Source: Bremerella sp. P1
Lineage (GTDB): Bacteria; Planctomycetota; Planctomycetia; Pirellulales; Pirellulaceae
Direction: 5' to 3'
NCBI RefSeq assembly: GCF_028748185.1
Contig: NZ_CP118164.1
Location: 3,931,814-3,995,813, forward strand
DNA: 64,000 bases
In this document: positions 1 through 64,000 of the stretch, piece after piece
Layout of the letters: each line of letters starts with the position of its first letter
Position numbering within the stretch: position 1 is the first letter of the stretch
Program-made: the position numbers and the translations under genes
The notes under the pieces: model-generated
Databases searched by the model: none
What the model saw: the letters and a program-made list of their open reading frames with translations, nothing else
Told to the model about the DNA's origin: nothing

Positions 1-911
1 AAGCCTTCGCACTCGGGGCAGGCACCCAAGGGGCTGTTGAAGTTGAACAGCCGCGGGTCTGGCTCGATGAATTCCAGGTTGCATGCTTCGCAGCGAAGTT
101 GACTGCTGTAGCGGAGGCTTTGCCAAGTCGTGCCATCAATTTCGACAGCACTTCCCTGCCCTTTTAGTTCGCCTTCTTCTTGCGGCTGGAGCAGAATCTC
201 GCAGACTCCGTCCCCATGCGCGAAACCGGTTTCCAGCGATTCCCGGAGACGTTCAATCTTGAGCGATTCGAGCGTCAGGCGGTCGACCACCACTGATATC
301 GATTCACCGGTTTCAAGTCGCTTGCTGAGGGCTTCGTCTTGTTCTGGGGTCAAGGAAACGGTTTGCCCGGCAACGATGGCCCGGACGAAGCCATCTTCAC
401 GCAATTGCTCGATGACTCCTTCGTATTCGTCACTTTCGCAGGCAACAGGAAATGCGACCATCATCCGGCCGCTTCCCCCTGCCCCACAGATGTGATCCGC
501 GACGCGGCCCGGTGTGTCTTTGGTAATTGGCTGGTCACAGCTAGGGCAAATGATGTTGCCGATCTTGCTGAAAAGTAGCCGAAGGTAATCGGTCGTTTCG
601 GTTGCCGTCCCCACCGTAGAGCGGCTGGAACGCGTATCGTTCACCTTCGTCACCGCCAGGGCCGGAGGAATATTGTCGATCCGGTCCGCCTCGGGCTTTT
701 CCAATCGATCGAGGAATTGCCGGGTGTACGCAGAGAAGCTTTCGATATATCGGCGCTGTCCCTCGGCGTAGAGCGTATCGAGGGCCATACTGGTCTTACC
801 GCTCCCACTCACTCCGCAGAAGACGATCAGCTGGCGGTGTGGAATGTCGAGATCCACCTTTTTCAGGTTATGAACTTCGACCCCTCGGGCTTCAATCTGC
901 AGTGTCGACAA
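1..911 (-). CDS. uvrA: UvrA excinuclease ATPase subunit, N-terminal part (cut by window edge)
   Basis: UvrA is the damage-sensing ATPase of UvrABC nucleotide excision repair. About 300 N-terminal residues are visible. The Walker A reads GVSGSGKTS and is followed by the UvrA-specific LDTLYAEGQRRY; then come a RSSRSTVGT segment and the first zinc-binding Cys pair (CPSC). Near the window edge CEACNLEF is followed by FNSPLGACPECEGF, the second zinc module. The rest lies before base 1. I chose the TTG start at 911 because AAAGG lies about 5 bases upstream and the protein then begins MSTLQIEARGVEVHNLK, matching the family's N terminus. The ATGs at 943/946 are in another frame. The cupin gene is divergent. 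Family call is certain; the start is fairly sure. Confidence 0.93.
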   Translation of the reverse strand, partial: MSTLQIEARGVEVHNLKKVDLDIPHRQLIVFCGVSGSGKTSMALDTLYAEGQRRYIESFSAYTRQFLDRLEKPEADRIDNIPPALAVTKVNDTRSSRSTVGTATETTDYLRLLFSKIGNIICPSCDQPITKDTPGRVADHICGAGGSGRMMVAFPVACESDEYEGVIEQLREDGFVRAIVAGQTVSLTPEQDEALSKRLETGESISVVVDRLTLESLKIERLRESLETGFAHGDGVCEILLQPQEEGELKGQGSAVEIDGTTWQSLRYSSQLRCEACNLEFIEPDPRLFNFNSPLGACPECEG

Positions 912-1081
912 GGTTCGCCTTTCTTCTGGACGGGATCCATCATGGCAAATGAATTTTTCATGGTAACGAGAATGTTGATGCGAGAATACCAGGGGGAGGA
1001 CTGTCCACTTGTTCAGGCCTTGGGGGTGGGATAAGTTTTCTTTCTACCGAGTACCCGTGTTTCACAGGGAGTCAATTGGCT

Positions 1082-1456
1082 ATGAAGATTCAGAACATCG
1101 ATCAAGGCGATTCGATGAAAGTCGAGATGGACGGTGTCGCTGGCTGCCAGGTAAAGCAGCTGATCAGCCAGCAGGATGGTGCCCCGCTGTTCGCGATGCG
1201 GCAGTTTGAAGTCGCCCCGGGAGGCTACACACCGCACCATCATCATCCCTATGAGCACGAGGTTTACGTGATCGCTGGGGAAGGCGTCATTTTGGAAAAT
1301 GACTCGCCACGACCGATCAAAGCCGGGGATGCCATTCTGGTTGAGCCAGACGAAATTCACCAATTTCGCAATACGGGAACTTCGCCGCTGAAGTTTCTAT
1401 GCTTGGTTCCCAACGCGGCCAACAACGCCCAATTTCCCCCTGAGTGCCAGGATTAG
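1082..1456 (+). CDS. Small single-domain cupin protein
   Basis: A 124-residue protein that is essentially one cupin beta-barrel. Cupin motif 1 is visible as GGYTPHHHHPYEHEVYVIAGEG in two overlapping parts (residues about 45-65), with the metal-binding His cluster and Glu. Motif 2 is GDAILVEPDEIHQF (about 84-97). The substrate cannot be told; small cupins of this type include isomerases, dioxygenases and sugar- or metal-binding proteins. A TTG at 1076 in the same frame is an alternative start, but GGGAG at 1067-1071 lies only 4 bases from it and 10 from the ATG at 1082. It sits 65 bases before ligA and might be cotranscribed; no functional link is evident. Confidence 0.85.
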   Translation: MKIQNIDQGDSMKVEMDGVAGCQVKQLISQQDGAPLFAMRQFEVAPGGYTPHHHHPYEHEVYVIAGEGVILENDSPRPIKAGDAILVEPDEIHQFRNTGTSPLKFLCLVPNAANNAQFPPECQD

Positions 1457-1509
1457 CTCAGCCTTGTGGTCGCGGTCTCTCGAGTCCCAATCTCCGCTGG
1501 AACGAATAA

Positions 1510-3546
<2,037 letters not shown>

Positions 3547-3675
3547 GCCCAGGCGAACTGGGTTGGTTTCAAACCCGGCGATTTGTTATCGTCACTTCCA
3601 GTTAATGGAACAACCGTCGGTTTACTGGCAGAAATTGCCGTGAACTGAGATGCTAGCGTCGCAAGGATGCGTCAA

Positions 3676-4614
3676 ATGCGAGTTTGTGGATTCTCTATTC
3701 TGAGAGACGGGGTACGGTTCGGGTACCCGTTTGTTGAGAGCATTAAATCGGTACTACCACTGGTCGACCGGTTCGTCATTCAAGTCGGTGATTGCTCCGA
3801 CAACTCTCTGGAAGTTTTGAAAGCGATCGACGATCCGAAGATCGATATCGAAATTACGCCATGGGACCCGGCGATGCGAAAGGCTGGCGAAGTGCTGGCC
3901 TACCAGACGAATCTAGCGATGGACCGCTGCGACGGCGATTGGTTCTTCTATATCCAAGCCGATGAAGTGATCCACGAGGCCGATTACCCTGTCATTCGTC
4001 AGGCGATGGAAGACAACTGGCACAAGCCGTGGGTCGATGGTATTCGCTTTCGATACTTACATTTCCGAGGCGATTACAGCATTCGGGATCCACTGGGTTA
4101 CCGGCGGCAAGTCCGGATCGTACGCAACGATCCCCAGATTCGCAGCGTCGGCGATGCCTGCGGTTTTGGAAAGAACGGTCACCGATTGCGTTCCAGCCTG
4201 ATCAATGCCCGTGTGTTTCACTACGGCTATGTCCGTCCTCCCAAGGCGATGGCGGAAAAGGCTGCCCAGTTTCAGCAGTTCTACGTCTTCGACAAGAAGG
4301 GCAATCAGGTCACCAAGATTAAGGATCGCCCATTGGAAGAAGTGGACGAATACATCTACGACATGCAGTCGTGTGTTCCGTACAAGGGGACGCATCCCGC
4401 TTTGATGGCCGATCGAATCGAGGCCAAAGATTGGGAAACGCCTGATTTCAAGCATGTTCCGCTGTGGCGTAACAAATTCTGGTGGCATGGCCGGCTGAAG
4501 AAGGCGATTCCCCAGATCTTCAACCCCAAGCAGCCGCGCGTCGACGAGGGCTCGCCGAAGTTAGAGCCGACCACCACCTCTGTGCAACCGGAAACCCGGG
4601 CCAAAGCGGCCTAG
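3676..4614 (+). CDS. Glycosyltransferase, GT-A/family 2-like
   Basis: A 312-residue cytoplasmic protein with the layout of family 2 GT-A transferases: an N-terminal nucleotide-binding region (GFSILRDGVRFGYPFVESI, then VDRFVIQVGDCSDNS) and an acidic ADE motif in IQADEVIH near residue 95 that takes the place of the DXD metal site. A later RRQVRIVRNDPQI segment resembles the acceptor side. The C-terminal 25 residues are low-complexity. I prefer the ATG at 3676 to that at 3667 because AAGGA lies 8 bases before it. No lipopolysaccharide or polysaccharide genes are nearby, so the acceptor is unknown. Confidence 0.75.
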   Translation: MRVCGFSILRDGVRFGYPFVESIKSVLPLVDRFVIQVGDCSDNSLEVLKAIDDPKIDIEITPWDPAMRKAGEVLAYQTNLAMDRCDGDWFFYIQADEVIHEADYPVIRQAMEDNWHKPWVDGIRFRYLHFRGDYSIRDPLGYRRQVRIVRNDPQIRSVGDACGFGKNGHRLRSSLINARVFHYGYVRPPKAMAEKAAQFQQFYVFDKKGNQVTKIKDRPLEEVDEYIYDMQSCVPYKGTHPALMADRIEAKDWETPDFKHVPLWRNKFWWHGRLKKAIPQIFNPKQPRVDEGSPKLEPTTTSVQPETRAKAA

Positions 4615-4691
4615 CGCCGATCACTTCGCCACGGAGCAAGAGCTGCTCATTCCGAAGACGCCGGGGCGACCGTGAAGTGACAAGAAAAAGT

Positions 4692-4720
4692 AAAAGGCCA
4701 TCCAAGTTGGATGGCCTTTT
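4692..4720. terminator. Bidirectional rho-independent terminator
   Basis: AAAAGGCCATCCAA and its reverse complement sit almost back to back, so each strand ends the hairpin with a run of T. It separates the glycosyltransferase gene (plus) from the convergent small gene at 4753-5010 (minus). Confidence 0.85.
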
Positions 4721-4752
4721 TGTTTCGCAGTGCTGTGAACGACTTGGGTCGA

Positions 4753-5010
4753 CTACTTCGACGAAGGTTCGATGTCTTTCAGCGAACGTCCTAGTCGCTT
4801 TCGGCTGCCGCCTCGCGTGCCGCTACCGGAGCTGGACGAGTTGCTAATCTTCTGGGTCTTGGCATTTTGCAGGAAGCCCAGCATGTTGTTGTCGGAACCT
4901 TCGGCTTCGGTTGGCATTCCGATTTCTTCCACGGCGTCCGAAACGCCTAGCAAGACAGCCGACTTGACTCCGTTACGCATCCATTCGAAGAAATTGAAGT
5001 TATTGCTCAT
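4753..5010 (-). CDS. Small hypothetical protein, Ser/Gly and basic C-terminal tail
   Basis: An 85-residue protein I do not recognise. The N-terminal half (NFNFFEWMRNGVKSAVLLGV) is amphipathic or hydrophobic and could associate with a membrane; the middle is acidic; the tail is Ser/Gly-rich followed by RGGSRKRLGRSLK. AAAGG about 10 bases upstream supports the ATG at 5010. It has its own terminator at the 3' end and about 260 bases of non-coding DNA upstream, so it is probably a one-gene unit. A real gene is likely from codon choice and signals, but function is unknown. Confidence 0.6.
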   Translation of the reverse strand: MSNNFNFFEWMRNGVKSAVLLGVSDAVEEIGMPTEAEGSDNNMLGFLQNAKTQKISNSSSSGSGTRGGSRKRLGRSLKDIEPSSK

Positions 5011-5273
5011 TATCCAATTACCTTTTCTTACCGCCCGAGACTTACGTGGGTGCGGAAAGTAGCAGGATGGCTGGGGTGGGTCCAGATCAAAACGGACGCT
5101 GGTAATCCTAGGAGTAGTTCATTCGCTACAACCGGAACCACCCTTCATGAAATTAAACTGGGCAATCTGAAAAGACCTGCATGCTTGCATAAAGGCTGAC
5201 GATAACCACTGCTATCGTACGGAAACGATTAGCAAATCTTGGATGAATGCTGGCCGCAGGAGGCAGGTGGACG

Positions 5274-6281
5274 ATGAGCGACGCGTATCGCAATCATGAT
5301 GGGGAAGAACACGCTTACGAACCTTACAGTTGGGGTTCTTTCGCTTTCGGGATCATTCTAGGCGTGGTCCTGGTCTATGTCTTTGCCGTTCGACCTTCGG
5401 AAGAACAACTTCACGATCTCAACATTCGCGTCTCGCGTCTGGATCGATCGGTCGAAAAGCTCAGCAAAGCCGCTTCCACGGTGAGTGGTACGAATGATCT
5501 GTTGGCTTCCCTGGAAGAACAAAAGATGCTGACGCAACGCGTGAGCGCCGTCAACGATCAACTCCTGGCTCAATTCCAACGGTTGACTTCGATGGAACTC
5601 GCCATGCATGAGGCTGAAGTTACCCTCGATCGGATTTCGAGTCTCCATGATCGTGTAGCCAGCCAGTACCCTGCTGCGATTCAGGCAGAACATGCGTTCA
5701 ATCAATCTGCCAATCTGCACTCGCAGCTGATTCTGGCTCAGGGCGACGTTCGCAAGGCGAAACTGACCCTCGCCGACCTGGTGAACCTGCAAGATCGACT
5801 CGTCTTGCAAGCACAGCAAGCGAAGCAGGCGGACCTGGTTCTGCAAAATGTTTTTGCCATGCAGGAAGAACTGGTCGAAGGGCAATCTCGCACGAAAAAG
5901 GCCCGACAAGTTGCTAACGACATGATCCAGATTGAAGCCGACTTGATCTGCCAGATGGGAGATTCCCAATTTGCGGTTCAATCTTTGGAGCAACTTCTGA
6001 CGATGCAAAAACAATTGAATCGCGCCGGATTAGATATGGAGGAAGCGCAGTCCAACGTGGGGGAGCTCCTCGCTCGACTTGGAACCCCGACGCCAGCTTC
6101 GTCTCCGTACTCGCCAGTCAATCCGTGGAAAGTGATTCAGAGCCTGACCAGCCAAGTGAGCCAGCAGCGACTGTTGCCGATGAACCCGTCGGAATTGCAT
6201 CGCTTAGCGGAGCACTTGACCCAGGGTGCACCCCCTGTTGTTGCCGACCTTGTCGCACCCAGTGCTGCGAAGGTCCGCTAA
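5274..6281 (+). CDS. Membrane-anchored coiled-coil protein of unknown function
   Basis: 335 residues. After a short polar N terminus one transmembrane helix is clear (about residues 17-38, WGSFAFGIILGVVLVYVFAV). The remainder is almost wholly helical and rich in Gln, Leu and Ala with heptad-like spacing (for example LQNVFAMQEELVEGQ, LLTMQKQLNRAGLDMEEAQ), which predicts long coiled coils in the periplasm or paryphoplasm. The C-terminal 60 residues are Pro-rich. I chose ATG 5274 because AGGAGG lies 10 bases upstream; an in-frame ATG at 5247 would add nine residues. A structural or tethering role is possible but not shown. Confidence 0.7.
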   Translation: MSDAYRNHDGEEHAYEPYSWGSFAFGIILGVVLVYVFAVRPSEEQLHDLNIRVSRLDRSVEKLSKAASTVSGTNDLLASLEEQKMLTQRVSAVNDQLLAQFQRLTSMELAMHEAEVTLDRISSLHDRVASQYPAAIQAEHAFNQSANLHSQLILAQGDVRKAKLTLADLVNLQDRLVLQAQQAKQADLVLQNVFAMQEELVEGQSRTKKARQVANDMIQIEADLICQMGDSQFAVQSLEQLLTMQKQLNRAGLDMEEAQSNVGELLARLGTPTPASSPYSPVNPWKVIQSLTSQVSQQRLLPMNPSELHRLAEHLTQGAPPVVADLVAPSAAKVR

Positions 6282-6379
6282 AGCGATTGATACGTCGACT
6301 GCGTCGATAGGCTCACCCCAGACAATTGCAGTTTGATACGGCGGCACGGAGGTCATAAGTCCTTGTACGCCAGCATTAA

Positions 6380-6422
6380 GAGCGTCCCCTGCTGCTCGCA
6401 GCTCGGGACGCTCTTTTTTTTT
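6380..6422 (+). terminator. Rho-independent terminator
   Basis: GAGCGTCCC (6380-6388) pairs with GGGACGCTC (6405-6413), followed by a run of T. It ends the transcript of the coiled-coil protein gene. Confidence 0.9.
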
Positions 6423-6535
6423 GTCGGATGCTCGTTCGTTGCGCTAACGATTGGTATTGGCAATAGGTAGGAATTTCCTTATATGACTCCTTTCGGTAAT
6501 TGCCCACCTAGGAGTCCGACAAGGAAGTTCCCCGA

Positions 6536-7600
6536 ATGGGATGGTTCTCTCCACATTCGATCTTGCTCATATCCCTGGCCGCGTTGTTGACGCTAGCGTC
6601 GCACTCGCGCGCAGAGGACAAAGCTTCATTCGACGGGATCGGGCTGAGCTACTTCGAGCAGACCCCGACCGAGAAATCAGACGCAGAATTTGTTCACTAC
6701 CTGATGCCTGAGGATGACGTACAGTCCTCGCTGACATCGGTTTTGGAACTGCCTCCTCTTCCTGAACTTCCCAAGCCAGAGGAAGCGAAGCCTGCGGAGC
6801 CCAAACCGGAAGAGGTCGAGAAACCGAAAGAGGCTAAGAAAGACGAGAAGGCGAAAGAAGAGAAACCCAAGGAAGAAGAGGAAGACACCTACGGTTATCT
6901 CGAATACGTTCCGTATGGTCAGTACTACCACGTCGATTACTGGTTGGGACAAGCCAAGTGGAAAAACAGTGCTGAGCTTGGGCTCAATGGCCAAACCGGT
7001 AATACCGAATCCAACAGCTTGCGCGTTGGTGCCAAAATTAAACGAGAAGGGGAAGGTACCATCTTCTCTGCTGATATCCGACACCTTCGTACGAGCGATG
7101 AAGACGGGCTAACGCAGAACAACGCCTACGTGAAACACAAGCTGGAATGGCCGTTGAAGATTCACAAGAACTGGTCTGTGTTCGAGAAAACCGACATCGA
7201 GTACGATGAGTTCAAAGCCTTCGACATGCGGTTGGTGTTCAACGGCGGTGTGAGCTACAAGCCATATAAGACAGATGCGACGGATTGGACGTTGTCTGTC
7301 GGTTCTGGTTTTTCGCAGGAATACGGTAGTCCTCAGAAGGGGATTATTCCCGAAGCGACGCTTGGCTCTGAGCTAACGCATCAGATTACCGAAAAGCAGT
7401 CGTTTCAGATCAAATTTGAATTCTTCCCTGCATTTGAAGCAAATCAGGGCTACCGTAGCGTAACCGATGCGAGCTATACGATTGCGCTGGATCATGGGCT
7501 TTCGCTGAAGCTTAGTGCCGAAGATCGTTACGATAGTACGCCCAATAATCGCAAAAGAAACGACCTGGATTACGCCTGTTTGCTGATCTGGCAATTCTAA
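6536..7600 (+). CDS. DUF481-type outer membrane protein
   Basis: 354 residues. An N-terminal signal peptide (SILLISLAALLTLASHSRAE, cut after SRA) is followed by an acidic segment, then a low-complexity Pro/Glu/Lys linker (about residues 80-120, PKPEEAKPAEPKPEEVEKPK in part), then a beta-rich domain typical of DUF481/YdiY salt-induced outer membrane proteins (AELGLNGQTGNTESNSLRVG; repeated alternating strands; terminal LLIWQF ending in aromatic Phe as outer-membrane barrels do). The PEK linker resembles TonB-like periplasmic spacers and may span peptidoglycan. The family's precise role is unknown. Confidence 0.8.
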   Translation: MGWFSPHSILLISLAALLTLASHSRAEDKASFDGIGLSYFEQTPTEKSDAEFVHYLMPEDDVQSSLTSVLELPPLPELPKPEEAKPAEPKPEEVEKPKEAKKDEKAKEEKPKEEEEDTYGYLEYVPYGQYYHVDYWLGQAKWKNSAELGLNGQTGNTESNSLRVGAKIKREGEGTIFSADIRHLRTSDEDGLTQNNAYVKHKLEWPLKIHKNWSVFEKTDIEYDEFKAFDMRLVFNGGVSYKPYKTDATDWTLSVGSGFSQEYGSPQKGIIPEATLGSELTHQITEKQSFQIKFEFFPAFEANQGYRSVTDASYTIALDHGLSLKLSAEDRYDSTPNNRKRNDLDYACLLIWQF

Positions 7601-7708
7601 TCGGGGCGATATATCACTTAGCGCATTGCCCTGCGGGTTGGTCTATACTGGGGAGAATTCGGAACGCGTTTCTCGTCCCCAACACGATCTACCTCGGAGC
7701 CCTCCTCG

Positions 7709-8605
7709 ATGCGTACCCTATCGCTGTCCTGGTCTTGTCTGCTTCTGTTTGTTCTTTCCGCTTCTGTCTTCGCGGACGACACCAAGTTAAAGGCCTTGAT
7801 CGTTGATGGTCAAAACAATCATGGTGTCTGGCCTAAAACGACGCAGATGATGAAGTCGTATCTCGAAGGTTCAGGCAAGTTCACCGTCGACGTGGAAACC
7901 ACCGGAAAGAAGTCTACCGAAGGGTTTGCCCCCAGTTTCAAAGACTATGACGTCGTCATCAGTAATTACAACGGGCAACGCTGGCCGGCGGCTACGGATG
8001 AAGCCTTTGTCGAATACGTGAAAAACGGCGGTGGCTTTGTCGTCGTTCACGCGGCGAACAATGCGTTTGGCAATTGGGAAGAGTACAACCGCATTATCGG
8101 TCTAGGTGGTTGGGGCGGACGCAATGCTAAAAGCGGCCCGTATGTCTATTTTAACGAGGACCAGGATCTCGTCCGCGATAAGTCCGAAGGCAACGGAGGT
8201 CACCACGGGCGGCAGCATCCATTCCAGGTTGTTGTGCGTGACTCGGATCATCCAATCACTTCCGGCATGCCCAAGTCGTGGATGCATACCCAGGACGAAC
8301 TGTACGATAAGCTTCGTGGCCCAGCCGAAAACATGAAAGTGCTTGCCACGGCCTATGCCGATCCAGCTACCGGTGGAAGTGGCCGACACGAACCGATGAT
8401 CATGACTATCGACTACGGCAAGGGACGCATCTTCCACACGCCGATGGGCCACGCTGATTATTCGATGGAATGCGTCGGCTTCATCACGACACTGCTTCGC
8501 GGAACGGAATGGGCTGCGACTGGCAAAGTGACGGAAGCGATTCCGAGCGATTTTCCCGAACCTAATGCGGAGTCAAAGCGTCCGTACGAAGCGGAAAAGA
8601 ACTAG
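7709..8605 (+). CDS. Secreted ThuA-domain protein (trehalose utilization-like)
   Basis: 298 residues with a signal peptide (LSLSWSCLLLFVLSASVFAD) and then a single ThuA/GATase1-like domain. Visible family landmarks are ALIVDGQNNHGVWPKTTQ at the start, DYDVVISNYNGQRWP, GGGFVVVHAANNAFGNWEEY, HPFQVVVRDSDHPITSGMP and GKGRIFHTPMGHADYSMEC. Planctomycetes carry many such secreted proteins, often linked to sugar turnover; the reaction is not established. The gene stands alone after DUF481 and converges with the rhodanese gene, leaving 8 bases between the stops. Confidence 0.85.
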   Translation: MRTLSLSWSCLLLFVLSASVFADDTKLKALIVDGQNNHGVWPKTTQMMKSYLEGSGKFTVDVETTGKKSTEGFAPSFKDYDVVISNYNGQRWPAATDEAFVEYVKNGGGFVVVHAANNAFGNWEEYNRIIGLGGWGGRNAKSGPYVYFNEDQDLVRDKSEGNGGHHGRQHPFQVVVRDSDHPITSGMPKSWMHTQDELYDKLRGPAENMKVLATAYADPATGGSGRHEPMIMTIDYGKGRIFHTPMGHADYSMECVGFITTLLRGTEWAATGKVTEAIPSDFPEPNAESKRPYEAEKN

Positions 8606-8613
8606 CCGCTCGA

Positions 8614-8958
8614 TTAGTAAGTCGGCATGCTTGGGTCGATATCCTGGGCCCAGGCATGAATGCCGCCAGCCATATTCTGCACCTTGGGGAATCCTTGTTG
8701 ACGCAGCCACTGCGTGACTCGCATACTGCGTCCACCATGGTGGCAATGCACGACAATGTGCCGCTGACGGTGAGATTCCAGTTCGCCCAGGCGATCCTGA
8801 ATCTCGCTCATGGGAATGAGCGTCGAACCGTCGATACGGACCAGGTCGAATTCATTCTGTTCTCGGCAATCCAGCAGGACGAAATCGGCGTTCTGGTTTT
8901 TCAGTTCCTGGACATCGAGACAGGTCGTTTCGATCGGTAGGCTGGTTTCTTCAGACAT
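8614..8958 (-). CDS. Rhodanese-like domain protein (sulfurtransferase)
   Basis: 114-residue single rhodanese domain without signal peptide, so cytoplasmic. The active-site loop reads CHHGGRSMRV with the catalytic Cys near residue 71; the CDC25-like DCREQNEFD segment is at about 30-38. Such proteins move sulfane sulfur or, in GlpE-like cases, act as thiosulfate sulfurtransferases. It is transcribed away from the CCA-adding enzyme gene. Family certain; substrate unknown. Confidence 0.88.
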   Translation of the reverse strand: MSEETSLPIETTCLDVQELKNQNADFVLLDCREQNEFDLVRIDGSTLIPMSEIQDRLGELESHRQRHIVVHCHHGGRSMRVTQWLRQQGFPKVQNMAGGIHAWAQDIDPSMPTY

Positions 8959-9083
8959 TTCTTTTTCCTGGCTGTTGAAAGTTGGCGTACCGACGAATCT
9001 AAAGGATCAAGCCGTCCATCGTCCAGTAGGACGTAATCTGATAAGTTGATTGGTTTACCGGACGCGCGTCTTTCTTAACCAGT

Positions 9084-10364
9084 ATGCCGATGAGCATGAA
9101 TCTCGAAGCAACCCGAACTTTCTCGATCGAAATCATCCAAACGCTTCAGGCAGCCGGGTTTCAGGCACTCTGGGCAGGGGGGTGTGTGCGGGACTTGCTA
9201 CTGGGAAAGCCGTCGAAGGACTTTGATGTCGCCACCAACGCCACCCCAGACCAGGTTCGCGATGTCTTCGGCCATGATCGGACCCTGCCGATCGGAGCTT
9301 CGTTCGGGGTCATTACCGTTCAAGGGGGAAAACGCCGCGGCCAGGTCGAAGTTGCCACGTTTCGGACCGATCTGGGATATTCCGATGGTCGACGGCCTGA
9401 TGATGTTCGCTTCAGCAGTGCCGAGGAAGATGCTCAGCGGCGCGACTTCACCATCAATGGAATGTTCTACGATCCCATCCATAAGAAGGTGCTCGACTAT
9501 GTCGGGGGACAACGCGATCTGAAGAATCGTCTCGTCCGCAGTATCGGGAACCCTTACAAGCGATTTGAAGAAGATAAGCTGCGAATGCTCAGAGCGGTTC
9601 GATTCAGCTCGACTTTCGCCTTTGATCTGGAAATGCAGACGCAGCATGCCGTTCGAGAGTATGCCAGCCATATTCATGTCGTCAGTGCGGAAAGAATCGC
9701 GGCCGAGATGCGGCGGATGCTGACCGACGAACGTCGTATGATTGCCGTGCGTATGCTGCGAGACCTCACCTTGCTGCACGAAATTTTGCCGGAAGCAGAT
9801 TCCACGGTCGGCCACGCGTTGCGGTGGAGCGAGACATACCACTCCCTCGAACGTTTGCCGGTAGGTGACTTTCGGGTGGCAATGGCGCTACTACTAAGAT
9901 ATGCGTGCCAGGACAGTCTGCTTAACGGCAAGCCGCTCAAGCCCATCTATCCAGCTGACGAGGTATGTCGTCGTTGGAAATTGACCAACGACGAGGCCAA
10001 AATCATTCAATGGTTGTTGCGATATGAGCACACGATTCGCCACGCAGATCAGGTTGCCTGGCCAAAGCTTCAGCGGTTACTCATTGCAGATCCGGCACCA
10101 CTTTTGATTGCCATGGGGTACGCCGTGCAGCGAGCCCGTGACAATTCGACGGTTGGTGTAGAGCATGCCGAGTCATGCCTGAGCCTTCCTGAGGAAGAAT
10201 TGAATCCCGACCCGCTCCTTTCCGGTAGCGACCTGATAAAGGCCGGTTTCACACCCGGCCCGCAGTTCCATCGCGTGCTCGAGACAATTCGCGATGAGCA
10301 GTTGGAGAAGCGCCTGAACACGACAGACGAAGCCTTGGCTTTTGCCAAAGCAAATTGGGAATAA
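9084..10364 (+). CDS. CCA-adding / poly(A) polymerase family nucleotidyltransferase
   Basis: 426 residues of the class II tRNA nucleotidyltransferase family. The head domain shows LWAGGCVRDLLLGKPSKDFD, with the GG motif and the DFD metal-binding aspartates, followed by the RRDFTINGMFYDP and ARFSST-like (AVRFSSTF) helices that recognise nucleotide and tRNA. The C-terminal helical region (from about residue 220) is diverged. It would add or repair the 3' CCA of tRNAs; the tRNA-Gln in this window has no encoded CCA. Poly(A) polymerase activity cannot be excluded. Several ATGs cluster at the start (9084, 9090, 9096); the first is kept without a strong Shine-Dalgarno site. Confidence 0.88.
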   Translation: MPMSMNLEATRTFSIEIIQTLQAAGFQALWAGGCVRDLLLGKPSKDFDVATNATPDQVRDVFGHDRTLPIGASFGVITVQGGKRRGQVEVATFRTDLGYSDGRRPDDVRFSSAEEDAQRRDFTINGMFYDPIHKKVLDYVGGQRDLKNRLVRSIGNPYKRFEEDKLRMLRAVRFSSTFAFDLEMQTQHAVREYASHIHVVSAERIAAEMRRMLTDERRMIAVRMLRDLTLLHEILPEADSTVGHALRWSETYHSLERLPVGDFRVAMALLLRYACQDSLLNGKPLKPIYPADEVCRRWKLTNDEAKIIQWLLRYEHTIRHADQVAWPKLQRLLIADPAPLLIAMGYAVQRARDNSTVGVEHAESCLSLPEEELNPDPLLSGSDLIKAGFTPGPQFHRVLETIRDEQLEKRLNTTDEALAFAKANWE

Positions 10365-10421
10365 GAGCGACGCTCACCTACGACAAACGCAACACAGAAC
10401 AGACGACTGAAGGACAACTCA

Positions 10422-10943
10422 ATGGACTTGCTGCTGGAATTGATCATTCGCTGGGCCCATATCCTACCGGCCATCATCCTGGTTGGTGGCACGCTCTACA
10501 TGGTCTTCGCCTTGCATCCCGCGATGCAGGCCACCGAGTTCGACGAAAAGGCGGAACTGAAGTCCGCTATCCGGGCGCGGTGGGCCAAGGTGGTGATGAT
10601 CTGTGCCGGCATCGTAGTGCTTAGCGGGATTGCGTCACTTGTCCTCCAGGCCACCACCTACGATTTTCCCCAGAAGTATTACCATCCGGTCGCGGGAATG
10701 AAGTTCTTGTTGGCCTTGGCAATCCTCTACATCGCCAGTTTGCTGACAGGGCGTAGCAAGAATGCGGAGAAGTTTCGCGAGAAGGAGGCTTTCTGGTTGA
10801 AGCTCAATGCCTCGCTGGCGGTCATCCTGGTTCTGATGGCCGGCACGCTACGAGTGGCCGAACGCGAGCCCAAAAGTGCCGATTCTGCTGATTCTGCGGA
10901 CCCAACCCCTTCCCTGGAACAGCCAAGCGGCGAGAATTCTTAA
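10422..10943 (+). CDS. Four-helix integral membrane protein, hypothetical
   Basis: 173 residues with four predicted transmembrane helices (about 8-28, 51-72, 87-107 and 125-143). The first helix begins IIRWAHILPAIILVGGTLYM, the pattern W-x-H-x(n)-G-G seen in CopD-like and PuuD/DUF2269-like membrane proteins, which would place a His in the membrane. The C-terminal tail is Ser/Asp/Pro-rich and cytoplasmic or periplasmic. It follows the CCA enzyme by 57 bases and could be cotranscribed. Function is not known. Confidence 0.7.
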   Translation: MDLLLELIIRWAHILPAIILVGGTLYMVFALHPAMQATEFDEKAELKSAIRARWAKVVMICAGIVVLSGIASLVLQATTYDFPQKYYHPVAGMKFLLALAILYIASLLTGRSKNAEKFREKEAFWLKLNASLAVILVLMAGTLRVAEREPKSADSADSADPTPSLEQPSGENS

Positions 10944-11044
10944 CGTTCGGGGGGAAAGCGACTAAGATGGAGTCACACCGGTGGCTGCCATCATGGACGC
11001 TATTGGTGACGAATTTCCCCCCTTCGACGATAGGTATGCCTGCC

Positions 11045-11740
11045 ATGTCCGACCGAAACGAGGCCTTGGCCGTTTTGAAGCAAGCTCGCGATGCCCTTCT
11101 GGCTCGTATGACGGAAGCGATTCTCGAACAAGCCGAAGAGATCGTTGCCGATGCGGAAGGACACTCGTTCCTCAGCGAGATCGAAACGCTGTACGACCAG
11201 ATGGGAAATAAACTGGCTCATCTGAATCAGATGATCTCTAATCTGCCGGCCGAGCCGCAACCCCAAGAGGACGCTTTCGCGTACGATCGGGAAGATCACG
11301 CGGAAGAAGCACCAAAGCCACGTTTGCCGCATTTCCCAGTCGCAGCGCAAGCGGAAATCGAACTTTCGCCAAGCAGCGTCCAGCGCGAAGACTTGATCGG
11401 GCTTCCCGCTCCTGGCGTTAGTCAGCCAAAGGCCCCGGCTTTCGCTCGTTTTGTTTCCCACATCGAACAAGGCGAAACCGATCAGGCGGGAGATGTGATC
11501 GCTCAAATCTTAGGGCTATCCCCTTTTAGTGGCATAAAGTGCGCTGAAACATTCGCTGCCCGGTACGAATGTGATACGGCCGTCGTCGTCAAGGCAATGC
11601 GTATTCGGCAGGAGCTTACCCAGCACCGTTTCAACGATGCGTTGATGCTGATGCACGAGTGCTTCGGGCTTCAGGGAATTGAAGCGATGATTGCCCTGCA
11701 AAAGATGCGTGAGATCATTGCCGCTCCCTCGAGCAGCTAG
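11045..11740 (+). CDS. Hypothetical protein, helical N terminus and C-terminal helical domain
   Basis: 231 residues of a family I do not recognise. An N-terminal helical segment (ALAVLKQARDALLARMTEAI) is joined by a Pro/Glu-rich linker (about 75-115) to a C-terminal helical domain (about 140-225) that looks like a small repeat fold. No signal peptide. The start is uncertain: the frame is open back to an ATG at 10967, which has a G-rich stretch upstream, but its extra 26 residues do not resemble conserved protein; ATGs at 11036 and 11045 are closer to a TAGG site. The small coiled-coil gene follows after 41 bases. Confidence 0.65.
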   Translation: MSDRNEALAVLKQARDALLARMTEAILEQAEEIVADAEGHSFLSEIETLYDQMGNKLAHLNQMISNLPAEPQPQEDAFAYDREDHAEEAPKPRLPHFPVAAQAEIELSPSSVQREDLIGLPAPGVSQPKAPAFARFVSHIEQGETDQAGDVIAQILGLSPFSGIKCAETFAARYECDTAVVVKAMRIRQELTQHRFNDALMLMHECFGLQGIEAMIALQKMREIIAAPSSS

Positions 11741-11781
11741 TACAACACAACCTTTTCATCAAACGAAACTTGGGAGTCTTC

Positions 11782-11952
11782 ATGGATAAGAAGCAAAAGA
11801 AGCGTCTCGATATTCTGCAGAAGAAGATGCAAACCTTGAATCAGAAGCTGGCTGGCGTCAAGGAACAAGCGGACGAGCCCGGCGAGGTGGAAGCGGTCGA
11901 ACAGGAAATTGCCAAGACACGGGCAGAAATCGAAAAGATCAAAGCTTCCTAA
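11782..11952 (+). CDS. Small Lys-rich coiled-coil protein
   Basis: A 56-residue, highly charged helical protein: MDKKQKKRLDILQKKMQTL, then QKLAGVKEQADEPGEVEAV and EIAKTRAEIEKIKAS. Two short helices around a DEPGE turn suggest a helical hairpin. TGGGAG lies about 7 bases before the ATG at 11782; a TTG at 11770 is in frame but overlaps that site. The good ribosome-binding site and the position behind 11045-11740 make a real gene likely. Function unknown. Confidence 0.6.
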   Translation: MDKKQKKRLDILQKKMQTLNQKLAGVKEQADEPGEVEAVEQEIAKTRAEIEKIKAS

Positions 11953-12037
11953 AAAGATTCGCATCTCACGCGGCGGTTGCTTAAACTGCTAGTCACCTCT
12001 CGTCCCTCCTTTTCCCTCCCTCAGGACGATCACTGTG

Positions 12038-14251
12038 ATGCGACGTACTCGAGTCTTCTCCATGGCAGGCACATCTTTCGTGCTTGCTTTTGTGTTGTTT
12101 TCCATTGCCAACGCCCAGGATGCCGTTCGCGTCCTTCCGCCAGGACAGATTCCTGACGATGCCCGTCTGGCTCCACCCAAGGACCTGGAAGGGTACTTCC
12201 CGTTCTCGCCCCCAGCGAGTGCCGCCCAATGGAACGTTCGGGCAGAAGAAGTTCGCACTCAACTGAAAGTCGCGTTGGGACTTTGGCCCATGCCACCAAA
12301 GACCCCATTGAACTACGAAGTGGTCGGTCGTCGCGAGTTCGAGGACTACGCGGTATCGAATGTGCGATTCGAGAGCGTACCGGGTCTGTTTGTTACCGGG
12401 AATCTTTATGAACCACTAGGGAAGGAAGGCCCTTTTCCCGGAGTCCTTTGTCCGCATGGACATTGGGCAAACGGGCGGTACTATGTTGCCGATGCCAAGG
12501 CCCTGAAAGAACAGCTTGAAAGCGGCGCAGAAACTGACCCGGTAGCGGCCGAAAATCCGATTCAGGCTCGCTCCGTCCATTTGGCACGGATGGGATGTGT
12601 CGTGTTTCAAGTTGATATGCTCGGCTATGCCGATAGTCAGCAACTGTCGTTCGACTTGGTTCACAAGTTTGGCAAGCAGCGTCCCGAAATGAACACGAAT
12701 GAGCGTTGGGGGTTCTTCAGTCCTCAGGCCGAATCGCATTTGCAATCGGTCATGGGCCTGCAGATCTGGAACTGCATCCGTTCGCTCGATGTACTCGAAA
12801 GTCTATCGAGTGTCGACAAGTCCCGCCTGGCCATTACCGGTGCCAGTGGCGGAGCGACGCAAACGATGTTGGTTGCGGCCATTGATCCTCGCGTTGCTGT
12901 CTCTTTTCCGGCGGTCATGGTTTCGACTGCGATGCAGGGAGGTTGCACGTGCGAGAACTGTTCGCTCCTTCGAGTCGGAACAGGCAATGTTGAATTCGCG
13001 GCGCTCTTCGCTCCCAAGCCTCAGGGACTCACGTCGGCCGATGACTGGACGGTCGAATTTGAAACTAAAGGGTTTCCAGACCTGAAGAAACTATATGGTT
13101 TGCTGGACGCCGAAGACCAGGTTCAACTCACCGCGCGAACCGAGTTTAAGCACAACTACAACGCCATCGCTCGCAAAGCGATGTATGAGTTGTTCAACAA
13201 GCAGTTCGATCTAAATGCGTCGACTGAGGAGAGACCATTTCAGCGGCTTGGCATCGAAGAACTCTCCGTTTGGACCGATGAGAATCGGCCATCCTACGAA
13301 CCAGAGTTTGAACGAGATCTACTTGGGACGTTAACGAAACAGTCGGAAGAACAGATCCAGCCGCTGCTTTCGGGCGACGCGGCAGCTTTCGGCAAGTACC
13401 GTCAGATGGTGAATGCGGCATTGGAAGTCATCGTGGGATGGCACCAGCCTGCCGCGGATCAGCTAGATTTTGACGTAAAGAATAAGCAGCAGCAGGAAGA
13501 TTTCCTGATGATTGCCGGCTTGTTGCATAACGAGAAGAACAAGTCCCAATTGCCGGCTCTCTTTCTTTATCCCAATGAGAATTGGAATGGTCATACCGTG
13601 CTTTGGCTATCCAAAGATGGAAAGTCAGGCGTATTCGACGAGGGAGGGCGGCTCAAGTCGGAAGTCGCCAAGCTGGTATCCTCGGGGATCTCGGTTGCCT
13701 CGATCGATATGATCTACCAGGGGGAGTTTCTGCCCGATGGTCAGCCTTTTCAGGAAACACCGCGGGTCGAGAATAAACGAGAAGCTGCGGCTTACACGCT
13801 TGGGTATAACCGCTCGATCGCGGTCGAGCGTGTTCACGATATTCTGGCCATGGCAGCGTTCATGCGCGGCCACGACCGTCAGCCGAAATCGATCGGCCTG
13901 GTCGCCCTCGATCCAAATATGGCTGCACTGGGTAGTGTCGCACTTGCCACCCAGTCCGATGCGTTCGATTTCGGTGTCCTGAAGACCGATGGTTTTCGGT
14001 TTGGTCACGTCGATTCGATCCGTTCGCCAGATCTAATACCAGGTGGCGCGAAGTACGGAGATGTGCCCGGCTTCCTGGCAATGGCATCACCTATGCTTCT
14101 GCGAGTGATGGGCGAAGACAAGGCGAGCGAAAAACCTGTACGCTTGGCCTACGAACGAGAAGGGAAGCAAGCGATGCTTACCGACACGGACTCGGACGTA
14201 TCGCCAGTCGATTGGATCATGAATCAGCTAAGTGCTGTGGCTACTCAGTAG
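12038..14251 (+). CDS. Large secreted alpha/beta hydrolase (acetyl xylan esterase-like)
   Basis: 737 residues with a signal peptide ending near SIANAQD. The first half is an alpha/beta hydrolase: a VTGNLYEP strand, GVLCPHGHWANG as oxyanion region, and the nucleophile elbow GASGGATQT with Ser near residue 270. The KHNYN segment near residue 370 supplies a candidate catalytic His. The second half (from about 450) repeats hydrolase-like strands (LPALFLYPNENWNGHTVLW, VASIDMIYQGEF) but I see no second G-x-S-x-G, so it is probably a degenerate duplicate. Planctomycetes have many such secreted esterases for polysaccharide deacetylation; substrate unproven. AGGA lies upstream; a GTG at 12035 is an alternative start. 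Its stop overlaps the convergent gene by 11 bases. Confidence 0.75.
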   Translation: MRRTRVFSMAGTSFVLAFVLFSIANAQDAVRVLPPGQIPDDARLAPPKDLEGYFPFSPPASAAQWNVRAEEVRTQLKVALGLWPMPPKTPLNYEVVGRREFEDYAVSNVRFESVPGLFVTGNLYEPLGKEGPFPGVLCPHGHWANGRYYVADAKALKEQLESGAETDPVAAENPIQARSVHLARMGCVVFQVDMLGYADSQQLSFDLVHKFGKQRPEMNTNERWGFFSPQAESHLQSVMGLQIWNCIRSLDVLESLSSVDKSRLAITGASGGATQTMLVAAIDPRVAVSFPAVMVSTAMQGGCTCENCSLLRVGTGNVEFAALFAPKPQGLTSADDWTVEFETKGFPDLKKLYGLLDAEDQVQLTARTEFKHNYNAIARKAMYELFNKQFDLNASTEERPFQRLGIEELSVWTDENRPSYEPEFERDLLGTLTKQSEEQIQPLLSGDAAAFGKYRQMVNAALEVIVGWHQPAADQLDFDVKNKQQQEDFLMIAGLLHNEKNKSQLPALFLYPNENWNGHTVLWLSKDGKSGVFDEGGRLKSEVAKLVSSGISVASIDMIYQGEFLPDGQPFQETPRVENKREAAAYTLGYNRSIAVERVHDILAMAAFMRGHDRQPKSIGLVALDPNMAALGSVALATQSDAFDFGVLKTDGFRFGHVDSIRSPDLIPGGAKYGDVPGFLAMASPMLLRVMGEDKASEKPVRLAYEREGKQAMLTDTDSDVSPVDWIMNQLSAVATQ

Positions 14252-14969
14252 TCATTACGCCACAAAACAGCGGGCCTGGTATGCTCATCGTGCGGCTATA
14301 TCGCGTTCCGTACGACGAGGACGCCTTGGCGTGCCGTGTCCATTGGACTTCACCGCTTTGATCGACCAGTCCAATGGCATCGATCTCATTCCATCCGCTG
14401 ACACGCTTAGAAGCGAGGTAGACCTTCACCTTGTTGGTTTGCCAGATCGTTCCGAGTGGGATCTTCGAGACGCCCCCGCCGGAGCCTTGCGGAGTTGGGT
14501 CGGTTCCTCGCCAAACGGTGACTTCGTTTCCCAGAGGTGTGAACACCGACACCTTGTGGACAGCACCTGGGTTGTACGTCTCGTGGATGCGCAACTCAGC
14601 AGGGCTCACTTCCTCTTCAAACTCGGCAATGATCCACTCATCCTGTCCATCGGCTGACGCCGAAGCCCACGCAGTGCTGTAGTCACCGAAGTTGGGCGTA
14701 TCGGGTTCTCCGAATAGCTGCTCGATGCCCCAAGAGACCTTCACGCCGCGAACTTGGGCAAGTTCAACCTCCAGATCGACAATTCGGTCTGACAAGTCGT
14801 TTCGATCCCGTTGCCAGGCAATCGCGACACTCGCCAGAAGGACGAGCAGGAGCAGGGTACTTATTCGGAGTTGAAACCAACTCCAGCTAAACACCGGCCA
14901 AGCCATCCGAATCGAGAAACCTGCCAGTGGCGACCCCACGTGAAATCGATACGTCTTCCAGCGAGCCAT
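14241..14969 (-). CDS. Membrane-anchored protein with F5/8-like beta domain
   Basis: 242 residues. A membrane helix (about 32-53, FQLRISTLLLLVLLASVAIAW) carries the F-x-L-R-x-x-LLL signature typical of planctomycete proteins, followed by a short coiled-coil (LSDRIVDLEVELAQV). The outer domain has PAELRIHETYNPGAVHKVSV, TVWRGTDPTP and VSGWNEIDAIGLVD, a pattern seen in discoidin/F5-8-like carbohydrate-binding folds. I therefore infer a surface-exposed binding domain, but the ligand is unknown. GGGGG lies 9 bases before the ATG. Confidence 0.65.
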   Translation of the reverse strand: MARWKTYRFHVGSPLAGFSIRMAWPVFSWSWFQLRISTLLLLVLLASVAIAWQRDRNDLSDRIVDLEVELAQVRGVKVSWGIEQLFGEPDTPNFGDYSTAWASASADGQDEWIIAEFEEEVSPAELRIHETYNPGAVHKVSVFTPLGNEVTVWRGTDPTPQGSGGGVSKIPLGTIWQTNKVKVYLASKRVSGWNEIDAIGLVDQSGEVQWTRHAKASSSYGTRYSRTMSIPGPLFCGVMTTE

Positions 14970-15404
14970 GACATCTATCCCCCAAAATGTGGTGACGACG
15001 CTTGTTGGTCTGAAAGCGAGACGAAGCTTGAGTCTATCAAGATTCGGGGTTTTTGATTGAAATTGGGAATTTTATACCGTTCGACGCCCCTTGCTCGAAC
15101 GCCTATTTCGGCTGGGAAGCTGGGAGGAAGAGATCCCGCATCTGGGACGATTTCAAGGTCGACAGCTATCGCTGCGGAACAGGCAATCGTCAGCAACAGT
15201 TGGACGGGCATGATGTGACCTGATTGGAAAAGTCTGACCATCAGGCACAATGCGCAAAGCATCCTGGATGATATGGCGGTTGCTAATCAGAAAACTCAGT
15301 CCAGGATTTGTTTAGCGCGCCGGGAGCTTTAGAATAAAGGCTGACCCCCATCGGGGCGAAACCAACACCCACCGATAAGTTTGCGTTCAAGGGAGCAACA
15401 AGCA
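14970..15404. other. Intergenic stretch without a supported gene
   Basis: A 95-codon minus-strand frame (14975-15262) ends 6 bases before the gene at 14969, but it lacks a ribosome-binding site and its composition does not look coding, so I do not call it. The right end carries AAGGGAG as Shine-Dalgarno site for the SpoIIAA-like gene. I see no RNA or repeat. Confidence 0.5.
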
Positions 15405-15770
15405 ATGAGTGAAAACGTAGAAGTTGTGCATCTGAAGGATCTGACCATTGTTCGCCTGACCGGCAAACTGACCGCGGCTGATTACGAGTACTTCGTGCCT
15501 GAAATCGAGAAGCAGATTGCTGAATTCGGTAAGCTTCGTCTGTTGGTAGAACTACACGACTTTCACGGCTGGACCATGGGAGCCTTGTGGGACGACGTCA
15601 AGTTTGACGCGAAGCACTGGAACGATATCAAGCGTTTGGCAATCGTGGGTGAAACGAAGTGGGAATCGGGCATGGCCGTTTTCTGCAAGCCGTTTACTTC
15701 AGCCAGCGTAAAATACTTCGATCAGACTAAGTTGGAAGATGCCAAGAAGTGGCTGGTTGAGGAAGAATAA
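15405..15770 (+). CDS. SpoIIAA-like STAS-fold protein
   Basis: 121 residues matching the SpoIIAA-like family (STAS/CRAL-TRIO-like fold): IVRLTGKLTAADYEYFVPEI, then LLVELHDFHGWTMGALWDD, FDAKHWNDIKRLAIVGETKW and TSASVKYFDQTKLEDAKKWL. Members are small cytoplasmic proteins of uncertain function; a lipid- or partner-binding role is assumed. The Ser phosphorylated in true anti-anti-sigma factors is not evident. AAGGGAG lies 9 bases before the ATG at 15405. It precedes the ECF sigma gene by 56 bases, but whether the two are linked is open. Confidence 0.85.
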   Translation: MSENVEVVHLKDLTIVRLTGKLTAADYEYFVPEIEKQIAEFGKLRLLVELHDFHGWTMGALWDDVKFDAKHWNDIKRLAIVGETKWESGMAVFCKPFTSASVKYFDQTKLEDAKKWLVEEE

Positions 15771-15826
15771 ACCTTCCCGTTGCTCCCCACTGCCTTGACC
15801 CTACCCCAGTTCAGGATCTCTCCGCG

Positions 15827-17077
15827 ATGGTGGACGAGGAACGGCAAGACGTTCGTCAATTTATTGATGAACTTTACCGCACCGAATCACGCCGAGTCTT
15901 TGCGACGCTGGTACGTCTGCTAAACGATTTCGATCTTGCGGAAGAGGCCATGCACGAGGCGTTTACGTCCGCCTTCGTGAAGTGGCAGGAAGAAGGGATC
16001 CCCCGGAATCCACGTGCGTGGTTGGTATCGACGGGGCGTTTCAAGGCTATCGACACGATTCGTCGACGCGTCCGGTTCGACGAGTCGTTGGGAGAAATCG
16101 CCAAGCGGCTGGATCATGAAAGTGACCAGTTCGCCGCCATTGACGATGAAAACATCGAGGACGATCGACTGCGGTTGATCTTTACCTGCTGCCATCCGGC
16201 GATCTCACCCAATGCTCAGGTCGCTTTGACGTTGCGAGAAGTGTGTGGGCTTCGCACCGAGGAGATTGCCAGCGCTTTTCTAACCACGCCCCCGACGATT
16301 GCCCAGCGGATTGTGCGGGGAAAGCAAAAGATTCGGGACGCCGGTATCCCATTCGAGATACCTACCATCCCTCAAATGCCGCAGCGACTCGATTCGGTGC
16401 TGTCGGTGATCTATCTCGTATTCAACGAAGGCTATTCGGCTTCTTCCGGAGAGACCGTTACGCGCCGTGATCTCTCGGAGGAAGCGATTCGCCTGGGGCG
16501 GCTCTTGGCCCAACTCCTTCCTGACGCAGAAGTGATCGGGCTGTTGGCCCTCATGTTGATCCAGGAGTCACGTCGCCCGGCCCGTACATCGGCTTCCGGC
16601 GACATTATCCTGTTGGAAGATCAAGACCGGTCGTTGTGGGTTCAGCCGTCCATCGCGGAGGGATCCGAACTCGTACAGCAAGCCCTGCGAACTCGTCGCT
16701 TTGGTGTATACACCATCCAGGCAGCGATCGCTGCCGTTCATGCCGAAGCGTCAACACCGGACGAAACCGATTGGGCGCAAATCATCGCTCTGTATGATGT
16801 TTTGTCGAGAATCGAGCCATCACCGGTGATTGAACTTAATCGAGCGGTTGCCATCGCGATGCGTGACGGTCCCGAGGCTGGCTTGACCTTGATTGACAAT
16901 ATCCTCGCCGAGGGGACCTTATCCGACTACCACTTAGCCCATGCCGCGCGAGCAGACCTGTGTCGACGGATGGGAAACAACATAGATGCCGTGAATGCGT
17001 ATCGACGTGCCTTGGAACTTGCGAAACAGGAACCGGAACGCCGTTTTCTCGAAGGACGGCTGAAACAACTGAGTTAG
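15827..17077 (+). CDS. ECF sigma factor, ECF42 (DGPF-linked) type
   Basis: 416 residues, far longer than ordinary ECF sigma factors. Region 2 is at about residues 15-85 ([20 protein letters not shown], then [20 protein letters not shown]). Region 4 is at about 125-175 ([20 protein letters not shown]). A long C-terminal extension (about 185-416; [40 protein letters not shown]) of TPR-like helices is characteristic of the ECF42 group, which is known to sit beside YCII/DGPF genes and to lack a classical anti-sigma factor. The next gene here is exactly such a YCII/DGPF gene. The extension probably regulates the factor. Confidence 0.92.
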
Positions 17078-17177
17078 GCTCCGTTCCGAACATTTTTTCA
17101 GGGCTTGTCGATTTCGGGAAAGCGGAATCGACCATAGGGTAAAGCAGCGAGCCCTACCCCGTTTTAGGAGAACCCTG

Positions 17178-17582
17178 ATGAAGTTTGTCTGTTTGGGATA
17201 TATCGATGCGTCGAAGTGGGCCAGTCTTCCTAAGGAAGAAGCCGAAAAGGCGATGGAAGACTGCCTGGCCTACGATAACGAGCTCCGTAAGGGAGGTCAT
17301 TTCGCTGGCGGAGGAGCTCTCGACGCACCACAAAATGGCGTGACTCTGAGCCATCAAGATGGCCAAGTGCAGGTAACGGACGGTCCCTTTATCGAAACCA
17401 AGGAGCAGATCGGCGGCATTCTGCTGCTGGAAGCACGCGACCTGAACCACGCCATTCAACTGATGTCGAAGCATCCAGGTGTTCGCATGGGCCCGTTTGA
17501 AATCCGTCCTGCGGACGAAGCGATGAATCTGCAGATTCTGGAAATCTCGGAGCGTCTGGCCAAAGAAGCCGACGCGTCTTAG
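17178..17582 (+). CDS. YCII/DGPF-family protein
   Basis: 134 residues, YCII-related domain. The hallmark DGPF tetrapeptide is in [15 protein letters not shown] near residue 68, and the C terminus has [23 protein letters not shown] proteins have a ferredoxin-like fold with a conserved His/Asp pair and unknown activity. AGGAGA lies about 10 bases before the ATG. It lies directly downstream of the ECF42-type sigma gene and begins a run of four small stress-type genes that are probably its regulon. Confidence 0.9.
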
Positions 17583-17634
17583 TCACGCGGATCGCCTTAC
17601 ATCGATCTCCCTCTCCATCGCAAGGAAAACAATC

Positions 17635-18117
17635 ATGCACGTCGAGCCCCAAGTCGAGCACCGTTGGCTAGAAAACCTGTTGGGTGAATGGACGATCGAA
17701 ACAGAAGTAGACATGGGCGCCGAGAAGCCGATGCCAGCATCGGTCGGCAAAGAAAGTGTCCGACAACTCGCCGACATCTGGGTACTTTGCGATATGGAAG
17801 GGGGCATGCCAGGCGATGGTACCGCGCGGTCACAAATGACTCTTGGCTACGACCCACAGGCAAAGTTGTTTGTTGGATCGTTCGTTTCGTCGTGCATGGC
17901 ATATCTCTGGGTTTATACCAGTGGCACGCTCGACGATGCAGGCACGACGCTCACGCTGAATACCACCGGTCCAAGTTTTACCGGAAACGGGGTCTCTCAG
18001 TATCAGGACATCATCGAGATCGTGGACGAGGACCACCGTATCCTGCATGCGATGATGCTGGATGAAAGCGAAGTGTGGCAAGAGTTCATGACCACCAGGT
18101 ACACCCGTAAAACATAA
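17635..18117 (+). CDS. DUF1579 family protein
   Basis: 160-residue cytoplasmic protein with the DUF1579 layout: HRWLENLLGEWTIETEV at the N terminus, a VLCDMEGGMPGDGTARSQMT turn, MTLGYDPQAKLFVGSFVSS, and a series of beta strands predicting a lipocalin-like barrel. GCAAGGAAA precedes the ATG by about 8 bases. Commonly found next to YCII/DGPF and VOC genes in ECF42 loci, as here. Ligand unknown. Confidence 0.85.
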   Translation: MHVEPQVEHRWLENLLGEWTIETEVDMGAEKPMPASVGKESVRQLADIWVLCDMEGGMPGDGTARSQMTLGYDPQAKLFVGSFVSSCMAYLWVYTSGTLDDAGTTLTLNTTGPSFTGNGVSQYQDIIEIVDEDHRILHAMMLDESEVWQEFMTTRYTRKT

Positions 18118-18144
18118 TCGACCATTCTTAAGAAGGAGACAGTC

Positions 18145-18573
18145 ATGATTCAGCAACTATTCGTGAATCTCCCAGTGAAAGATCTGACGAAAACGGTCGA
18201 GTTCTTCACGGCCTTGGGCTTCAAGTTCAATCCGCAGTTCACCGACGATACGGCCACCTGCATGATCGTGGCGGAGAACATCATGGTCATGCTCTTGGTG
18301 GAAAGCCGCTTTCAGGAGTTCACGCCCAAGGACATCTGCGATAGCAAGAAGAGCACTGAGGTGCTCAATGCATTGCAGCTTGAGTCGCGCGAACAGGTAA
18401 CCGAGTTTGTTGCCAAGGCGGTTGCCGCTGGCGGCAAGATCTACGCCGAGCCCAAGGATCATGGCTTCATGATTCAACACGGCTTCGAAGATTTGGACGG
18501 TCATATCTGGGAAGTCTTCTGGATGGATCCAGCCGGGTTCGCCCAAGTCCAAGCTGGCTCGTCAAGCGAGTAG
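18145..18573 (+). CDS. VOC (glyoxalase/extradiol dioxygenase-like) protein
   Basis: 142 residues with two beta-alpha-beta-beta-beta modules of the vicinal oxygen chelate superfamily: FVNLPVKDLTKTVEFFTALG and, at the end, HGFEDLDGHIWEVFWMDP, where His and Glu would bind metal. GAAGGAGA is 7-9 bases upstream of the ATG. Relatives from sigma-linked loci include fosfomycin/bleomycin-resistance-like proteins; the substrate here is not known. Third gene of the ECF42-type run. Confidence 0.88.
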   Translation: MIQQLFVNLPVKDLTKTVEFFTALGFKFNPQFTDDTATCMIVAENIMVMLLVESRFQEFTPKDICDSKKSTEVLNALQLESREQVTEFVAKAVAAGGKIYAEPKDHGFMIQHGFEDLDGHIWEVFWMDPAGFAQVQAGSSSE

Positions 18574-18626
18574 CGTCACACGAATGCATCGATGAGAGTT
18601 GTACCATTACTTCCAAGGAACAGACG

Positions 18627-19040
18627 ATGAATGAGACCGAAGCCACGCCTGCACTCCATCAGCTTAAGTCCACGCCAACGGCTGCGAAGTGGACGGGACG
18701 AGTTATCTCAGGGCTTGTTGGCTTGGCTTTTCTCGCCAGTGCTGTCGGAAAGTTCGTTGGTGGGACAGGACTGGAAGAAGGCTTCGCGCACCTGGGTTTG
18801 CCGATGGATATTCAATATCCACTGGCCATCCTCGAACTGGTCATCGCGATCATCTACCTGGTGCCGCAAACAGCGGTGCTCGGGGCCATTCTCCTGACCG
18901 GCTACATCGGAGGCGCCATCTGCACCCACTGGCGGGTCGGTGACGTGTTCGTTGTCCAGGTGATTATTGGCGTGCTGATTTGGTTGGGTGTGTTTCTGCG
19001 AGATCGTCGGCTTTGGGTGTTGATGCCGATGCGATTATAG
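18627..19040 (+). CDS. DoxX-like membrane protein
   Basis: 137 residues with four transmembrane helices (about 26-46, 60-80, 83-103, 108-128) and the DoxX-family features GRVISGLVGLAFLASAVGKF, an HLGLP-like turn (AHLGLPMDIQYPLAILEL) and GYIGGAICTHWRVGD. DoxX-like proteins are linked to thiol/redox homeostasis. AAGGA precedes the ATG. Last gene of the run behind the ECF sigma factor. Confidence 0.88.
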   Translation: MNETEATPALHQLKSTPTAAKWTGRVISGLVGLAFLASAVGKFVGGTGLEEGFAHLGLPMDIQYPLAILELVIAIIYLVPQTAVLGAILLTGYIGGAICTHWRVGDVFVVQVIIGVLIWLGVFLRDRRLWVLMPMRL

Positions 19041-19134
19041 AAAACCGAAACTAAATTTCGTGAATACGATTCGCAAGTGAAGATCGAATTGGATACCGTA
19101 GAGGGGAATTCAAACCTCCTGATCTGGTGTCCTT

Positions 19135-20601
19135 GTGCCGAATCTCCACTACTCACGATTCTCCTGGCAATTCTCGCTGAGATTGGTCTTGTTGGCGACG
19201 ATCCCAATTGCCGCGTGTTTTGCGTTCGTCTCATACAAGAAGCGGCAATTTGATCGTGAGTGGAAATCTGCCGAGTATCTGATGACGGAAACTGAGGCCG
19301 AGGTTAGCATTTGGGACTATGGGAGGAAACTATCGCATCCAACGATCCAATGGGACAAAATAGTCTACGGAGAATACTTCTCGACGGTCTACCACGTTCG
19401 ATTTTTTTTAATGGCGGTGGATCAAGAGGCATGGGATGCCGTCTGCGGGCTTTCGCAACTGAGATTTCTTCGTCTGTGGCATTGCCAAGAGGTCGAGATA
19501 GAGCCCGGTACTCTTGCCAAGTTGAATCATCTTGAGAGTTTATCTGTCACTTTTAGTGAACTTCCTGCAGGCGCAATGAAAGGCATAGATAAGGTGCCTG
19601 GGCTGCATAGTGTCGAACTGAATGAGATTGGACCCGCGGGGAACGACGCGGCTGATCACGTTTCACGAGCAGGTGAACTAAGATCATTGAATTTGAGTGA
19701 AATGCCCATTTCCGCGTCGGCGATCAGACGACTTTGCGAGTCTGATAGTCTCGAAGTGTTGAACTTAACGAATTGCGAAATCGACTTTTCGGAGATGGTT
19801 CCCTTTGCCAATACTCGCAGCCTGACGATTAATAAATCGACTATTTCGGCCGAGACACTGCACGCCATCTGTCGCTCGCCCAAGCTCAAACACCTGAATC
19901 TTAATGGATGTGATGTCGACTTCGATGGATTTCCCGGATTCGGAGAAATGGAACAATTGGTTGCCTTGGAACTCAATGGAGTTGCGGTAACCAACTCCCA
20001 TCTCCAGGGCATCACAAAGTTGAAGGACTTGAAGCACCTCAAGCTTGGAGAGACCGAAATTACCGATGCGACCTTGGTTGGTCTTTCTTCCTTGGAGCAT
20101 CTCCAAGAACTCGATCTGCATAACACAAAGGTAAGCGATACAGGCGTCCAGTTTCTGACGGAAATCTCCACGCTCGACAAGCTGGTCCTGCGAAGAACGG
20201 CGATATCCAATCAATCGCTTTACCTGCTCAGCAGTTTGAAAGACTTGGATGAGCTTGATGTTCGTTCGACTGCCATTACCGATGACGGCTTCTTGGCTCT
20301 TCAGGGAACAAAACTACAAGAGTTAGATATATCCGGCACCGAAACGACGGAACAAGCACTGCGAAACCTTGGACAGGCTCCTAAGTTGTCAGTCAATATT
20401 TCATGCACGAAAATGACAGATCTGAATGAGTGGCTTTATAAAACTAAAGGCGCCGGATCTTTTGGAACCCTCTATCCTCCCTATCAGGTTCAAATTCGGT
20501 CTGGCTGGTCGCTTCATCAACTCTATCGCGATGAACCGATTCCCTACTGCTATTCCGGAGATTGCTCCTGCCAGGAAAAGGATGACAAGGCCTCCGAATA
20601 A
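19135..20601 (+). CDS. Membrane-anchored leucine-rich-repeat protein
   Basis: 488 residues starting with GTG. A membrane helix (about 9-30, WQFSLRLVLLATIPIAACF) shows the planctomycete F-S-L-R signature. From about residue 100 to 420 there are leucine-rich repeats with spacing near 23-24 residues (for example LKDLKHLKLGETEITDATLV, LEHLQELDLHNTKVSDTGVQ, LKDLDELDVRSTAITDDGFL). The C terminus is Cys-rich (CYSGDCSCQEKD). Composition is more AT-rich than its neighbours. Probably exposed outside the cytoplasmic membrane and binding protein, but the partner is unknown. Confidence 0.8.
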   Translation: MPNLHYSRFSWQFSLRLVLLATIPIAACFAFVSYKKRQFDREWKSAEYLMTETEAEVSIWDYGRKLSHPTIQWDKIVYGEYFSTVYHVRFFLMAVDQEAWDAVCGLSQLRFLRLWHCQEVEIEPGTLAKLNHLESLSVTFSELPAGAMKGIDKVPGLHSVELNEIGPAGNDAADHVSRAGELRSLNLSEMPISASAIRRLCESDSLEVLNLTNCEIDFSEMVPFANTRSLTINKSTISAETLHAICRSPKLKHLNLNGCDVDFDGFPGFGEMEQLVALELNGVAVTNSHLQGITKLKDLKHLKLGETEITDATLVGLSSLEHLQELDLHNTKVSDTGVQFLTEISTLDKLVLRRTAISNQSLYLLSSLKDLDELDVRSTAITDDGFLALQGTKLQELDISGTETTEQALRNLGQAPKLSVNISCTKMTDLNEWLYKTKGAGSFGTLYPPYQVQIRSGWSLHQLYRDEPIPYCYSGDCSCQEKDDKASE

Positions 20602-20881
20602 TTGGCGAGGCATTTCTCGTAAGATGATCGCGAACCTTTTCTTTCCGCCGGTATCTCTCTAGCCAATAGGCCGACCACATGTGTTTGTCGGACTAATTCT
20701 TTTTCACTTTGCGATCAGTCCGCGCGCCGACGGCCCGTGACTGGAAGGATAGTACCCATGCTCTTGGATTACGGACGGTGACGTGTTTGGTCAGACCTGT
20801 TTCGGTTTGATCTGAAATCACTCGCGAAGCGTGTGTCGCGCTTCCCGTATGTCTGTAATGTTTAAGAAAGCATGGGTTGCT

Positions 20882-22096
20882 ATGAATTCTCGTAAGCAGC
20901 AAATGAAGCAATATGTAGACGAAATGCTCGTCTGCCATCAGCCGTGCGTGCGGCACCGCCGTGCGTATTGGAACTTGATTCCTGAGGTGCGTGCCAAGTC
21001 CGAGATTTTGAGCGTCGGATTTGATCCCGCCATCCGAAAGCCGGAGCATCTTCGCGTTTACATCCGGGCTCTCAGCTATATCGGCAAGTACCGCACGAAG
21101 TGGATTCGGCAGCCTGAGTCGTGGCGTCCCGAGAAGTTCCCGGCCGAGCCGACCAGCAATCGAGTTGCCCTGCGATCGTTGATGAAGCACTTGTTCGAAC
21201 GCTACCCCGTGCCAGACTTTCTGGCATATGCCTGGTTGCGTCCACATGCCAAGCGTTGGATCCACGACTTGTACGTGCACATGGCCGCTGGTTTTGGCGT
21301 GCGGCAATTCAGGGGGAAGCCTGGTATCGCGTTAACGCCAACGGCTGCCAAGTTCTTCGTCAAGGCACCAGCTCATCTGGCGCCGGTCGAAGCGATGCGG
21401 TGGGCTCAGATTCGTGGGTTTGGTGGCGGCAAGCCATTGGCCAACGAACTGGTGCGCAACACGCTCCTGAAAGAACCGACTCGTGACGAACGTTTCTGGG
21501 AGACGGTGATCCGCTTTCTCATTCGTGAGAAGCCGAACTACGTTCCCCACGCTTCGTCGCTTGTGGACTTCGTTGATCAACAGAAGTTTCAGCCTGCGGA
21601 GAAGGTCTGGGGACGTGGAGGTGGTCCACTTCCGCTGCAGCCAGAGTTCTCAATGAAAGGCCGAACGCTTCGTTCACTTCAGCGGCACATGAGCAACTGG
21701 CGGAAAGAAATGTTGCTCAAACGACCGTCCCTGGCCAAGCGTAACTATCATTGGGATGCCATCGAAGTACAGCCCATGGTGCATCAGGACGGTGATGTGA
21801 AGTGGCTCATTTTCGAGCTTTTGAACGATCGCGCGTTGATGTTGGAAGGAGCCGCGATGGACCACTGCGTCGCCGAATATGTCGATGAGTGTGCCCAGCG
21901 GAAGTCTTCGATCTGGTCGCTGAGGATCCATGCCAAGGGTTGCCCTAAACGCATGGTGACGATCGAGGTCGATCCAGAAAGGAAGGTGATCGTTCAGGCC
22001 AACGCGAAGAGCAACGAGGATCCAAGCCCCGCGGCCAAAGAGATCTTGCAGCGTTGGGCCGTGCGAGAAGGCTTGGAATACAGCTTGGACGAGTAG
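20882..22096 (+). CDS. PcfJ-like protein
   Basis: About 404 residues. The C-terminal part carries the PcfJ-type core LEGAAMDHCVAEYVDECAQR, then SIWSLRIHAKG and RMVTIEVDPERKVIVQ, with a conserved His-Cys pair near residue 340. PcfJ-like proteins are named from conjugative plasmids, but here no conjugation genes are near and the chromosomal version is of unknown function. The N-terminal half is basic and helical. Start uncertain: ATGs at 20849, 20858 and 20882 and a GTG at 20831 are all in frame; AAGAAAG is upstream of the last ATG. Confidence 0.75.
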   Translation: MNSRKQQMKQYVDEMLVCHQPCVRHRRAYWNLIPEVRAKSEILSVGFDPAIRKPEHLRVYIRALSYIGKYRTKWIRQPESWRPEKFPAEPTSNRVALRSLMKHLFERYPVPDFLAYAWLRPHAKRWIHDLYVHMAAGFGVRQFRGKPGIALTPTAAKFFVKAPAHLAPVEAMRWAQIRGFGGGKPLANELVRNTLLKEPTRDERFWETVIRFLIREKPNYVPHASSLVDFVDQQKFQPAEKVWGRGGGPLPLQPEFSMKGRTLRSLQRHMSNWRKEMLLKRPSLAKRNYHWDAIEVQPMVHQDGDVKWLIFELLNDRALMLEGAAMDHCVAEYVDECAQRKSSIWSLRIHAKGCPKRMVTIEVDPERKVIVQANAKSNEDPSPAAKEILQRWAVREGLEYSLDE

Positions 22097-22129
22097 AACT
22101 GCCTGCACCTCATTCAGGTGCAGGCAGTT
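22097..22129. terminator. Shared convergent terminator hairpin
   Basis: AACTGCCTGCACCT (22097-22110) pairs with AGGTGCAGGCAGTT (22116-22129). The stop codon of the minus-strand BNR gene lies inside the hairpin. It serves the PcfJ-like gene (plus) and probably also the convergent one. Confidence 0.85.
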
Positions 22130-23108
22130 TAATTTTGGCCAGGTAGATGCGTGTCTTCCCTTCATGGGAAGAGTAGTAGCTCATCCAAAGCATGTCATCG
22201 TGCAGGACAAATCCTGGGTAACTTGTATCGCCGCCTGAAGGCAACACGGCCAACTCACTGAGTTCCGCTGTGTTGGGATCAAGCTGCCAGAGTACCGTTT
22301 TGGCAGGCCCATTCAGGCGACGTCCCGCGACGATGTGTCCCCCATCGGGTAGTTGCTTCAGAGCCGGTCCGCCGATGTATTGTCCCAGTGATTTCCACTG
22401 CCAATCGGTATAAGGGGGAACAGAAGTACCAAGTTGGGCGTCCCTAGGATCGCCATCGCGGCGAACAACACATAACGCTGTGCCGTCGGCATGAAAGACA
22501 AGACTAGCTTCGTTTGAAAACCCATCGATCGAGAATGGCTTGCCTAGTTTTTCGAAACTGCGTCCGTCTTCGCTAACGAATAGCTGTGTTTCGCGCGGCT
22601 GAACCGTGTGATAGCCGACTCCGTACGCTTTGCCTTCGTGCCAGGTGATTCGCCAAATCCAATAGTCAGGCGGACCAATGGCGATGGGATCGCTCCAGTT
22701 GGTGCCATCGTCTGAATACCAGATCATCGATTGATGGCGAGCTTCGGCCGGTTGATGCAGGGCGCCTGCTCCACAGAGCATCAGTTTTCCGTCCGGTGTG
22801 CGGGTAATCTTGGCGTCCCGGAGATCGGCCTTTGGAGATGTCAGCCGGGCTACCGATTGCCACACGTTCCCATCGTGTGACTTTAGAACCTGCAGAGCAC
22901 CATCGGGCGAGACGTGCGCTTTGCCTTCGCGAAAAACACAGAACCAATTCTCTTGGAAACGGATGAGGTCGGTGAATGCCGAATGCGGCGCGTCGTCGGA
23001 AATCATCTCTACGCTGATGATCTCAGCCTTGGGGCGTTCTTCTGCGACGAGTGACGTAGCTGTAGCCATGAACAAGAGACATGACATAGGCAAGAGAAGG
23101 CGAAGCAT
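22110..23108 (-). CDS. Secreted BNR/Asp-box (sialidase-fold) protein
   Basis: 332 residues with signal peptide (LLLPMSCLLFMATATSLVAE). At least three Asp-boxes (S-x-D-G-x-x-W) are visible: SHDGNVW, SDDGTNW and SEDGRSF, marking a six-bladed sialidase-like beta-propeller. An arginine in TRTPDGKL/FREGKAH regions could belong to the Arg triad, but I cannot confirm all sialidase catalytic residues. Likely an exported glycan-acting or glycan-binding propeller. The ATG at 23108 begins the signal peptide directly; a longer in-frame start at 23120 is less likely. Confidence 0.8.
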   Translation of the reverse strand: MLRLLLPMSCLLFMATATSLVAEERPKAEIISVEMISDDAPHSAFTDLIRFQENWFCVFREGKAHVSPDGALQVLKSHDGNVWQSVARLTSPKADLRDAKITRTPDGKLMLCGAGALHQPAEARHQSMIWYSDDGTNWSDPIAIGPPDYWIWRITWHEGKAYGVGYHTVQPRETQLFVSEDGRSFEKLGKPFSIDGFSNEASLVFHADGTALCVVRRDGDPRDAQLGTSVPPYTDWQWKSLGQYIGGPALKQLPDGGHIVAGRRLNGPAKTVLWQLDPNTAELSELAVLPSGGDTSYPGFVLHDDMLWMSYYSSHEGKTRIYLAKIKLPAPE

Positions 23109-23189
23109 GACCGATTCCAATCACGAAGAGGGCAGGGGGATTCAGGCGGGAAGGGAAATCCCTAGGCTAAACCATTCGTGACTTGGAGG

Positions 23190-23228
23190 GAAATAAAAAA
23201 CGCCGATCTGAAATTTCAGATCGGCGTT
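23190..23228 (-). terminator. Strong rho-independent terminator after ppdK
   Basis: AACGCCGATCTGAAA and its reverse complement form an uninterrupted 30-base palindrome (23199-23228); on the minus strand it is followed by TTTTTTATTT. Confidence 0.93.
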
Positions 23229-23269
23229 CTTCTATTCAATCGTCAAGCAAGGCGTGCTCGCAGGTCGGC

Positions 23270-25939
<2,670 letters not shown>

Positions 25940-26287
25940 GTTTGGAAACCTTTGAATGTCGCAAACGCTGGAGTGTTGTTCGGTAAGGGGTGTCCCTTCG
26001 GCGGCAACTCGCAGGGTCTTCCCGCCAGTTATGTACAGAAGGGCCGCATTTCATGCGAATATAAGCAGGAAAGTTTACTTGAGAATGCAAGCAAGCGTCA
26101 ACCAGCCCTCATCTTACGCCGTTTAGCAAATCGGGATTTTCGGAATCATCCCGATTTGGGCTCACAAGCCGTTTGGCGCATCGCAGCAGAAACAAGACAA
26201 TGGATCCCAGAGGGCAGGGCGTTACGATTCTGTTAAGATGCCTCCCCGCCATGGCTTGGAACCAACTGAAAGCGACAGCGAACCTCC
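25940..26287. other. Divergent intergenic region ppdK / CPBP protease
   Basis: 348 bases holding the 5' regions of two divergent genes. Apart from the candidate ppdK promoter I see no gene, repeat or riboswitch-like structure. Confidence 0.5.
26072..26101 (-). promoter_or_regulatory. Candidate sigma-70-type promoter for ppdK
   Basis: On the minus strand TTGACG (26096-26101) is followed after 18 bases by TAAACT (26072-26077). Transcription would begin near 26065 and leave a leader of about 125 bases. Read by eye, not tested. Confidence 0.4.
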
Positions 26288-26968
26288 GTGTTTGACGACG
26301 AAGACGACTACGACTACGAAGATCCTTTTGGCCCGGAAATGACCGCTCGGGAGCGAGCCGAGGGGTTTATTCGCACTGCGGTCCTTTTTGAGTCGGCGCT
26401 GGCGTTTGTGGCCGTAGGGCTGGGGTGGCTGGTCGATGTGGCCCCCTGGATCAGTGCCAGTTGGGATACCGGAAGTGCCGCGGCAGTCCTCGGGGCAATC
26501 GGGCTGGGGGCCCTGGCGACGCTACCACTGTTGGCCGCATTCATGGCCTTGCAGTACGTCAACATCCAGTCGATCAACGATCTTCAAGATTATATGGACC
26601 GCCAGATCGTTCCGTTATTTCGAGAAGCGACGCTGCTTGAACTGGGTATGATTAGCTTGGCGGCAGGGCTTGGGGAAGAAGCGCTCTTCCGCGGAGTCAT
26701 TCAGACCTACCTTCACGAGCTGATGGGGCCAGGTGCAGGACCTGCCGTGCCGATTCTACTGACCAGCCTGATGTTTGGCCTGGTGCACTATGTGACCAGG
26801 GAATACTTCATCATTAGTGCCGTCATGGGAGCCTACCTAGGGCTTTGGTTCTACTACACCGGTGATATCATCGTCCCAATCGTCATCCATACGCTTTATG
26901 ACTGGTTTGCCCTGGCGTACATGAAAAAGTACGCACCAGAACTGGATGAAGTAGGCTCCGCGGACTGA
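26288..26968 (+). CDS. CPBP family intramembrane metalloprotease
   Basis: 226 residues beginning with GTG. After an Asp/Glu/Tyr-rich N terminus (FDDEDDYDYEDPF) there are about six transmembrane helices. The CPBP/Abi motifs are present: EExxxR in LGEEALFRGVIQT near residue 130, FxxxH in MFGLVHYVT, and an HxxxD-like HTLYDW near the end. These proteases cleave within or next to membranes (CAAX-type or bacteriocin self-immunity relatives). The stop codon directly abuts the stop of the convergent carA. Substrate unknown. Confidence 0.87.
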   Translation: MFDDEDDYDYEDPFGPEMTARERAEGFIRTAVLFESALAFVAVGLGWLVDVAPWISASWDTGSAAAVLGAIGLGALATLPLLAAFMALQYVNIQSINDLQDYMDRQIVPLFREATLLELGMISLAAGLGEEALFRGVIQTYLHELMGPGAGPAVPILLTSLMFGLVHYVTREYFIISAVMGAYLGLWFYYTGDIIVPIVIHTLYDWFALAYMKKYAPELDEVGSAD

Positions 26969-28123
26969 CTAGGCGGTTGCAGCACCCTTGCGTTCGTCCA
27001 TAGCTTCGCGGAAGCGGAGAAACAGGTATTCGCTATCATGCGGACCTGCGGACGCTTCTGGGTGATACTGAACGCTGAATGCTGGCAGCTCTTTGTGCTT
27101 CACCCCGGCGACGGTGTTGTCGTTTAGATTGCGGTGGGTAATTTCCAGGCAATCGGGAAGCGTGTTTTCCTCAACAGCGAAGCCGTGGTTCTGCGAGGTG
27201 ATTTCGACCTTGTCGGTTTCCAGGTCGAGCACCGGCTGATTCGCACCCCGGTGGCCGAACTTCAACTTGAAGGTCTTGGCACCGCAGGCCAGTGACAGCA
27301 GTTGATGTCCCAGGCAGATGCCGAAAATAGGCTTCTTGCCCAAAAGGCCCTGAATCGTTTCGACTGGGCCAGTCAATGGCTCAGGGTCGCCAGGACCGTT
27401 GGAGAGAAAGATGCCATCGGGATCGTGGCTGAGAACTTCTTCGGCCGATGCGGTCCCAGGAAGCACGGTGACCTTGCAGCCCAGATCACGCAGGTGCCGG
27501 GGAATATTCCACTTCATGCCGTAGTCGAGTGCCACTACGTGCAAGTCTTGCTCTTTGCGACTGGTGAGGGCACGGTTGCGATCTCCCATCTTGATCCAGG
27601 GGCTGAGGTCTTCTTCCCACATCTTTTGCTGCTCGGGAAGGACTTCCTGGACGAGATTACGACCGACTAGCCCGGCGCTGGCTTTTGCTTTCTCGACGAG
27701 CGAAGCATCATCCAGATCTACGCTGGAAAGCACTGCTTTCATCGAGCCGTGAGATCGAAGCCGACGTACGAGAGCACGCGTATCGATATTGGCCATGCCC
27801 ACGACATTGTTTTTCTTCAGGAATTCGTCGAGCGATCCTTCCGAGCGGAAGTTGCTGACGGTGCGGCTCGCTTCGCGGACGATGAAGCCTGCCATGTGAA
27901 TCTTGGCACTTTCCATGTCTTCCGCATTGACTCCATAGTTGCCAATCTGCGGATAGGTCATGGTCAGGATTTGACCGCGATAGCTCGGGTCGGTCAGGAT
28001 CTCCTGATAGCCTGTCATCGAGGTATTAAAACAGGCTTCGCCAGCGACTTCGCCGATGGCTCCGAATGCGGTGCCAGTGAATACGGTTCCATCTTCCAGA
28101 GCAAGTTTGGCGGGCTGCGACAT
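26969..28123 (-). CDS. carA: Carbamoyl-phosphate synthase small subunit
   Basis: 384 residues; glutamine amidotransferase subunit that feeds ammonia to CarB for arginine and pyrimidine synthesis. N-terminal CPSase small-chain domain is followed by class I GATase: ILSNGPGDPEP, FGICLGHQLLSLACG with the nucleophilic Cys near residue 267, and FSVQYHPEASAGP with the His/Glu of the triad. carB is not in the window, so the two subunits are unlinked here or lie elsewhere. Complete and apparently functional. Confidence 0.96.
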   Translation of the reverse strand: MSQPAKLALEDGTVFTGTAFGAIGEVAGEACFNTSMTGYQEILTDPSYRGQILTMTYPQIGNYGVNAEDMESAKIHMAGFIVREASRTVSNFRSEGSLDEFLKKNNVVGMANIDTRALVRRLRSHGSMKAVLSSVDLDDASLVEKAKASAGLVGRNLVQEVLPEQQKMWEEDLSPWIKMGDRNRALTSRKEQDLHVVALDYGMKWNIPRHLRDLGCKVTVLPGTASAEEVLSHDPDGIFLSNGPGDPEPLTGPVETIQGLLGKKPIFGICLGHQLLSLACGAKTFKLKFGHRGANQPVLDLETDKVEITSQNHGFAVEENTLPDCLEITHRNLNDNTVAGVKHKELPAFSVQYHPEASAGPHDSEYLFLRFREAMDERKGAATA

Positions 28124-28285
28124 GTCGACTCTTATTCTTTTTTCTGGGTTCGCGGGGGACGACCAAGGACATTTTCGAGAAGGAAACTGAGCCGCTCGTT
28201 GACGCGACTAAAGTCTTCCCGAAGATGGGCCCGATACCAAGGAGTACGGCTGTGGGTCTCCAAGCGAAAGTTTGGACAGCCTTTG

Positions 28286-28326
28286 GGAAAGCACTTGTTT
28301 CGGCGAGCAGGTGCTTTCCTTTTTTT
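28286..28326 (+). terminator. Orphan plus-strand rho-independent terminator
   Basis: GGAAAGCAC (28286-28294) pairs with GTGCTTTCC (28311-28319), then seven T. Both neighbouring genes are on the minus strand, so the transcript it ends is unknown. Confidence 0.7.
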
Positions 28327-28364
28327 ACGTAGGTGTAGACCCTGGCTGTGGGCAAATTTCCGCT

Positions 28365-28370
28365 ATTATA
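28365..28370 (-). promoter_or_regulatory. Candidate -10 box upstream of carA
   Basis: A perfect TATAAT on the minus strand. The best -35 sequence 16-17 bases upstream (TGTACG/CTGTAC) is weak. It would start a transcript near 28358, about 235 bases before carA. Confidence 0.35.
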
Positions 28371-28440
28371 GGCCCAGAAACTCTTCCGTACAGGGGCTAG
28401 AGTCATGCTCTGGGGGATTCCGTAGTTTGCTACGGGAGAT

Positions 28441-28860
28441 TTATCTCGGCGAAGACCGCCAAAGTTGGAAAAAGGCCCGCTGCTCGTCCACAGAGGCGGG
28501 CTCGATCTCAGAACTGGTTGCGAACGTTTCTACCAAGTGTTCTTCTTCCGCCGCACGGCCAATTTCATTTTGGTAGGCGACCATGCCTCTTCCCATATCG
28601 CGGCACATATTGGACGGATAGACGTTTTCGCAAGCGCCAAAGCAACGAGGCCGCCACCCAGAGGGCTCTAACTCCTCGCGAATCAGACACAGGGCATCGA
28701 AGTAATTCCAATCTGAAGCCTGAAATTTACCCATCGGGCATTCCAGCGTAAGGACGCAGCGGCGTGGATCGTCTTCGCCTGAGGATAGCAAGAACTTGCC
28801 CACACACGGTTCTTGCGATTGGTGGACAAGTTCGATCTCGAACTGCTTCGGATCAGTCAC
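28441..28860 (-). CDS. Conserved-looking hypothetical protein behind the aminotransferase
   Basis: 139 residues starting with GTG, only 9 bases after the aminotransferase stop and thus probably cotranscribed. Composition and codon use look coding. It has a middle region rich in Cys and aromatic residues (WRPRCFGACENVYPSNMCRD, about residues 70-90) that could bind metal or form disulfides, and no signal peptide or membrane helix. I do not recognise the family. Confidence 0.6.
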   Translation of the reverse strand: MTDPKQFEIELVHQSQEPCVGKFLLSSGEDDPRRCVLTLECPMGKFQASDWNYFDALCLIREELEPSGWRPRCFGACENVYPSNMCRDMGRGMVAYQNEIGRAAEEEHLVETFATSSEIEPASVDEQRAFFQLWRSSPR

Positions 28861-28869
28861 AGGACAAAC

Positions 28870-30120
28870 CTAGGCTGTGATGGACTCGGCTTCGGCCTCT
28901 TTCAGGCAGCCCTTGATCTGACGGACAGCTTGGCGAAGTCGGTTTTCATTCTCAACCAGGCTAAGTCGCAGATAGCCTTCGCCACTTGGTCCGAAACCAC
29001 TACCGGGACTGACAGCAACGTCCCCTTTTTCGAGCAGCATCATAGCAAAATCCATCGTGCTCATGCGTTTTTGCCATTCGTCCGGGATTTTTGCCCAGAC
29101 AAACATGCCAGCACGGGGCGGTGTAACATCCCAGCCAAGTCGAACCAAGCCATCGACCAGGGCGTCTCGGCGGCTTTGATAGATCTGGCTTTGAGCTTCG
29201 ACAGCGGCATCGCCTTCGCGTAGGGCGATGATCGAGGCAATTTGGATAGCTTGGAACATGCCGTAGTCGTAGTAGCCCTTGATGGTGCCCAGACCGCGGA
29301 TCATCTCTTTATTGCCAGCACAATATCCGACGCGCCAGCCAGCCATGTTGTAGCCTTTGCTCATCGTGGTGAATTCAACACCCACGTCGCTGGCACCTGG
29401 GGCCGAGAGAAAGCTAGGAGGCTTGTAGCCATCGAACGCGACATCGGCGTAGGCGAAGTCGCTGATCACCATCAGGCCGTACTTCTTGGCAATCTTCACC
29501 ACGTCCACAAAGAACTCAGGCTCAACGGTGACCGTCGAGGGATTATGTGGATAGCAAATGATCAGAAGCTTGGGCTTCGGATAGAGGTGCTCGCAGGTAT
29601 AAGCGATGTTCGAGAGGAACTTCTCGCTGTTGGCAACGTCCAGGGAAATGACATTTCCCGATGCCAACGCAACAGCGTAAGTATGTACGGGGAAGTAGGG
29701 TGCCGGGACAATTGCCGTATCGCCAGGCCCCATCATGGCCAGGCACATATGGGAAAAGCCTTCCTTAGACCCCAAGCAGACCATCACTTCCGATTCCGGA
29801 TCCAACCGAACGCCATACTTCTTGAGGTATTTCGCGGCGACTTCTCGGCGCAAGTTGCGAATACCATTGGACTTGCTATATCCGTGGTTGCGAACATCCT
29901 TGACCGCTTCGCACATCTTATCCATGACGTAGTCGGCGGGCGGGTCGGACGGATTACCCATGCCCATATCGATCACGTCGTTTCCGGCGACCCGCTTTTC
30001 ATACAGCAAGGCGTTGATTCGCCCAAACATGTACGGAGGTAGGCGATAGACACGCTGCGCGAACTGAACCTCGAACGGAGGATCTTGTTGGTCGTCGTTG
30101 GTATGAGCGGAATCGGACAT
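28870..30120 (-). CDS. Class I/II aminotransferase (AlaC / LL-DAP aminotransferase-like)
   Basis: 416 residues, PLP-dependent fold type I. Landmarks: [18 protein letters not shown], the substrate loop [46 protein letters not shown] with the PLP-binding Asp/Tyr, and the Schiff-base Lys in [15 protein letters not shown] near residue 250. Closest in layout to alanine or LL-diaminopimelate aminotransferases of the MalY/AlaC group; which substrate it uses cannot be decided by eye. The ATG at 30120 is chosen; the frame is open 33 codons further but that part looks non-coding. It leads an operon with the gene at 28441. Confidence 0.9.
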
Positions 30121-30321
30121 AGATGTCGTGTTTCGGCAAAGTGGTGGAAGGTTAAATTTGCCAGAATTCGCATGAGGAACCGGCACGCTTATTCTAAAAT
30201 CGTCAAGCGACCAAGCCAAGGCGAGACGTGCTCTCGTTGGGACAGGTTGCCCACATTGGACAACGGAAAGTGAGAAGAGTTCACGGTTTGAGGTCAGAAT
30301 CTAAGCCCGCAGGAGGTAGCG

Positions 30322-30786
30322 ATGGAAAACTACTCGGCGAACGTACATTGGGAACGTGGGGATCAAAACTTTCTCGACAAGAAATATCGTCGGGGTCATA
30401 CGTGGAAATTTGATGGAGGAACAGAGATCGCGGCATCCTCTTCGCCCCACGTTCTACCCCCGCCCATGTCCGATCCACGCTGCGTCGATCCAGAAGAGGC
30501 CTTCGTGGCGGCCCTTGCAAGCTGTCACATGCTGTGGTTCTTGGCCATGGCAGCAAAGCATCAGTGGTTGGTCGACAGCTACGACGATAAGCCAACCGGT
30601 AAGATGGACAAGAACAAGGAGGGGAGGACAGCCATGTCAGTGGTCACGCTTCGGCCTAAAGTCGTTTTTGGCGGGGAAAGCCAGCCGACGGCTGATGAGA
30701 TCAGCACATTGCACAAGGAGGCTCACGAACTGTGCTTCATCGCCAATTCCGTGAAATCCGAGATTCGTATCGCGCCAAGAGTCTAG
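30322..30786 (+). CDS. OsmC/Ohr family peroxiredoxin-like protein
   Basis: 154 residues. OsmC-type fold with the first reactive-Cys segment FVAALASCHMLWFLAMAA near residue 70 and a second ELCFIANSVKS near the C terminus where the usual second Cys is found. These enzymes reduce organic hydroperoxides by dithiol chemistry. AGGAGG lies 7 bases before the ATG. The last codons overlap the convergent protease gene by 4 bases. Confidence 0.88.
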   Translation: MENYSANVHWERGDQNFLDKKYRRGHTWKFDGGTEIAASSSPHVLPPPMSDPRCVDPEEAFVAALASCHMLWFLAMAAKHQWLVDSYDDKPTGKMDKNKEGRTAMSVVTLRPKVVFGGESQPTADEISTLHKEAHELCFIANSVKSEIRIAPRV

Positions 30787-31979
30787 TTTCCGATTCCGGT
30801 CGATTCGACCAACTCGACACCGCGTCGCGTGACGCGAAATGGTTTGGTGAGCCCGCTTTGGCTTCCATGTCCCTTGCCATCGCCGGTATTTACTCCGTTC
30901 TCGAAGCAGAAAAGGATTCGTAGGTCTCCGGCCTCTCGTTCGAGTTCGGTTACTTTGACGCGGAACCTGCCGTTCTCATCGACCTTGCCGGCAAATGACT
31001 TTCGGAAGTAGGTGCTTCCTCCGTCGGGAGCCTCCTCGATGACCACCACACTGTGCGCGGGGATGTCGGATTGGATTTCGCCGGTGATTTCCAGATAGCG
31101 TCCACTGCGATTGAACTCTCCTTCGCACGAGGTCATCTCGAACTTGGGCATCTGCTGTCGCTTGGCCACGCTGCCTGAGAAGATCGGATGCTTCCAAAGC
31201 ATGGCTGCCGTGGCGTCACACACGTAGACATCTTTTTCGTGGGCATCGACCTTGTTGTGATAGACCTTCGTTTGTGGGCCCATCAGGGTATTTCCACGGC
31301 GATCGCGCGATATGGGGCCGAGGTGCGGCAAGCCAAAGCCATGGCCAAGTTCATGGATACAAGCCTTCAGCGTTAAGTCTTGGTGGAACCCGCCTGCGAT
31401 AGGCAGCTTAGGGTCGAGTTCGCCAGGAAGATTGGTGTAGTTACACATCGCCCAGCCACCGTCGATTGAGTTACCTCCGCCACGATAATTGGTGAATCGT
31501 TTCGGTGGATCCCCCAGGTAAACCCAGATCCACCAGACGTGACGATCTCGTGAGAGGTTGTATTTCTGCACGGCCGCATTGGTCACGGCGTTCTGAAAAC
31601 CCGGTTTGTCGTACTTCCCACTATCAACGGAATGTTCTCCACGGATGAACAGAAACTTGTAGTTCCCTCGTTCGTCACGAGGGAAGGGGGTGGTCACCGC
31701 CGGAGGGTAACCGTTCTTGGTCATCTCCTTAACCAGGAACGCTTCGGTGATCGCCGCGATCTGCGCGAAGCGGCGTTGGACACCAGGTGGTGGCTCAACA
31801 TCCGCTGGGACAAAGAGAACCATGTTCAGCTGAGGGTGACCCTGCTCAGAGTCTTGTCCAAAGCATACGGCTACCGGTGTAACCAGGTAAGAAAAGAACG
31901 CAGCGAAGAAGAGCAAGCCTACTAAGCAGCCGTGGATCTGTGCTCGAGAATGGGACAGAGAATTGAGGAAGAGATGCAT
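30783..31979 (-). CDS. Secreted metzincin-like zinc metalloprotease
   Basis: 398 residues with a signal peptide (CLVGLLFFAAFFSYLVTPVAV). The catalytic motif HELGHGFGLPH fits HExxHxxGxxH, near residue 212, and would bind zinc through three His. Upstream strands (WWIWVYLGDPPKRFTNYRGG) fit a metzincin core. The C-terminal third (from about 290) is a beta-rich domain possibly used for binding. No recognised named family; a Met-turn is not clearly seen. The ATG at 31979 is preferred to one at 32015 because it starts the signal peptide. Confidence 0.75.
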   Translation of the reverse strand: MHLFLNSLSHSRAQIHGCLVGLLFFAAFFSYLVTPVAVCFGQDSEQGHPQLNMVLFVPADVEPPPGVQRRFAQIAAITEAFLVKEMTKNGYPPAVTTPFPRDERGNYKFLFIRGEHSVDSGKYDKPGFQNAVTNAAVQKYNLSRDRHVWWIWVYLGDPPKRFTNYRGGGNSIDGGWAMCNYTNLPGELDPKLPIAGGFHQDLTLKACIHELGHGFGLPHLGPISRDRRGNTLMGPQTKVYHNKVDAHEKDVYVCDATAAMLWKHPIFSGSVAKRQQMPKFEMTSCEGEFNRSGRYLEITGEIQSDIPAHSVVVIEEAPDGGSTYFRKSFAGKVDENGRFRVKVTELEREAGDLRILFCFENGVNTGDGKGHGSQSGLTKPFRVTRRGVELVESTGIGN

Positions 31980-32100
31980 GCTCGGCCAAATAATGGGTCC
32001 GGGGGTGGAAGCCATATGCCCTGGGTGGGGCCTGTGCTTTAACCATACGACAGTTCGACAGGTAATTCATCCCAAAACTTGGCATTCAAGGGATCACGAA

Positions 32101-32130
32101 AAAAGGACCGTACTCTTGTACGGTCCTTTT
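32101..32130. terminator. Bidirectional terminator after the PpiC-type gene
   Basis: AAAAGGACCGTAC (32101-32113) pairs with GTACGGTCCTTTT (32118-32130), with T runs on either strand. It ends the minus-strand foldase transcript. Confidence 0.9.
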
Positions 32131-32179
32131 TGATTCGATTGCCTGGTCTGACAGTTGAAGTCAGGCGGTGGTTGCGCCA

Positions 32180-34114
32180 CTATTTTCGCTGCTGCATCTG
32201 CTGACGAACAGCCGATTCGTAGGCTTTGCCAGCCTGGGTGGTATTGGCCAGGAAGTTATCGATCTGTGCATTGTCACGCAGACGTTCGAATTCTTCAGCC
32301 ATTGCCAACCGCAGTTTCTTCTCGTGCAGTTCTTTGACCAATTCGTCGCGGACGTCTTCCACGTTGTGGATCAGCGGCTTAGTCAGACCAAGGCTGTACA
32401 AAATAATGTACTGGTTGCCCGTGGCGATGATTCCGGAGATCTCGCCAGGCTGCAACTTGAAGGCCTCGTCTTCGATGGTTGGCTGGCCACCATGTCGACG
32501 AATGGGTGGAACCTGACCGTCGTTGTTCTTCGAGACTGGCTCGATCGAGTATTGACGGGCGAGTTCACCGAAGAACTTTTCGGTAGGATTGCGGCGAGCC
32601 ATTTCCCAGACTTCCTGCGCACGGCGTTGGCTATCCAGGACAATGGCCAGGATCTGGGCACGTTCGCCGTAGTTGGCTGCAAAACCCTTCACAATGTCGT
32701 TTTCGGTAATCTGAACTTTGCTGTCGACCAGCTTCTTCAGCGCCACGGTCGGCCAGACAGCATCGCGAACATAAAGCTCGACCGATACGCCTTGCTCTTC
32801 GGTGACCTGCTTCAGCCAGGCTTCCATGTCGGGCTTGCCTTCCTTGGTGAGGAAACCAAACGCATCCGCTGCTCGAACGATTTCTGATTCGAGATCCGCT
32901 TCCGAAACGGAAAGTTGTCGACGGGTCAGTTCTTGCTGCAGAATCTTGCGATTGATTTCTCCATCCAAGACTTCCAGGCCATGACGGCTAATGCATTCTT
33001 CTTTCAGTTCCTGAATGCTAACCGGCTGTCCATTGAGCGTAGCGGCTACGCCAGGCATCTGGGCCGACTTACTTGGATCGTTGAAGACATTCACGATTTG
33101 AGCGCTGGACTGCAGTTGTTCGTAGATGTCCCCAGCAGCATCACGCATCTTGCTTTCGCGAACGACGTCGGACAGACGTTGGCGAATTGCCGGCAGGCTG
33201 TTGGCAGGGATTTGATCAGCTGGCAGGTGTTCTTCGCACTTGAAGATCAAGTACTGACCTTGGACGAACAGCACTGGGGAAATTTCGCCTGGCTGCATTG
33301 CGAAAACGGTGTCTTCGATTTCCTGATTACCGATGTGTTTGCGAATCGGTGGAATCAAGCCGCGAGCAGCAGCACTGTTGACATCTTGCGAGTGATCTTT
33401 GGCCATGTCAGCGAACGAATCAGGATTCGCAGCCGCTTTGGCACGTAGTTCTTCGGCCAAGCCGCGTTCGCTGAGCGAAATCATGCGGACTTTGACTTTC
33501 GGGCCGTAGTTCTTTTCGTATTCGACTTGGATTTCAGCGTCAGTTACCGCGAGTTGGTTTTCAGCCAACTTGCGAAGAGCAAGCGTTGGCCAGATGATTT
33601 CGCGACGGTACTGGCCAGGGGTCACGTTGCGTTCTTCTTTGAGAAGACCCAGCCAACGATCGACCGACAGGCCAAACTTCTTGGCGATGTTGGTAATTTC
33701 GTTGTCGATGTCTGCCTCGGTAATCTGGATGCCCTTTTGCTGGCAGGCCATCGAGATCAAGTGACGGTTAAGCAGGCTTTCCAGAACGTCCTCGCCATGA
33801 CGACGAAGAGCTTCGTCGCCCAGCGTATCGCGAGAGATAGGTTCGCGATTGACGACTGCGACTGTTTGGATCTTCTGAGCGGTTCGCGTTGGGGCAGCCA
33901 CTTCTTCCGCCGGAGCTGCCAACGGGCCAGAGGCTGTTTGACGCTGCGGGGCGGCCTGTCGTTGTTGGACAGGGGCTTGGGCTTCCGCTGTTTGCGGGCC
34001 ACCGGTGACTTGTCGCCAAGCGACGACTCCACCAATCAAAACAACAAATCCGACGGCTGCCAGAACCCAGGACTTACCTAGGGGAAGTCGGCGAGTAGCA
34101 TCCTTGCCAGTCAT
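32180..34114 (-). CDS. Membrane-anchored tandem PpiC/SurA-like peptidyl-prolyl isomerase
   Basis: 644 residues. One N-terminal transmembrane helix (about 13-34, WVLAAVGFVVLIGGVVAW), then a Gln/Ala-rich linker. The rest is two similar halves, each a SurA-like helical chaperone region followed by a parvulin rotamase: first RGLIPPIRKHIGNQEIEDTV with PGEISPVLFVQGQYLIF, second GQVPPIRRHGGQPTIEDEAF with PGEISGIIATGNQYIIL. The helical parts also match (TLALRKLAENQLAVTDAEIQ against TVALKKLVDSKVQITENDIV). It would fold exported proteins on the outer face of the inner membrane. GGAG lies 8 bases before the ATG at 34114. A longer start at 34180 is open. Confidence 0.87.
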   Translation of the reverse strand: MTGKDATRRLPLGKSWVLAAVGFVVLIGGVVAWRQVTGGPQTAEAQAPVQQRQAAPQRQTASGPLAAPAEEVAAPTRTAQKIQTVAVVNREPISRDTLGDEALRRHGEDVLESLLNRHLISMACQQKGIQITEADIDNEITNIAKKFGLSVDRWLGLLKEERNVTPGQYRREIIWPTLALRKLAENQLAVTDAEIQVEYEKNYGPKVKVRMISLSERGLAEELRAKAAANPDSFADMAKDHSQDVNSAAARGLIPPIRKHIGNQEIEDTVFAMQPGEISPVLFVQGQYLIFKCEEHLPADQIPANSLPAIRQRLSDVVRESKMRDAAGDIYEQLQSSAQIVNVFNDPSKSAQMPGVAATLNGQPVSIQELKEECISRHGLEVLDGEINRKILQQELTRRQLSVSEADLESEIVRAADAFGFLTKEGKPDMEAWLKQVTEEQGVSVELYVRDAVWPTVALKKLVDSKVQITENDIVKGFAANYGERAQILAIVLDSQRRAQEVWEMARRNPTEKFFGELARQYSIEPVSKNNDGQVPPIRRHGGQPTIEDEAFKLQPGEISGIIATGNQYIILYSLGLTKPLIHNVEDVRDELVKELHEKKLRLAMAEEFERLRDNAQIDNFLANTTQAGKAYESAVRQQMQQRK

Positions 34115-34376
34115 TCCGCTTGCTCCAAAAATTTTCTGCAAGATTTTCTCAAGGAGAGGTGTTCGAATTACCGATACCATAAGGTTCGGGCAGCGGAATA
34201 TAAGAAGAATGCTAGAACCGGGTCAAGATCGATTCGTACTCGGCAATAGGAAGAGATAAAAGCGCGGATCACACAGCCAAGCATGGACAAGAGGTGCTAG
34301 CAAAAAGCAGCGATGCGACGTTTCCGACCGCACCGCTGTGGCTTTTCCTGACGAATGTGAAAGACTGCTTTGAAGC

Positions 34377-34937
34377 TTAGTCTTCCATCACGTCCTTTTC
34401 TTTGGTCTTGGCCAAATCGTTGACCTGGTCTTCGTACTTCTTGGTCAGCTCTTGAACGTTGTCCTTGATATCGTCGCGGATGTCTTCGCTGATCGTCTTA
34501 TCCTTTTCCGCGGTATCGGCAGCCTTGTTGGCATCGCGGCGGATATTACGAATCGATACACGCGACTCTTCGGCCAGTTCTTTGATACGAGAAACAAGCT
34601 TCTTACGAACTTCGGTCGACAGTTGCGGCACGTTCAAGCGGATCACGCGGCCATCGCTCTGAGGGGCCATGCCCAGGTCGCTGGCGACAATCGCCTTTTC
34701 GATGTCTTTGATGGCGCCGGTATCGTAAGGACGGATCAAAAGCTGGCTCGGCTCGGGAACACTCACCGAAGCGATCTGCTTGATAGGTTGAAGCGATCCA
34801 TACACTTCGACTCGAAGTGAATCGACCAGACCTGGTGTCGCACGACCCGTTCGAACACCGCTGAGGCCGTTCTTCAGGACGTCGATCGCTTTTTCCATAC
34901 GCTGCGTTGCGTCTTCCGTAATTTGATCCGCGTTCAT
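34377..34937 (-). CDS. frr: Ribosome recycling factor
   Basis: 186 residues, the normal length. Splits post-termination ribosomes with EF-G. Typical landmarks: GLSGVRTGRATPGLVDSLRV, the core VPEPSQLLIRPYDTGAIKDI, RLNVPQLSTEVRKKLVSRIK and the C-terminal EKDVMED. It follows pyrH in the classical rpsB-tsf-pyrH-frr order, but here a PH-domain gene is placed between pyrH and frr. Confidence 0.97.
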   Translation of the reverse strand: MNADQITEDATQRMEKAIDVLKNGLSGVRTGRATPGLVDSLRVEVYGSLQPIKQIASVSVPEPSQLLIRPYDTGAIKDIEKAIVASDLGMAPQSDGRVIRLNVPQLSTEVRKKLVSRIKELAEESRVSIRNIRRDANKAADTAEKDKTISEDIRDDIKDNVQELTKKYEDQVNDLAKTKEKDVMED

Positions 34938-35056
34938 CTTTGATAACCTTTATCGCAGGAATGATCCTCGCTAACTAACGTTTGAGGCGTGGAGATGCCT
35001 CCGAGAATAACCTACACCACGGACCGGAGCATGAAAAGATAACGATCACATAAGGA

Positions 35057-35557
35057 CTACTGCTCTTTAAGCCCCAGGTTTCCATCCTTAGTCAGCGTCA
35101 GGTCGGGGCGAGCGGACTGTATGGCGCCCAAGAATTCATCTCGGTCGACTGGCGAAATGAGCACTGTAGGGGTGAAAAGTCCCAGCCACTTTTGCTGAGG
35201 ACGGCTCCGATAGCGGATCATCAGGCCATCTTTCGAAAGGGCTAACCGCAGGTGAGGGCCTCCCATCATGAGCCAGATGCTCGAAGTCTTCTCGACCGAA
35301 AAAATATGCTCTAGCGGGACTGTCCACCATATGGGACCACACCGAATCCGCAGGTACTGCTCATCGATCTTGTAATAGGTGTACATCCAAATCGATTGGA
35401 GAAGTGCACCTGTTAAAACGAGCAGTATTCCACCGATATACGTAGGCGGGGAGAGAAAGAAACAGACGATGCCCAGTCCAAAGTAGATCATTGCCTGGCC
35501 GGCAAGTAGCAGGGAAACTCCCCAGTCGATTTTTGCGGGATAGAAGGATCGGTTCAT
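35057..35557 (-). CDS. Membrane protein with bacterial PH (bPH/DUF304-like) domain
   Basis: 166 residues. Two transmembrane helices at about 10-30 and 36-58 (LLLAGQAMIYFGLGIVCFF; IGGILLVLTGALLQSIWMYT) are followed by a cytoplasmic PH-like domain (YYKIDEQYLRIRCGPIWWTV, LEHIFSVEKTSSIW, SPVDRDEFLGAI). Related bPH proteins such as YdbT-type have unknown roles at the membrane. Position between pyrH and frr suggests cotranscription with translation genes. The ATG at 35557 removes a poor 11-residue extension. Confidence 0.75.
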   Translation of the reverse strand: MNRSFYPAKIDWGVSLLLAGQAMIYFGLGIVCFFLSPPTYIGGILLVLTGALLQSIWMYTYYKIDEQYLRIRCGPIWWTVPLEHIFSVEKTSSIWLMMGGPHLRLALSKDGLMIRYRSRPQQKWLGLFTPTVLISPVDRDEFLGAIQSARPDLTLTKDGNLGLKEQ

Positions 35558-35645
35558 CGCACTAGTCCCCAAACACGTCACCAAGCACATTACTGTGATG
35601 ACGTGTTATTCGCTATCCGCCGGGCAATCTTGGTGCGATTTAGTA

Positions 35646-36392
35646 TTACAGATTCGGATCGATCAGCGTTCCAACCTGTTCGCCACGGACTGCCTTTTGA
35701 ATGTTGCCGTCCATCTTAAAGTTGAAAACAAGGATCGGCATACCATGCTCACGGCATTGGCTAATCGCGGTACCATCCATTACGCGGAGGTTTTCAGCGA
35801 CGACCTTGTCGAAACCAAGCGTGCGGTAGAAGACCGCATGAGGGTTCTTCTCGGGGTCGTCACTGTAGACACCATCGACTCGGGTTGCCTTCATCAAAAT
35901 ATCGGCTTCCAGTTCCAGCGCCCGTTGAGCGGCCGCCGTGTCGGTGGTGACAAACGGACTACCAGTTCCGGCGGCCAGAATAACGATGCGGCCCTTTTCC
36001 AAATGGCGGGATGCCTTGCGGCGGATGTACGGTTCGGCAACGCCATGCATGTGAATGGCGGTCATCAATCGCGTGGACATACCGAGGCTTTCCAGTGCGT
36101 CTTGCAGGGCCAAGCCATTGATTACCGTTGCCAGCATGCCCATGTAGTGGGCCGTGGCTTCCTGAATCGAAGCGCTTTCGTTTTTGAATTGGCCACCGCG
36201 AAGAATATTGCCCCCGCCGATGACCACGGCGATCTGGCAGCCTAGCGCTGCTGCTTGCTGGATCTGCTGCGAGATGCTGACGACCTCGTCCATAGCAATC
36301 CCGCGTTCGCCGGCCCGGGAGAAGCTTTCGCCAGAAAGCTTGAGGATGATCCGTTTGTATTTGGTGGTATTGTTCTCAGGCGTTTCCGACAT
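35646..36392 (-). CDS. pyrH: UMP kinase
   Basis: 248 residues; phosphorylates UMP to UDP with ATP. Amino-acid kinase fold with [20 protein letters not shown] at the N terminus, [27 protein letters not shown], the [20 protein letters not shown] nucleotide-binding stretch, and [14 protein letters not shown]. All catalytic glycines and the Thr/Asp pair are in place. It lies downstream of tsf but past a terminator, so it may have its own promoter. Confidence 0.97.
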
Positions 36393-36483
36393 GGTTGAGC
36401 CGTCCTCAGGGCAAGCGTGGCAAATTTTAGGATTGGGGAGATTCTAACCGAGATTGCCGGCCCTGTGCAGGAGAACGCCGCGC

Positions 36484-36517
36484 ATAAAAAATCCCTCGGC
36501 GGAAAATGCCGAGGGAT
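36484..36517 (-). terminator. Terminator after rpsB-tsf
   Basis: ATCCCTCGGC (36491-36500) pairs with GCCGAGGGAT (36508-36517), followed on the minus strand by TTTTTT. It separates rpsB-tsf from pyrH. Confidence 0.88.
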
Positions 36518-36551
36518 CTTATGTTTACGCGATCAAGCTAAGTCCGAACGA

Positions 36552-37406
36552 CTAACCTTCTTCCGAAGGAGTAGCGTCGTCGCCGATGACCCAGTGGGTG
36601 AAGCCCTTGATCTTCACGCCGTTTTCCGCAGCGTACTTGCTGACGGTCTGCTTGGGCTCTTTGACGAAAGGCTGTTCGAGCAGGGCAACCTGAGCGTAGA
36701 AGTTACGCAGGCGGCCTTCCACCATCTTGTCGATGATGTTTTCCGGCTTGCTCGAATCTTCGTTCATGGCCGCTGCCTTGAGGATGGCACGTTCCTTTTC
36801 CACCAATTCAGGGTCGATGTCTTCCTTGCTCAAAACCGAAGGGCTCATCGCAGCGACGTGCATGGCGACGTCCTTGACGACTTCGGCATTGTCGCCTTCG
36901 ACTTCGACCAGAACACCACTAACGGTGCTGGAGTTGTGGCTGTAACCGCCGGTAGCACCTTCGACGCGGATCATACGACCAACGTTGAAGACTTCGCGGA
37001 TACGGTTGAACATGTCGTCCTTCAACTCGCCCAGCGTGGTGCCTTCCTTGATGGTGGAAGGTTGAGCCAGCAGTTCTTCGGCAGTGGTGACGCTAGGAGT
37101 TTCGGCGTAAACCTTGGCCAAGTCATCGGCCAGAGCGATGAACTCTTCCAGTTGCGTAACCGGAGCGCTTTCGCACTTGAACTCAACCATGGCACCCTTG
37201 TCAGCGTCGGTGTAGATACCAACGCGACCGAATTCAGTAACTCGGTCGGTGCGGTTGAGCATTTTGACTTTGCCGTTTTCGCGAAGCCACAAGATTGCCT
37301 TCTCTTCGTCGCCACTCGACTCAGTCAGGGCCTTTTTGCATTCCATCATGGGAAGGCCGGTCTTTTCGCGAAGTGCCTTAACTGCTCCGGCGGTGATTGC
37401 CGTCAT
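36552..37406 (-). CDS. tsf: Elongation factor Ts
   Basis: 284 residues; nucleotide exchange factor for EF-Tu. N-terminal UBA-like part GAVKALREKTGLPMMECKKA with the conserved TGLPMMECK, and FVKEPKQTVSKYAAENGVKI near the C terminus. VGIYTDADKGAMVEFKCESA and MHVAAMSPSVL are further family landmarks. It is 166 bases downstream of rpsB and probably cotranscribed with it. Confidence 0.97.
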   Translation of the reverse strand: MTAITAGAVKALREKTGLPMMECKKALTESSGDEEKAILWLRENGKVKMLNRTDRVTEFGRVGIYTDADKGAMVEFKCESAPVTQLEEFIALADDLAKVYAETPSVTTAEELLAQPSTIKEGTTLGELKDDMFNRIREVFNVGRMIRVEGATGGYSHNSSTVSGVLVEVEGDNAEVVKDVAMHVAAMSPSVLSKEDIDPELVEKERAILKAAAMNEDSSKPENIIDKMVEGRLRNFYAQVALLEQPFVKEPKQTVSKYAAENGVKIKGFTHWVIGDDATPSEEG

Positions 37407-37572
37407 TGTCTTATCTCCAATGCTCGAAATTGGTCGCTCTAAAAATCTGGGAGCTATACGTGGAAAATTCTACCGCTGCGGGTTTCCCTCGGCGAAGACC
37501 GATTCGGTTAACATTTGAAGGAGATTGGATCTTCCTTCCAGGTTCACCGAGGGACCCTAAGCCGGTAATAGC

Positions 37573-38292
37573 TTACTTAGCCGCTTGTTCCGTTTGCTGG
37601 GCAGCGTGATGCTTGCCGTCGATGGCGGCGTCTGCCATCAGCTTGAGGAACATTTCGATCGAACGGATACCGTCGTCGTTGCCTGGGATCGGCAGGTCGA
37701 CTTGATCTGGATCGCAGTCGGTATCGGTCAGAGCCACCGTCGTGATGCCCAGCGATTGAGCTTCCTTGATGGCGTTCTTTTCCTTCTTGGGGTCGACGAT
37801 GACCAAAGCTTCTGGCAGGCGGTTCATCGTACGCAGACCGTTCAAGTTGCGGTACATCTTGCGGTACTCGCGTTGAAGCGACGACTGCATCTTCTTCGAG
37901 TACTTGGCCAGTTCTTCGCCCTCGATGATTCGTTCCAGCTCTTCCAGACGGCTCAAGCGGCTACGAATGGTGCGGAAGTTGGTCAGAGTACCACCGAGCC
38001 AACGCTCGTTGATGAACGGCATGCCGCAGCGTTCGGCTTCACGTTCGATGGCAGCACCGGCTTGACGCTTGGTTCCCACGAACAGCACCAGGCTGCCCCC
38101 TTCGGAAACCTGAGCCAGATACTTCTTGGCTCGCAGAAGCCCACGAATAGTTTCGCGGACGTCGATGATGTGAATTTGATTCTTCTTGGCGTAGATGTAC
38201 GGTGCCATCTTCGGGTTCCACCGGCTGGTGCGGTGACCGAAGTGAATGCCGCATTCGACAAGTTCCTGGACAAATTGCTGTCCGCTCGACAT
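37573..38292 (-). CDS. rpsB: 30S ribosomal protein S2
   Basis: 239 residues. Begins [20 protein letters not shown] and contains [35 protein letters not shown] and [20 protein letters not shown], all standard for S2. AAAGGA lies about 10 bases before the ATG. First gene of rpsB-tsf. Confidence 0.97.
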
Positions 38293-38601
38293 GGCGCAAA
38301 ATCCTTTCTAGTAAGGGATTGCAACGACACTTGGACGTTTCAGGCTCTAGATTGGCGCCATACCAATTAGTGGAAGCGATACCTGTTCCGCGGCGACTCT
38401 CGATTCCGAAAACCTCACTTCCCACACAGTTTTCGGAGAATTCGTCGCGGTCGAACGACCCAGTCGTGGCCGGCTTCCCAGTTGTTGGGAGCCTTCCCTG
38501 GTTCTTGATACTCCCCCAGGGCAACAAAATGAGGGGGAGGGAAGCTGATGAGAATAGCCGATTATCCGAGAATCGTCAACGACCCCGGAAACTGGGGCGG
38601 C
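38293..38601. other. rpsB upstream region
   Basis: 309 bases between the HC2 zinc-finger gene (its stop at 38602 is on the far side) and rpsB. It must hold the rpsB promoter and leader. It includes a short hairpin CCCC-GGAAACT-GGGG at the far left of rpsB's leader (about 38583-38597) and paired CCCAG/CTGGG-type stretches, but no structure I recognise as a specific ribosomal leader. Confidence 0.4.
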
Positions 38602-38937
38602 CTAGTAGGTTTCCTCGAAATACTCGCGACACTTCTGGCAGTGGTCTAGATGCATTTCAACCGCTTTTCGCGTCTTCCCGCTGGTTATCGTTCCAGCGAC
38701 GTATTTGGGCAGGAGGTCAACTGTTTCCTGGCAGGAGAGGATCGCGGTACTTCGGTCAGCACGGCTCAATACAATGCTGACCCCCACACTGGCTATTCCT
38801 AGGGTAGCGCTTCCAGCCGCGATCAGGATTTTCCGCCGTCCCTGGATACGACGCTCTTGTTCTTTAAGCGACCGCTGGAGCTCGGCGAGCTCTCCAGCAG
38901 GGCATTCGGACCAAGATTCGTCGGAGGGCATAGTCAT
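38602..38937 (-). CDS. Small membrane protein with C-terminal HC2 zinc finger (anti-sigma-like)
   Basis: 111 residues: a helical cytoplasmic N terminus (LAELQRSLKEQERRIQGRRK), one transmembrane helix (about 37-58, ILIAAGSATLGIASVGVSIV) and then a C-terminal zinc-binding module with CQETVDLLPKYVAG and HLDHCQKCREYF, fitting HxxxCxxC. Ordinary ZAS anti-sigma factors have this finger at the N terminus, before the helix. No ECF sigma gene is adjacent. The next gene upstream is a Crp/Fnr regulator, 72 bases away on the same strand. Function unproven. Confidence 0.75.
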   Translation of the reverse strand: MTMPSDESWSECPAGELAELQRSLKEQERRIQGRRKILIAAGSATLGIASVGVSIVLSRADRSTAILSCQETVDLLPKYVAGTITSGKTRKAVEMHLDHCQKCREYFEETY

Positions 38938-39009
38938 GATTTTCCGGAGAACGCCCTCTCTTGCAACGAAAAGGAGACGTACTCCTCAATTCGGGCGAGG
39001 AGCGGAGGT

Positions 39010-39771
39010 TCAGGTGCCAAGTGAATGGCGAAAATAGAAACCGGCGGGGGAATGGGATGGGGGCTGATCGCTCATCCGCAGCGGAGGAACGCCAACTTGA
39101 TGAGCTAGTTGGTCAGGTGCTTTGAGGATAACCTTTTTCCGCCCCAGTTCAATCAGTCCTTCGTTCTGCATCGCACCGAGAACAACGGTCACGGTTTCAC
39201 GCGTGCTGCCGACAAGACTAGCCAAATCTTGATGCGAAAGACGAATGGAAAGCTCGATTCCCCGATCGGTTTCGAGGCCATATTGCTCGGCCAATTCCAG
39301 CAGCAGATGGATGATCCGCTCTCGATTAGGCAAATACAGCAGGTTCTTCACACGACGCTCGATTCTTCGTCGTCGCAATCCGATGATTTTGGTAACGCCG
39401 AGGCAAAGATCCGCATGCTCTTCCATCAGTTCCCGAAGTGTTTCCTCGGGAATGGCAATGACTCGTGAGTTTTCGACGGCTTCGGCGTACTCTTCGCGAT
39501 TCCCCATATTCAGAATCGCTAATTCACCGAAGACTTCACCAGGCTCGATGAAGGCCAGAATGGATTGCTTTCCATCACTGGTTAAATGGCAGATCTTGAC
39601 GCGTCCACTGGCCAAAACGAGGACGGAGTTGGCATCATCGGCCGGCAAATAGATCGGCTCCCCCTTGGCGACAGACTTGGAGCGACTAGCGGCCTCAAGT
39701 CGTGCGATTTGCAGAGGGGTACAGTTCTCAAAGAGCCGGCACGACTTGAGATACCAAATTTGTCCCGCCAT
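39010..39771 (-). CDS. Crp/Fnr family transcription regulator
   Basis: 253 residues. N-terminal cyclic-nucleotide-binding-type domain (about 15-130) with LASGRVKICHLTSDGKQSIL and FIEPGEVFGELAILNMGNRE. A dimerisation helix follows (about 135-170), then the Crp helix-turn-helix LSHQDLASLVGSTRETVTVV (about 190-210). No Cys cluster of the Fnr iron-sulfur type is evident (only scattered Cys), so oxygen sensing by an Fe-S centre is unlikely. Ligand unknown. The ATG at 39771 is preferred to 39810. The HC2 finger gene follows and could be cotranscribed. Confidence 0.88.
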   Translation of the reverse strand: MAGQIWYLKSCRLFENCTPLQIARLEAASRSKSVAKGEPIYLPADDANSVLVLASGRVKICHLTSDGKQSILAFIEPGEVFGELAILNMGNREEYAEAVENSRVIAIPEETLRELMEEHADLCLGVTKIIGLRRRRIERRVKNLLYLPNRERIIHLLLELAEQYGLETDRGIELSIRLSHQDLASLVGSTRETVTVVLGAMQNEGLIELGRKKVILKAPDQLAHQVGVPPLRMSDQPPSHSPAGFYFRHSLGT

Positions 39772-39943
39772 GGGTGATCCTTCTGTTCGCGATGACTTGC
39801 CCCTGATCATCGCTCGGCATGTATTGTGATTGTGGTCTGCGACTTCGATGCGAATCCGTTTCCTCCGTTACAGATTGACGGGTAATTCGTGCCGAATTGG
39901 GCGAATTGCCGAGGATAATGCCTAATCGCAGGCGTAATTGCAT

Positions 39944-39973
39944 AAAAAAAGCACGCCCAAATCAGGCGTGCTT
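39944..39973 (-). terminator. Terminator of tRNA-Gln
   Basis: On the minus strand AAGCACGCC and GGCGTGCTT (39965-39973 and 39949-39957) form a stem followed by a T run (39944-39950), directly after the tRNA. Confidence 0.9.
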
Positions 39974-39975
39974 AG

Positions 39976-40046
39976 CTACCCCCCGAGGATTTGAACCTCG
40001 ACTGACAGAGCCAAAATCTGTAGTGCTACCATTACACTAGGGGGTA
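39976..40046 (-). tRNA. tRNA-Gln (anticodon TTG)
   Basis: A 71-base cloverleaf on the minus strand. Acceptor TACCCCC pairs with GGGGGTA, followed by discriminator G; the T arm is CGAGG-TTCAAAT-CCTCG and the anticodon arm ACAGA-TTTTGGC-TCTGT, with anticodon TTG at 40012-40014. The 3' CCA is not encoded (CTA follows the discriminator), so it must be added after transcription. Confidence 0.95.
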
Positions 40047-40135
40047 ATTCCCGTTCACGGGAGTATAGATACTACTGGAAACCTTTAGGGTCCGACAAGA
40101 GGACCCGCTGACAAACATTCGGTTCGCTTCGGAAA

Positions 40136-40798
40136 CTACGACATTCGCGAAGTCATTGCGAATGATAATTGTTCCATTTCGATCGCCAGATCGACCCCAA
40201 TCACAGTGACATCATCTGGCAGTCTTAGGGTAACCGCAGCAAAGTTGAGGAAACCACGGATGCCAGCCTCGACAAGTCGCTCGGCCACTTCCTGGGCGGC
40301 TGCGGCTGGAACAGCTAGGATCGCTAATTGGATTGATTTCTCCTTAACGATCTTGTCTACATTGTCCAGGCTAAAAACGGGGATCCCCTCAATCTCGGTT
40401 CCAACGATTTTCGGATCGAGATCAAATGCGGCGACGGTGTTGAAGCCTTGGTTCGAAAAGCCGCGATAACCCAGTAGGGCACGACCCAGATTACCCACAC
40501 CAACCAGTGCCACCGGCCATTTCTGGTCGGTTCCCATGATTTGGCGAATCGTGGAGATCAGCTCGGAACAACGATACCCAACGCCCGGGTATCCGAATTG
40601 TCCGAAGTTTGCCAGGTCTTTTCGGACTTGGGCATCCGAGAACCCCAGCATCTCTCCCAGCTTGGTGCTGCTGGTCGTTTCGATGCCGGCCCGCTCGAGG
40701 CGCGAAAGCTCGCGTAGATAAAGGCTTAATCGACTGACGACGGCCTTCGAGACACGCTGGTCGCTGGTAGCTTTCTTGTTGTCTTTGCTTTTCGCCAT
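40136..40798 (-). CDS. rex: Redox-sensing repressor Rex
   Basis: 220 residues. N-terminal winged helix with VVSRLSLYLRELSRLERAGI and VRKDLANFGQFGYPGVGY, the diagnostic Rex DNA-binding segment. C-terminal Rossmann fold with VALVGVGNLGRALLGYRGFS that binds NADH/NAD+. Rex represses fermentative and respiratory genes when NADH is low and lets go when it is high. Targets in this window are not clear. A perfect 16-base palindrome stands 18 bases before the start codon. Confidence 0.96.
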   Translation of the reverse strand: MAKSKDNKKATSDQRVSKAVVSRLSLYLRELSRLERAGIETTSSTKLGEMLGFSDAQVRKDLANFGQFGYPGVGYRCSELISTIRQIMGTDQKWPVALVGVGNLGRALLGYRGFSNQGFNTVAAFDLDPKIVGTEIEGIPVFSLDNVDKIVKEKSIQLAILAVPAAAAQEVAERLVEAGIRGFLNFAAVTLRLPDDVTVIGVDLAIEMEQLSFAMTSRMS

Positions 40799-40815
40799 GG
40801 CGTGCGTTATCAGGT

Positions 40816-40831
40816 TGACGCCGAGGCGTCA
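40816..40831 (-). promoter_or_regulatory. Palindrome upstream of rex
   Basis: TGACGCC-GA-GGCGTCA is perfectly symmetrical and lies 18 bases before the rex start codon. It differs from the known Rex operator (TTGTGAA-type), so if an operator it may serve another regulator. Confidence 0.35.
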
Positions 40832-40937
40832 GCGAAGAATCACGAGAATTGGTGGTCAGTACACCAACAACTCTAACCTGTTAGCAGACTGCCCAACAAG
40901 AGTGGTTGCCCGGCGAGACACGCGACAAGAAATAGTA

Positions 40938-40968
40938 AGAGCCTGGCAGCAAACGGGCCAGGCTCTTT
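40938..40968. terminator. Terminator-like hairpin between rex and pseudopilin genes
   Basis: AGAGCCTGGC (40938-40947) pairs with GCCAGGCTCT (40957-40966). The T run is short on the plus strand; on the minus strand, where the pseudopilin gene ends at 41000, the tail is TTACTATTTC. Confidence 0.6.
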
Positions 40969-40999
40969 TGAATGCCTTCAGGTAATCACGCTTCAGCAA

Positions 41000-41431
41000 T
41001 TATTCCGTACCCAGATCTTCATAATTGATCCAGATTTCGCCAGTGGTGGCGTTGTAGAGCCAGCCATGGGTATCGGTGAAATCGGCGGAGACCGGGTCAT
41101 CGGTGACAACCTTTACCGTGCTGCTATTCGTGAAGTTGTTAACGGGAAGCTTCGACAGATACGGACCGAATGGACCACCGGCCGTGCCGTCGGCTTTCGT
41201 AGCAATGGTCAGCTCGTTCAGATCGTTACCAGGGACGGCCCCATCGTGGTGGGCGCGATAGAGCTGGATCTGCGATCGCAACGTATGCAGGTTGAACAGC
41301 ACGCTGCTCTTCTTGGCATCCGTTGTCGAGTCCGTGAATTGCGGGATAACCGTGGCTGCCAGAACAGCCAAGATGACCACAACAATCAGGACCTCAATAA
41401 GCGTGAAACCAGCTTTCTTCGATTGCGACAT
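41000..41431 (-). CDS. GspG-like type II secretion pseudopilin
   Basis: 143 residues. The prepilin cleavage and methylation site is clear: KKAGFTLIEVLIVVVILAVL, with cleavage after Gly and Glu at position +5, leading into the N-terminal helix. The rest matches the T2SS major pseudopilin G type (KKSSVLFNLHTLRSQIQLYR, GGPFGPYLSKLPVNNFT, GWLYNATTGEIWINYED). No other secretion genes are adjacent, so it is a solitary pseudopilin here; planctomycetes have many. AT tracts upstream are unremarkable. Confidence 0.85.
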   Translation of the reverse strand: MSQSKKAGFTLIEVLIVVVILAVLAATVIPQFTDSTTDAKKSSVLFNLHTLRSQIQLYRAHHDGAVPGNDLNELTIATKADGTAGGPFGPYLSKLPVNNFTNSSTVKVVTDDPVSADFTDTHGWLYNATTGEIWINYEDLGTE

Positions 41432-42106
41432 TGTCTTGACACTCCAAGTCGAATATTGCTGATCAGTTAGGGGAGAATTCCCGCTTCGGATCGATCAGCA
41501 AGGATCATTTTTCTTTGCGTTGGTGGATTACCCGGAAGCAGTAATGGATTTGCTTCTGAAGGTAGATACGTCACGCGGAAGTCCGGTCAAGAAGATTTTC
41601 ATCAAAACGCATGCATGCCAGCCATAAGTGTGGTAACACCGCTGCGCCGCGATCTCTCTGTGCTCCTACCTATTAGGTAGCGAAGGGCCTTCATTCTGGT
41701 AGGTGGAGTGCGTATCCCCCTAGAAAACCCGCACAAAAGCCATCTGCGGAGTTTCTCTTTCAATCGTCATATTCGATAAGTACGGGTTTTACCGGTGTAT
41801 TCGCTTCGATGCATGCACTCTACCCATCTAGTCACCTCTTCGCGTCTTTTGCGAAACACCCATTTGTTCAATCTCAAGCATCCATCCCAGATTGACGATA
41901 CAGAAGGACATCTGAGCGCTGAATAGGCGACTTGGGCTGTCATTGCGTGACGCGAAAGAAGCCCTAAGTAGGTGCTTTAGATAAACGGGCGATAGCAGGA
42001 GATATTGCACGATTCAATGTTTGAGGGCACAGGACACGGCAAGGATTTGCCCAAACCAGGCCAGGCCCTTAGTCGTACGGCGTTTTGTCAACGAAGGAGA
42101 AGGAAA
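41432..42106. other. 675-base intergenic region before the YTV protein gene
   Basis: It contains the divergent 5' regions of the pseudopilin gene and the surface-protein gene. A small hairpin CTACC-TATTA-GGTAG lies near 41669-41683. Frames at 41828-42010 (minus) and the 42005 extension of the downstream gene have no support. I see no RNA gene. Confidence 0.45.
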
Positions 42107-43669
42107 ATGCGAGCTGTATTGGGATTGCCGATCCTAGCGGTCATGTTGGCTGCTTTTTCGGCGAACTCGGCTGAAGCCGCTTATGGCGGATTGTTCAGCT
42201 TCCGGAATGCTGGCTGTTGTGAGCCAGCCACTTACGCCTGCTGCAAGCAGCAGTGCTACACCGTAAACAAGACCTGCAAAGAGACTGTTTACGAAAAGCA
42301 GGAACAAACCTGCTACAAGACCGTGTATGAAACGGTCTACGAAGACAAGACTGTGGATTGCGTTACCTACGAAACGGAAACGCGCTACAAAGATTGCACG
42401 TACACCACGTGCAAGCCAGTTTGGGAAACCAAGTACCGCACGGTGAACTACACCACCTGCAAGCCGGTTTGGGAAACCCGAACGAAAGACATCTGCTACA
42501 CGGTATGCAAGCCTGTCTGGGAAACCAAGACCAAGGAAATCTGCTACACCGTGTGCAAGCCGGTCTACGAGACCCGAACCAAGGAAATTTGCTACACGGT
42601 TTGCAAGCCTGTCTGGGAAACCAAGACGAAGGAAATCTGCTACACCGTCTGCAAGCCAGTTTGGGAAACCAAGACCAAAGAGATCTGCTATACGGTCTGC
42701 AAGCCTGTCTGGGAAACCAAGACCAAGGACATCTGCTACACCGTTTGCAAGCCGGTCTACGAAACGAAGTATCGTGACGTCTGCAAGACGATCTGCAAGC
42801 CAGTTCATTACACCAAGACGGTTAAGGTCTGTGGCGGTCACTGGGAAACCAAGACCGAAACGATCCCCGGTCCTGTTGTGAAGAAGTGCATTCAAGAACC
42901 AGGTTGCTGGACTTGGGACCCTTGCAAGTGCAAGTGCGTCTACTGCCCAGGCGAAACCAAGGTTGTTGAAGTTCAGTGCCCACCAAAGACCTGCTGCAAG
43001 AAGGTTTGGGTTCCTGAAGTCAGCGAAAAGACCGTTGACTGCGTTCGTTACGAACACGAAACCGTCACCGAGCAAGTTCCTTACAAAGTGTGCCGTATGG
43101 AGAAGGAACAACGCGTGAAGACCTGCACCTACAAGGTCTGCAAGATGGTTCCTGAACAGCGTACCAAGACTTGCACCTACAAGGTTTGCAAGATGGTTCC
43201 TGAGCAGCGTACCAAGACCTGCACCTACAAGGTCTGTCACATGGTGAAGGAAAACAAGACCAAGACTTGCACCTACAAGGTCTGCAAGATGGTTCCTGAA
43301 CAGCGTACCAAGACCTGCACCTACAAGGTCTGCCACATGGTTCCTGAGCAGCGTACCAAGACCTGCACCTACAAGGTTTGCAAGATGGTCAAGGAATGTC
43401 ACACGAAGGAAGTTCCTTACAAGGTGTGCAAGATGGTCCAAGAGACCCACACCAAGCAAGTTCCTTACTGCGTGAAGAAGCCTGTTCACACCACGAAGAC
43501 CGTCAAGGTTGCCAAGTGTGTGCCAAAGAAGGTTGCTTACACGGTTACCCGTTGCGTTCCTAAGACCATCTGCAAGACGGTTCCGGTCACGGTTTGCTGC
43601 CCGGCCCCTTGCTGTGATCCATGCTGCGGTGGCGAAGCTGCTGCCAGCGATTGCGGTTGCGGTGCGTAA
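42107..43669 (+). CDS. Secreted Cys-rich YTV-type surface protein with tandem repeats
   Basis: 520 residues, planctomycete-specific. Signal peptide AVLGLPILAVMLAAFSANSA with cleavage near AEA. Then two tandem arrays of 16-residue repeats: about eight copies related to TKEICYTVCKPVWETK (roughly residues 90-230) and about seven related to TKTCTYKVCKMVPEQR (roughly 320-450), each with paired Cys and the Y-(T/K)-V core. A Cys-rich hinge and a CCPAPCCDPCCGGEA tail follow. Such YTV-family proteins are cell-surface components in Rhodopirellula-type planctomycetes; disulfide cross-linking is inferred. GAAGGAGAAGGA precedes ATG 42107. The DNA repeats have a 48-base period. Confidence 0.9.
   Translation: MRAVLGLPILAVMLAAFSANSAEAAYGGLFSFRNAGCCEPATYACCKQQCYTVNKTCKETVYEKQEQTCYKTVYETVYEDKTVDCVTYETETRYKDCTYTTCKPVWETKYRTVNYTTCKPVWETRTKDICYTVCKPVWETKTKEICYTVCKPVYETRTKEICYTVCKPVWETKTKEICYTVCKPVWETKTKEICYTVCKPVWETKTKDICYTVCKPVYETKYRDVCKTICKPVHYTKTVKVCGGHWETKTETIPGPVVKKCIQEPGCWTWDPCKCKCVYCPGETKVVEVQCPPKTCCKKVWVPEVSEKTVDCVRYEHETVTEQVPYKVCRMEKEQRVKTCTYKVCKMVPEQRTKTCTYKVCKMVPEQRTKTCTYKVCHMVKENKTKTCTYKVCKMVPEQRTKTCTYKVCHMVPEQRTKTCTYKVCKMVKECHTKEVPYKVCKMVQETHTKQVPYCVKKPVHTTKTVKVAKCVPKKVAYTVTRCVPKTICKTVPVTVCCPAPCCDPCCGGEAAASDCGCGA
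42400..43480 (+). repeat. Two coding arrays of 48-base tandem repeats
   Basis: Inside the YTV gene: an upstream array (about 42400-42790) and a downstream array (about 43100-43480), both with a period of 48 bases (16 codons). Third positions vary between units, so they have been kept by selection on protein and are not very recent copies. Confidence 0.85.
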
Positions 43670-43734
43670 TGATGCAAAACCGGCTCCTTGGACTCTCTGC
43701 CGGAGAGTCTAAGGCACTGGCCTGGTAGAATGAG

Positions 43735-43769
43735 GCGGCTTGAGACTCCGGTCTTGAGCCGCTTTTTTT
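43735..43769 (+). terminator. Terminator of the YTV protein gene
   Basis: GCGGCT...AGAC pairs imperfectly with GTCT...AGCCGC (43735-43762), followed by seven T. It lies only about 30 bases before the folA start codon. Confidence 0.8.
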
Positions 43770-43797
43770 GTTTCTTGATGCAGGAGCATGTCTGGTG

Positions 43798-44286
43798 ATG
43801 ACTCGATTGGACGATCTGCAACTCCCGGTGATCCTCGTCGGGGCGATGACGAAAGACCGCGTGATCGGTCAGGGGGACGGAATGCCGTGGGATATCCCCG
43901 AAGAATATCATACGTTCATCGATAACATTCGCGGACAGACGGTCATCATGGGACGCAAGTCATACGAAGAATTTGGTCCCGATCTTACAAGCGACCACGC
44001 GATCGTCGTCTCGCGTGGTACACCGGACGTCGAGGTGCCGGTTGTCGATAGCATGGAGAAAGCCCTTGAGCTGGCTCGTTCCTATGGCGTGAAGATCTTT
44101 GTCGCCGGCGGGTCGCAGATCTACGAACTAGCGCTGCCGCATGCGGATTGGATGTTCCTAAGCGAAATCAGGGAAGACTATGAAGGGGACAAGTACTTTC
44201 CAAATTTCGATCGCAGCCAATGGGAAGTTGCTCGTGAAGACGAGCATGCCAGATTCATCTATCGCGAGTGGAAACGGGTCAATTAG
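43798..44286 (+). CDS. folA: Dihydrofolate reductase
   Basis: 162 residues, normal DHFR length. Reduces dihydrofolate with NADPH. Landmarks: VILVGAMTKDRVIGQGDGMPWDIPEE in two parts, with the catalytic Asp in PWDIPEE; QTVIMGRKSYEEFG for NADPH binding; FVAGGSQIYELALP. GGAG lies about 10 bases before the ATG at 43798. An upstream in-frame extension to 43768 is unlikely because it overlaps the terminator. It converges with the Y-family polymerase gene, overlapping by 4 bases. Confidence 0.93.
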   Translation: MTRLDDLQLPVILVGAMTKDRVIGQGDGMPWDIPEEYHTFIDNIRGQTVIMGRKSYEEFGPDLTSDHAIVVSRGTPDVEVPVVDSMEKALELARSYGVKIFVAGGSQIYELALPHADWMFLSEIREDYEGDKYFPNFDRSQWEVAREDEHARFIYREWKRVN

Positions 44287-45524
44287 GTGACCGTTTGAAA
44301 CGCCTTCTTCTTCGAGGCCAACTCGGGAATTCTGCCAAAAGCGATTTTGTCTTCCAGGACATCTCGGTAGGCGTGCGTATTGGCGAAATAGATCGAGTTG
44401 GGTCCCCAACGATCGCTGATTTCATCCAGGGCATGCGATAGCCGTTGGGACTGAGAGATTTCGTCAAAGAGATAGCCGGAGACTTCGCTACGCTGCTCTA
44501 GTTTGCTGACGGTGACATCGACCTTCTTAAGGCCTCGCAAATCCCGCGGACGCCGAAGCCACAAGCGTTCAAACTGATGCAGGATCGACAGCGTGTCTTG
44601 AACGCACGGCAATTCGATTTTCTCACTGAACAAGACTCCTCGATTTCCGGTCAGTGTCAGCTGTAAGTTGCGCGCATAGTAGCCTGTCTGTCGCAGTCTT
44701 CGGGCAAGTTTGCAGATCAGCAGTACGAGAATGCAGTGCGATCCGGCTTCGTTCCGATAGCGAGGATCCAGCACTCGGCCGTGGTTCATGGAATGGCGCT
44801 GCGTCGCAGGCTCTGGAACGTCGATGCCGTGAAATCCGTCCCACCAGCGAGCTCCTGAAACTGAACCCCAAACCTGCAACGCCTTTCGGCGATCGAGATT
44901 CCAGAGATCCTCAATCGAATGAACGCCAGCCCTATTGAGACGCGACACCATGCCGGTCCCCAGTCCAGGCAGGTCTTCCAGGTTCAAGTGAGAGAGTCGA
45001 CCTGGCAGTTCTTCTGTCGGAAGGACGGTTAAGCCATCCGGCTTCTTCAGGTTGCTTGCTGTCTTGGCTAAAAGTCGCGTGGGGGCAATTCCAATCGAAC
45101 TGGTCAACCAAGGACCGAAGTCGCGGCGGAGTTGTCGCTTAATTGCCCCAGCGAGTTGAACGGCCTGTTCGACTTGGCGATAACGACCGCATAGCTTGAT
45201 CGTCCATTCGTCGATCGAGTAAACGTGATGCACTTCAGCGCATTGGTCCACGCTTTTGAGCAGCTCGTGGTGAATCTCTACGTAGACACTGGGCCGGGCC
45301 CTAACCAATTGGATATGAGGGCAAAGACGTTTGGCTTCGAAGACCTTGGTTCCAGTTCGAATGCCACACCGCTTCGCTTCGTAACTGGCTGCGATGATGC
45401 ACGTTGCGTCCGATTCGAGTGGGACGACTCCGATTGCCCGATTTCGCAATTCTGGTCGCAAGAGCTGTTCTGCCGAAGCAAAAAACGAGTTCATGTCCTG
45501 CATCATCCAGTTCACGTGCGTCAT
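44283..45524 (-). CDS. UmuC-like Y-family DNA polymerase
   Basis: 413 residues, translesion polymerase family. Palm motif I is QDMNSFFASAEQ, as in UmuC (D-V-N) rather than DinB (D-M-D); the catalytic SIDE is in VYSIDEWTIKL near residue 100; AASYEAKRCGIRTGTKVFEA is the finger region. Thumb HhH is LEDLPGLGTGMVSRLNRAGV. The little-finger region follows. A clamp-binding peptide (QL-x-L-F type) is not obvious at the C terminus. Catalytic residues look intact, unlike ImuB. No umuD, imuA or dnaE2 in the window. Start ATG 45524 fits the family; upstream 32 codons are doubtful. A LexA-like palindrome lies 35 bases upstream. Confidence 0.88.
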   Translation of the reverse strand: MTHVNWMMQDMNSFFASAEQLLRPELRNRAIGVVPLESDATCIIAASYEAKRCGIRTGTKVFEAKRLCPHIQLVRARPSVYVEIHHELLKSVDQCAEVHHVYSIDEWTIKLCGRYRQVEQAVQLAGAIKRQLRRDFGPWLTSSIGIAPTRLLAKTASNLKKPDGLTVLPTEELPGRLSHLNLEDLPGLGTGMVSRLNRAGVHSIEDLWNLDRRKALQVWGSVSGARWWDGFHGIDVPEPATQRHSMNHGRVLDPRYRNEAGSHCILVLLICKLARRLRQTGYYARNLQLTLTGNRGVLFSEKIELPCVQDTLSILHQFERLWLRRPRDLRGLKKVDVTVSKLEQRSEVSGYLFDEISQSQRLSHALDEISDRWGPNSIYFANTHAYRDVLEDKIAFGRIPELASKKKAFQTVT

Positions 45525-45558
45525 TGCGGAGGCCCTCAAGGAGATGCGACTTAGGTAT

Positions 45559-45574
45559 GTGTATAAATGTACAC
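45559..45574 (-). promoter_or_regulatory. LexA-like palindrome upstream of Y-family polymerase
   Basis: GTGTATAAATGTACAC has symmetrical ends GTGTA/TACAC and the GT-N10-AC layout close to the proteobacterial SOS box (CTGT-N8-ACAG). It lies 35-50 bases before the start codon, where a promoter would be. Its role as an SOS operator is an inference. Confidence 0.4.
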
Positions 45575-45724
45575 TATTTGTCGTCCTTCGCAAGGGAAAT
45601 CTTTGATGGAAACCGACCATCGCCGGACAGTGGTGGCAAAATAATCGAACCTCTGCGGCTGCCTAGTGTCAGTCGATCAGTTTCTAGGAAACCGTTCGAT
45701 GGATAAAAGCGTTGGGAGAGTCGA

Positions 45725-46525
45725 TTGGCAGACCTGAATGCTTCTCAAATTGCCGAGACGATTGAGACGAATGATAGTGAGTTCTGTTGTCACTGGGCGC
45801 AGTCGCCTGAGGTAGAAATCACGCGGGAAGAGCACTGGTATCGACTAACCAGTGAGATCTCGCACCCCTACTTCAATAGCATCTTCGAGGCGAACATTCC
45901 GCCAGATCAGCTTCCCGAGGCAGTGGATAGAGCCTTGGCACCGTTTCGTGACAAAGGCCATCCGATGGCCTGGTGGGTAGGCCCGAAGACGCAACCATCT
46001 AGCCTTGGTCAGTTTTTAAGTCGCTGCGGTTTTGAACAGGTGGCGGCAGAAGCAGCGATGGCCATCAGCCCATTCGATGCCGACTACGAACGGGCCAGTG
46101 CAGAGGTTGAGATTCAAGCCGTCACATCAATAGCCGACCTACGTACATGGGTCGAGATCATGACTGGCGTCTACGGTCTACCGGAATTCACCCAGGAGCC
46201 GTGGTTTCAGATTCTCAAGAAGGCTGGACTTGGTAGCCGGAAGAAGCTGCAGCATTTCCTGGCGATGGTGGAAGGAGAAGTCGCTGGCGTGGGATCGATT
46301 TTCTATGGAAGCCAGGCCGCAGGAATCTACAGCGTGGCCGTGCTTCCTCAGTTTCGCGGACAGGGAGTCGCCTCGACGCTGACGATTTCGCTACTGTCCT
46401 TGATCGACGAGCGAGGATGCGAACTGGCTACGCTTTGTGCTTCGCAGAAAGCGGAGTCGCTGTATCGGAAGATCGGTTTTCGCCAGTACGGCGAATTGCA
46501 TTGTTACGCCTGGAAGCCAGACTAG
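45725..46525 (+). CDS. GNAT family N-acetyltransferase
   Basis: 266 residues, starting with TTG. The C-terminal GNAT domain (about 125-266) has VAGVGSIFYGSQAAGIYSVA, then PQFRGQGVASTLTISLLSL, which is the acetyl-CoA pyrophosphate loop (R-G-x-G-x-A), and AESLYRKIGFRQYG. The N-terminal half (about 1-120) is less clear and may be a degenerate GNAT half. Substrate unknown. GGGAG lies about 7 bases upstream of the TTG. Confidence 0.83.
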   Translation: MADLNASQIAETIETNDSEFCCHWAQSPEVEITREEHWYRLTSEISHPYFNSIFEANIPPDQLPEAVDRALAPFRDKGHPMAWWVGPKTQPSSLGQFLSRCGFEQVAAEAAMAISPFDADYERASAEVEIQAVTSIADLRTWVEIMTGVYGLPEFTQEPWFQILKKAGLGSRKKLQHFLAMVEGEVAGVGSIFYGSQAAGIYSVAVLPQFRGQGVASTLTISLLSLIDERGCELATLCASQKAESLYRKIGFRQYGELHCYAWKPD

Positions 46526-46534
46526 CGCATACAA

Positions 46535-46568
46535 AAACACCGCGCGACGTGAATGACGCGCGGTGTTT
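46535..46568. terminator. Bidirectional terminator, GNAT / rplS
   Basis: AAACACCGCGCG (46535-46546) pairs with CGCGCGGTGTTT (46557-46568). It serves two convergent units. Confidence 0.88.
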
Positions 46569-46607
46569 CGTGTTCGTCTCGCTGTAGGCGAAGTCGCAAG
46601 CGGCGTC

Positions 46608-46958
46608 TTAGACGCGGCGTTCTCGCAGGCGGGTCGCCTTACCAACGCGATCGCGCAGGTAGTACAGCTTGGCACGGCGGACAACGCTGCGACGCGTGAC
46701 TTCCACCTTGGCGATCTGTGGGCTGTGAAGCGGGAACTTCTTTTCAACACCTTCGCCAGCCACGATACGGCGAACGGTGAACATTTCACGGGTACCGCTG
46801 CCGCTCTTGGCGATCACGGTACCGATGAACTTCTGGATACGTTCTTTTTGACCTTCGAGGATCTTGGTGTGGACCTCGACGGTGTCGCCGATTTCAAAGA
46901 AATCAACATCCGACTTCTTGTAGGCCGATTCGACCTTGCTCATCAAATCTTGGCTCAT
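46608..46958 (-). CDS. rplS: 50S ribosomal protein L19
   Basis: 116 residues, the standard size. [60 protein letters not shown] and [20 protein letters not shown] are all characteristic. It is the last gene of the ffh-rpsP-trmD-rplS cluster. Confidence 0.97.
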
Positions 46959-46984
46959 TGCCAGTTTCCTTCTGCTACAGCGAT

Positions 46985-47701
46985 TTAACGTTTATTTTGG
47001 TTAGCGTCGTCCGATTGCTCGTCAAGCAAGTCGGCTCGTCGCATCTTGGTCTTATCCAGCGACTGCTGCTTTCTCCAGGCATGGATCTCTTGGTGATTGC
47101 CACCTAAGAGAACCTCTGGAACATTCAGGCCGCGGTATTCTCGAGGCCGCGTGTACTGCGGGAACTCGAGAAGACGATTACCTTCACTGAAGGAATCGTC
47201 GACGGCACTTTGCTCGTCGCCAAGTACGCCAGGGATCAGGCGAATCACCGAATCGATAATTGCCATCGCGGCGACCTCGCCTCCGTTGAGGACGAAGTCT
47301 CCCAGCGAAATCTCTTCGGGCTGCAGAAGGTCGATCACTCGCTGATCGAAGCCTTCGTAGCGGCCACATATCATGGTCAGCCGTTCTTCCTGAGCAAGCT
47401 CTTCGACCAGGGGTTGATTGAGCGTCCTCCCTTGCGGGCTCAGCAAAATCAACCGGCCTGGCTTGTCGCTCAGTGGCTGGATTTGTTCGATCGCCTCGAC
47501 GACCGGCTGTACGCGGATGACCATGCCAGGTCCACCACCAAAGGGGCGGTCGTCGACTCGATTGTGCTTGTCGTTTGCCCAGTCCCGCAGGTTGTGGACA
47601 TGGGCTTCAACTAGCTGCTTATCAATGGCCTTGTTGAGCAGGCTTTCACCGAGATAGCCGGTGAAGATCTCCGGAAACAACGTGAGGACATCGAACCGCA
47701 T
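46985..47701 (-). CDS. trmD: tRNA (guanine-N1)-methyltransferase
   Basis: 238 residues. Methylates G37 of tRNAs with SAM and prevents frameshifting. N terminus [39 protein letters not shown], and the knot region [20 protein letters not shown] then [20 protein letters not shown] and the end [20 protein letters not shown]. Between rpsP and rplS in the usual order. Confidence 0.97.
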
Positions 47702-47716
47702 TGCAGGTCTACCTGC

Positions 47717-48196
47717 TTAGCCTTCAGCCTTGGGCTGCTCTTCGCCGCCTTCAGCCGGAGCTTCCGCGGTTTCACCTTCGGCAGGAGCAGCAGCTTCAGC
47801 GCCTTCTTCGGCCGGAGCTTCGGCAGCTTCGCCTTCAGGGGCGGCTGGTGCTTCCGGTTCAGGCTCTTTGATTTCAACTTTCGGAGGAACGTAGGCAGTC
47901 TTGGTCGCCATGCGAGCCAAGGCTTCTTCGCGAGCTGCCACGTGGCTGCCGTTGGTGCCGTACTTACGGATCAAAACAGCAACCTTCGGGGAAGGCTGAG
48001 CACCGACGCCGAGCCAGTAGTCGACGCGTTCGGTCTTCAGGTTAACCCGGGCGTCCTTTTCTTTGACGAACGGATCGTAGGTACCAAGATACTCGATTGC
48101 CTTGCCATCTCGTGGGGTACGAGAATCCATGGCGCAAATACGATAGAACGGACGGTGTGCCCGACCCATCTTCTTCATGCGAATGCGAACTGCCAC
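47717..48196 (-). CDS. rpsP: 30S ribosomal protein S16 with long acidic tail
   Basis: 159 residues, nearly twice the usual length. The first about 85 are normal S16 (AVRIRMKKMGRAHRPFYRIC, RDGKAIEYLGTYDPF, GAQPSPKVAVLIRKYG). The rest is an Ala/Glu/Pro-rich acidic tail (APAAPEGEAAEAPAEEGAEA in part). Such tails occur in some other planctomycete and actinobacterial S16 proteins, but the role is unknown. Upstream of trmD by 15 bases. Confidence 0.95.
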   Translation of the reverse strand: MAVRIRMKKMGRAHRPFYRICAMDSRTPRDGKAIEYLGTYDPFVKEKDARVNLKTERVDYWLGVGAQPSPKVAVLIRKYGTNGSHVAAREEALARMATKTAYVPPKVEIKEPEPEAPAAPEGEAAEAPAEEGAEAAAPAEGETAEAPAEGGEEQPKAEG

Positions 48197-48247
48197 GTAA
48201 CGTTACTCCTTAGTAAACTTTCTGTCTAAACTTGCTCAACGACGAGG

Positions 48248-49708
48248 TTAACGACGCCGTTTCTTGAGCTTCTTCTTGAGTTTCTTCTGGTTTTGGACAT
48301 CCTTGGAGGTCATCCGTTTACCGGTGCTTTGCTTGGCCTTCTTCATCTTGCCGGTTGGATCCATCAGCTCGCCGGAGCGAAGCTTCCGCATCATGTCCAT
48401 GGCGCCACCCATGCCGCCTCCGGCCATTCCCTTCATCAGCGAGGCCATGCTGTCGAACTGCTTGATGAGTTCGTTGACCTCCTGGGGGGAAACGCCAGAG
48501 CCTTTAGCGATCCGCTGACGACGGCTGTTGTCGATCAACTTAGGATCGTTGCGTTCGTCCGGGGTCATCGAGTCGATCATGCCGCCCAGACGACGCATTT
48601 CTTTCTCGTGATCACCGCCTTGCAGCATCTTGGTCATCTCGCCCATGCCTGGCATCATCCCGAGCATTTTCTGCATCAGGCCAGGTCGAGCGATCTGGTT
48701 GAGCTGCTTACGGAAGTCGTCCAGTGTGAACTGGCCCTTTTGAAGCCGTTCCTGCGTCTTCTGGACTTGCTCCTGGTCGAACTCACGTTGGGCCATCTCG
48801 AACATCGACTGGATGTCGCCCATTCCAAGAATCCGGCTCGCAAAGCGGTCCGGGTGGAAAGGATCGAGGCCGTCCATGTGCTCGCTGACACCGACGAACT
48901 TAATCGGTACGCCAGTGACATGTTTGACCGACAGCAATGCACCGCCTCGGGCATCGCCATCGAGCTTGGTCATGATGACGCCGTCCAGTTCCAGGGCTTC
49001 GTTAAACGCCTTGGCACTGTTGACTGCGTCTTGTCCGGTCATGCCGTCGACAACCAGGAAAGCCTTGTCCGGCTGAACCTTCATGTCGATGGTCTTGAGC
49101 TGCTGCATCAGCTCTTCGTCGATTGCCAAACGACCGGCCGTGTCGAGAATCACGACATCGATGCCGTTGTCTTTGGCGTGTTTGACGGCGTTCTGGCAGA
49201 CAGCGATCGGGTTGGTGGCTCCCTCTTCGCTGTAAACGGGCGTGTCGACGCTTTTGCCGACAATATGAAGCTGTTCAACGGCGGCAGGACGCTGAAGGTC
49301 GGCAGCACAGAGCAGGGCCTTTTTGCCCTCTTTGCCGATCAAGCGTGCTAACTTACCGCACGTGGTCGTCTTACCGGCACCCTGCAAACCGCACATCATC
49401 AGCACGGTGACACCCTGTTTCAGGTGCAGGGTAGGGTCGGAATCGCCGCCCAGTAGCTCGATCAGGGCCTCGTTGACGATACCGACAAGCTGCTGCTCAG
49501 GCTTGAGCGACTTGAGGACGTCCTGGCCGACTGCTTTCTCAGAGACGTCCTGCATGAAAGTCTTGACGACGTCATAGCTTACGTCAGCTTCAAGCAGGGC
49601 GTTCTCGATGAGCTTCAGGCCCTCCCGCATGTTCGATTCGGTCAGTCGGCCCTGTCCGCGCAGCGTCTTAAACGCTGATCGTAAGCCGTCTTGTAACGAG
49701 TCCAACAT
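48248..49708 (-). CDS. ffh: Signal recognition particle protein Ffh
   Basis: 486 residues. Binds signal sequences and SRP RNA and, with FtsY, targets ribosomes to the membrane. N domain followed by G domain: [17 protein letters not shown] (P-loop), [29 protein letters not shown]. The M domain has a Met-rich finger ([20 protein letters not shown]) and the RNA-binding [11 protein letters not shown]. The tail is Lys-rich. First gene of ffh-rpsP-trmD-rplS. A separate M-domain-like protein is encoded 199 bases upstream on the same strand. Confidence 0.97.
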
Positions 49709-49907
49709 CGCAGGATCTGCCTAAGGGTCGAATATCACGTAGCTGGGAGTTCGCTCCGAGGGGTGAGATCTTGCCCATGAAAAGACAAAACAACCCTACG
49801 GCCCACTCCCGAGAGATGGGTCGAAACGCGTATTCTAGCGAACCCCACGGCAGGTTGGCAATTGGTAATGCGGGGACGAAGGCGGGATTTTCACGAGCGA
49901 TTGGCCC

Positions 49908-50261
49908 TTAGATGGGGGGTGGGTTGTCTCCGGTAGGCGGCCATCCTCTCTCCTTGATGTCCTTAAACTGCTCGTACGAGCGAATCAGTAAACGGACTTC
50001 CTTTGTCGAGACGCCTGCAGCAACCGCAATCCGCTCTTGGCGTGTTCCGTCGATTAAAGATGGCGTTTTTCGTTCTTCTACCGTCATCGAATCGAGAATT
50101 CGCAGTTCTTGTTCGACATAGTCGCCAAGCTTCTCTCGGAGTTGCTTCTTGTGCTCGTACCAGCCTTGAACCAGCAATCCGGCGAATCGATCAAACCATG
50201 TCGGATAAATCAGATCATGGAGTTCTTGACGATAACTATCCAAGGTAAACGTGGACGGCAT
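49908..50261 (-). CDS. Free-standing SRP M-domain-like protein
   Basis: 117 residues lacking any N or G domain. Its sequence follows the Ffh M domain of the next gene: FTLDSYRQELHDLIYPTWFD against [20 protein letters not shown], and ILDSMTVEERKTPSLIDGTR followed by QERIAVAAGVSTKEVRLLIR against [20 protein letters not shown] and [20 protein letters not shown]. The Met-rich finger loop is replaced by VQGWYEHKKQLREKLGDYVE, with no Met, and the GSG of the RNA-binding motif is AAG. So signal-peptide binding and perhaps RNA binding are altered. Its ATG is 9 bases after the stop of the thioredoxin/NHL gene upstream, so both are probably one operon; ffh lies 199 bases downstream. Confidence 0.82.
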   Translation of the reverse strand: MPSTFTLDSYRQELHDLIYPTWFDRFAGLLVQGWYEHKKQLREKLGDYVEQELRILDSMTVEERKTPSLIDGTRQERIAVAAGVSTKEVRLLIRSYEQFKDIKERGWPPTGDNPPPI

Positions 50262-50270
50262 TGGGACGCT

Positions 50271-52067
50271 CTACTTCTGAATCGCCCCCTCAGGTGCCTC
50301 TGGCCGCTTCTTCACGGGCATCGGCTTCAATCCTTTGATCTGCAGGGTGGAAACCTCTTTCGTCTTGATATCCATGACACGAATCATGTGGTTATTCGTG
50401 TCCGCGATGTAGAGCTTGCCGCCAGCGTGAGAAATCCCTGCCGGTTCGTCGAACTGGGCGGGATCGTTGGCATTACCAGGCTCGCCGGTGCCTGCAATCG
50501 TTGTCACATCGCCAGTAGCTGCATCGACTGCTTTGATCTTGTTGTTGTAGGTATCGGTGGTGTAGATGACTCCATCAACGTAGCAAACGCCCAAAGCATG
50601 CTGCAGTTTGGCCGTCTTCGGAGGACCATCCACGTCGCCAAAACTGAACAAACGACCGTAAGGTAGATGAGCCGTTCCAATCACGGTTCGCACACTTCCT
50701 TCGGGATCGAACGGTACGGCACGGATCGAGCTGCCTTCGCTGTCAGCCACAAACAATTCCTTTCCGTCCGACGTTAGCCCCGAGGGTTGGGCGAAGGACG
50801 AGTGCCCTTGCTGGTAAGGAACAGGGGGGAGCAGGGGCCCATCGACGATGTCTTCGCGGCCGTTGCCTGCGTATGGACCGATTTCCTTCTCGTCGAGTGT
50901 CATTTTCCAGATCTGGTGAGGACCTGCCATCGCGATGTAAAGACTGTCGCCATGGGGCCAAAGAGCCCAGGGGCTGTTGATGGGCGTCGTCTTGGGCAAT
51001 CCAACGAATCGATCTGGCAGGCTGGATAACGTGGCATTTTCACCAACACCTGGCCAGTTATTTCGTGCCTGTTCGCCGACCCCAGCGATCGTCGAGACTT
51101 GTTTCTCTTTCAGATCGACTTTGCGAATCAGGTGGTTTTCGGTGTCGGCGACATACAAAGTGTCCTGTACGAGGGCCACTCCTTGCGGATGATCAAACAT
51201 GGCTGATGCATACCCGCCGTCGGCCGAACCAATCTCACCGCTCCCGATCACATCCTGCAATTGACCGTCGAGAGATGTGATCACGATTCGATTGTGATTA
51301 CTGTCTGAAATGAACAATCGATTGGACTTTTCGTCAGCCAAAACCTTCCCCGGGAAACGGAGTTGGGTCGGCTGCTGGCTGTAGGCCAACAGGTCGAATT
51401 GGATCGGCGTTTCGTCGAGCGAGCCATTGTTCCGATAGTAGGGCATCGATCGGTTTAGCACCTCGCGAATGTCGTCCGCTTTGAACTCGCCGCGGCGAAG
51501 ATAAACGACGTTGCCTTCGGGGTCGATGAGGTACATCGTGGGCCAACTGCTGACGCTGTAGCCATTCCAGATCTTCATTTCGTCGTCGTTCACGACGGGG
51601 TGTTCGATCTCGTATCGGAGGATCGCTTCGCTGATGTTTTTGGCCTCTTTTTCCGTATCAAACTTGGCCGAGTGAACGCCAATCACAACGAGCTGGTTGG
51701 GGAATTCGTGCTCTAACTTCTTAAGCTCAGGGAGGATATGGATGCAGTTGATGCAGCAATACGTCCAGAAATCGAGCAGGACGTACTTCCCTTTCACGTC
51801 TTCAAGTTCCAGGGGGCCCTTGGTGTTCATCCACTCCATGTCTTTGGGAAACGCCGGAGCTGGAATACGGGCACGGAAAGGATGTTCGGGCTCCTTAGCC
51901 TCCGGCTCATCTTTGGTTGCTTCTTCCTTGGTGGCGGCTGGTTGCTGTTCTTCCGCCATCGCAAACGGATGCGTCGAAGAACTTCCGCAGCCGACCAGTA
52001 GCAAGACAGCAGCAAACAGCGCTAGCTTGCGCAGGATTGGTAAGGGAGAAACATGCAGGCAAGTCAT
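50271..52067 (-). CDS. Thioredoxin-NHL repeat lipoprotein (NHLRC2-like)
   Basis: 598 residues. Lipoprotein signal with lipobox LLVGC near residue 27, so probably membrane-attached outside the cytoplasm. Then a thioredoxin-like domain (about 75-210) with VLLDFWTYCCINCIHILPEL, a CINC redox site, and an Asp/Pro loop DPEGNVVYLRRGE. From about 225 to 590 NHL beta-propeller blades follow (NRLFISDSNHNRIVIT, DTLYVADTENHLIRKV, LYIADTNNHMIRVM). The layout equals that of eukaryotic NHLRC2. A role in extracytoplasmic thiol chemistry is inferred. Confidence 0.9.
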   Translation of the reverse strand: MTCLHVSPLPILRKLALFAAVLLLVGCGSSSTHPFAMAEEQQPAATKEEATKDEPEAKEPEHPFRARIPAPAFPKDMEWMNTKGPLELEDVKGKYVLLDFWTYCCINCIHILPELKKLEHEFPNQLVVIGVHSAKFDTEKEAKNISEAILRYEIEHPVVNDDEMKIWNGYSVSSWPTMYLIDPEGNVVYLRRGEFKADDIREVLNRSMPYYRNNGSLDETPIQFDLLAYSQQPTQLRFPGKVLADEKSNRLFISDSNHNRIVITSLDGQLQDVIGSGEIGSADGGYASAMFDHPQGVALVQDTLYVADTENHLIRKVDLKEKQVSTIAGVGEQARNNWPGVGENATLSSLPDRFVGLPKTTPINSPWALWPHGDSLYIAMAGPHQIWKMTLDEKEIGPYAGNGREDIVDGPLLPPVPYQQGHSSFAQPSGLTSDGKELFVADSEGSSIRAVPFDPEGSVRTVIGTAHLPYGRLFSFGDVDGPPKTAKLQHALGVCYVDGVIYTTDTYNNKIKAVDAATGDVTTIAGTGEPGNANDPAQFDEPAGISHAGGKLYIADTNNHMIRVMDIKTKEVSTLQIKGLKPMPVKKRPEAPEGAIQK

Positions 52068-52464
52068 GGATAAGACCTTCCGTATCTGGGGGCAGGATTC
52101 CAATAAATTGGAACGATTTAGGGAGAGAAAGGCTGTATATATTCGTACAATGCTAGTTAGTTTACCGGCTGACGTTGTCGCTGGTAGCTCTTTTCATTTT
52201 AGGAACGGCTAGCATGCATCGCCCACCCTACAGAGGAGTGTAGCGAGCATCTTCAAAAAATTCCTGGGGCGAGCATGGAATTTTGCCGACAAACTATAAC
52301 GATTATAGCGATTATTCCGGATGCGTCCGGAGACGATATTGTCGAACTTGCACCGAGGAATGTGCTACCTTTGGTGGAATGGTCTACGTGCGGTGAAGTC
52401 GGAGTGACTTTCGCCACATCCTACCCTTACGGACCAACCCCGCCAAATATCGGAGGATTAAACC
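52068..52464. other. Divergent intergenic region with two palindromes
   Basis: 397 bases between the lipoprotein (minus) and DUF1573 (plus) genes. CTATAA-CGA-TTATAG (52294-52308) and TCCGGA-TGCG-TCCGGA (52316-52331) are adjacent and could be operators or promoter parts. A 66-codon frame at 52275-52475 has no ribosome-binding site and is not called. Confidence 0.5.
52294..52331. promoter_or_regulatory. Adjacent inverted repeats upstream of the DUF1573 gene
   Basis: CTATAACGATTATAG is a perfect 6-3-6 palindrome; 7 bases later TCCGGA is repeated with 4 bases between. They lie 134-171 bases before the GTG start of the DUF1573 gene. Function is a guess. Confidence 0.35.
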
Positions 52465-53466
52465 GTGTTTCGTAAAGTATGGCTCGCACTCTGTCTATTA
52501 CCAATGCTCGCGTCCTTTGGCATGGGCCAAGACTGGGCGAATAAGATGTTCCAGGTTCGCACGCACGATTTTGGTGCTGTGGCGAAAGGGGCCAAGGTTT
52601 ACTACGAGTTCGAACTGCAAAACATCTACGAGGAAACTGTTCACATCGCCAGCGTGCGATCGAGCTGCGGATGTACCAGCCCTTCGATTAAGAACGACAC
52701 GTTGAAGACGTGGGAGAAAGGGGCGATTGTTGCCAAGCTGAACACCGACAGCTTCCTTGGTCACAAGAGTGCAACCGTCACCGTTACGATCGACAAGCCG
52801 TTTTACGCTGAAGTTCAGCTGAACGTTTCGACTGACATTCGTGGAGACCTTGTGTTCCAGCCAGGTGCTGTGCAATTTGGTAACGTCGAACAAGGCGAAG
52901 GTGGCATCGCTAAAGTGCATGTTTCCCAAGCCGGTCGTAGCGACTGGAAGATTACCGATGTTCGCAGCAACGATGACTTCCTGGGTGTCGAGCTCAGTGA
53001 AACTAATCGTGGTGGAGGTCGTGTTGGATACGACTTAGTGGTTCGCCTGAAGGACAATGCACCCGTCGGTTTCATCTCAAGCCAGTTGGCATTGATTACT
53101 AATGACAGCCGTAGCCCATCTGTCTCGCTGCCCGTTGAAGGCAAAGTCGAGTCGGCTTTGAATGTGAGCCCAAGTGCTTTGTCGCTCGGTGAGTTGAAGC
53201 CAGGTCAAAAGACCGAAGCCAAGTTGATCGTCCGAGCTAAAAAGCCATTCCTGATTACCGGAATCAGCTGCGACAGCGAATGCTTCAAGTTCGCGGCTCT
53301 GCCAGAAGAACCCAAGAAGCTTCACTTCCTGCCGCTGACCTTTACTGCCGGTAGCGAAGGTGGCACGGTCGTCAAGAAGATTAAGATCGAGACCGATCTG
53401 GGCGAAGGTGTCAGTGGCGAATCGGTCGCAACCGTCGTTGTGACCGAAGGCAACTCCGAGACCTAA
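52465..53466 (+). CDS. Secreted DUF1573 protein
   Basis: 333 residues starting with GTG; GGAGG lies 8 bases upstream. Signal peptide VWLALCLLPMLASFGMGQ. DUF1573 domain (about 28-115): THDFGAVAKGAKVYYEFELQ with the Cys motif SSCGCTSPSIKND, a beta-sandwich of Ig-like type. Two further Ig-like beta domains follow (about 120-330). Common in planctomycetes and Bacteroidetes as exported proteins with an undefined role. The DFG and CGC motifs are typical. Confidence 0.87.
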   Translation: MFRKVWLALCLLPMLASFGMGQDWANKMFQVRTHDFGAVAKGAKVYYEFELQNIYEETVHIASVRSSCGCTSPSIKNDTLKTWEKGAIVAKLNTDSFLGHKSATVTVTIDKPFYAEVQLNVSTDIRGDLVFQPGAVQFGNVEQGEGGIAKVHVSQAGRSDWKITDVRSNDDFLGVELSETNRGGGRVGYDLVVRLKDNAPVGFISSQLALITNDSRSPSVSLPVEGKVESALNVSPSALSLGELKPGQKTEAKLIVRAKKPFLITGISCDSECFKFAALPEEPKKLHFLPLTFTAGSEGGTVVKKIKIETDLGEGVSGESVATVVVTEGNSET

Positions 53467-53490
53467 TAAGCCAAGCTACATAAAACAAAA

Positions 53491-53526
53491 AAAGGCCCCG
53501 ATTCGTCATTGAGTCGGGGCCTTTTT
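53491..53526. terminator. Bidirectional terminator, DUF1573 / cstA
   Basis: AAAGGCCCCGA (53491-53501) pairs with TCGGGGCCTTT (53514-53524), flanked by A and T runs. Confidence 0.9.
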
Positions 53527-53531
53527 CGTTA

Positions 53532-55415
53532 CTAGTTGTCGGCGGCTACTTTGGGCTTCTTCTCCGGCAGCGGTGGGAGTGCTTCTTCCAGGACTCCCTT
53601 TACCTTTGGCCACATCACGATGGCCTCAAACAGCATCCAGGCTTGCAGAATCAGCACGCCGATGCCCAGGACTAGCAGCAGCCACTGCTGTTTGGCCCAG
53701 TATCCCGATTCGCTGAAAACGTTGTAGTACATTGCCAAGGCTGGCAGGATCAACATCGCAATCATGGGAATCGCGACAAACCAGATGGGCTTGTTGCGTC
53801 GCCATAAATAGAACGCCGTAACCATCATCGCCAGGCCGGCGAGAAGTTGATTCATAGCACCGAAGAGTGGCCAAAGCAGCGTACCACCTTTGCCAGGTAT
53901 CTTGTCGGCAAATACGGCAATGGCTAAAGCCGAAAGCACCGCAGCAGCAGTGGCGGCATACTTTCCGGCCAGGGGTTTGGTGATCGGCGTCGAGGCGAAC
54001 AATTCTTGCAGCACGTAACGCTGTAGACGCGTCGCCGTGTCGAGTGTCGTTGCCGCGAAGTTTGCCACCAGCACTGCGATAATGCTGATACCGATTTCCA
54101 GTGGAATTCCAATCGACGTGAGGAAGTTGGCTCCCCCTTCAACAAATGCTGCGACCAGGTTGGGGAGTTTGAAATCGCTCCAGCTCTTCGTGATCGCGTA
54201 CCGCGTTTCCCAGGCCGCTTGCCCGGTCAGGGGGGCACCTTCGGCATCGGTCATGGCGGTATATACGTACGATCCGTCCGCTGCTTTGCTTCCCTCGAAG
54301 ATCCCCATTCCGACGCCGGCACAGCAAGCAAGAATCACGATAACAGCCAGGCCGCCTTCCAAGAGCATCGCACCGTAGCCGATGTACTGGGCGTCGGTTT
54401 CCTTTTCGACCTGCTTACTCGAGGTGCCGCTACTGACCAGGCAGTGGAAACCACTACATGCGCCACAAGCAATCGTGATAAAGAGAAACGGAAAGATCGG
54501 CGGCGCCCCGGCCGGCATTTCGGTTGCCACCGCTGGCGTGGACTGGGCCAGGTTCGCTGCACCGGTTGCGCTTGCTACGAGCAGACCAACGAACAGCAGC
54601 ACCAAGGCCACAATCAACTGGTGACTGTTCACATAGTCACGTGGTTGAAGCAGCAGCCAAACAGGCAGCACGGAAGCAACAAAACAGTAAATCAACAGAA
54701 TGATCGTCCAGACCATTAACGGGCTCAGGTAGGGACTGGCGGACAGGTCAGGTCCGAGCACGTTGGCCAGAATTGCTCCCAGGTCGATCGGAAGATAGTA
54801 GACCCCAACCAGGATCGATGCATAGACAATGAACAGGGCAACCAGTGACGGCACCAACAGGTGGGCGTCTTTCTTGCGAGCGTAAAGTCCCAATGCGATT
54901 GCGATGGGCATACTGATCCATACCGGTAATACAGTTTGCGGGTACTCGGCGAAAATAACCGCCACCACCAAACCGAAGATCGCTAAGACCACCATCAAAG
55001 CGGCGGCGAGCACAATCAGAAACAGGTACTTGGCTCGCTTGTTGATCATGCGGCCTGCGATTTCACCGACGGTCTGACCGCGATTACGCAACGAGATGAT
55101 TAAGGCCCCCAAGTCGTGCACGGCTCCGACGAAGATCGAACCGAAGACGACCCACAAGAGAGCCGGTAGCCAACCCCAAAAGACGGCGATGGCAGGTCCG
55201 ACGATGGGCCCGGTACCGGCGATACTTGTGAAGTGGTGGCCGAAGACAACCTGTCGATCGGTTGGGCAGAAGTCGACATCGTCCTGCAGTTGTTTGCTGG
55301 GCGGTTCGTTGTTGTCATCAAGCTCGAACAGCCGGTGTGATAGCCAGCGCCCATAGGTGTTATAGGCAACAATAAAGCCAACAAATGACAGAACCGCAAC
55401 AATTAGCGTCGACAT
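53532..55415 (-). CDS. cstA: CstA-family carbon-starvation transporter (peptide/pyruvate)
   Basis: 627 residues with about 14-16 transmembrane helices. CstA landmarks: VVFGHHFTSIAGTGPIVGPA, GSIFVGAVHDLGALIISLRN, KRAKYLFLIVLAAALMVVL, and CGACSGFHCLVSSGTSSKQV. CstA proteins import peptides or pyruvate during carbon limitation. The ATG at 55415 gives an N terminus beginning in the first helix (TLIVAVLSFVGFIVAYNTYG); 13 upstream codons to 55454 are doubtful. A perfect palindrome lies 18 bases upstream of this ATG. Confidence 0.92.
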   Translation of the reverse strand: MSTLIVAVLSFVGFIVAYNTYGRWLSHRLFELDDNNEPPSKQLQDDVDFCPTDRQVVFGHHFTSIAGTGPIVGPAIAVFWGWLPALLWVVFGSIFVGAVHDLGALIISLRNRGQTVGEIAGRMINKRAKYLFLIVLAAALMVVLAIFGLVVAVIFAEYPQTVLPVWISMPIAIALGLYARKKDAHLLVPSLVALFIVYASILVGVYYLPIDLGAILANVLGPDLSASPYLSPLMVWTIILLIYCFVASVLPVWLLLQPRDYVNSHQLIVALVLLFVGLLVASATGAANLAQSTPAVATEMPAGAPPIFPFLFITIACGACSGFHCLVSSGTSSKQVEKETDAQYIGYGAMLLEGGLAVIVILACCAGVGMGIFEGSKAADGSYVYTAMTDAEGAPLTGQAAWETRYAITKSWSDFKLPNLVAAFVEGGANFLTSIGIPLEIGISIIAVLVANFAATTLDTATRLQRYVLQELFASTPITKPLAGKYAATAAAVLSALAIAVFADKIPGKGGTLLWPLFGAMNQLLAGLAMMVTAFYLWRRNKPIWFVAIPMIAMLILPALAMYYNVFSESGYWAKQQWLLLVLGIGVLILQAWMLFEAIVMWPKVKGVLEEALPPLPEKKPKVAADN

Positions 55416-55432
55416 AAGCGTAAAATATGTGT

Positions 55433-55451
55433 CACGACGTGAGGCGTCGTG
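55433..55451 (-). promoter_or_regulatory. Palindrome just upstream of cstA
   Basis: CACGACG-TGAGG-CGTCGTG is perfectly symmetric (7-5-7). It lies 18 to 36 bases before the cstA start and could be an operator or a leader hairpin that covers the ribosome-binding region. Confidence 0.4.
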
Positions 55452-55518
55452 CATCCAAGGGAGGAGTGAACTTTATGGTGGGTGATACGCGGGGATAGTG
55501 AGCTTACCCGCCTACCCC

Positions 55519-55524
55519 TATAAT
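55519..55524 (+). promoter_or_regulatory. Candidate -10 box for trxB
   Basis: TATAAT on the plus strand, 92 bases before the GTG start of trxB. No good -35 sequence is seen at 17 bases. Confidence 0.3.
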
Positions 55525-55615
55525 GATGAATTCTTCCAGCGACGTGAATAGCTCACAATTCAACTGAGATAAATTTTTTTCGCGGCTTAGCGCTTTCACA
55601 AGGATTAGATCGACC

Positions 55616-56677
55616 GTGTCGGAAAAGATTGAAAACGTCATTATTGTCGGAAGTGGACCTGCGGGATGGACTGCCGCAATCTATGCGGCTCGGGCAAACT
55701 TGAAGCCTCTTTTGTACGAAGGCGCCGCACTTCAGGAGCATTATGACCTCGGGCGTGGCCCACTGGGCCAGTTGGCAATGACTACGGAAGTCGAGAACTT
55801 CCCAGGGTTTCCGTCTGGCGACCTGAGCGGTTATTTGGACAACGCCATTGATGAAAGTTTGCGCCAGTACATGGCTCCACACCAGAAACATGGTGTTAGC
55901 GGTCCTGAATTGATGGAGCTGATGCGTCAGCAGGCCAAGAATTTCGGCACGCGCGTCGTGACCGATGATATTGTCGAAGTCGATTTCAGCCATCAACCGT
56001 TCAGATTGAAGCCCCGCGAAGGCGAAGAGTGGCTCAAGACCCGCTCCGTCATCATCGCAACCGGTGCTCGAGCGAATTACCTCGGCTTGGAATCGGAAAG
56101 CAAGTTCAAGAACCGCGGCGTGAGTGCCTGTGCGGTTTGCGACGGTGCCTTGCCGCGATTCCGCGAGAAGCCGTGCATCGTGGTCGGTGGTGGTGACTCA
56201 GCCATCGAAGAAGCGGACTACTTGAGCAAGTACAGCTCGGTGGTCTACCTGGTACATCGCCGCGATAAATTCCGTGCATCGCAGGCCATGGTCGACCGGG
56301 CAATGGAAAACAAGAAGATCGAAATTGTCTGGAATCACGTTGTGACGGAAGTCTTGGGTGACGACCAAAACGGTGTGACCGGTGCCATGCTCGAAAGCAC
56401 GGTCGATGATTCGACCAAGCAACTGGATGCGACCGGCTTCTTCCTGGCGATTGGCCATACGCCTAACACCGACTTCCTGAAGGGGAAGCTCGATATGAAC
56501 AACGCTGGTTACCTCAAGTGGACGGTGCCTTTCCGTACCAATACGAGCGTCGACGGCGTTTTTGCAGCCGGTGACGTGGCGGATGACTACTACCGTCAGG
56601 CGATTACCGCTGCCGGGACTGGCTGTATGTCGGCTTTGGACGCCGAACGCTGGTTGGCCTCGCAGGGCTTGCATTAA
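55616..56677 (+). CDS. trxB: Thioredoxin reductase with insertions
   Basis: 353 residues against about 320 in E. coli. NADPH-dependent flavoenzyme that reduces thioredoxin. FAD-binding [20 protein letters not shown], redox site [10 protein letters not shown] with CAVC, NADPH-binding [19 protein letters not shown], and the C-terminal [20 protein letters not shown]. Extra residues lie in the FAD domain: before [16 protein letters not shown] ([11 protein letters not shown]) and after it ([20 protein letters not shown] onwards, about 20). GTG start preceded by AAGGA. Own terminator follows, so a single-gene unit. Confidence 0.93.
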
Positions 56678-56748
56678 GCGAAAAATGCAACCATCATTAG
56701 ATGCACTGAGAACCTTGCTTGTTCCGTGTGTCAACGAAAAAAACTGAG

Positions 56749-56778
56749 CAAGGGGAGCGAAGATCGTTCCCCTTGTTT
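56749..56778 (+). terminator. Terminator of trxB
   Basis: CAAGGGGA (56749-56756) pairs with TCCCCTTG (56768-56775), then TTT. Confidence 0.8.
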
Positions 56779-56834
56779 CGTTATCCCCACCCCATCATCC
56801 CTTATCTACGCCGAATCTAGGCGAAGGATTCGCT

Positions 56835-58661
56835 ATGTCTGAGACCGTAAGCAAAGTCGAAACGGACCGAGAGATTCTCCAGGAAGCGCAAGCGAAAGGG
56901 GCTGGAGCCACGCTGGGTGCCTGGGTTCGACTTTCAGGACCTGGTTGGTTGCAAAGTGCAATCACCCTGGGTGGCGGCTCGTTGTCCGGCGCGCTCTTCA
57001 TGGGGATCTTGGGTGGATATAGTCTTCTGTGGCTGCAACTGGTGGCCATTATTTGCGGCGTGGTGATGCTTTCGGCAATTAGCTACGTCACCTTGTCGAC
57101 TGGCAAGCGGCCTTTCCGTCAGATCAATGCTCACATCAATCCGGTGCTTGGCTGGGGTTGGATCGTAGCCACCGTCGCGGCCAATATGATCTTCCTGATG
57201 CCGCAGTTCGGTCTCTGCTACGCTGCGCTGAATAAGAATCTCGCACCTGGTTTGGTGGGCGATTCGATGGAAGCGAAGGCAACCGTTTCGTTATTGTTGC
57301 TGGTTGCCGGTGGCGTACTCGTGTTTATGAATTCCCGGCCAGGGCTGGCGACAAAGATTTTCGACATCCTTCTAAAGGCCATGATCGGTGTGATCGTGAT
57401 TTGCTTCTTTGGAGTTGTCGTCAAGCTGGGCATGTCCGGCGAAGCGTTCTCGTGGTCGGAAGTCTTCGCGGGGTTCATCCCTGACTTTTCCGCAGCAACC
57501 GAGCCAACCGGGCAGCTAGGTGACATCGCTGCCGAAGTTCAAGAAACGTATCGTGGTTTTTGGACCGATCGAATCGTTGCTGACCAACGTGCCGCGATGA
57601 TTGGTGCAGCTGCGACGGCGGTTGGCATCAACATGACCTTCCTGCTCCCGTACTCGATGCTGGCCCGCGGATGGGACAAGACATTCCGAGGTCTGGCACG
57701 ATTCGACCTTTCCACGGGTATGGCGATTCCTTACATCCTGGTGACGAGCTGCGTCGTGATTGCTTCGGCCGCGGCGTTTCATGCCAAGGTCGATGCCGAT
57801 TTCCTTTCGACCTCGCCAGAGACGATGGCCAAGAGTCCCATCTACGGTGGTGCTGAGAAAACGCTGGCGTTGCGCGTCGTCAAGTTTGACAAGGACAGCT
57901 TAAATGTCCCGCAGGAATATTTGGATGAGGCCAAGGGCGAGGACGGCAACGTCGATGACGCCAAGCTCTCAGGTATTTTGCTCAGTGCCAAGTATGCACC
58001 GCTGAAGCAAGCGATTGCCGACGTTCCTGAAAACGAAAAGAAACTTGCTGCGTCGTTGGTCAAACGCAGCGAGTTTCTCCTGTCGGAATCGTTGGCACCC
58101 CTGCTTGGCGGTGAAATGGCCCGCTGGGTATTTGGAATCGGTATCTTCGGTATGGGTTTCTCGACGATCATCATTTTGATGATGATCAACGGCTACGCGT
58201 TCACCGAAATGCTCAACACTAAGCCGAACGGAGCGGCCCACGTAATCGGCTGTTTGATTGCCGGGCTTTCCGGTGCATCGTGGTTTATTCTTTGGGACGG
58301 TCCTGCCAAAACCTGGCTGGCAATTCTCGTCTCCAGCTTTGCTGTGATGTTCCTGCCGATCGCCTACGTGACGTTCTTCATGATGATGAACAGCAAGAAA
58401 ATCTTGGGCGATGACAAGCCAAAGGGGCTTAGCTGGATTATCTGGAACGTCCTGATGGTCATCTCGGTCATTGGGGCCATTGCAGCTGCCGTGGTGTCCC
58501 TCACGGACAAAGTTACCAACCCTGGTACTCCCTTTGCTCAGAAGGCCGTCGTCTTGACGGTGGTTATCGGGTACCTGATCCTATTTGTAGGCGGATTCTT
58601 CCTCCGTAGCGGCAAAGACGACGACGATCCTATCGATGCCGATGCGGCAGAAACTGCCTAG
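56835..58661 (+). CDS. Nramp-superfamily transporter lacking the DPGN motif
   Basis: 608 residues with about 11-12 transmembrane helices. The fold start [20 protein letters not shown] and TM6-like [20 protein letters not shown] match the Nramp/NRAMT layout, where TM1 normally has DPGN and TM6 the A-x-x-M-P-H motif that bind Mn2+/Fe2+. Here DPGN is replaced by LGGGS and MPH by LLPYS, so metal binding at the classical site is unlikely. A long soluble loop (about 325-420) joins two helix sets. A tail [14 protein letters not shown] is acidic. Cation or small-molecule transport is possible. Confidence 0.78.
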
Positions 58662-58738
58662 AATGGAAACTTCGCCAGGCTCTTTCGGTAATTTTGAAGG
58701 AGCCTCGCTTCAGGCATATCAACAACAGGGACGGTGCG

Positions 58739-60130
58739 ATGGAAAAGCGAACGGTCTTGCAGGCACGCTCGGCAGATTCGATAGGGCAACAGGTTTGTCT
58801 TGAGGGTTGGGTTCGTACGCGGCGTGACTCGAAGGGGGGCTTTAGCTTCATCGAGTTGAATGACGGCAGCTGTCTCGCGAACATCCAGGTCGTTGCTGAC
58901 AATCAGCTGTCCAATTATGAAAGCGAAGTGAAGCACCTGACGCCTGGTTGTTCGATTCGCGTGGTGGGCGAAGTCAAAGAATCTCAGGGGAAAGGTCAAG
59001 CCACGGAAGTCCAGGCCAGCGAAGTCTTCCTCTATGGGACGGCGGACGCCGAAACTTATCCGCTGCAGAAGAAGCGGCACACGTTCGAGAAGCTCCGCGA
59101 ATGGGCCCACCTGCGAACTCGGTCAAATACCTTTGGCAGCGTGTTTCGGGTGCGGAACCGGGTGTCGTATTCGATTCATCAGTTCTTTCAGGAACGCGGT
59201 TACCTATACGTGAACACGCCGATTATTACTGCTTCCGACTGCGAAGGGGCTGGCGAGATGTTTCGCGTAACGACGCTCGACGTGGAAAAGCCTCCGATGG
59301 TCGATGGTAAGGTCGACTTCAGCAAAGACTTCTTCGCTCGGCCAGCCTATCTGACCGTGAGCGGCCAGCTGGAAGGCGAGATCTTCGCGACGTCGCTGGG
59401 CAAGGTTTATACGTTCGGGCCGACCTTCCGCGCAGAAAACTCGAATACCAGCCGGCATTTGGCTGAGTTTTGGATGGTTGAGCCAGAGATCGCGTTTGCC
59501 GACCTGGAAGAGAACATGGAGGTTGCCGAGGCCTTCCTGAAGCGAATCTTCCGCGACGTCATGAATGACTGTGCCGAAGACATGGCATTCTTTAACGAGC
59601 GGATCGCACCGGGAATTCTGGATACGCTTCAATCAATCGTCGATAGCGAGTTCCTGCGGTGCAGCTATACCGATGCGATCGATATCCTGGAGAAATCGGG
59701 GCAGGAGTTTGAATACCGCGTGAGCTGGGGTGTGGATCTTCAGTCGGAGCACGAGCGATTCCTGACCGAGCAGCATTTCAAGCGACCGGTCATTCTTCAC
59801 GACTATCCGCGGACCATTAAACCGTTTTACATGCGTTGCAATGACGATGGTAAGACGGTTCGAGCCATGGATGTGCTGGTACCTCAGGTAGGTGAGATTA
59901 TCGGGGGAAGCCAGCGTGAAGAACGCCTGGATGTGCTTGAAAGCCGCATGAAAGAGCAGGCCCTCAATCCTGAAGAGTACTGGTGGTATCTGGACTTACG
60001 TCGATATGGCACCGTTCCGCACTCTGGTTTTGGACTTGGCCTGGAACGCGTTCTACAGTTTATTACGGGCATGGGGAATATCCGGGATGTGATTCCGTTC
60101 CCTCGTACCCCTGGCTGGGCCGAGTTTTAA
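58739..60130 (+). CDS. asnS: Asparaginyl-tRNA synthetase
   Basis: 463 residues, class IIb. N-terminal OB fold (about 15-110) with [20 protein letters not shown]. Catalytic motif 2 is [20 protein letters not shown] and motif 3 is [20 protein letters not shown], with the [13 protein letters not shown]-binding arginine. The [15 protein letters not shown] loop is specific to AsnRS. An AGGGA lies about 8 bases before ATG 58739; an in-frame extension to 58694 is less likely. Charges tRNA-Asn directly. Confidence 0.96.
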
Positions 60131-60173
60131 GCTTTCGGTTCCCCTGTGTCATTTTCCATTTAGGATTCGAGAT

Positions 60174-60605
60174 ATGATCCGTCGCCTGATGTTCGTCGCG
60201 TTGAGCGTAATGGGAACGCTTTCGTTTGCCGCGATCGGCTATGCCGTTGACCTGCAAGAATTGAAGAAGGAGGTCGCTGACGGCAAGGCGGTCCTGCTCG
60301 ATGTTCGCGAAGAAGTGGAATGGAAGAAAGCTCATCTCAGCCAAGCGGATCTCGTACCACTTTCGACGATCGCCACCGACAAGCATGCGAAGAAGGCGAT
60401 CGAGAAGTACACCAAAGATCCTGAGATGAAAATCTATACGTACTGTCGCTCGGGCCGTCGCTCGGTTTTGGCGGCCGACATGTTCAAGCGTGTAGATGCC
60501 AAGGTGGTGGCAATCACCCAGTCGTACAAAGATTTGGTCGAGGCAGGTTTCAAAGAAACCAAAGACACCGACCCAAAACTTGATCCGCCGATTCAGATGA
60601 ACTAA
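60174..60605 (+). CDS. Secreted rhodanese-like protein
   Basis: 143 residues with signal peptide (RLMFVALSVMGTLSFAAIGY, cut near AVD) and a rhodanese domain with active-site YCRSGRRSVLA (Cys near residue 92) and LLDVREEVEWKKAHLSQAD. Exported single-domain rhodanese. Overlaps the convergent NUDIX gene by 4 bases. Role unproven. Confidence 0.86.
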   Translation: MIRRLMFVALSVMGTLSFAAIGYAVDLQELKKEVADGKAVLLDVREEVEWKKAHLSQADLVPLSTIATDKHAKKAIEKYTKDPEMKIYTYCRSGRRSVLAADMFKRVDAKVVAITQSYKDLVEAGFKETKDTDPKLDPPIQMN

Positions 60606-61102
60606 GTGCGGAACTGAAAGTAAAACAACAGGCCGGCGATCGTCTTGCCATCGGCGATCCGCCCGTCCTGAATCATGGCCTTGGCTTCTTCGAGGGTCAC
60701 AACGTGATTCTCGATCTCTTCCCCTTCTTCGCGAGCCGGGGCGTGCATGGTGAGACCGGTTGCCAGGTACATGTACATTTTCTCGTCCATCACGCCTGGC
60801 GATGGATAATAAGCCGATAATAGCTCGATCTTATCGGCGCGGTAGCCTGTCTCTTCTTCCAACTCGCGGCCGGCGGTGATCTCTGGAGGTTCATTCGGTT
60901 CGAGTGTTCCGGCAGGCAGTTCCAAGAGGGTCTGCTCAACGGCAATGCGATAGTTCTTGATCAGACAAACGTGGTCATCATCGACCAGAGGAAGAATGAC
61001 AGCGGCACCAGGATGGCGCATGACATCGCGCGGACGCTCTCCTTGCCAGACACGCTCGATATTGAAACGAACACCTTCAAAAACGGTCTCTGGCGATTTC
61101 AT
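60602..61102 (-). CDS. NUDIX hydrolase, ADP-ribose pyrophosphatase-like
   Basis: 166 residues. The Nudix box fits GX5EX7REUXEEXGU exactly: GTLEPNEPPEITAGRELEEE followed by TGY, near residues 82-104. LIKNYRIAVEQTLLELPAGT upstream and YPSPGVMDEKMYMYLATGLT downstream are typical of the ADP-ribose/ADP-sugar pyrophosphatase (NudF/YffH) group. Substrate specificity not proven. Confidence 0.9.
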   Translation of the reverse strand: MKSPETVFEGVRFNIERVWQGERPRDVMRHPGAAVILPLVDDDHVCLIKNYRIAVEQTLLELPAGTLEPNEPPEITAGRELEEETGYRADKIELLSAYYPSPGVMDEKMYMYLATGLTMHAPAREEGEEIENHVVTLEEAKAMIQDGRIADGKTIAGLLFYFQFRT

Positions 61103-61188
61103 GATGACACCCCTCGTCGGCTACGCTTTTTGTAAGTCAGTTCCGCTTCATTGTCATGCGTATTCGTTCTATCCGAAAGAGGAGAGAA

Positions 61189-62292
61189 TCAACCGTCCAC
61201 TTCGTCATTGGCAAGTTCGATCTGCCTGCCCACGGGAAACGGCGACTCTCCTTTGCCCAGATAGTACAGACCATGAAACATCGCGTTGAACAGTAGGACA
61301 CCGACCAATGACGCCAGCAATGCGAAGCCGGTAACTTGCTCGTGAATCAATGTCCACACAAACTGTCCTATGCAAAGTAGCGACACGATGATCAGCGTCG
61401 GGGTTCGGCTAATCAGGTTGACGACGATGGCTCCGAATGGAGCTCCGAGTGCGACAATCGGGGCCGCCGCCAGCCAGTAGAAAAAGACCTGAGGATCGAT
61501 GGCGTAGGTATCTGGCCGAACCTGTGACAGCGCGATATTCGACGCGATGCCAACAAGCGACGTGAACGCCATCAGGATTACGGAAGTCGGAATGGCCGTT
61601 TTCAAGTCTTCCCGGTAAAGCAACACGAGCATTGCGTAGATCATCATGTCGATGCCAACGCCCGTAATCGAGGAGGCAATCCCTCCTGTGACCCCGATGG
61701 CGATGCCAATCGAAAAGTCGAAAAGCGAACCTTGATCCGAGGCTCCCTGATTGGAGGTCAGCTCACGTATCTTCACCAAGTGCAGGATGCCGAAGCTGGC
61801 CCAGATCACACCGAAGATCAGCTTGACCCACAAGTCAGGCACATACGGAGCGATCAACGCCGCACCCATCGGCGTTCCGGCAAACGCACCCAACAGGGCA
61901 GGGCGGAGCAGTCGCCAATCTACCGGGCGATGCGTGGAAAGGATGTAGATGGTCGCCGACGTCATTCCGATCGACTGGATCGCCAAGCCAAAGTTTCTGC
62001 CCAAAGAGCCTGGCAGGTCAAACAGCAGAACCAAGACGGGAAAGGCCACCGTTCCTCCTCCCATGGGGGTCGAACCGGCAACGTATGAGCCGACCGACAT
62101 CGTCAGCGCGATGGGCCAGTGAGAGAGAACTGTTGGCCAGTATTCACCCACGGTCACGATCGTCAGCCATACGCTGTAGAACGCGAATAGCCAGGCAATA
62201 AACGGCCAGATTCGTGGCCAGGTACGGACGGGAGGAAGTCCCATCAAGGTCGAGTCCAGGGCAAAAAAGAACGGAAAGCGAATTTCGGTCAT
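61189..62292 (-). CDS. TauE/SafE family transporter
   Basis: About 367 residues with eight or more transmembrane helices. The TauE/SafE core shows GSYVAGSTPMGGGTVAFPVL and later SITGVGIDMMIYAMLV, the duplicated G-x-G/T-G-x-G regions of this family of sulfite and organosulfur exporters. The N terminus is uncertain: the frame opens at 62358 (GTG), and ATGs at 62292 and 62247 exist, none with a clear ribosome-binding site. Substrate probably a small anion, unproven. Confidence 0.83.
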   Translation of the reverse strand: MTEIRFPFFFALDSTLMGLPPVRTWPRIWPFIAWLFAFYSVWLTIVTVGEYWPTVLSHWPIALTMSVGSYVAGSTPMGGGTVAFPVLVLLFDLPGSLGRNFGLAIQSIGMTSATIYILSTHRPVDWRLLRPALLGAFAGTPMGAALIAPYVPDLWVKLIFGVIWASFGILHLVKIRELTSNQGASDQGSLFDFSIGIAIGVTGGIASSITGVGIDMMIYAMLVLLYREDLKTAIPTSVILMAFTSLVGIASNIALSQVRPDTYAIDPQVFFYWLAAAPIVALGAPFGAIVVNLISRTPTLIIVSLLCIGQFVWTLIHEQVTGFALLASLVGVLLFNAMFHGLYYLGKGESPFPVGRQIELANDEVDG

Positions 62293-62516
62293 TGGAGGCG
62301 TTGAAACAACACTTGTCAAGACATGTGTTGGCGTCTTCGACCAAGCTACGGGAATCACAATGGCGAAGTTTAGTGCCGGCTGGTAGACTTTATTGAGTAG
62401 AAATCACCGTCCGAAAGTGGCTTTTTGCCAATGCTCGTTCGGTACCGAGTTAGCTGAATCACGCTTGGCGGATGGGATTCAGTCGCTAAGCAAACGCGCA
62501 ACGTGAAAAAGCGAAC

Positions 62517-63635
62517 GTGGTAACACATCATCTCGATCCGGATCATCCGCCACCGGAACGCAAACAGCCCCTTTCTGGGCCCATCCGCAAGATGGCCACT
62601 GGTGCCGCACTGTTTGTGGCAATCTGCGTCGTGGCCGTGTTTGGCTACGTGGCACACGGTTGGCGTTTGGACGATGCCATTTACATGGTCGTCATCACGA
62701 TCTTTGGCGTCGGTTATGGCGAAGTCCAACCGGTCGAATCCACTGCCCTGCGTGCGTTGACCATCATGGTGATCATCGCTGGCTACGGGGCCGTCATTTA
62801 CACGGTCGGCGGGTTCATGCAAATGGTAGTGGATGGAGAACTTCAAAAGGCCTTGGGAGCGCGACGCATGCACATGGAAATCGATCGATTGAAAAACCAC
62901 ACCATTATCTGTGGTGTGGGCCGAATGGGCTCGATCCTGGCCCGTGAACTGGCTGCCAAAGGCAAATCGTTTGTCGTGATCGACACCGATGAGCGACGGT
63001 TGAACTCGGCCCAGGAGTTAGGCTATCTCTTCATCAACGGTGATGCGACCGACGAGCATGTACTCGAGCAAGCCGGTATCAAACAGGCCTCAGTTCTCGC
63101 TTCCGTTTTGTCGGAAGATGCCACCAACGTGTTCGTATCGGTGACGGCCCGCGGGATGAATCCCGACATCATGATCATTGCCCGAGGTGAAAATCCAAAG
63201 ACAGAGAAGAAGCTCATCGGATGCGGGGCCAATAAGGTTGTTTTGCCGACTGCCATTGGCGCGAAGAAACTTGCTCAGATGATCATCCGCCCGTCAGCTG
63301 AAAACATGCTCGAGCAGTTGACAACCCAAGGGGATATGAACGACGAGCTAGATCGAATCGGGCTTCGTTTCGACGAGCTAACCGTCGCTGACGGTTCCTC
63401 GCTAGTCAACAAGACGATTAGCAATATCGAGCTGCGAAGCAACCATGGCTTTTTGATCGTTGGTCTTCGCCGCAAGGATGGCACCACCATGCTGAATCCT
63501 CCGGCAGAAACGGTGCTGGTTACCGGCGACATTGTGATCGTCTTAGGCCACTCGAACGATATCCCGCAGCTTGCCGAACGGTTCTGTGCCACGCGAGGAA
63601 AGGTCACCTACCGTGGCGTCACGGTCGATTCGTAG
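62517..63635 (+). CDS. Two-helix potassium channel with RCK (TrkA-N/TrkA-C) domains
   Basis: 372 residues starting with GTG. Two transmembrane helices (about 27-49 and 77-101) flank a pore loop with the selectivity filter VGYG in ITIFGVGYGEVQPVES. Then RCK-N with HTIICGVGRMGSILARELAA (Rossmann NAD/ligand fold, DTDERRLNSAQELG, GDATDEHVLEQAGI) and a TrkA-C domain (about 280-370). Resembles MthK/Kch-type channels gated by Ca2+ or nucleotide. The filter's first residue is G in place of the usual T. Confidence 0.9.
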   Translation: MVTHHLDPDHPPPERKQPLSGPIRKMATGAALFVAICVVAVFGYVAHGWRLDDAIYMVVITIFGVGYGEVQPVESTALRALTIMVIIAGYGAVIYTVGGFMQMVVDGELQKALGARRMHMEIDRLKNHTIICGVGRMGSILARELAAKGKSFVVIDTDERRLNSAQELGYLFINGDATDEHVLEQAGIKQASVLASVLSEDATNVFVSVTARGMNPDIMIIARGENPKTEKKLIGCGANKVVLPTAIGAKKLAQMIIRPSAENMLEQLTTQGDMNDELDRIGLRFDELTVADGSSLVNKTISNIELRSNHGFLIVGLRRKDGTTMLNPPAETVLVTGDIVIVLGHSNDIPQLAERFCATRGKVTYRGVTVDS

Positions 63636-63643
63636 GCAGGTGC

Positions 63644-64000
63644 ATGATGCGATTGGAGGTTCGCCAGGCAAAACGGGAAGAGTTTCCGGTGCTATGGCGG
63701 TTGTTTCACGACACGGTACATCACGTCAACAGGCAGGATTACACGCCAGAACAATTGGCAGCCTGGGCACCGGATGAGGTCGATCTCTCGCGATGGGCAT
63801 TGCGGATGGAAGGGATTGACCCGCTGGTAGTAACAGCTGAAGCACAGATCGTTGGATTTTCTGATCTTCAGTCGGATGGTCTGGTCTACATGTTCTATGT
63901 TCACCACCTATGGCAGCGAAAAGGTGTCGGGAGCACGCTCTTCACTGAAATACACCGCAAAGCAGAGCAGATCAATTTGCGCGAACTTCACTCACATGTC
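63644..64000 (+). CDS. GNAT family N-acetyltransferase, 5' part (cut by window edge)
   Basis: 119 codons visible, then the window ends. MRLEVRQAKREEFPVLWRLF at the start, a typical GNAT first strand and helix, then FSDLQSDGLVYMFYVHHLWQ and RKGVGSTLFTEIHRKAEQ, which contains the R/Q-K-G-x-G acetyl-CoA loop. Layout fits the YafP/PhnO-like GNATs. Begins 9 bases after the K+ channel stop, so it may be cotranscribed. ATGs at 63644 and 63647 are both possible. Confidence 0.83.
   Translation, partial: MMRLEVRQAKREEFPVLWRLFHDTVHHVNRQDYTPEQLAAWAPDEVDLSRWALRMEGIDPLVVTAEAQIVGFSDLQSDGLVYMFYVHHLWQRKGVGSTLFTEIHRKAEQINLRELHSHV

What the first reader, a model, noticed from the sequence alone, without database searches (positions are those of the whole stretch)
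49908..50261. An SRP M domain encoded on its own, beside ffh
The 117-residue protein aligns by eye along nearly the full length with the M domain of the Ffh encoded just downstream, including its first helix (FTLDSYRQEL against [10 protein letters not shown]) and the D-S-M-T-x-x-E-R core with the RNA-binding helix region. It has no GTPase. Its Met-rich signal-peptide finger is replaced by charged and aromatic residues, and GSG in the RNA motif is AAG. It could be an SRP decoy, an RNA-binding regulator, or a new targeting adaptor. It follows a thioredoxin/NHL lipoprotein gene by 9 bases. I know of no described stand-alone M-domain protein in bacteria, but I could not search.
Basis: partly seen in the sequence, partly recalled or inferred. 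Interest (0 to 1): 0.75.

Follow-up and report, generated by a model that had tools for sequence, protein, structure and literature searches.

The report
Stand-alone SRP M-domain protein
This small planctomycete gene encodes only the RNA-binding core of the universal protein-targeting factor Ffh, without its GTPase engine or signal-peptide pocket, and similar stand-alone versions are conserved in some related bacteria, which points to an unrecognised way of tuning or extending protein targeting.

Summary
Window 49908-50261 (minus strand) encodes 117 residues that match Pfam SRP_SPB at 47.2 bits (cut-off 27) and fold like the Ffh M domain (best Foldseek hit 1hq1), with no N or G domain. It starts 9 nt after a thioredoxin/NHL gene and ends 199 nt before ffh, which has its own promoter-like site. 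It is under purifying selection (omega about 0.2; omega = 1 rejected, p 1e-6). Three sister species carry a more Ffh-like copy in the same slot. Elsewhere in Planctomycetota such proteins occur in 7 of 7 held genomes of one family (beside ffh in 4) and 16 of 16 of another (followed by rpsP in 15). The window copy keeps R398, R401 and G407 of the SRP-RNA motif (G405 is Ala) but lacks the Met-rich finger, linker helix and last helix of the signal-peptide groove. Best reading: an M core that occupies SRP RNA and so limits SRP. Main rival: a ribosome-exit adaptor like mitochondrial mL105/MAP67, the closest described precedent. My literature searches listed no bacterial stand-alone M protein. Identity is near certain; mechanism is inferred.

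The parts
49908..50261 (-). stand-alone M-domain gene (117 aa, P0001)
   Evidence: SRP_SPB 47.2 bits; M fold
49959..50249 (-). M core, residues 5-101
   Evidence: Pfam stretch 5-101; helices H7-18, H22-30, H32-57, H61-65, H72-82, H86-105
50013..50045 (-). counterpart of the SRP-RNA-binding motif, residues 73-83 TRQERIAVAAG (Ffh [11 protein letters not shown])
   Evidence: that these positions contact RNA in E. coli Ffh is recalled
50262..50270 (-). 9-nt spacer after the thioredoxin/NHL stop, same length in the four genomes with a copy
50271..52103 (-). thioredoxin/NHL-repeat protein gene upstream
   Evidence: Pfam Thioredoxin_8 and NHL
49832..49861 (-). promoter-like site of ffh, TTGCCA-18-TAGAAT
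   Evidence: 1 found, mean 0.5 in shuffles; lies in a block conserved in the 7 genus genomes aligned (first hexamer TTGTCA in G003)
49709..49867 (-). conserved ffh leader between the stand-alone gene and ffh
   Evidence: 89-92% identity to the three sister species against 45-46% in the ORF; no Rfam match in 49600-50400
48248..49708 (-). ffh (N, G and M domains)
   Evidence: TIGR00959 548.5 bits, cut-off 473.2
47717..48196 (-). rpsP, ribosomal protein S16
   Evidence: matches Pfam-typed S16 genes of L174 and L170
46985..47701 (-). trmD
   Evidence: matches the Pfam-typed TrmD of L173
46608..46958 (-). rplS, ribosomal protein L19
   Evidence: Pfam Ribosomal_L19

Best explanation
The gene makes a real, selected SRP M-domain core without the N and G domains. 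SHOWN: sequence and fold class, purifying selection, loss of methionines, absence of the NG part, location between the thioredoxin/NHL gene and ffh. INFERRED: it is read with the thioredoxin/NHL gene, since ffh has its own promoter-like site. Its M core binds the M-binding stem-loop of SRP RNA as the isolated E. coli M domain does, but it cannot hold a signal peptide (no linker helix, no Met-rich finger, no last helix) and cannot dock on FtsY (no GTPase). Bound to one of the genome's two tandem SRP RNAs it would take RNA away from Ffh or make an inactive particle, and so set how much active SRP is available.
For: SRP_SPB 47.2 bits. M fold: pLDDT 80.8, best Foldseek hit 1hq1, E 2.3e-3, probability 1.00, TM 0.88 by target length; a single-sequence control of low confidence (pLDDT 57, best E 0.046, TM by query 0.17-0.37) also has SRP54/Ffh entries in its first 24 places. 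Omega 0.195 on the window branch; omega = 1 rejected, 2dL 23.4, p 1.3e-6. R398, R401 and G407 kept, S397T, G405A, S406A; in six further NG-less mini-M ORFs R398 5 of 6, R401 5 of 6, G405 5 of 6, G407 6 of 6. Met fraction 0.104 in 18 Ffh rows, 0.030 in those six. The groove consists of linker helix, first M helix, finger loop and the last two helices (PMC4468861, passages); the window protein begins at the first M helix. Two tandem SRP RNAs in the window genome, both with GGTCAGG...GGAGCAGCC. M domain of E. coli Ffh alone with RNA is a solved structure (1dul, 1hq1, entry titles and chain lengths).
Against: G405 is Gly in 18 of 18 Ffh rows and Ala here, so RNA binding may be weak or lost. The tandem RNAs occur also in genomes without the gene (G003, G005, G008), so co-occurrence lends no support. 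In the two families where a stand-alone M protein is universal the RNA motif is altered (R401 is Glu in 14 of 16 of f35; S397 is Glu in 5 of 7 of f32), so RNA binding is not the common function of such proteins. There are no binding or expression data.
Confidence: 0.42

Rival explanations
1. Ribosome-exit adaptor, as mitochondrial mL105/MAP67: an NG-less M domain that sits at the tunnel exit on its own and contacts the nascent chain or the insertase, without SRP RNA and GTP.
For: mL105 is an Ffh-M homologue without NG, bound at the mitoribosome tunnel exit (PMC7326499 section 10, passages) and associated with a density taken for an insertase (PMC9576764, passages). Foldseek lists 9g6k_Le, 9i05_AI and 6z1p_AT for the window model at ranks 26, 28 and 32, probability 0.93-0.98. 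In family f35 the stand-alone gene is followed by rpsP in 15 of 16 genomes and has lost R401 and G405.
Against: The window protein keeps R398, R401 and G407 and ends 12 residues after its last core helix, so it lacks a C-terminal helix such as mL105 puts into the tunnel. The mitoribosomal hits rank below the first 25 SRP hits, and at probability 0.11-0.13 with the single-sequence model.
Confidence: 0.25
2. Passenger: a partial copy of ffh that is kept by chance or has only a residual role.
For: Only 4 of 9 held genomes of the genus have it in this slot. In the window genome a deletion seems to have removed the tail and its old stop, so that the last codons come from former downstream DNA (my reading of the alignment). 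Lower GC3 (0.505 against 0.758 in the M part of ffh). The only functional sign is sequence constraint.
Against: Omega 0.195, neutrality rejected. In a neutral simulation from a sister copy 0.35% of 2000 runs met no stop, and 5 of 400 stop-free runs kept as good an M-profile score. Stand-alone M proteins are universal among held genomes of two other families.
Confidence: 0.18
3. Regulator of ffh through mRNA binding: the M core binds the ffh leader RNA rather than SRP RNA.
For: The ffh leader is strongly conserved and starts 40 nt after the gene. The RNA-binding helix pair of SRP type is kept.
Against: No SRP-like or other Rfam element in 49600-50400. The core block of the leader is conserved also in G002, G003 and G007, which lack the gene, so its conservation has another cause, most simply the promoter.
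Confidence: 0.08

Closest known systems
Ffh/SRP54 M domain (Pfam PF02978, PDB 1hq1, 1dul, 2ffh)
   Same: sequence profile, helical core, R398, R401 and G407 of the RNA motif
   Different: no N and G domains, no linker helix, no Met-rich finger, no last helix; own gene; G405 is Ala
mL105 / MAP67 of mitochondria (PMC7326499, PMC8321541, PMC9576764; passages read)
   Same: Ffh M domain without NG; for MAP67 the authors propose origin from a duplicated Ffh by deletion of N and G
   Different: mitochondrial; mL105 is part of the mitoribosome. The window protein is bacterial and coexists with a full Ffh and SRP RNA genes
f32 and f35 stand-alone M proteins of Planctomycetota (found here)
   Same: NG-less M domain, in part beside ffh (f32) or before rpsP (f35)
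   Different: about 190-255 aa with C-terminal extensions (two, L174 and L188, lie in longer open frames and were trimmed for alignment); DUF6576-like end in the two f32 proteins scanned; RNA motif altered; they group apart from the window protein in a quick tree, one origin for all not firmly excluded (p-AU 0.060)

Membership tests
SRP_SPB domain family (PF02978) | score over Pfam gathering cut-off over most of the profile | tested here: met
   47.2 bits against 27, profile 2-89 of 91
SRP_SPB domain family (PF02978) | M-domain fold | tested here: met
   Foldseek ranks 1 to 25 are all SRP54/Ffh entries, best 1hq1 E 2.3e-3, probability 1.00; none reaches E 0.001. The alignment given to AlphaFold held Ffh rows; the single-sequence control is of low confidence but agrees
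Ffh/SRP54 protein | N and G (GTPase) domains and full-length equivalog score | tested here: not met
   no SRP54 or SRP54_N match; TIGR00959 41.6 bits against 473.2
Ffh/SRP54 protein | Met-rich signal-peptide groove (linker helix, finger loop, last helix) | tested here: not met
   1 Met from the first M helix to the end against 20; starts at the first M helix; finger region predicted as part of helix H32-57 at moderate confidence
Ffh/SRP54 protein | SRP-RNA-binding motif | tested here: inconclusive
   R398, R401, G407 kept, S397T, G405A, S406A (contact roles recalled); binding itself not testable
mL105/MAP67 | NG-less M domain | tested here: met
mL105/MAP67 | binding at the ribosome tunnel exit | not testable with these tools
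   needs pull-down or cryo-EM
mL105/MAP67 | common descent with the mitochondrial protein | not tested
   no sequence of it was put in a tree; I expect separate origins, since the three sister copies group with the Ffh of their own genus

The most novel reading that the evidence does not exclude
Bacteria have their own class of GTPase-free SRP proteins: NG-less M-domain paralogues of Ffh, arisen at least twice in Planctomycetota, kept in some lineages beside ffh or rpsP, and acting on SRP RNA or at the ribosome exit as bacterial counterparts of mitochondrial mL105/MAP67.
Probability: 0.5. Interest if true: 0.85.

Novelty: new variant of a known kind. Interest (0 to 1): 0.72.

Why it matters
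SRP is taken to be one Ffh and its RNA in nearly all bacteria (general knowledge). A conserved class of M-domain-only paralogues would mean that RNA or ribosome binding, signal-peptide binding and GTPase-driven delivery have been separated by evolution in free-living bacteria. It would give a natural tool to ask what the M domain does alone, and a bacterial parallel to the mitochondrial protein that is proposed to have arisen from Ffh by loss of N and G.

Tried and rejected
Decaying fragment: disfavoured by codon evolution, with the reservation that the neutral simulation takes a sister copy as starting point. Simple vertical orthology with the sister copies: the slot is the same, but codons at shared residues are no more alike than chance (13 of 40, 16 of 38, 13 of 34; expected 15.2, 14.9, 13.7), against 59 of 87, 69 of 101 and 66 of 92 among the sisters, while the flanks are ordinary; an older gene overwritten by ffh in the sisters, or a replacement in the window genome, fits better. 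The tree does not decide (four copies held together: p-AU 0.545). Dedicated second SRP RNA: the tandem RNA is also in genomes without the gene. SRP-like RNA in the ffh leader: none. Mobile or viral origin: no relative in one scan of viral contigs; of the hits listed (20 of 37; 10 of 10), those with annotation under the match are ffh genes, the others have none shown. The first genome-contig scan found no relative; the second kept 80 of 116 loci, of which I used 35 as Ffh rows and did not check the neighbourhoods. The third SRP_SPB match in the window's genome (E 0.06) is taken as chance. Left out of counts: G076, whose second match ends at a contig end and covers profile 2-47 only; G092 and G152, two full-length frames each; G185, ffh cut at contig ends. 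Short or partial frames that I did not follow, which may be cut ffh: G013, G028, G072, G148, G198, G210, G217.

Full report
WHAT IS THERE. The minus strand of 49908-50261 encodes 117 residues starting with ATG. Pfam finds one family over its cut-off, SRP_SPB, 47.2 bits, E 3e-12, over nearly the whole profile; the NCBIfam Ffh model matches it only over the M part, 41.6 bits against a cut-off of 473.2. Neither library shows the SRP N or G domain. In the whole genome the full Ffh (window 48248-49708) and this protein are the only two matches over the Pfam cut-off; a third, E 0.06, is below it. The order on the minus strand is thioredoxin/NHL gene, 9 nt, stand-alone M gene, 199 nt, ffh, rpsP, trmD, rplS.

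FOLD. AlphaFold with an alignment of 38 rows (the window protein twice, the window's Ffh M domain, 35 of the 80 loci) gives pLDDT 80.8 and pTM 0.70, with block means over 90 in residues 51-100. Foldseek against the PDB ranks the E. coli M domain 1hq1 first (E 2.3e-3, probability 1.00, TM 0.88 by target length); ranks 2 to 25 are also SRP54/Ffh entries; mitoribosomal proteins of Toxoplasma and Tetrahymena stand at ranks 26, 28 and 32 among further SRP entries. No match reaches E 0.001. Because the alignment held Ffh rows I folded the sequence alone as a control: confidence is low (pLDDT 57, pTM 0.40), the helices lie in nearly the same places, and the first 24 hits are again SRP54/Ffh entries, though with weak scores (best E 0.046).

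ANATOMY. [quoted passage not shown] The window protein starts at the first M helix, so the linker helix is absent; its finger region is rewritten without methionine and predicted as helix, at moderate confidence; it ends 12 residues after the last core helix, in a low-confidence tail. Of six positions that I recall as RNA contacts in E. coli Ffh, R398, R401 and G407 are kept, S397 is Thr, G405 and S406 are Ala; S406 is Ala in 5 of 18 Ffh rows too, G405 is Gly in all 18.

SELECTION. Codon models on four stand-alone and four ffh sequences, 74 confidently aligned codons, give omega 0.030 for ffh, 0.188 for the sister copies with their stem and 0.195 for the window copy; fixing the window branch at 1 costs 2dL 23.4, p 1.3e-6; with 49 C-terminal codons 2dL is 17.5, p 2.9e-5. 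The length of that branch runs to the bound that I set, so omega is rough. A neutral simulation from the G006 copy to the same identity (0.363 over 113 sites) met no stop in 0.35% of 2000 runs; of 400 stop-free runs 5 had an M-profile score as high as the observed 52 bits (mean 25.1, sd 9.8).

SISTER COPIES. Of nine held genomes of the genus, four have a short M gene in this slot: the window's G000, and G001 (149 aa), G004 (142 aa), G006 (145 aa), each 9 nt after the thioredoxin/NHL stop. G002, G003 and G007 have no such gene there; G005 and G008 have another gene of 344 and 342 aa between. The four form one side of a 100% branch in a tree of the two flanking genes. The sister copies are 70-79% identical to one another and, for G001, 66-73% to the Ffh of the genus, with an acidic C-terminal tail in place of the basic Ffh tail. 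The window copy is 34-39% identical to them; in DNA the ORF is 45-46% identical, against 66-79% in the end of the gene before it and 89-92% in the ffh leader after it, and its codons at shared residues agree no more than chance, although the thioredoxin/NHL genes of the four differ by a dS of 0.9-1.3 only. So either the window copy is an older stand-alone gene that ffh overwrote in the sisters, or it was replaced; the tree does not decide.

RELATIVES ELSEWHERE. A Pfam-profile search of 119 genomes of the window's family found extra M-only frames over the cut-off in 7: G000, G001, G004, G015, G051, G075 and G086, after leaving out G076, a contig-end fragment, and G092, two full ffh; G006, G084 and G157 came from other searches. 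That makes at least 10 of the 241 held genomes of the family; the search of all 241 used the window protein as query, is less sensitive and its list was cut. The six outside the genus lie on other contigs than ffh or over 3 million bases from it. The stretch of G015 is part of a longer frame and its start is my choice.

In a phylum sample of 148 genomes nine had a second match: G000, G001, three of family f32 and four of family f35. In these two families every held genome has one: 7 of 7 in f32 (five genera) and 16 of 16 in f35 (six genera); in two of the 16, G411 and G413, the stand-alone match is the only one, in incomplete genomes. In f32 it lies between murA and ffh, followed by rpsP, trmD and rplS, in G269, G288 and G403, and close to ffh on the other strand in G404; in G304, G401 and G402 I saw no ffh in the stretch around it, and in G401 murA and ffh stand elsewhere without it between them. 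In f35 it is followed on the same strand by rpsP in 15 of 16, within 250 nt or overlapping in 14 and 1.5 kb off in G411; the sixteenth, G406, is at a contig end. Full ffh of f35 lies 8-22 kb away on the same contig in 8 genomes. Two f32 proteins scanned carry a C-terminal DUF6576-like stretch, one over its cut-off and one just under. In f35 R401 is Glu in 14 of 16 and G405 is never Gly; in f32 R398 is kept in 7 of 7, R401 in 5 of 7, G405 in none. In a quick tree of 51 rows f32 and f35 proteins group together (SH-aLRT 98) and, with the four f32 Ffh rows included, apart from the window's family (100); no f35 Ffh was in the tree. Holding all stand-alone rows together costs 33 log units, p-AU 0.060, so two or more origins are likely, not proven, and long branches are in play.

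HOW IT MAY WORK. Shown: an M core alone, selected, without groove and GTPase. Inferred: binding of SRP RNA, since half of the motif positions are unchanged and the others conservatively changed, and hence competition with Ffh or an inactive particle. The genome has two tandem SRP RNA genes (G000:C1:6743522-6743617 over the Rfam cut-off, 6743660-6743745 below it), both with the sequence that I recall as the M-binding loop; a pair was also seen in G001, G003, G004, G005, G006 and G008, one copy only in the stretch around the G007 gene, and no hit in G002, which is 68% complete. As the pair is not confined to genomes with the gene, it gives no special support. The ribosome-exit reading rests on mL105/MAP67 and on the rpsP linkage in f35.

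LITERATURE. The listings of searches of the open-access library showed no report of a bacterial M-domain-only Ffh paralogue; most subscription papers and preprints are not held. From papers I read passages only. PMC8321541 proposes that MAP67 arose from a duplicated mitochondrial Ffh by loss of N and G, the same route that I infer here.

VERDICT. A real, selected, NG-less M-domain gene, one of several such genes in Planctomycetota. Identity near certain; mechanism open between SRP-RNA occupation and ribosome binding.

Noticed in passing
G000:C1:6743522-6743745 (L069), and L070-L076: Two tandem SRP RNA genes, 126-137 nt apart, in 7 of the 8 genus genomes with an SRP RNA hit (one copy seen around the G007 gene); no second copy reaches the Rfam cut-off.
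   Followed up: partly
L069-L076: By eye, the apical loop of these SRP RNAs reads CC-UUAACU-GG or CC-UUAAUU-GG, not the GGAA tetraloop of E. coli (sequences).
   Followed up: no
L169-L172, L181, L183-L192: In family f35 an M-only gene stands before rpsP, the place that ffh has in the window; full ffh lies elsewhere.
   Followed up: partly
L173, L175: Two f32 stand-alone M proteins end in a DUF6576-like stretch.
   Followed up: no
window 49797-49867: Block with promoter-like TTGCCA-18-TAGAAT before ffh, conserved in the seven genus genomes aligned.
   Followed up: partly
L038:5003-6037 and L041:4662-5690: G005 and G008 carry another gene of 344 and 342 aa, with a signal-peptide-like start by eye, between the thioredoxin/NHL gene and ffh.
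   Followed up: no
L063:3266-3553: The G015 M-like stretch sits inside a longer frame; two searches count TGA stops within its match and one counts none, so it may be partly decayed.
   Followed up: partly
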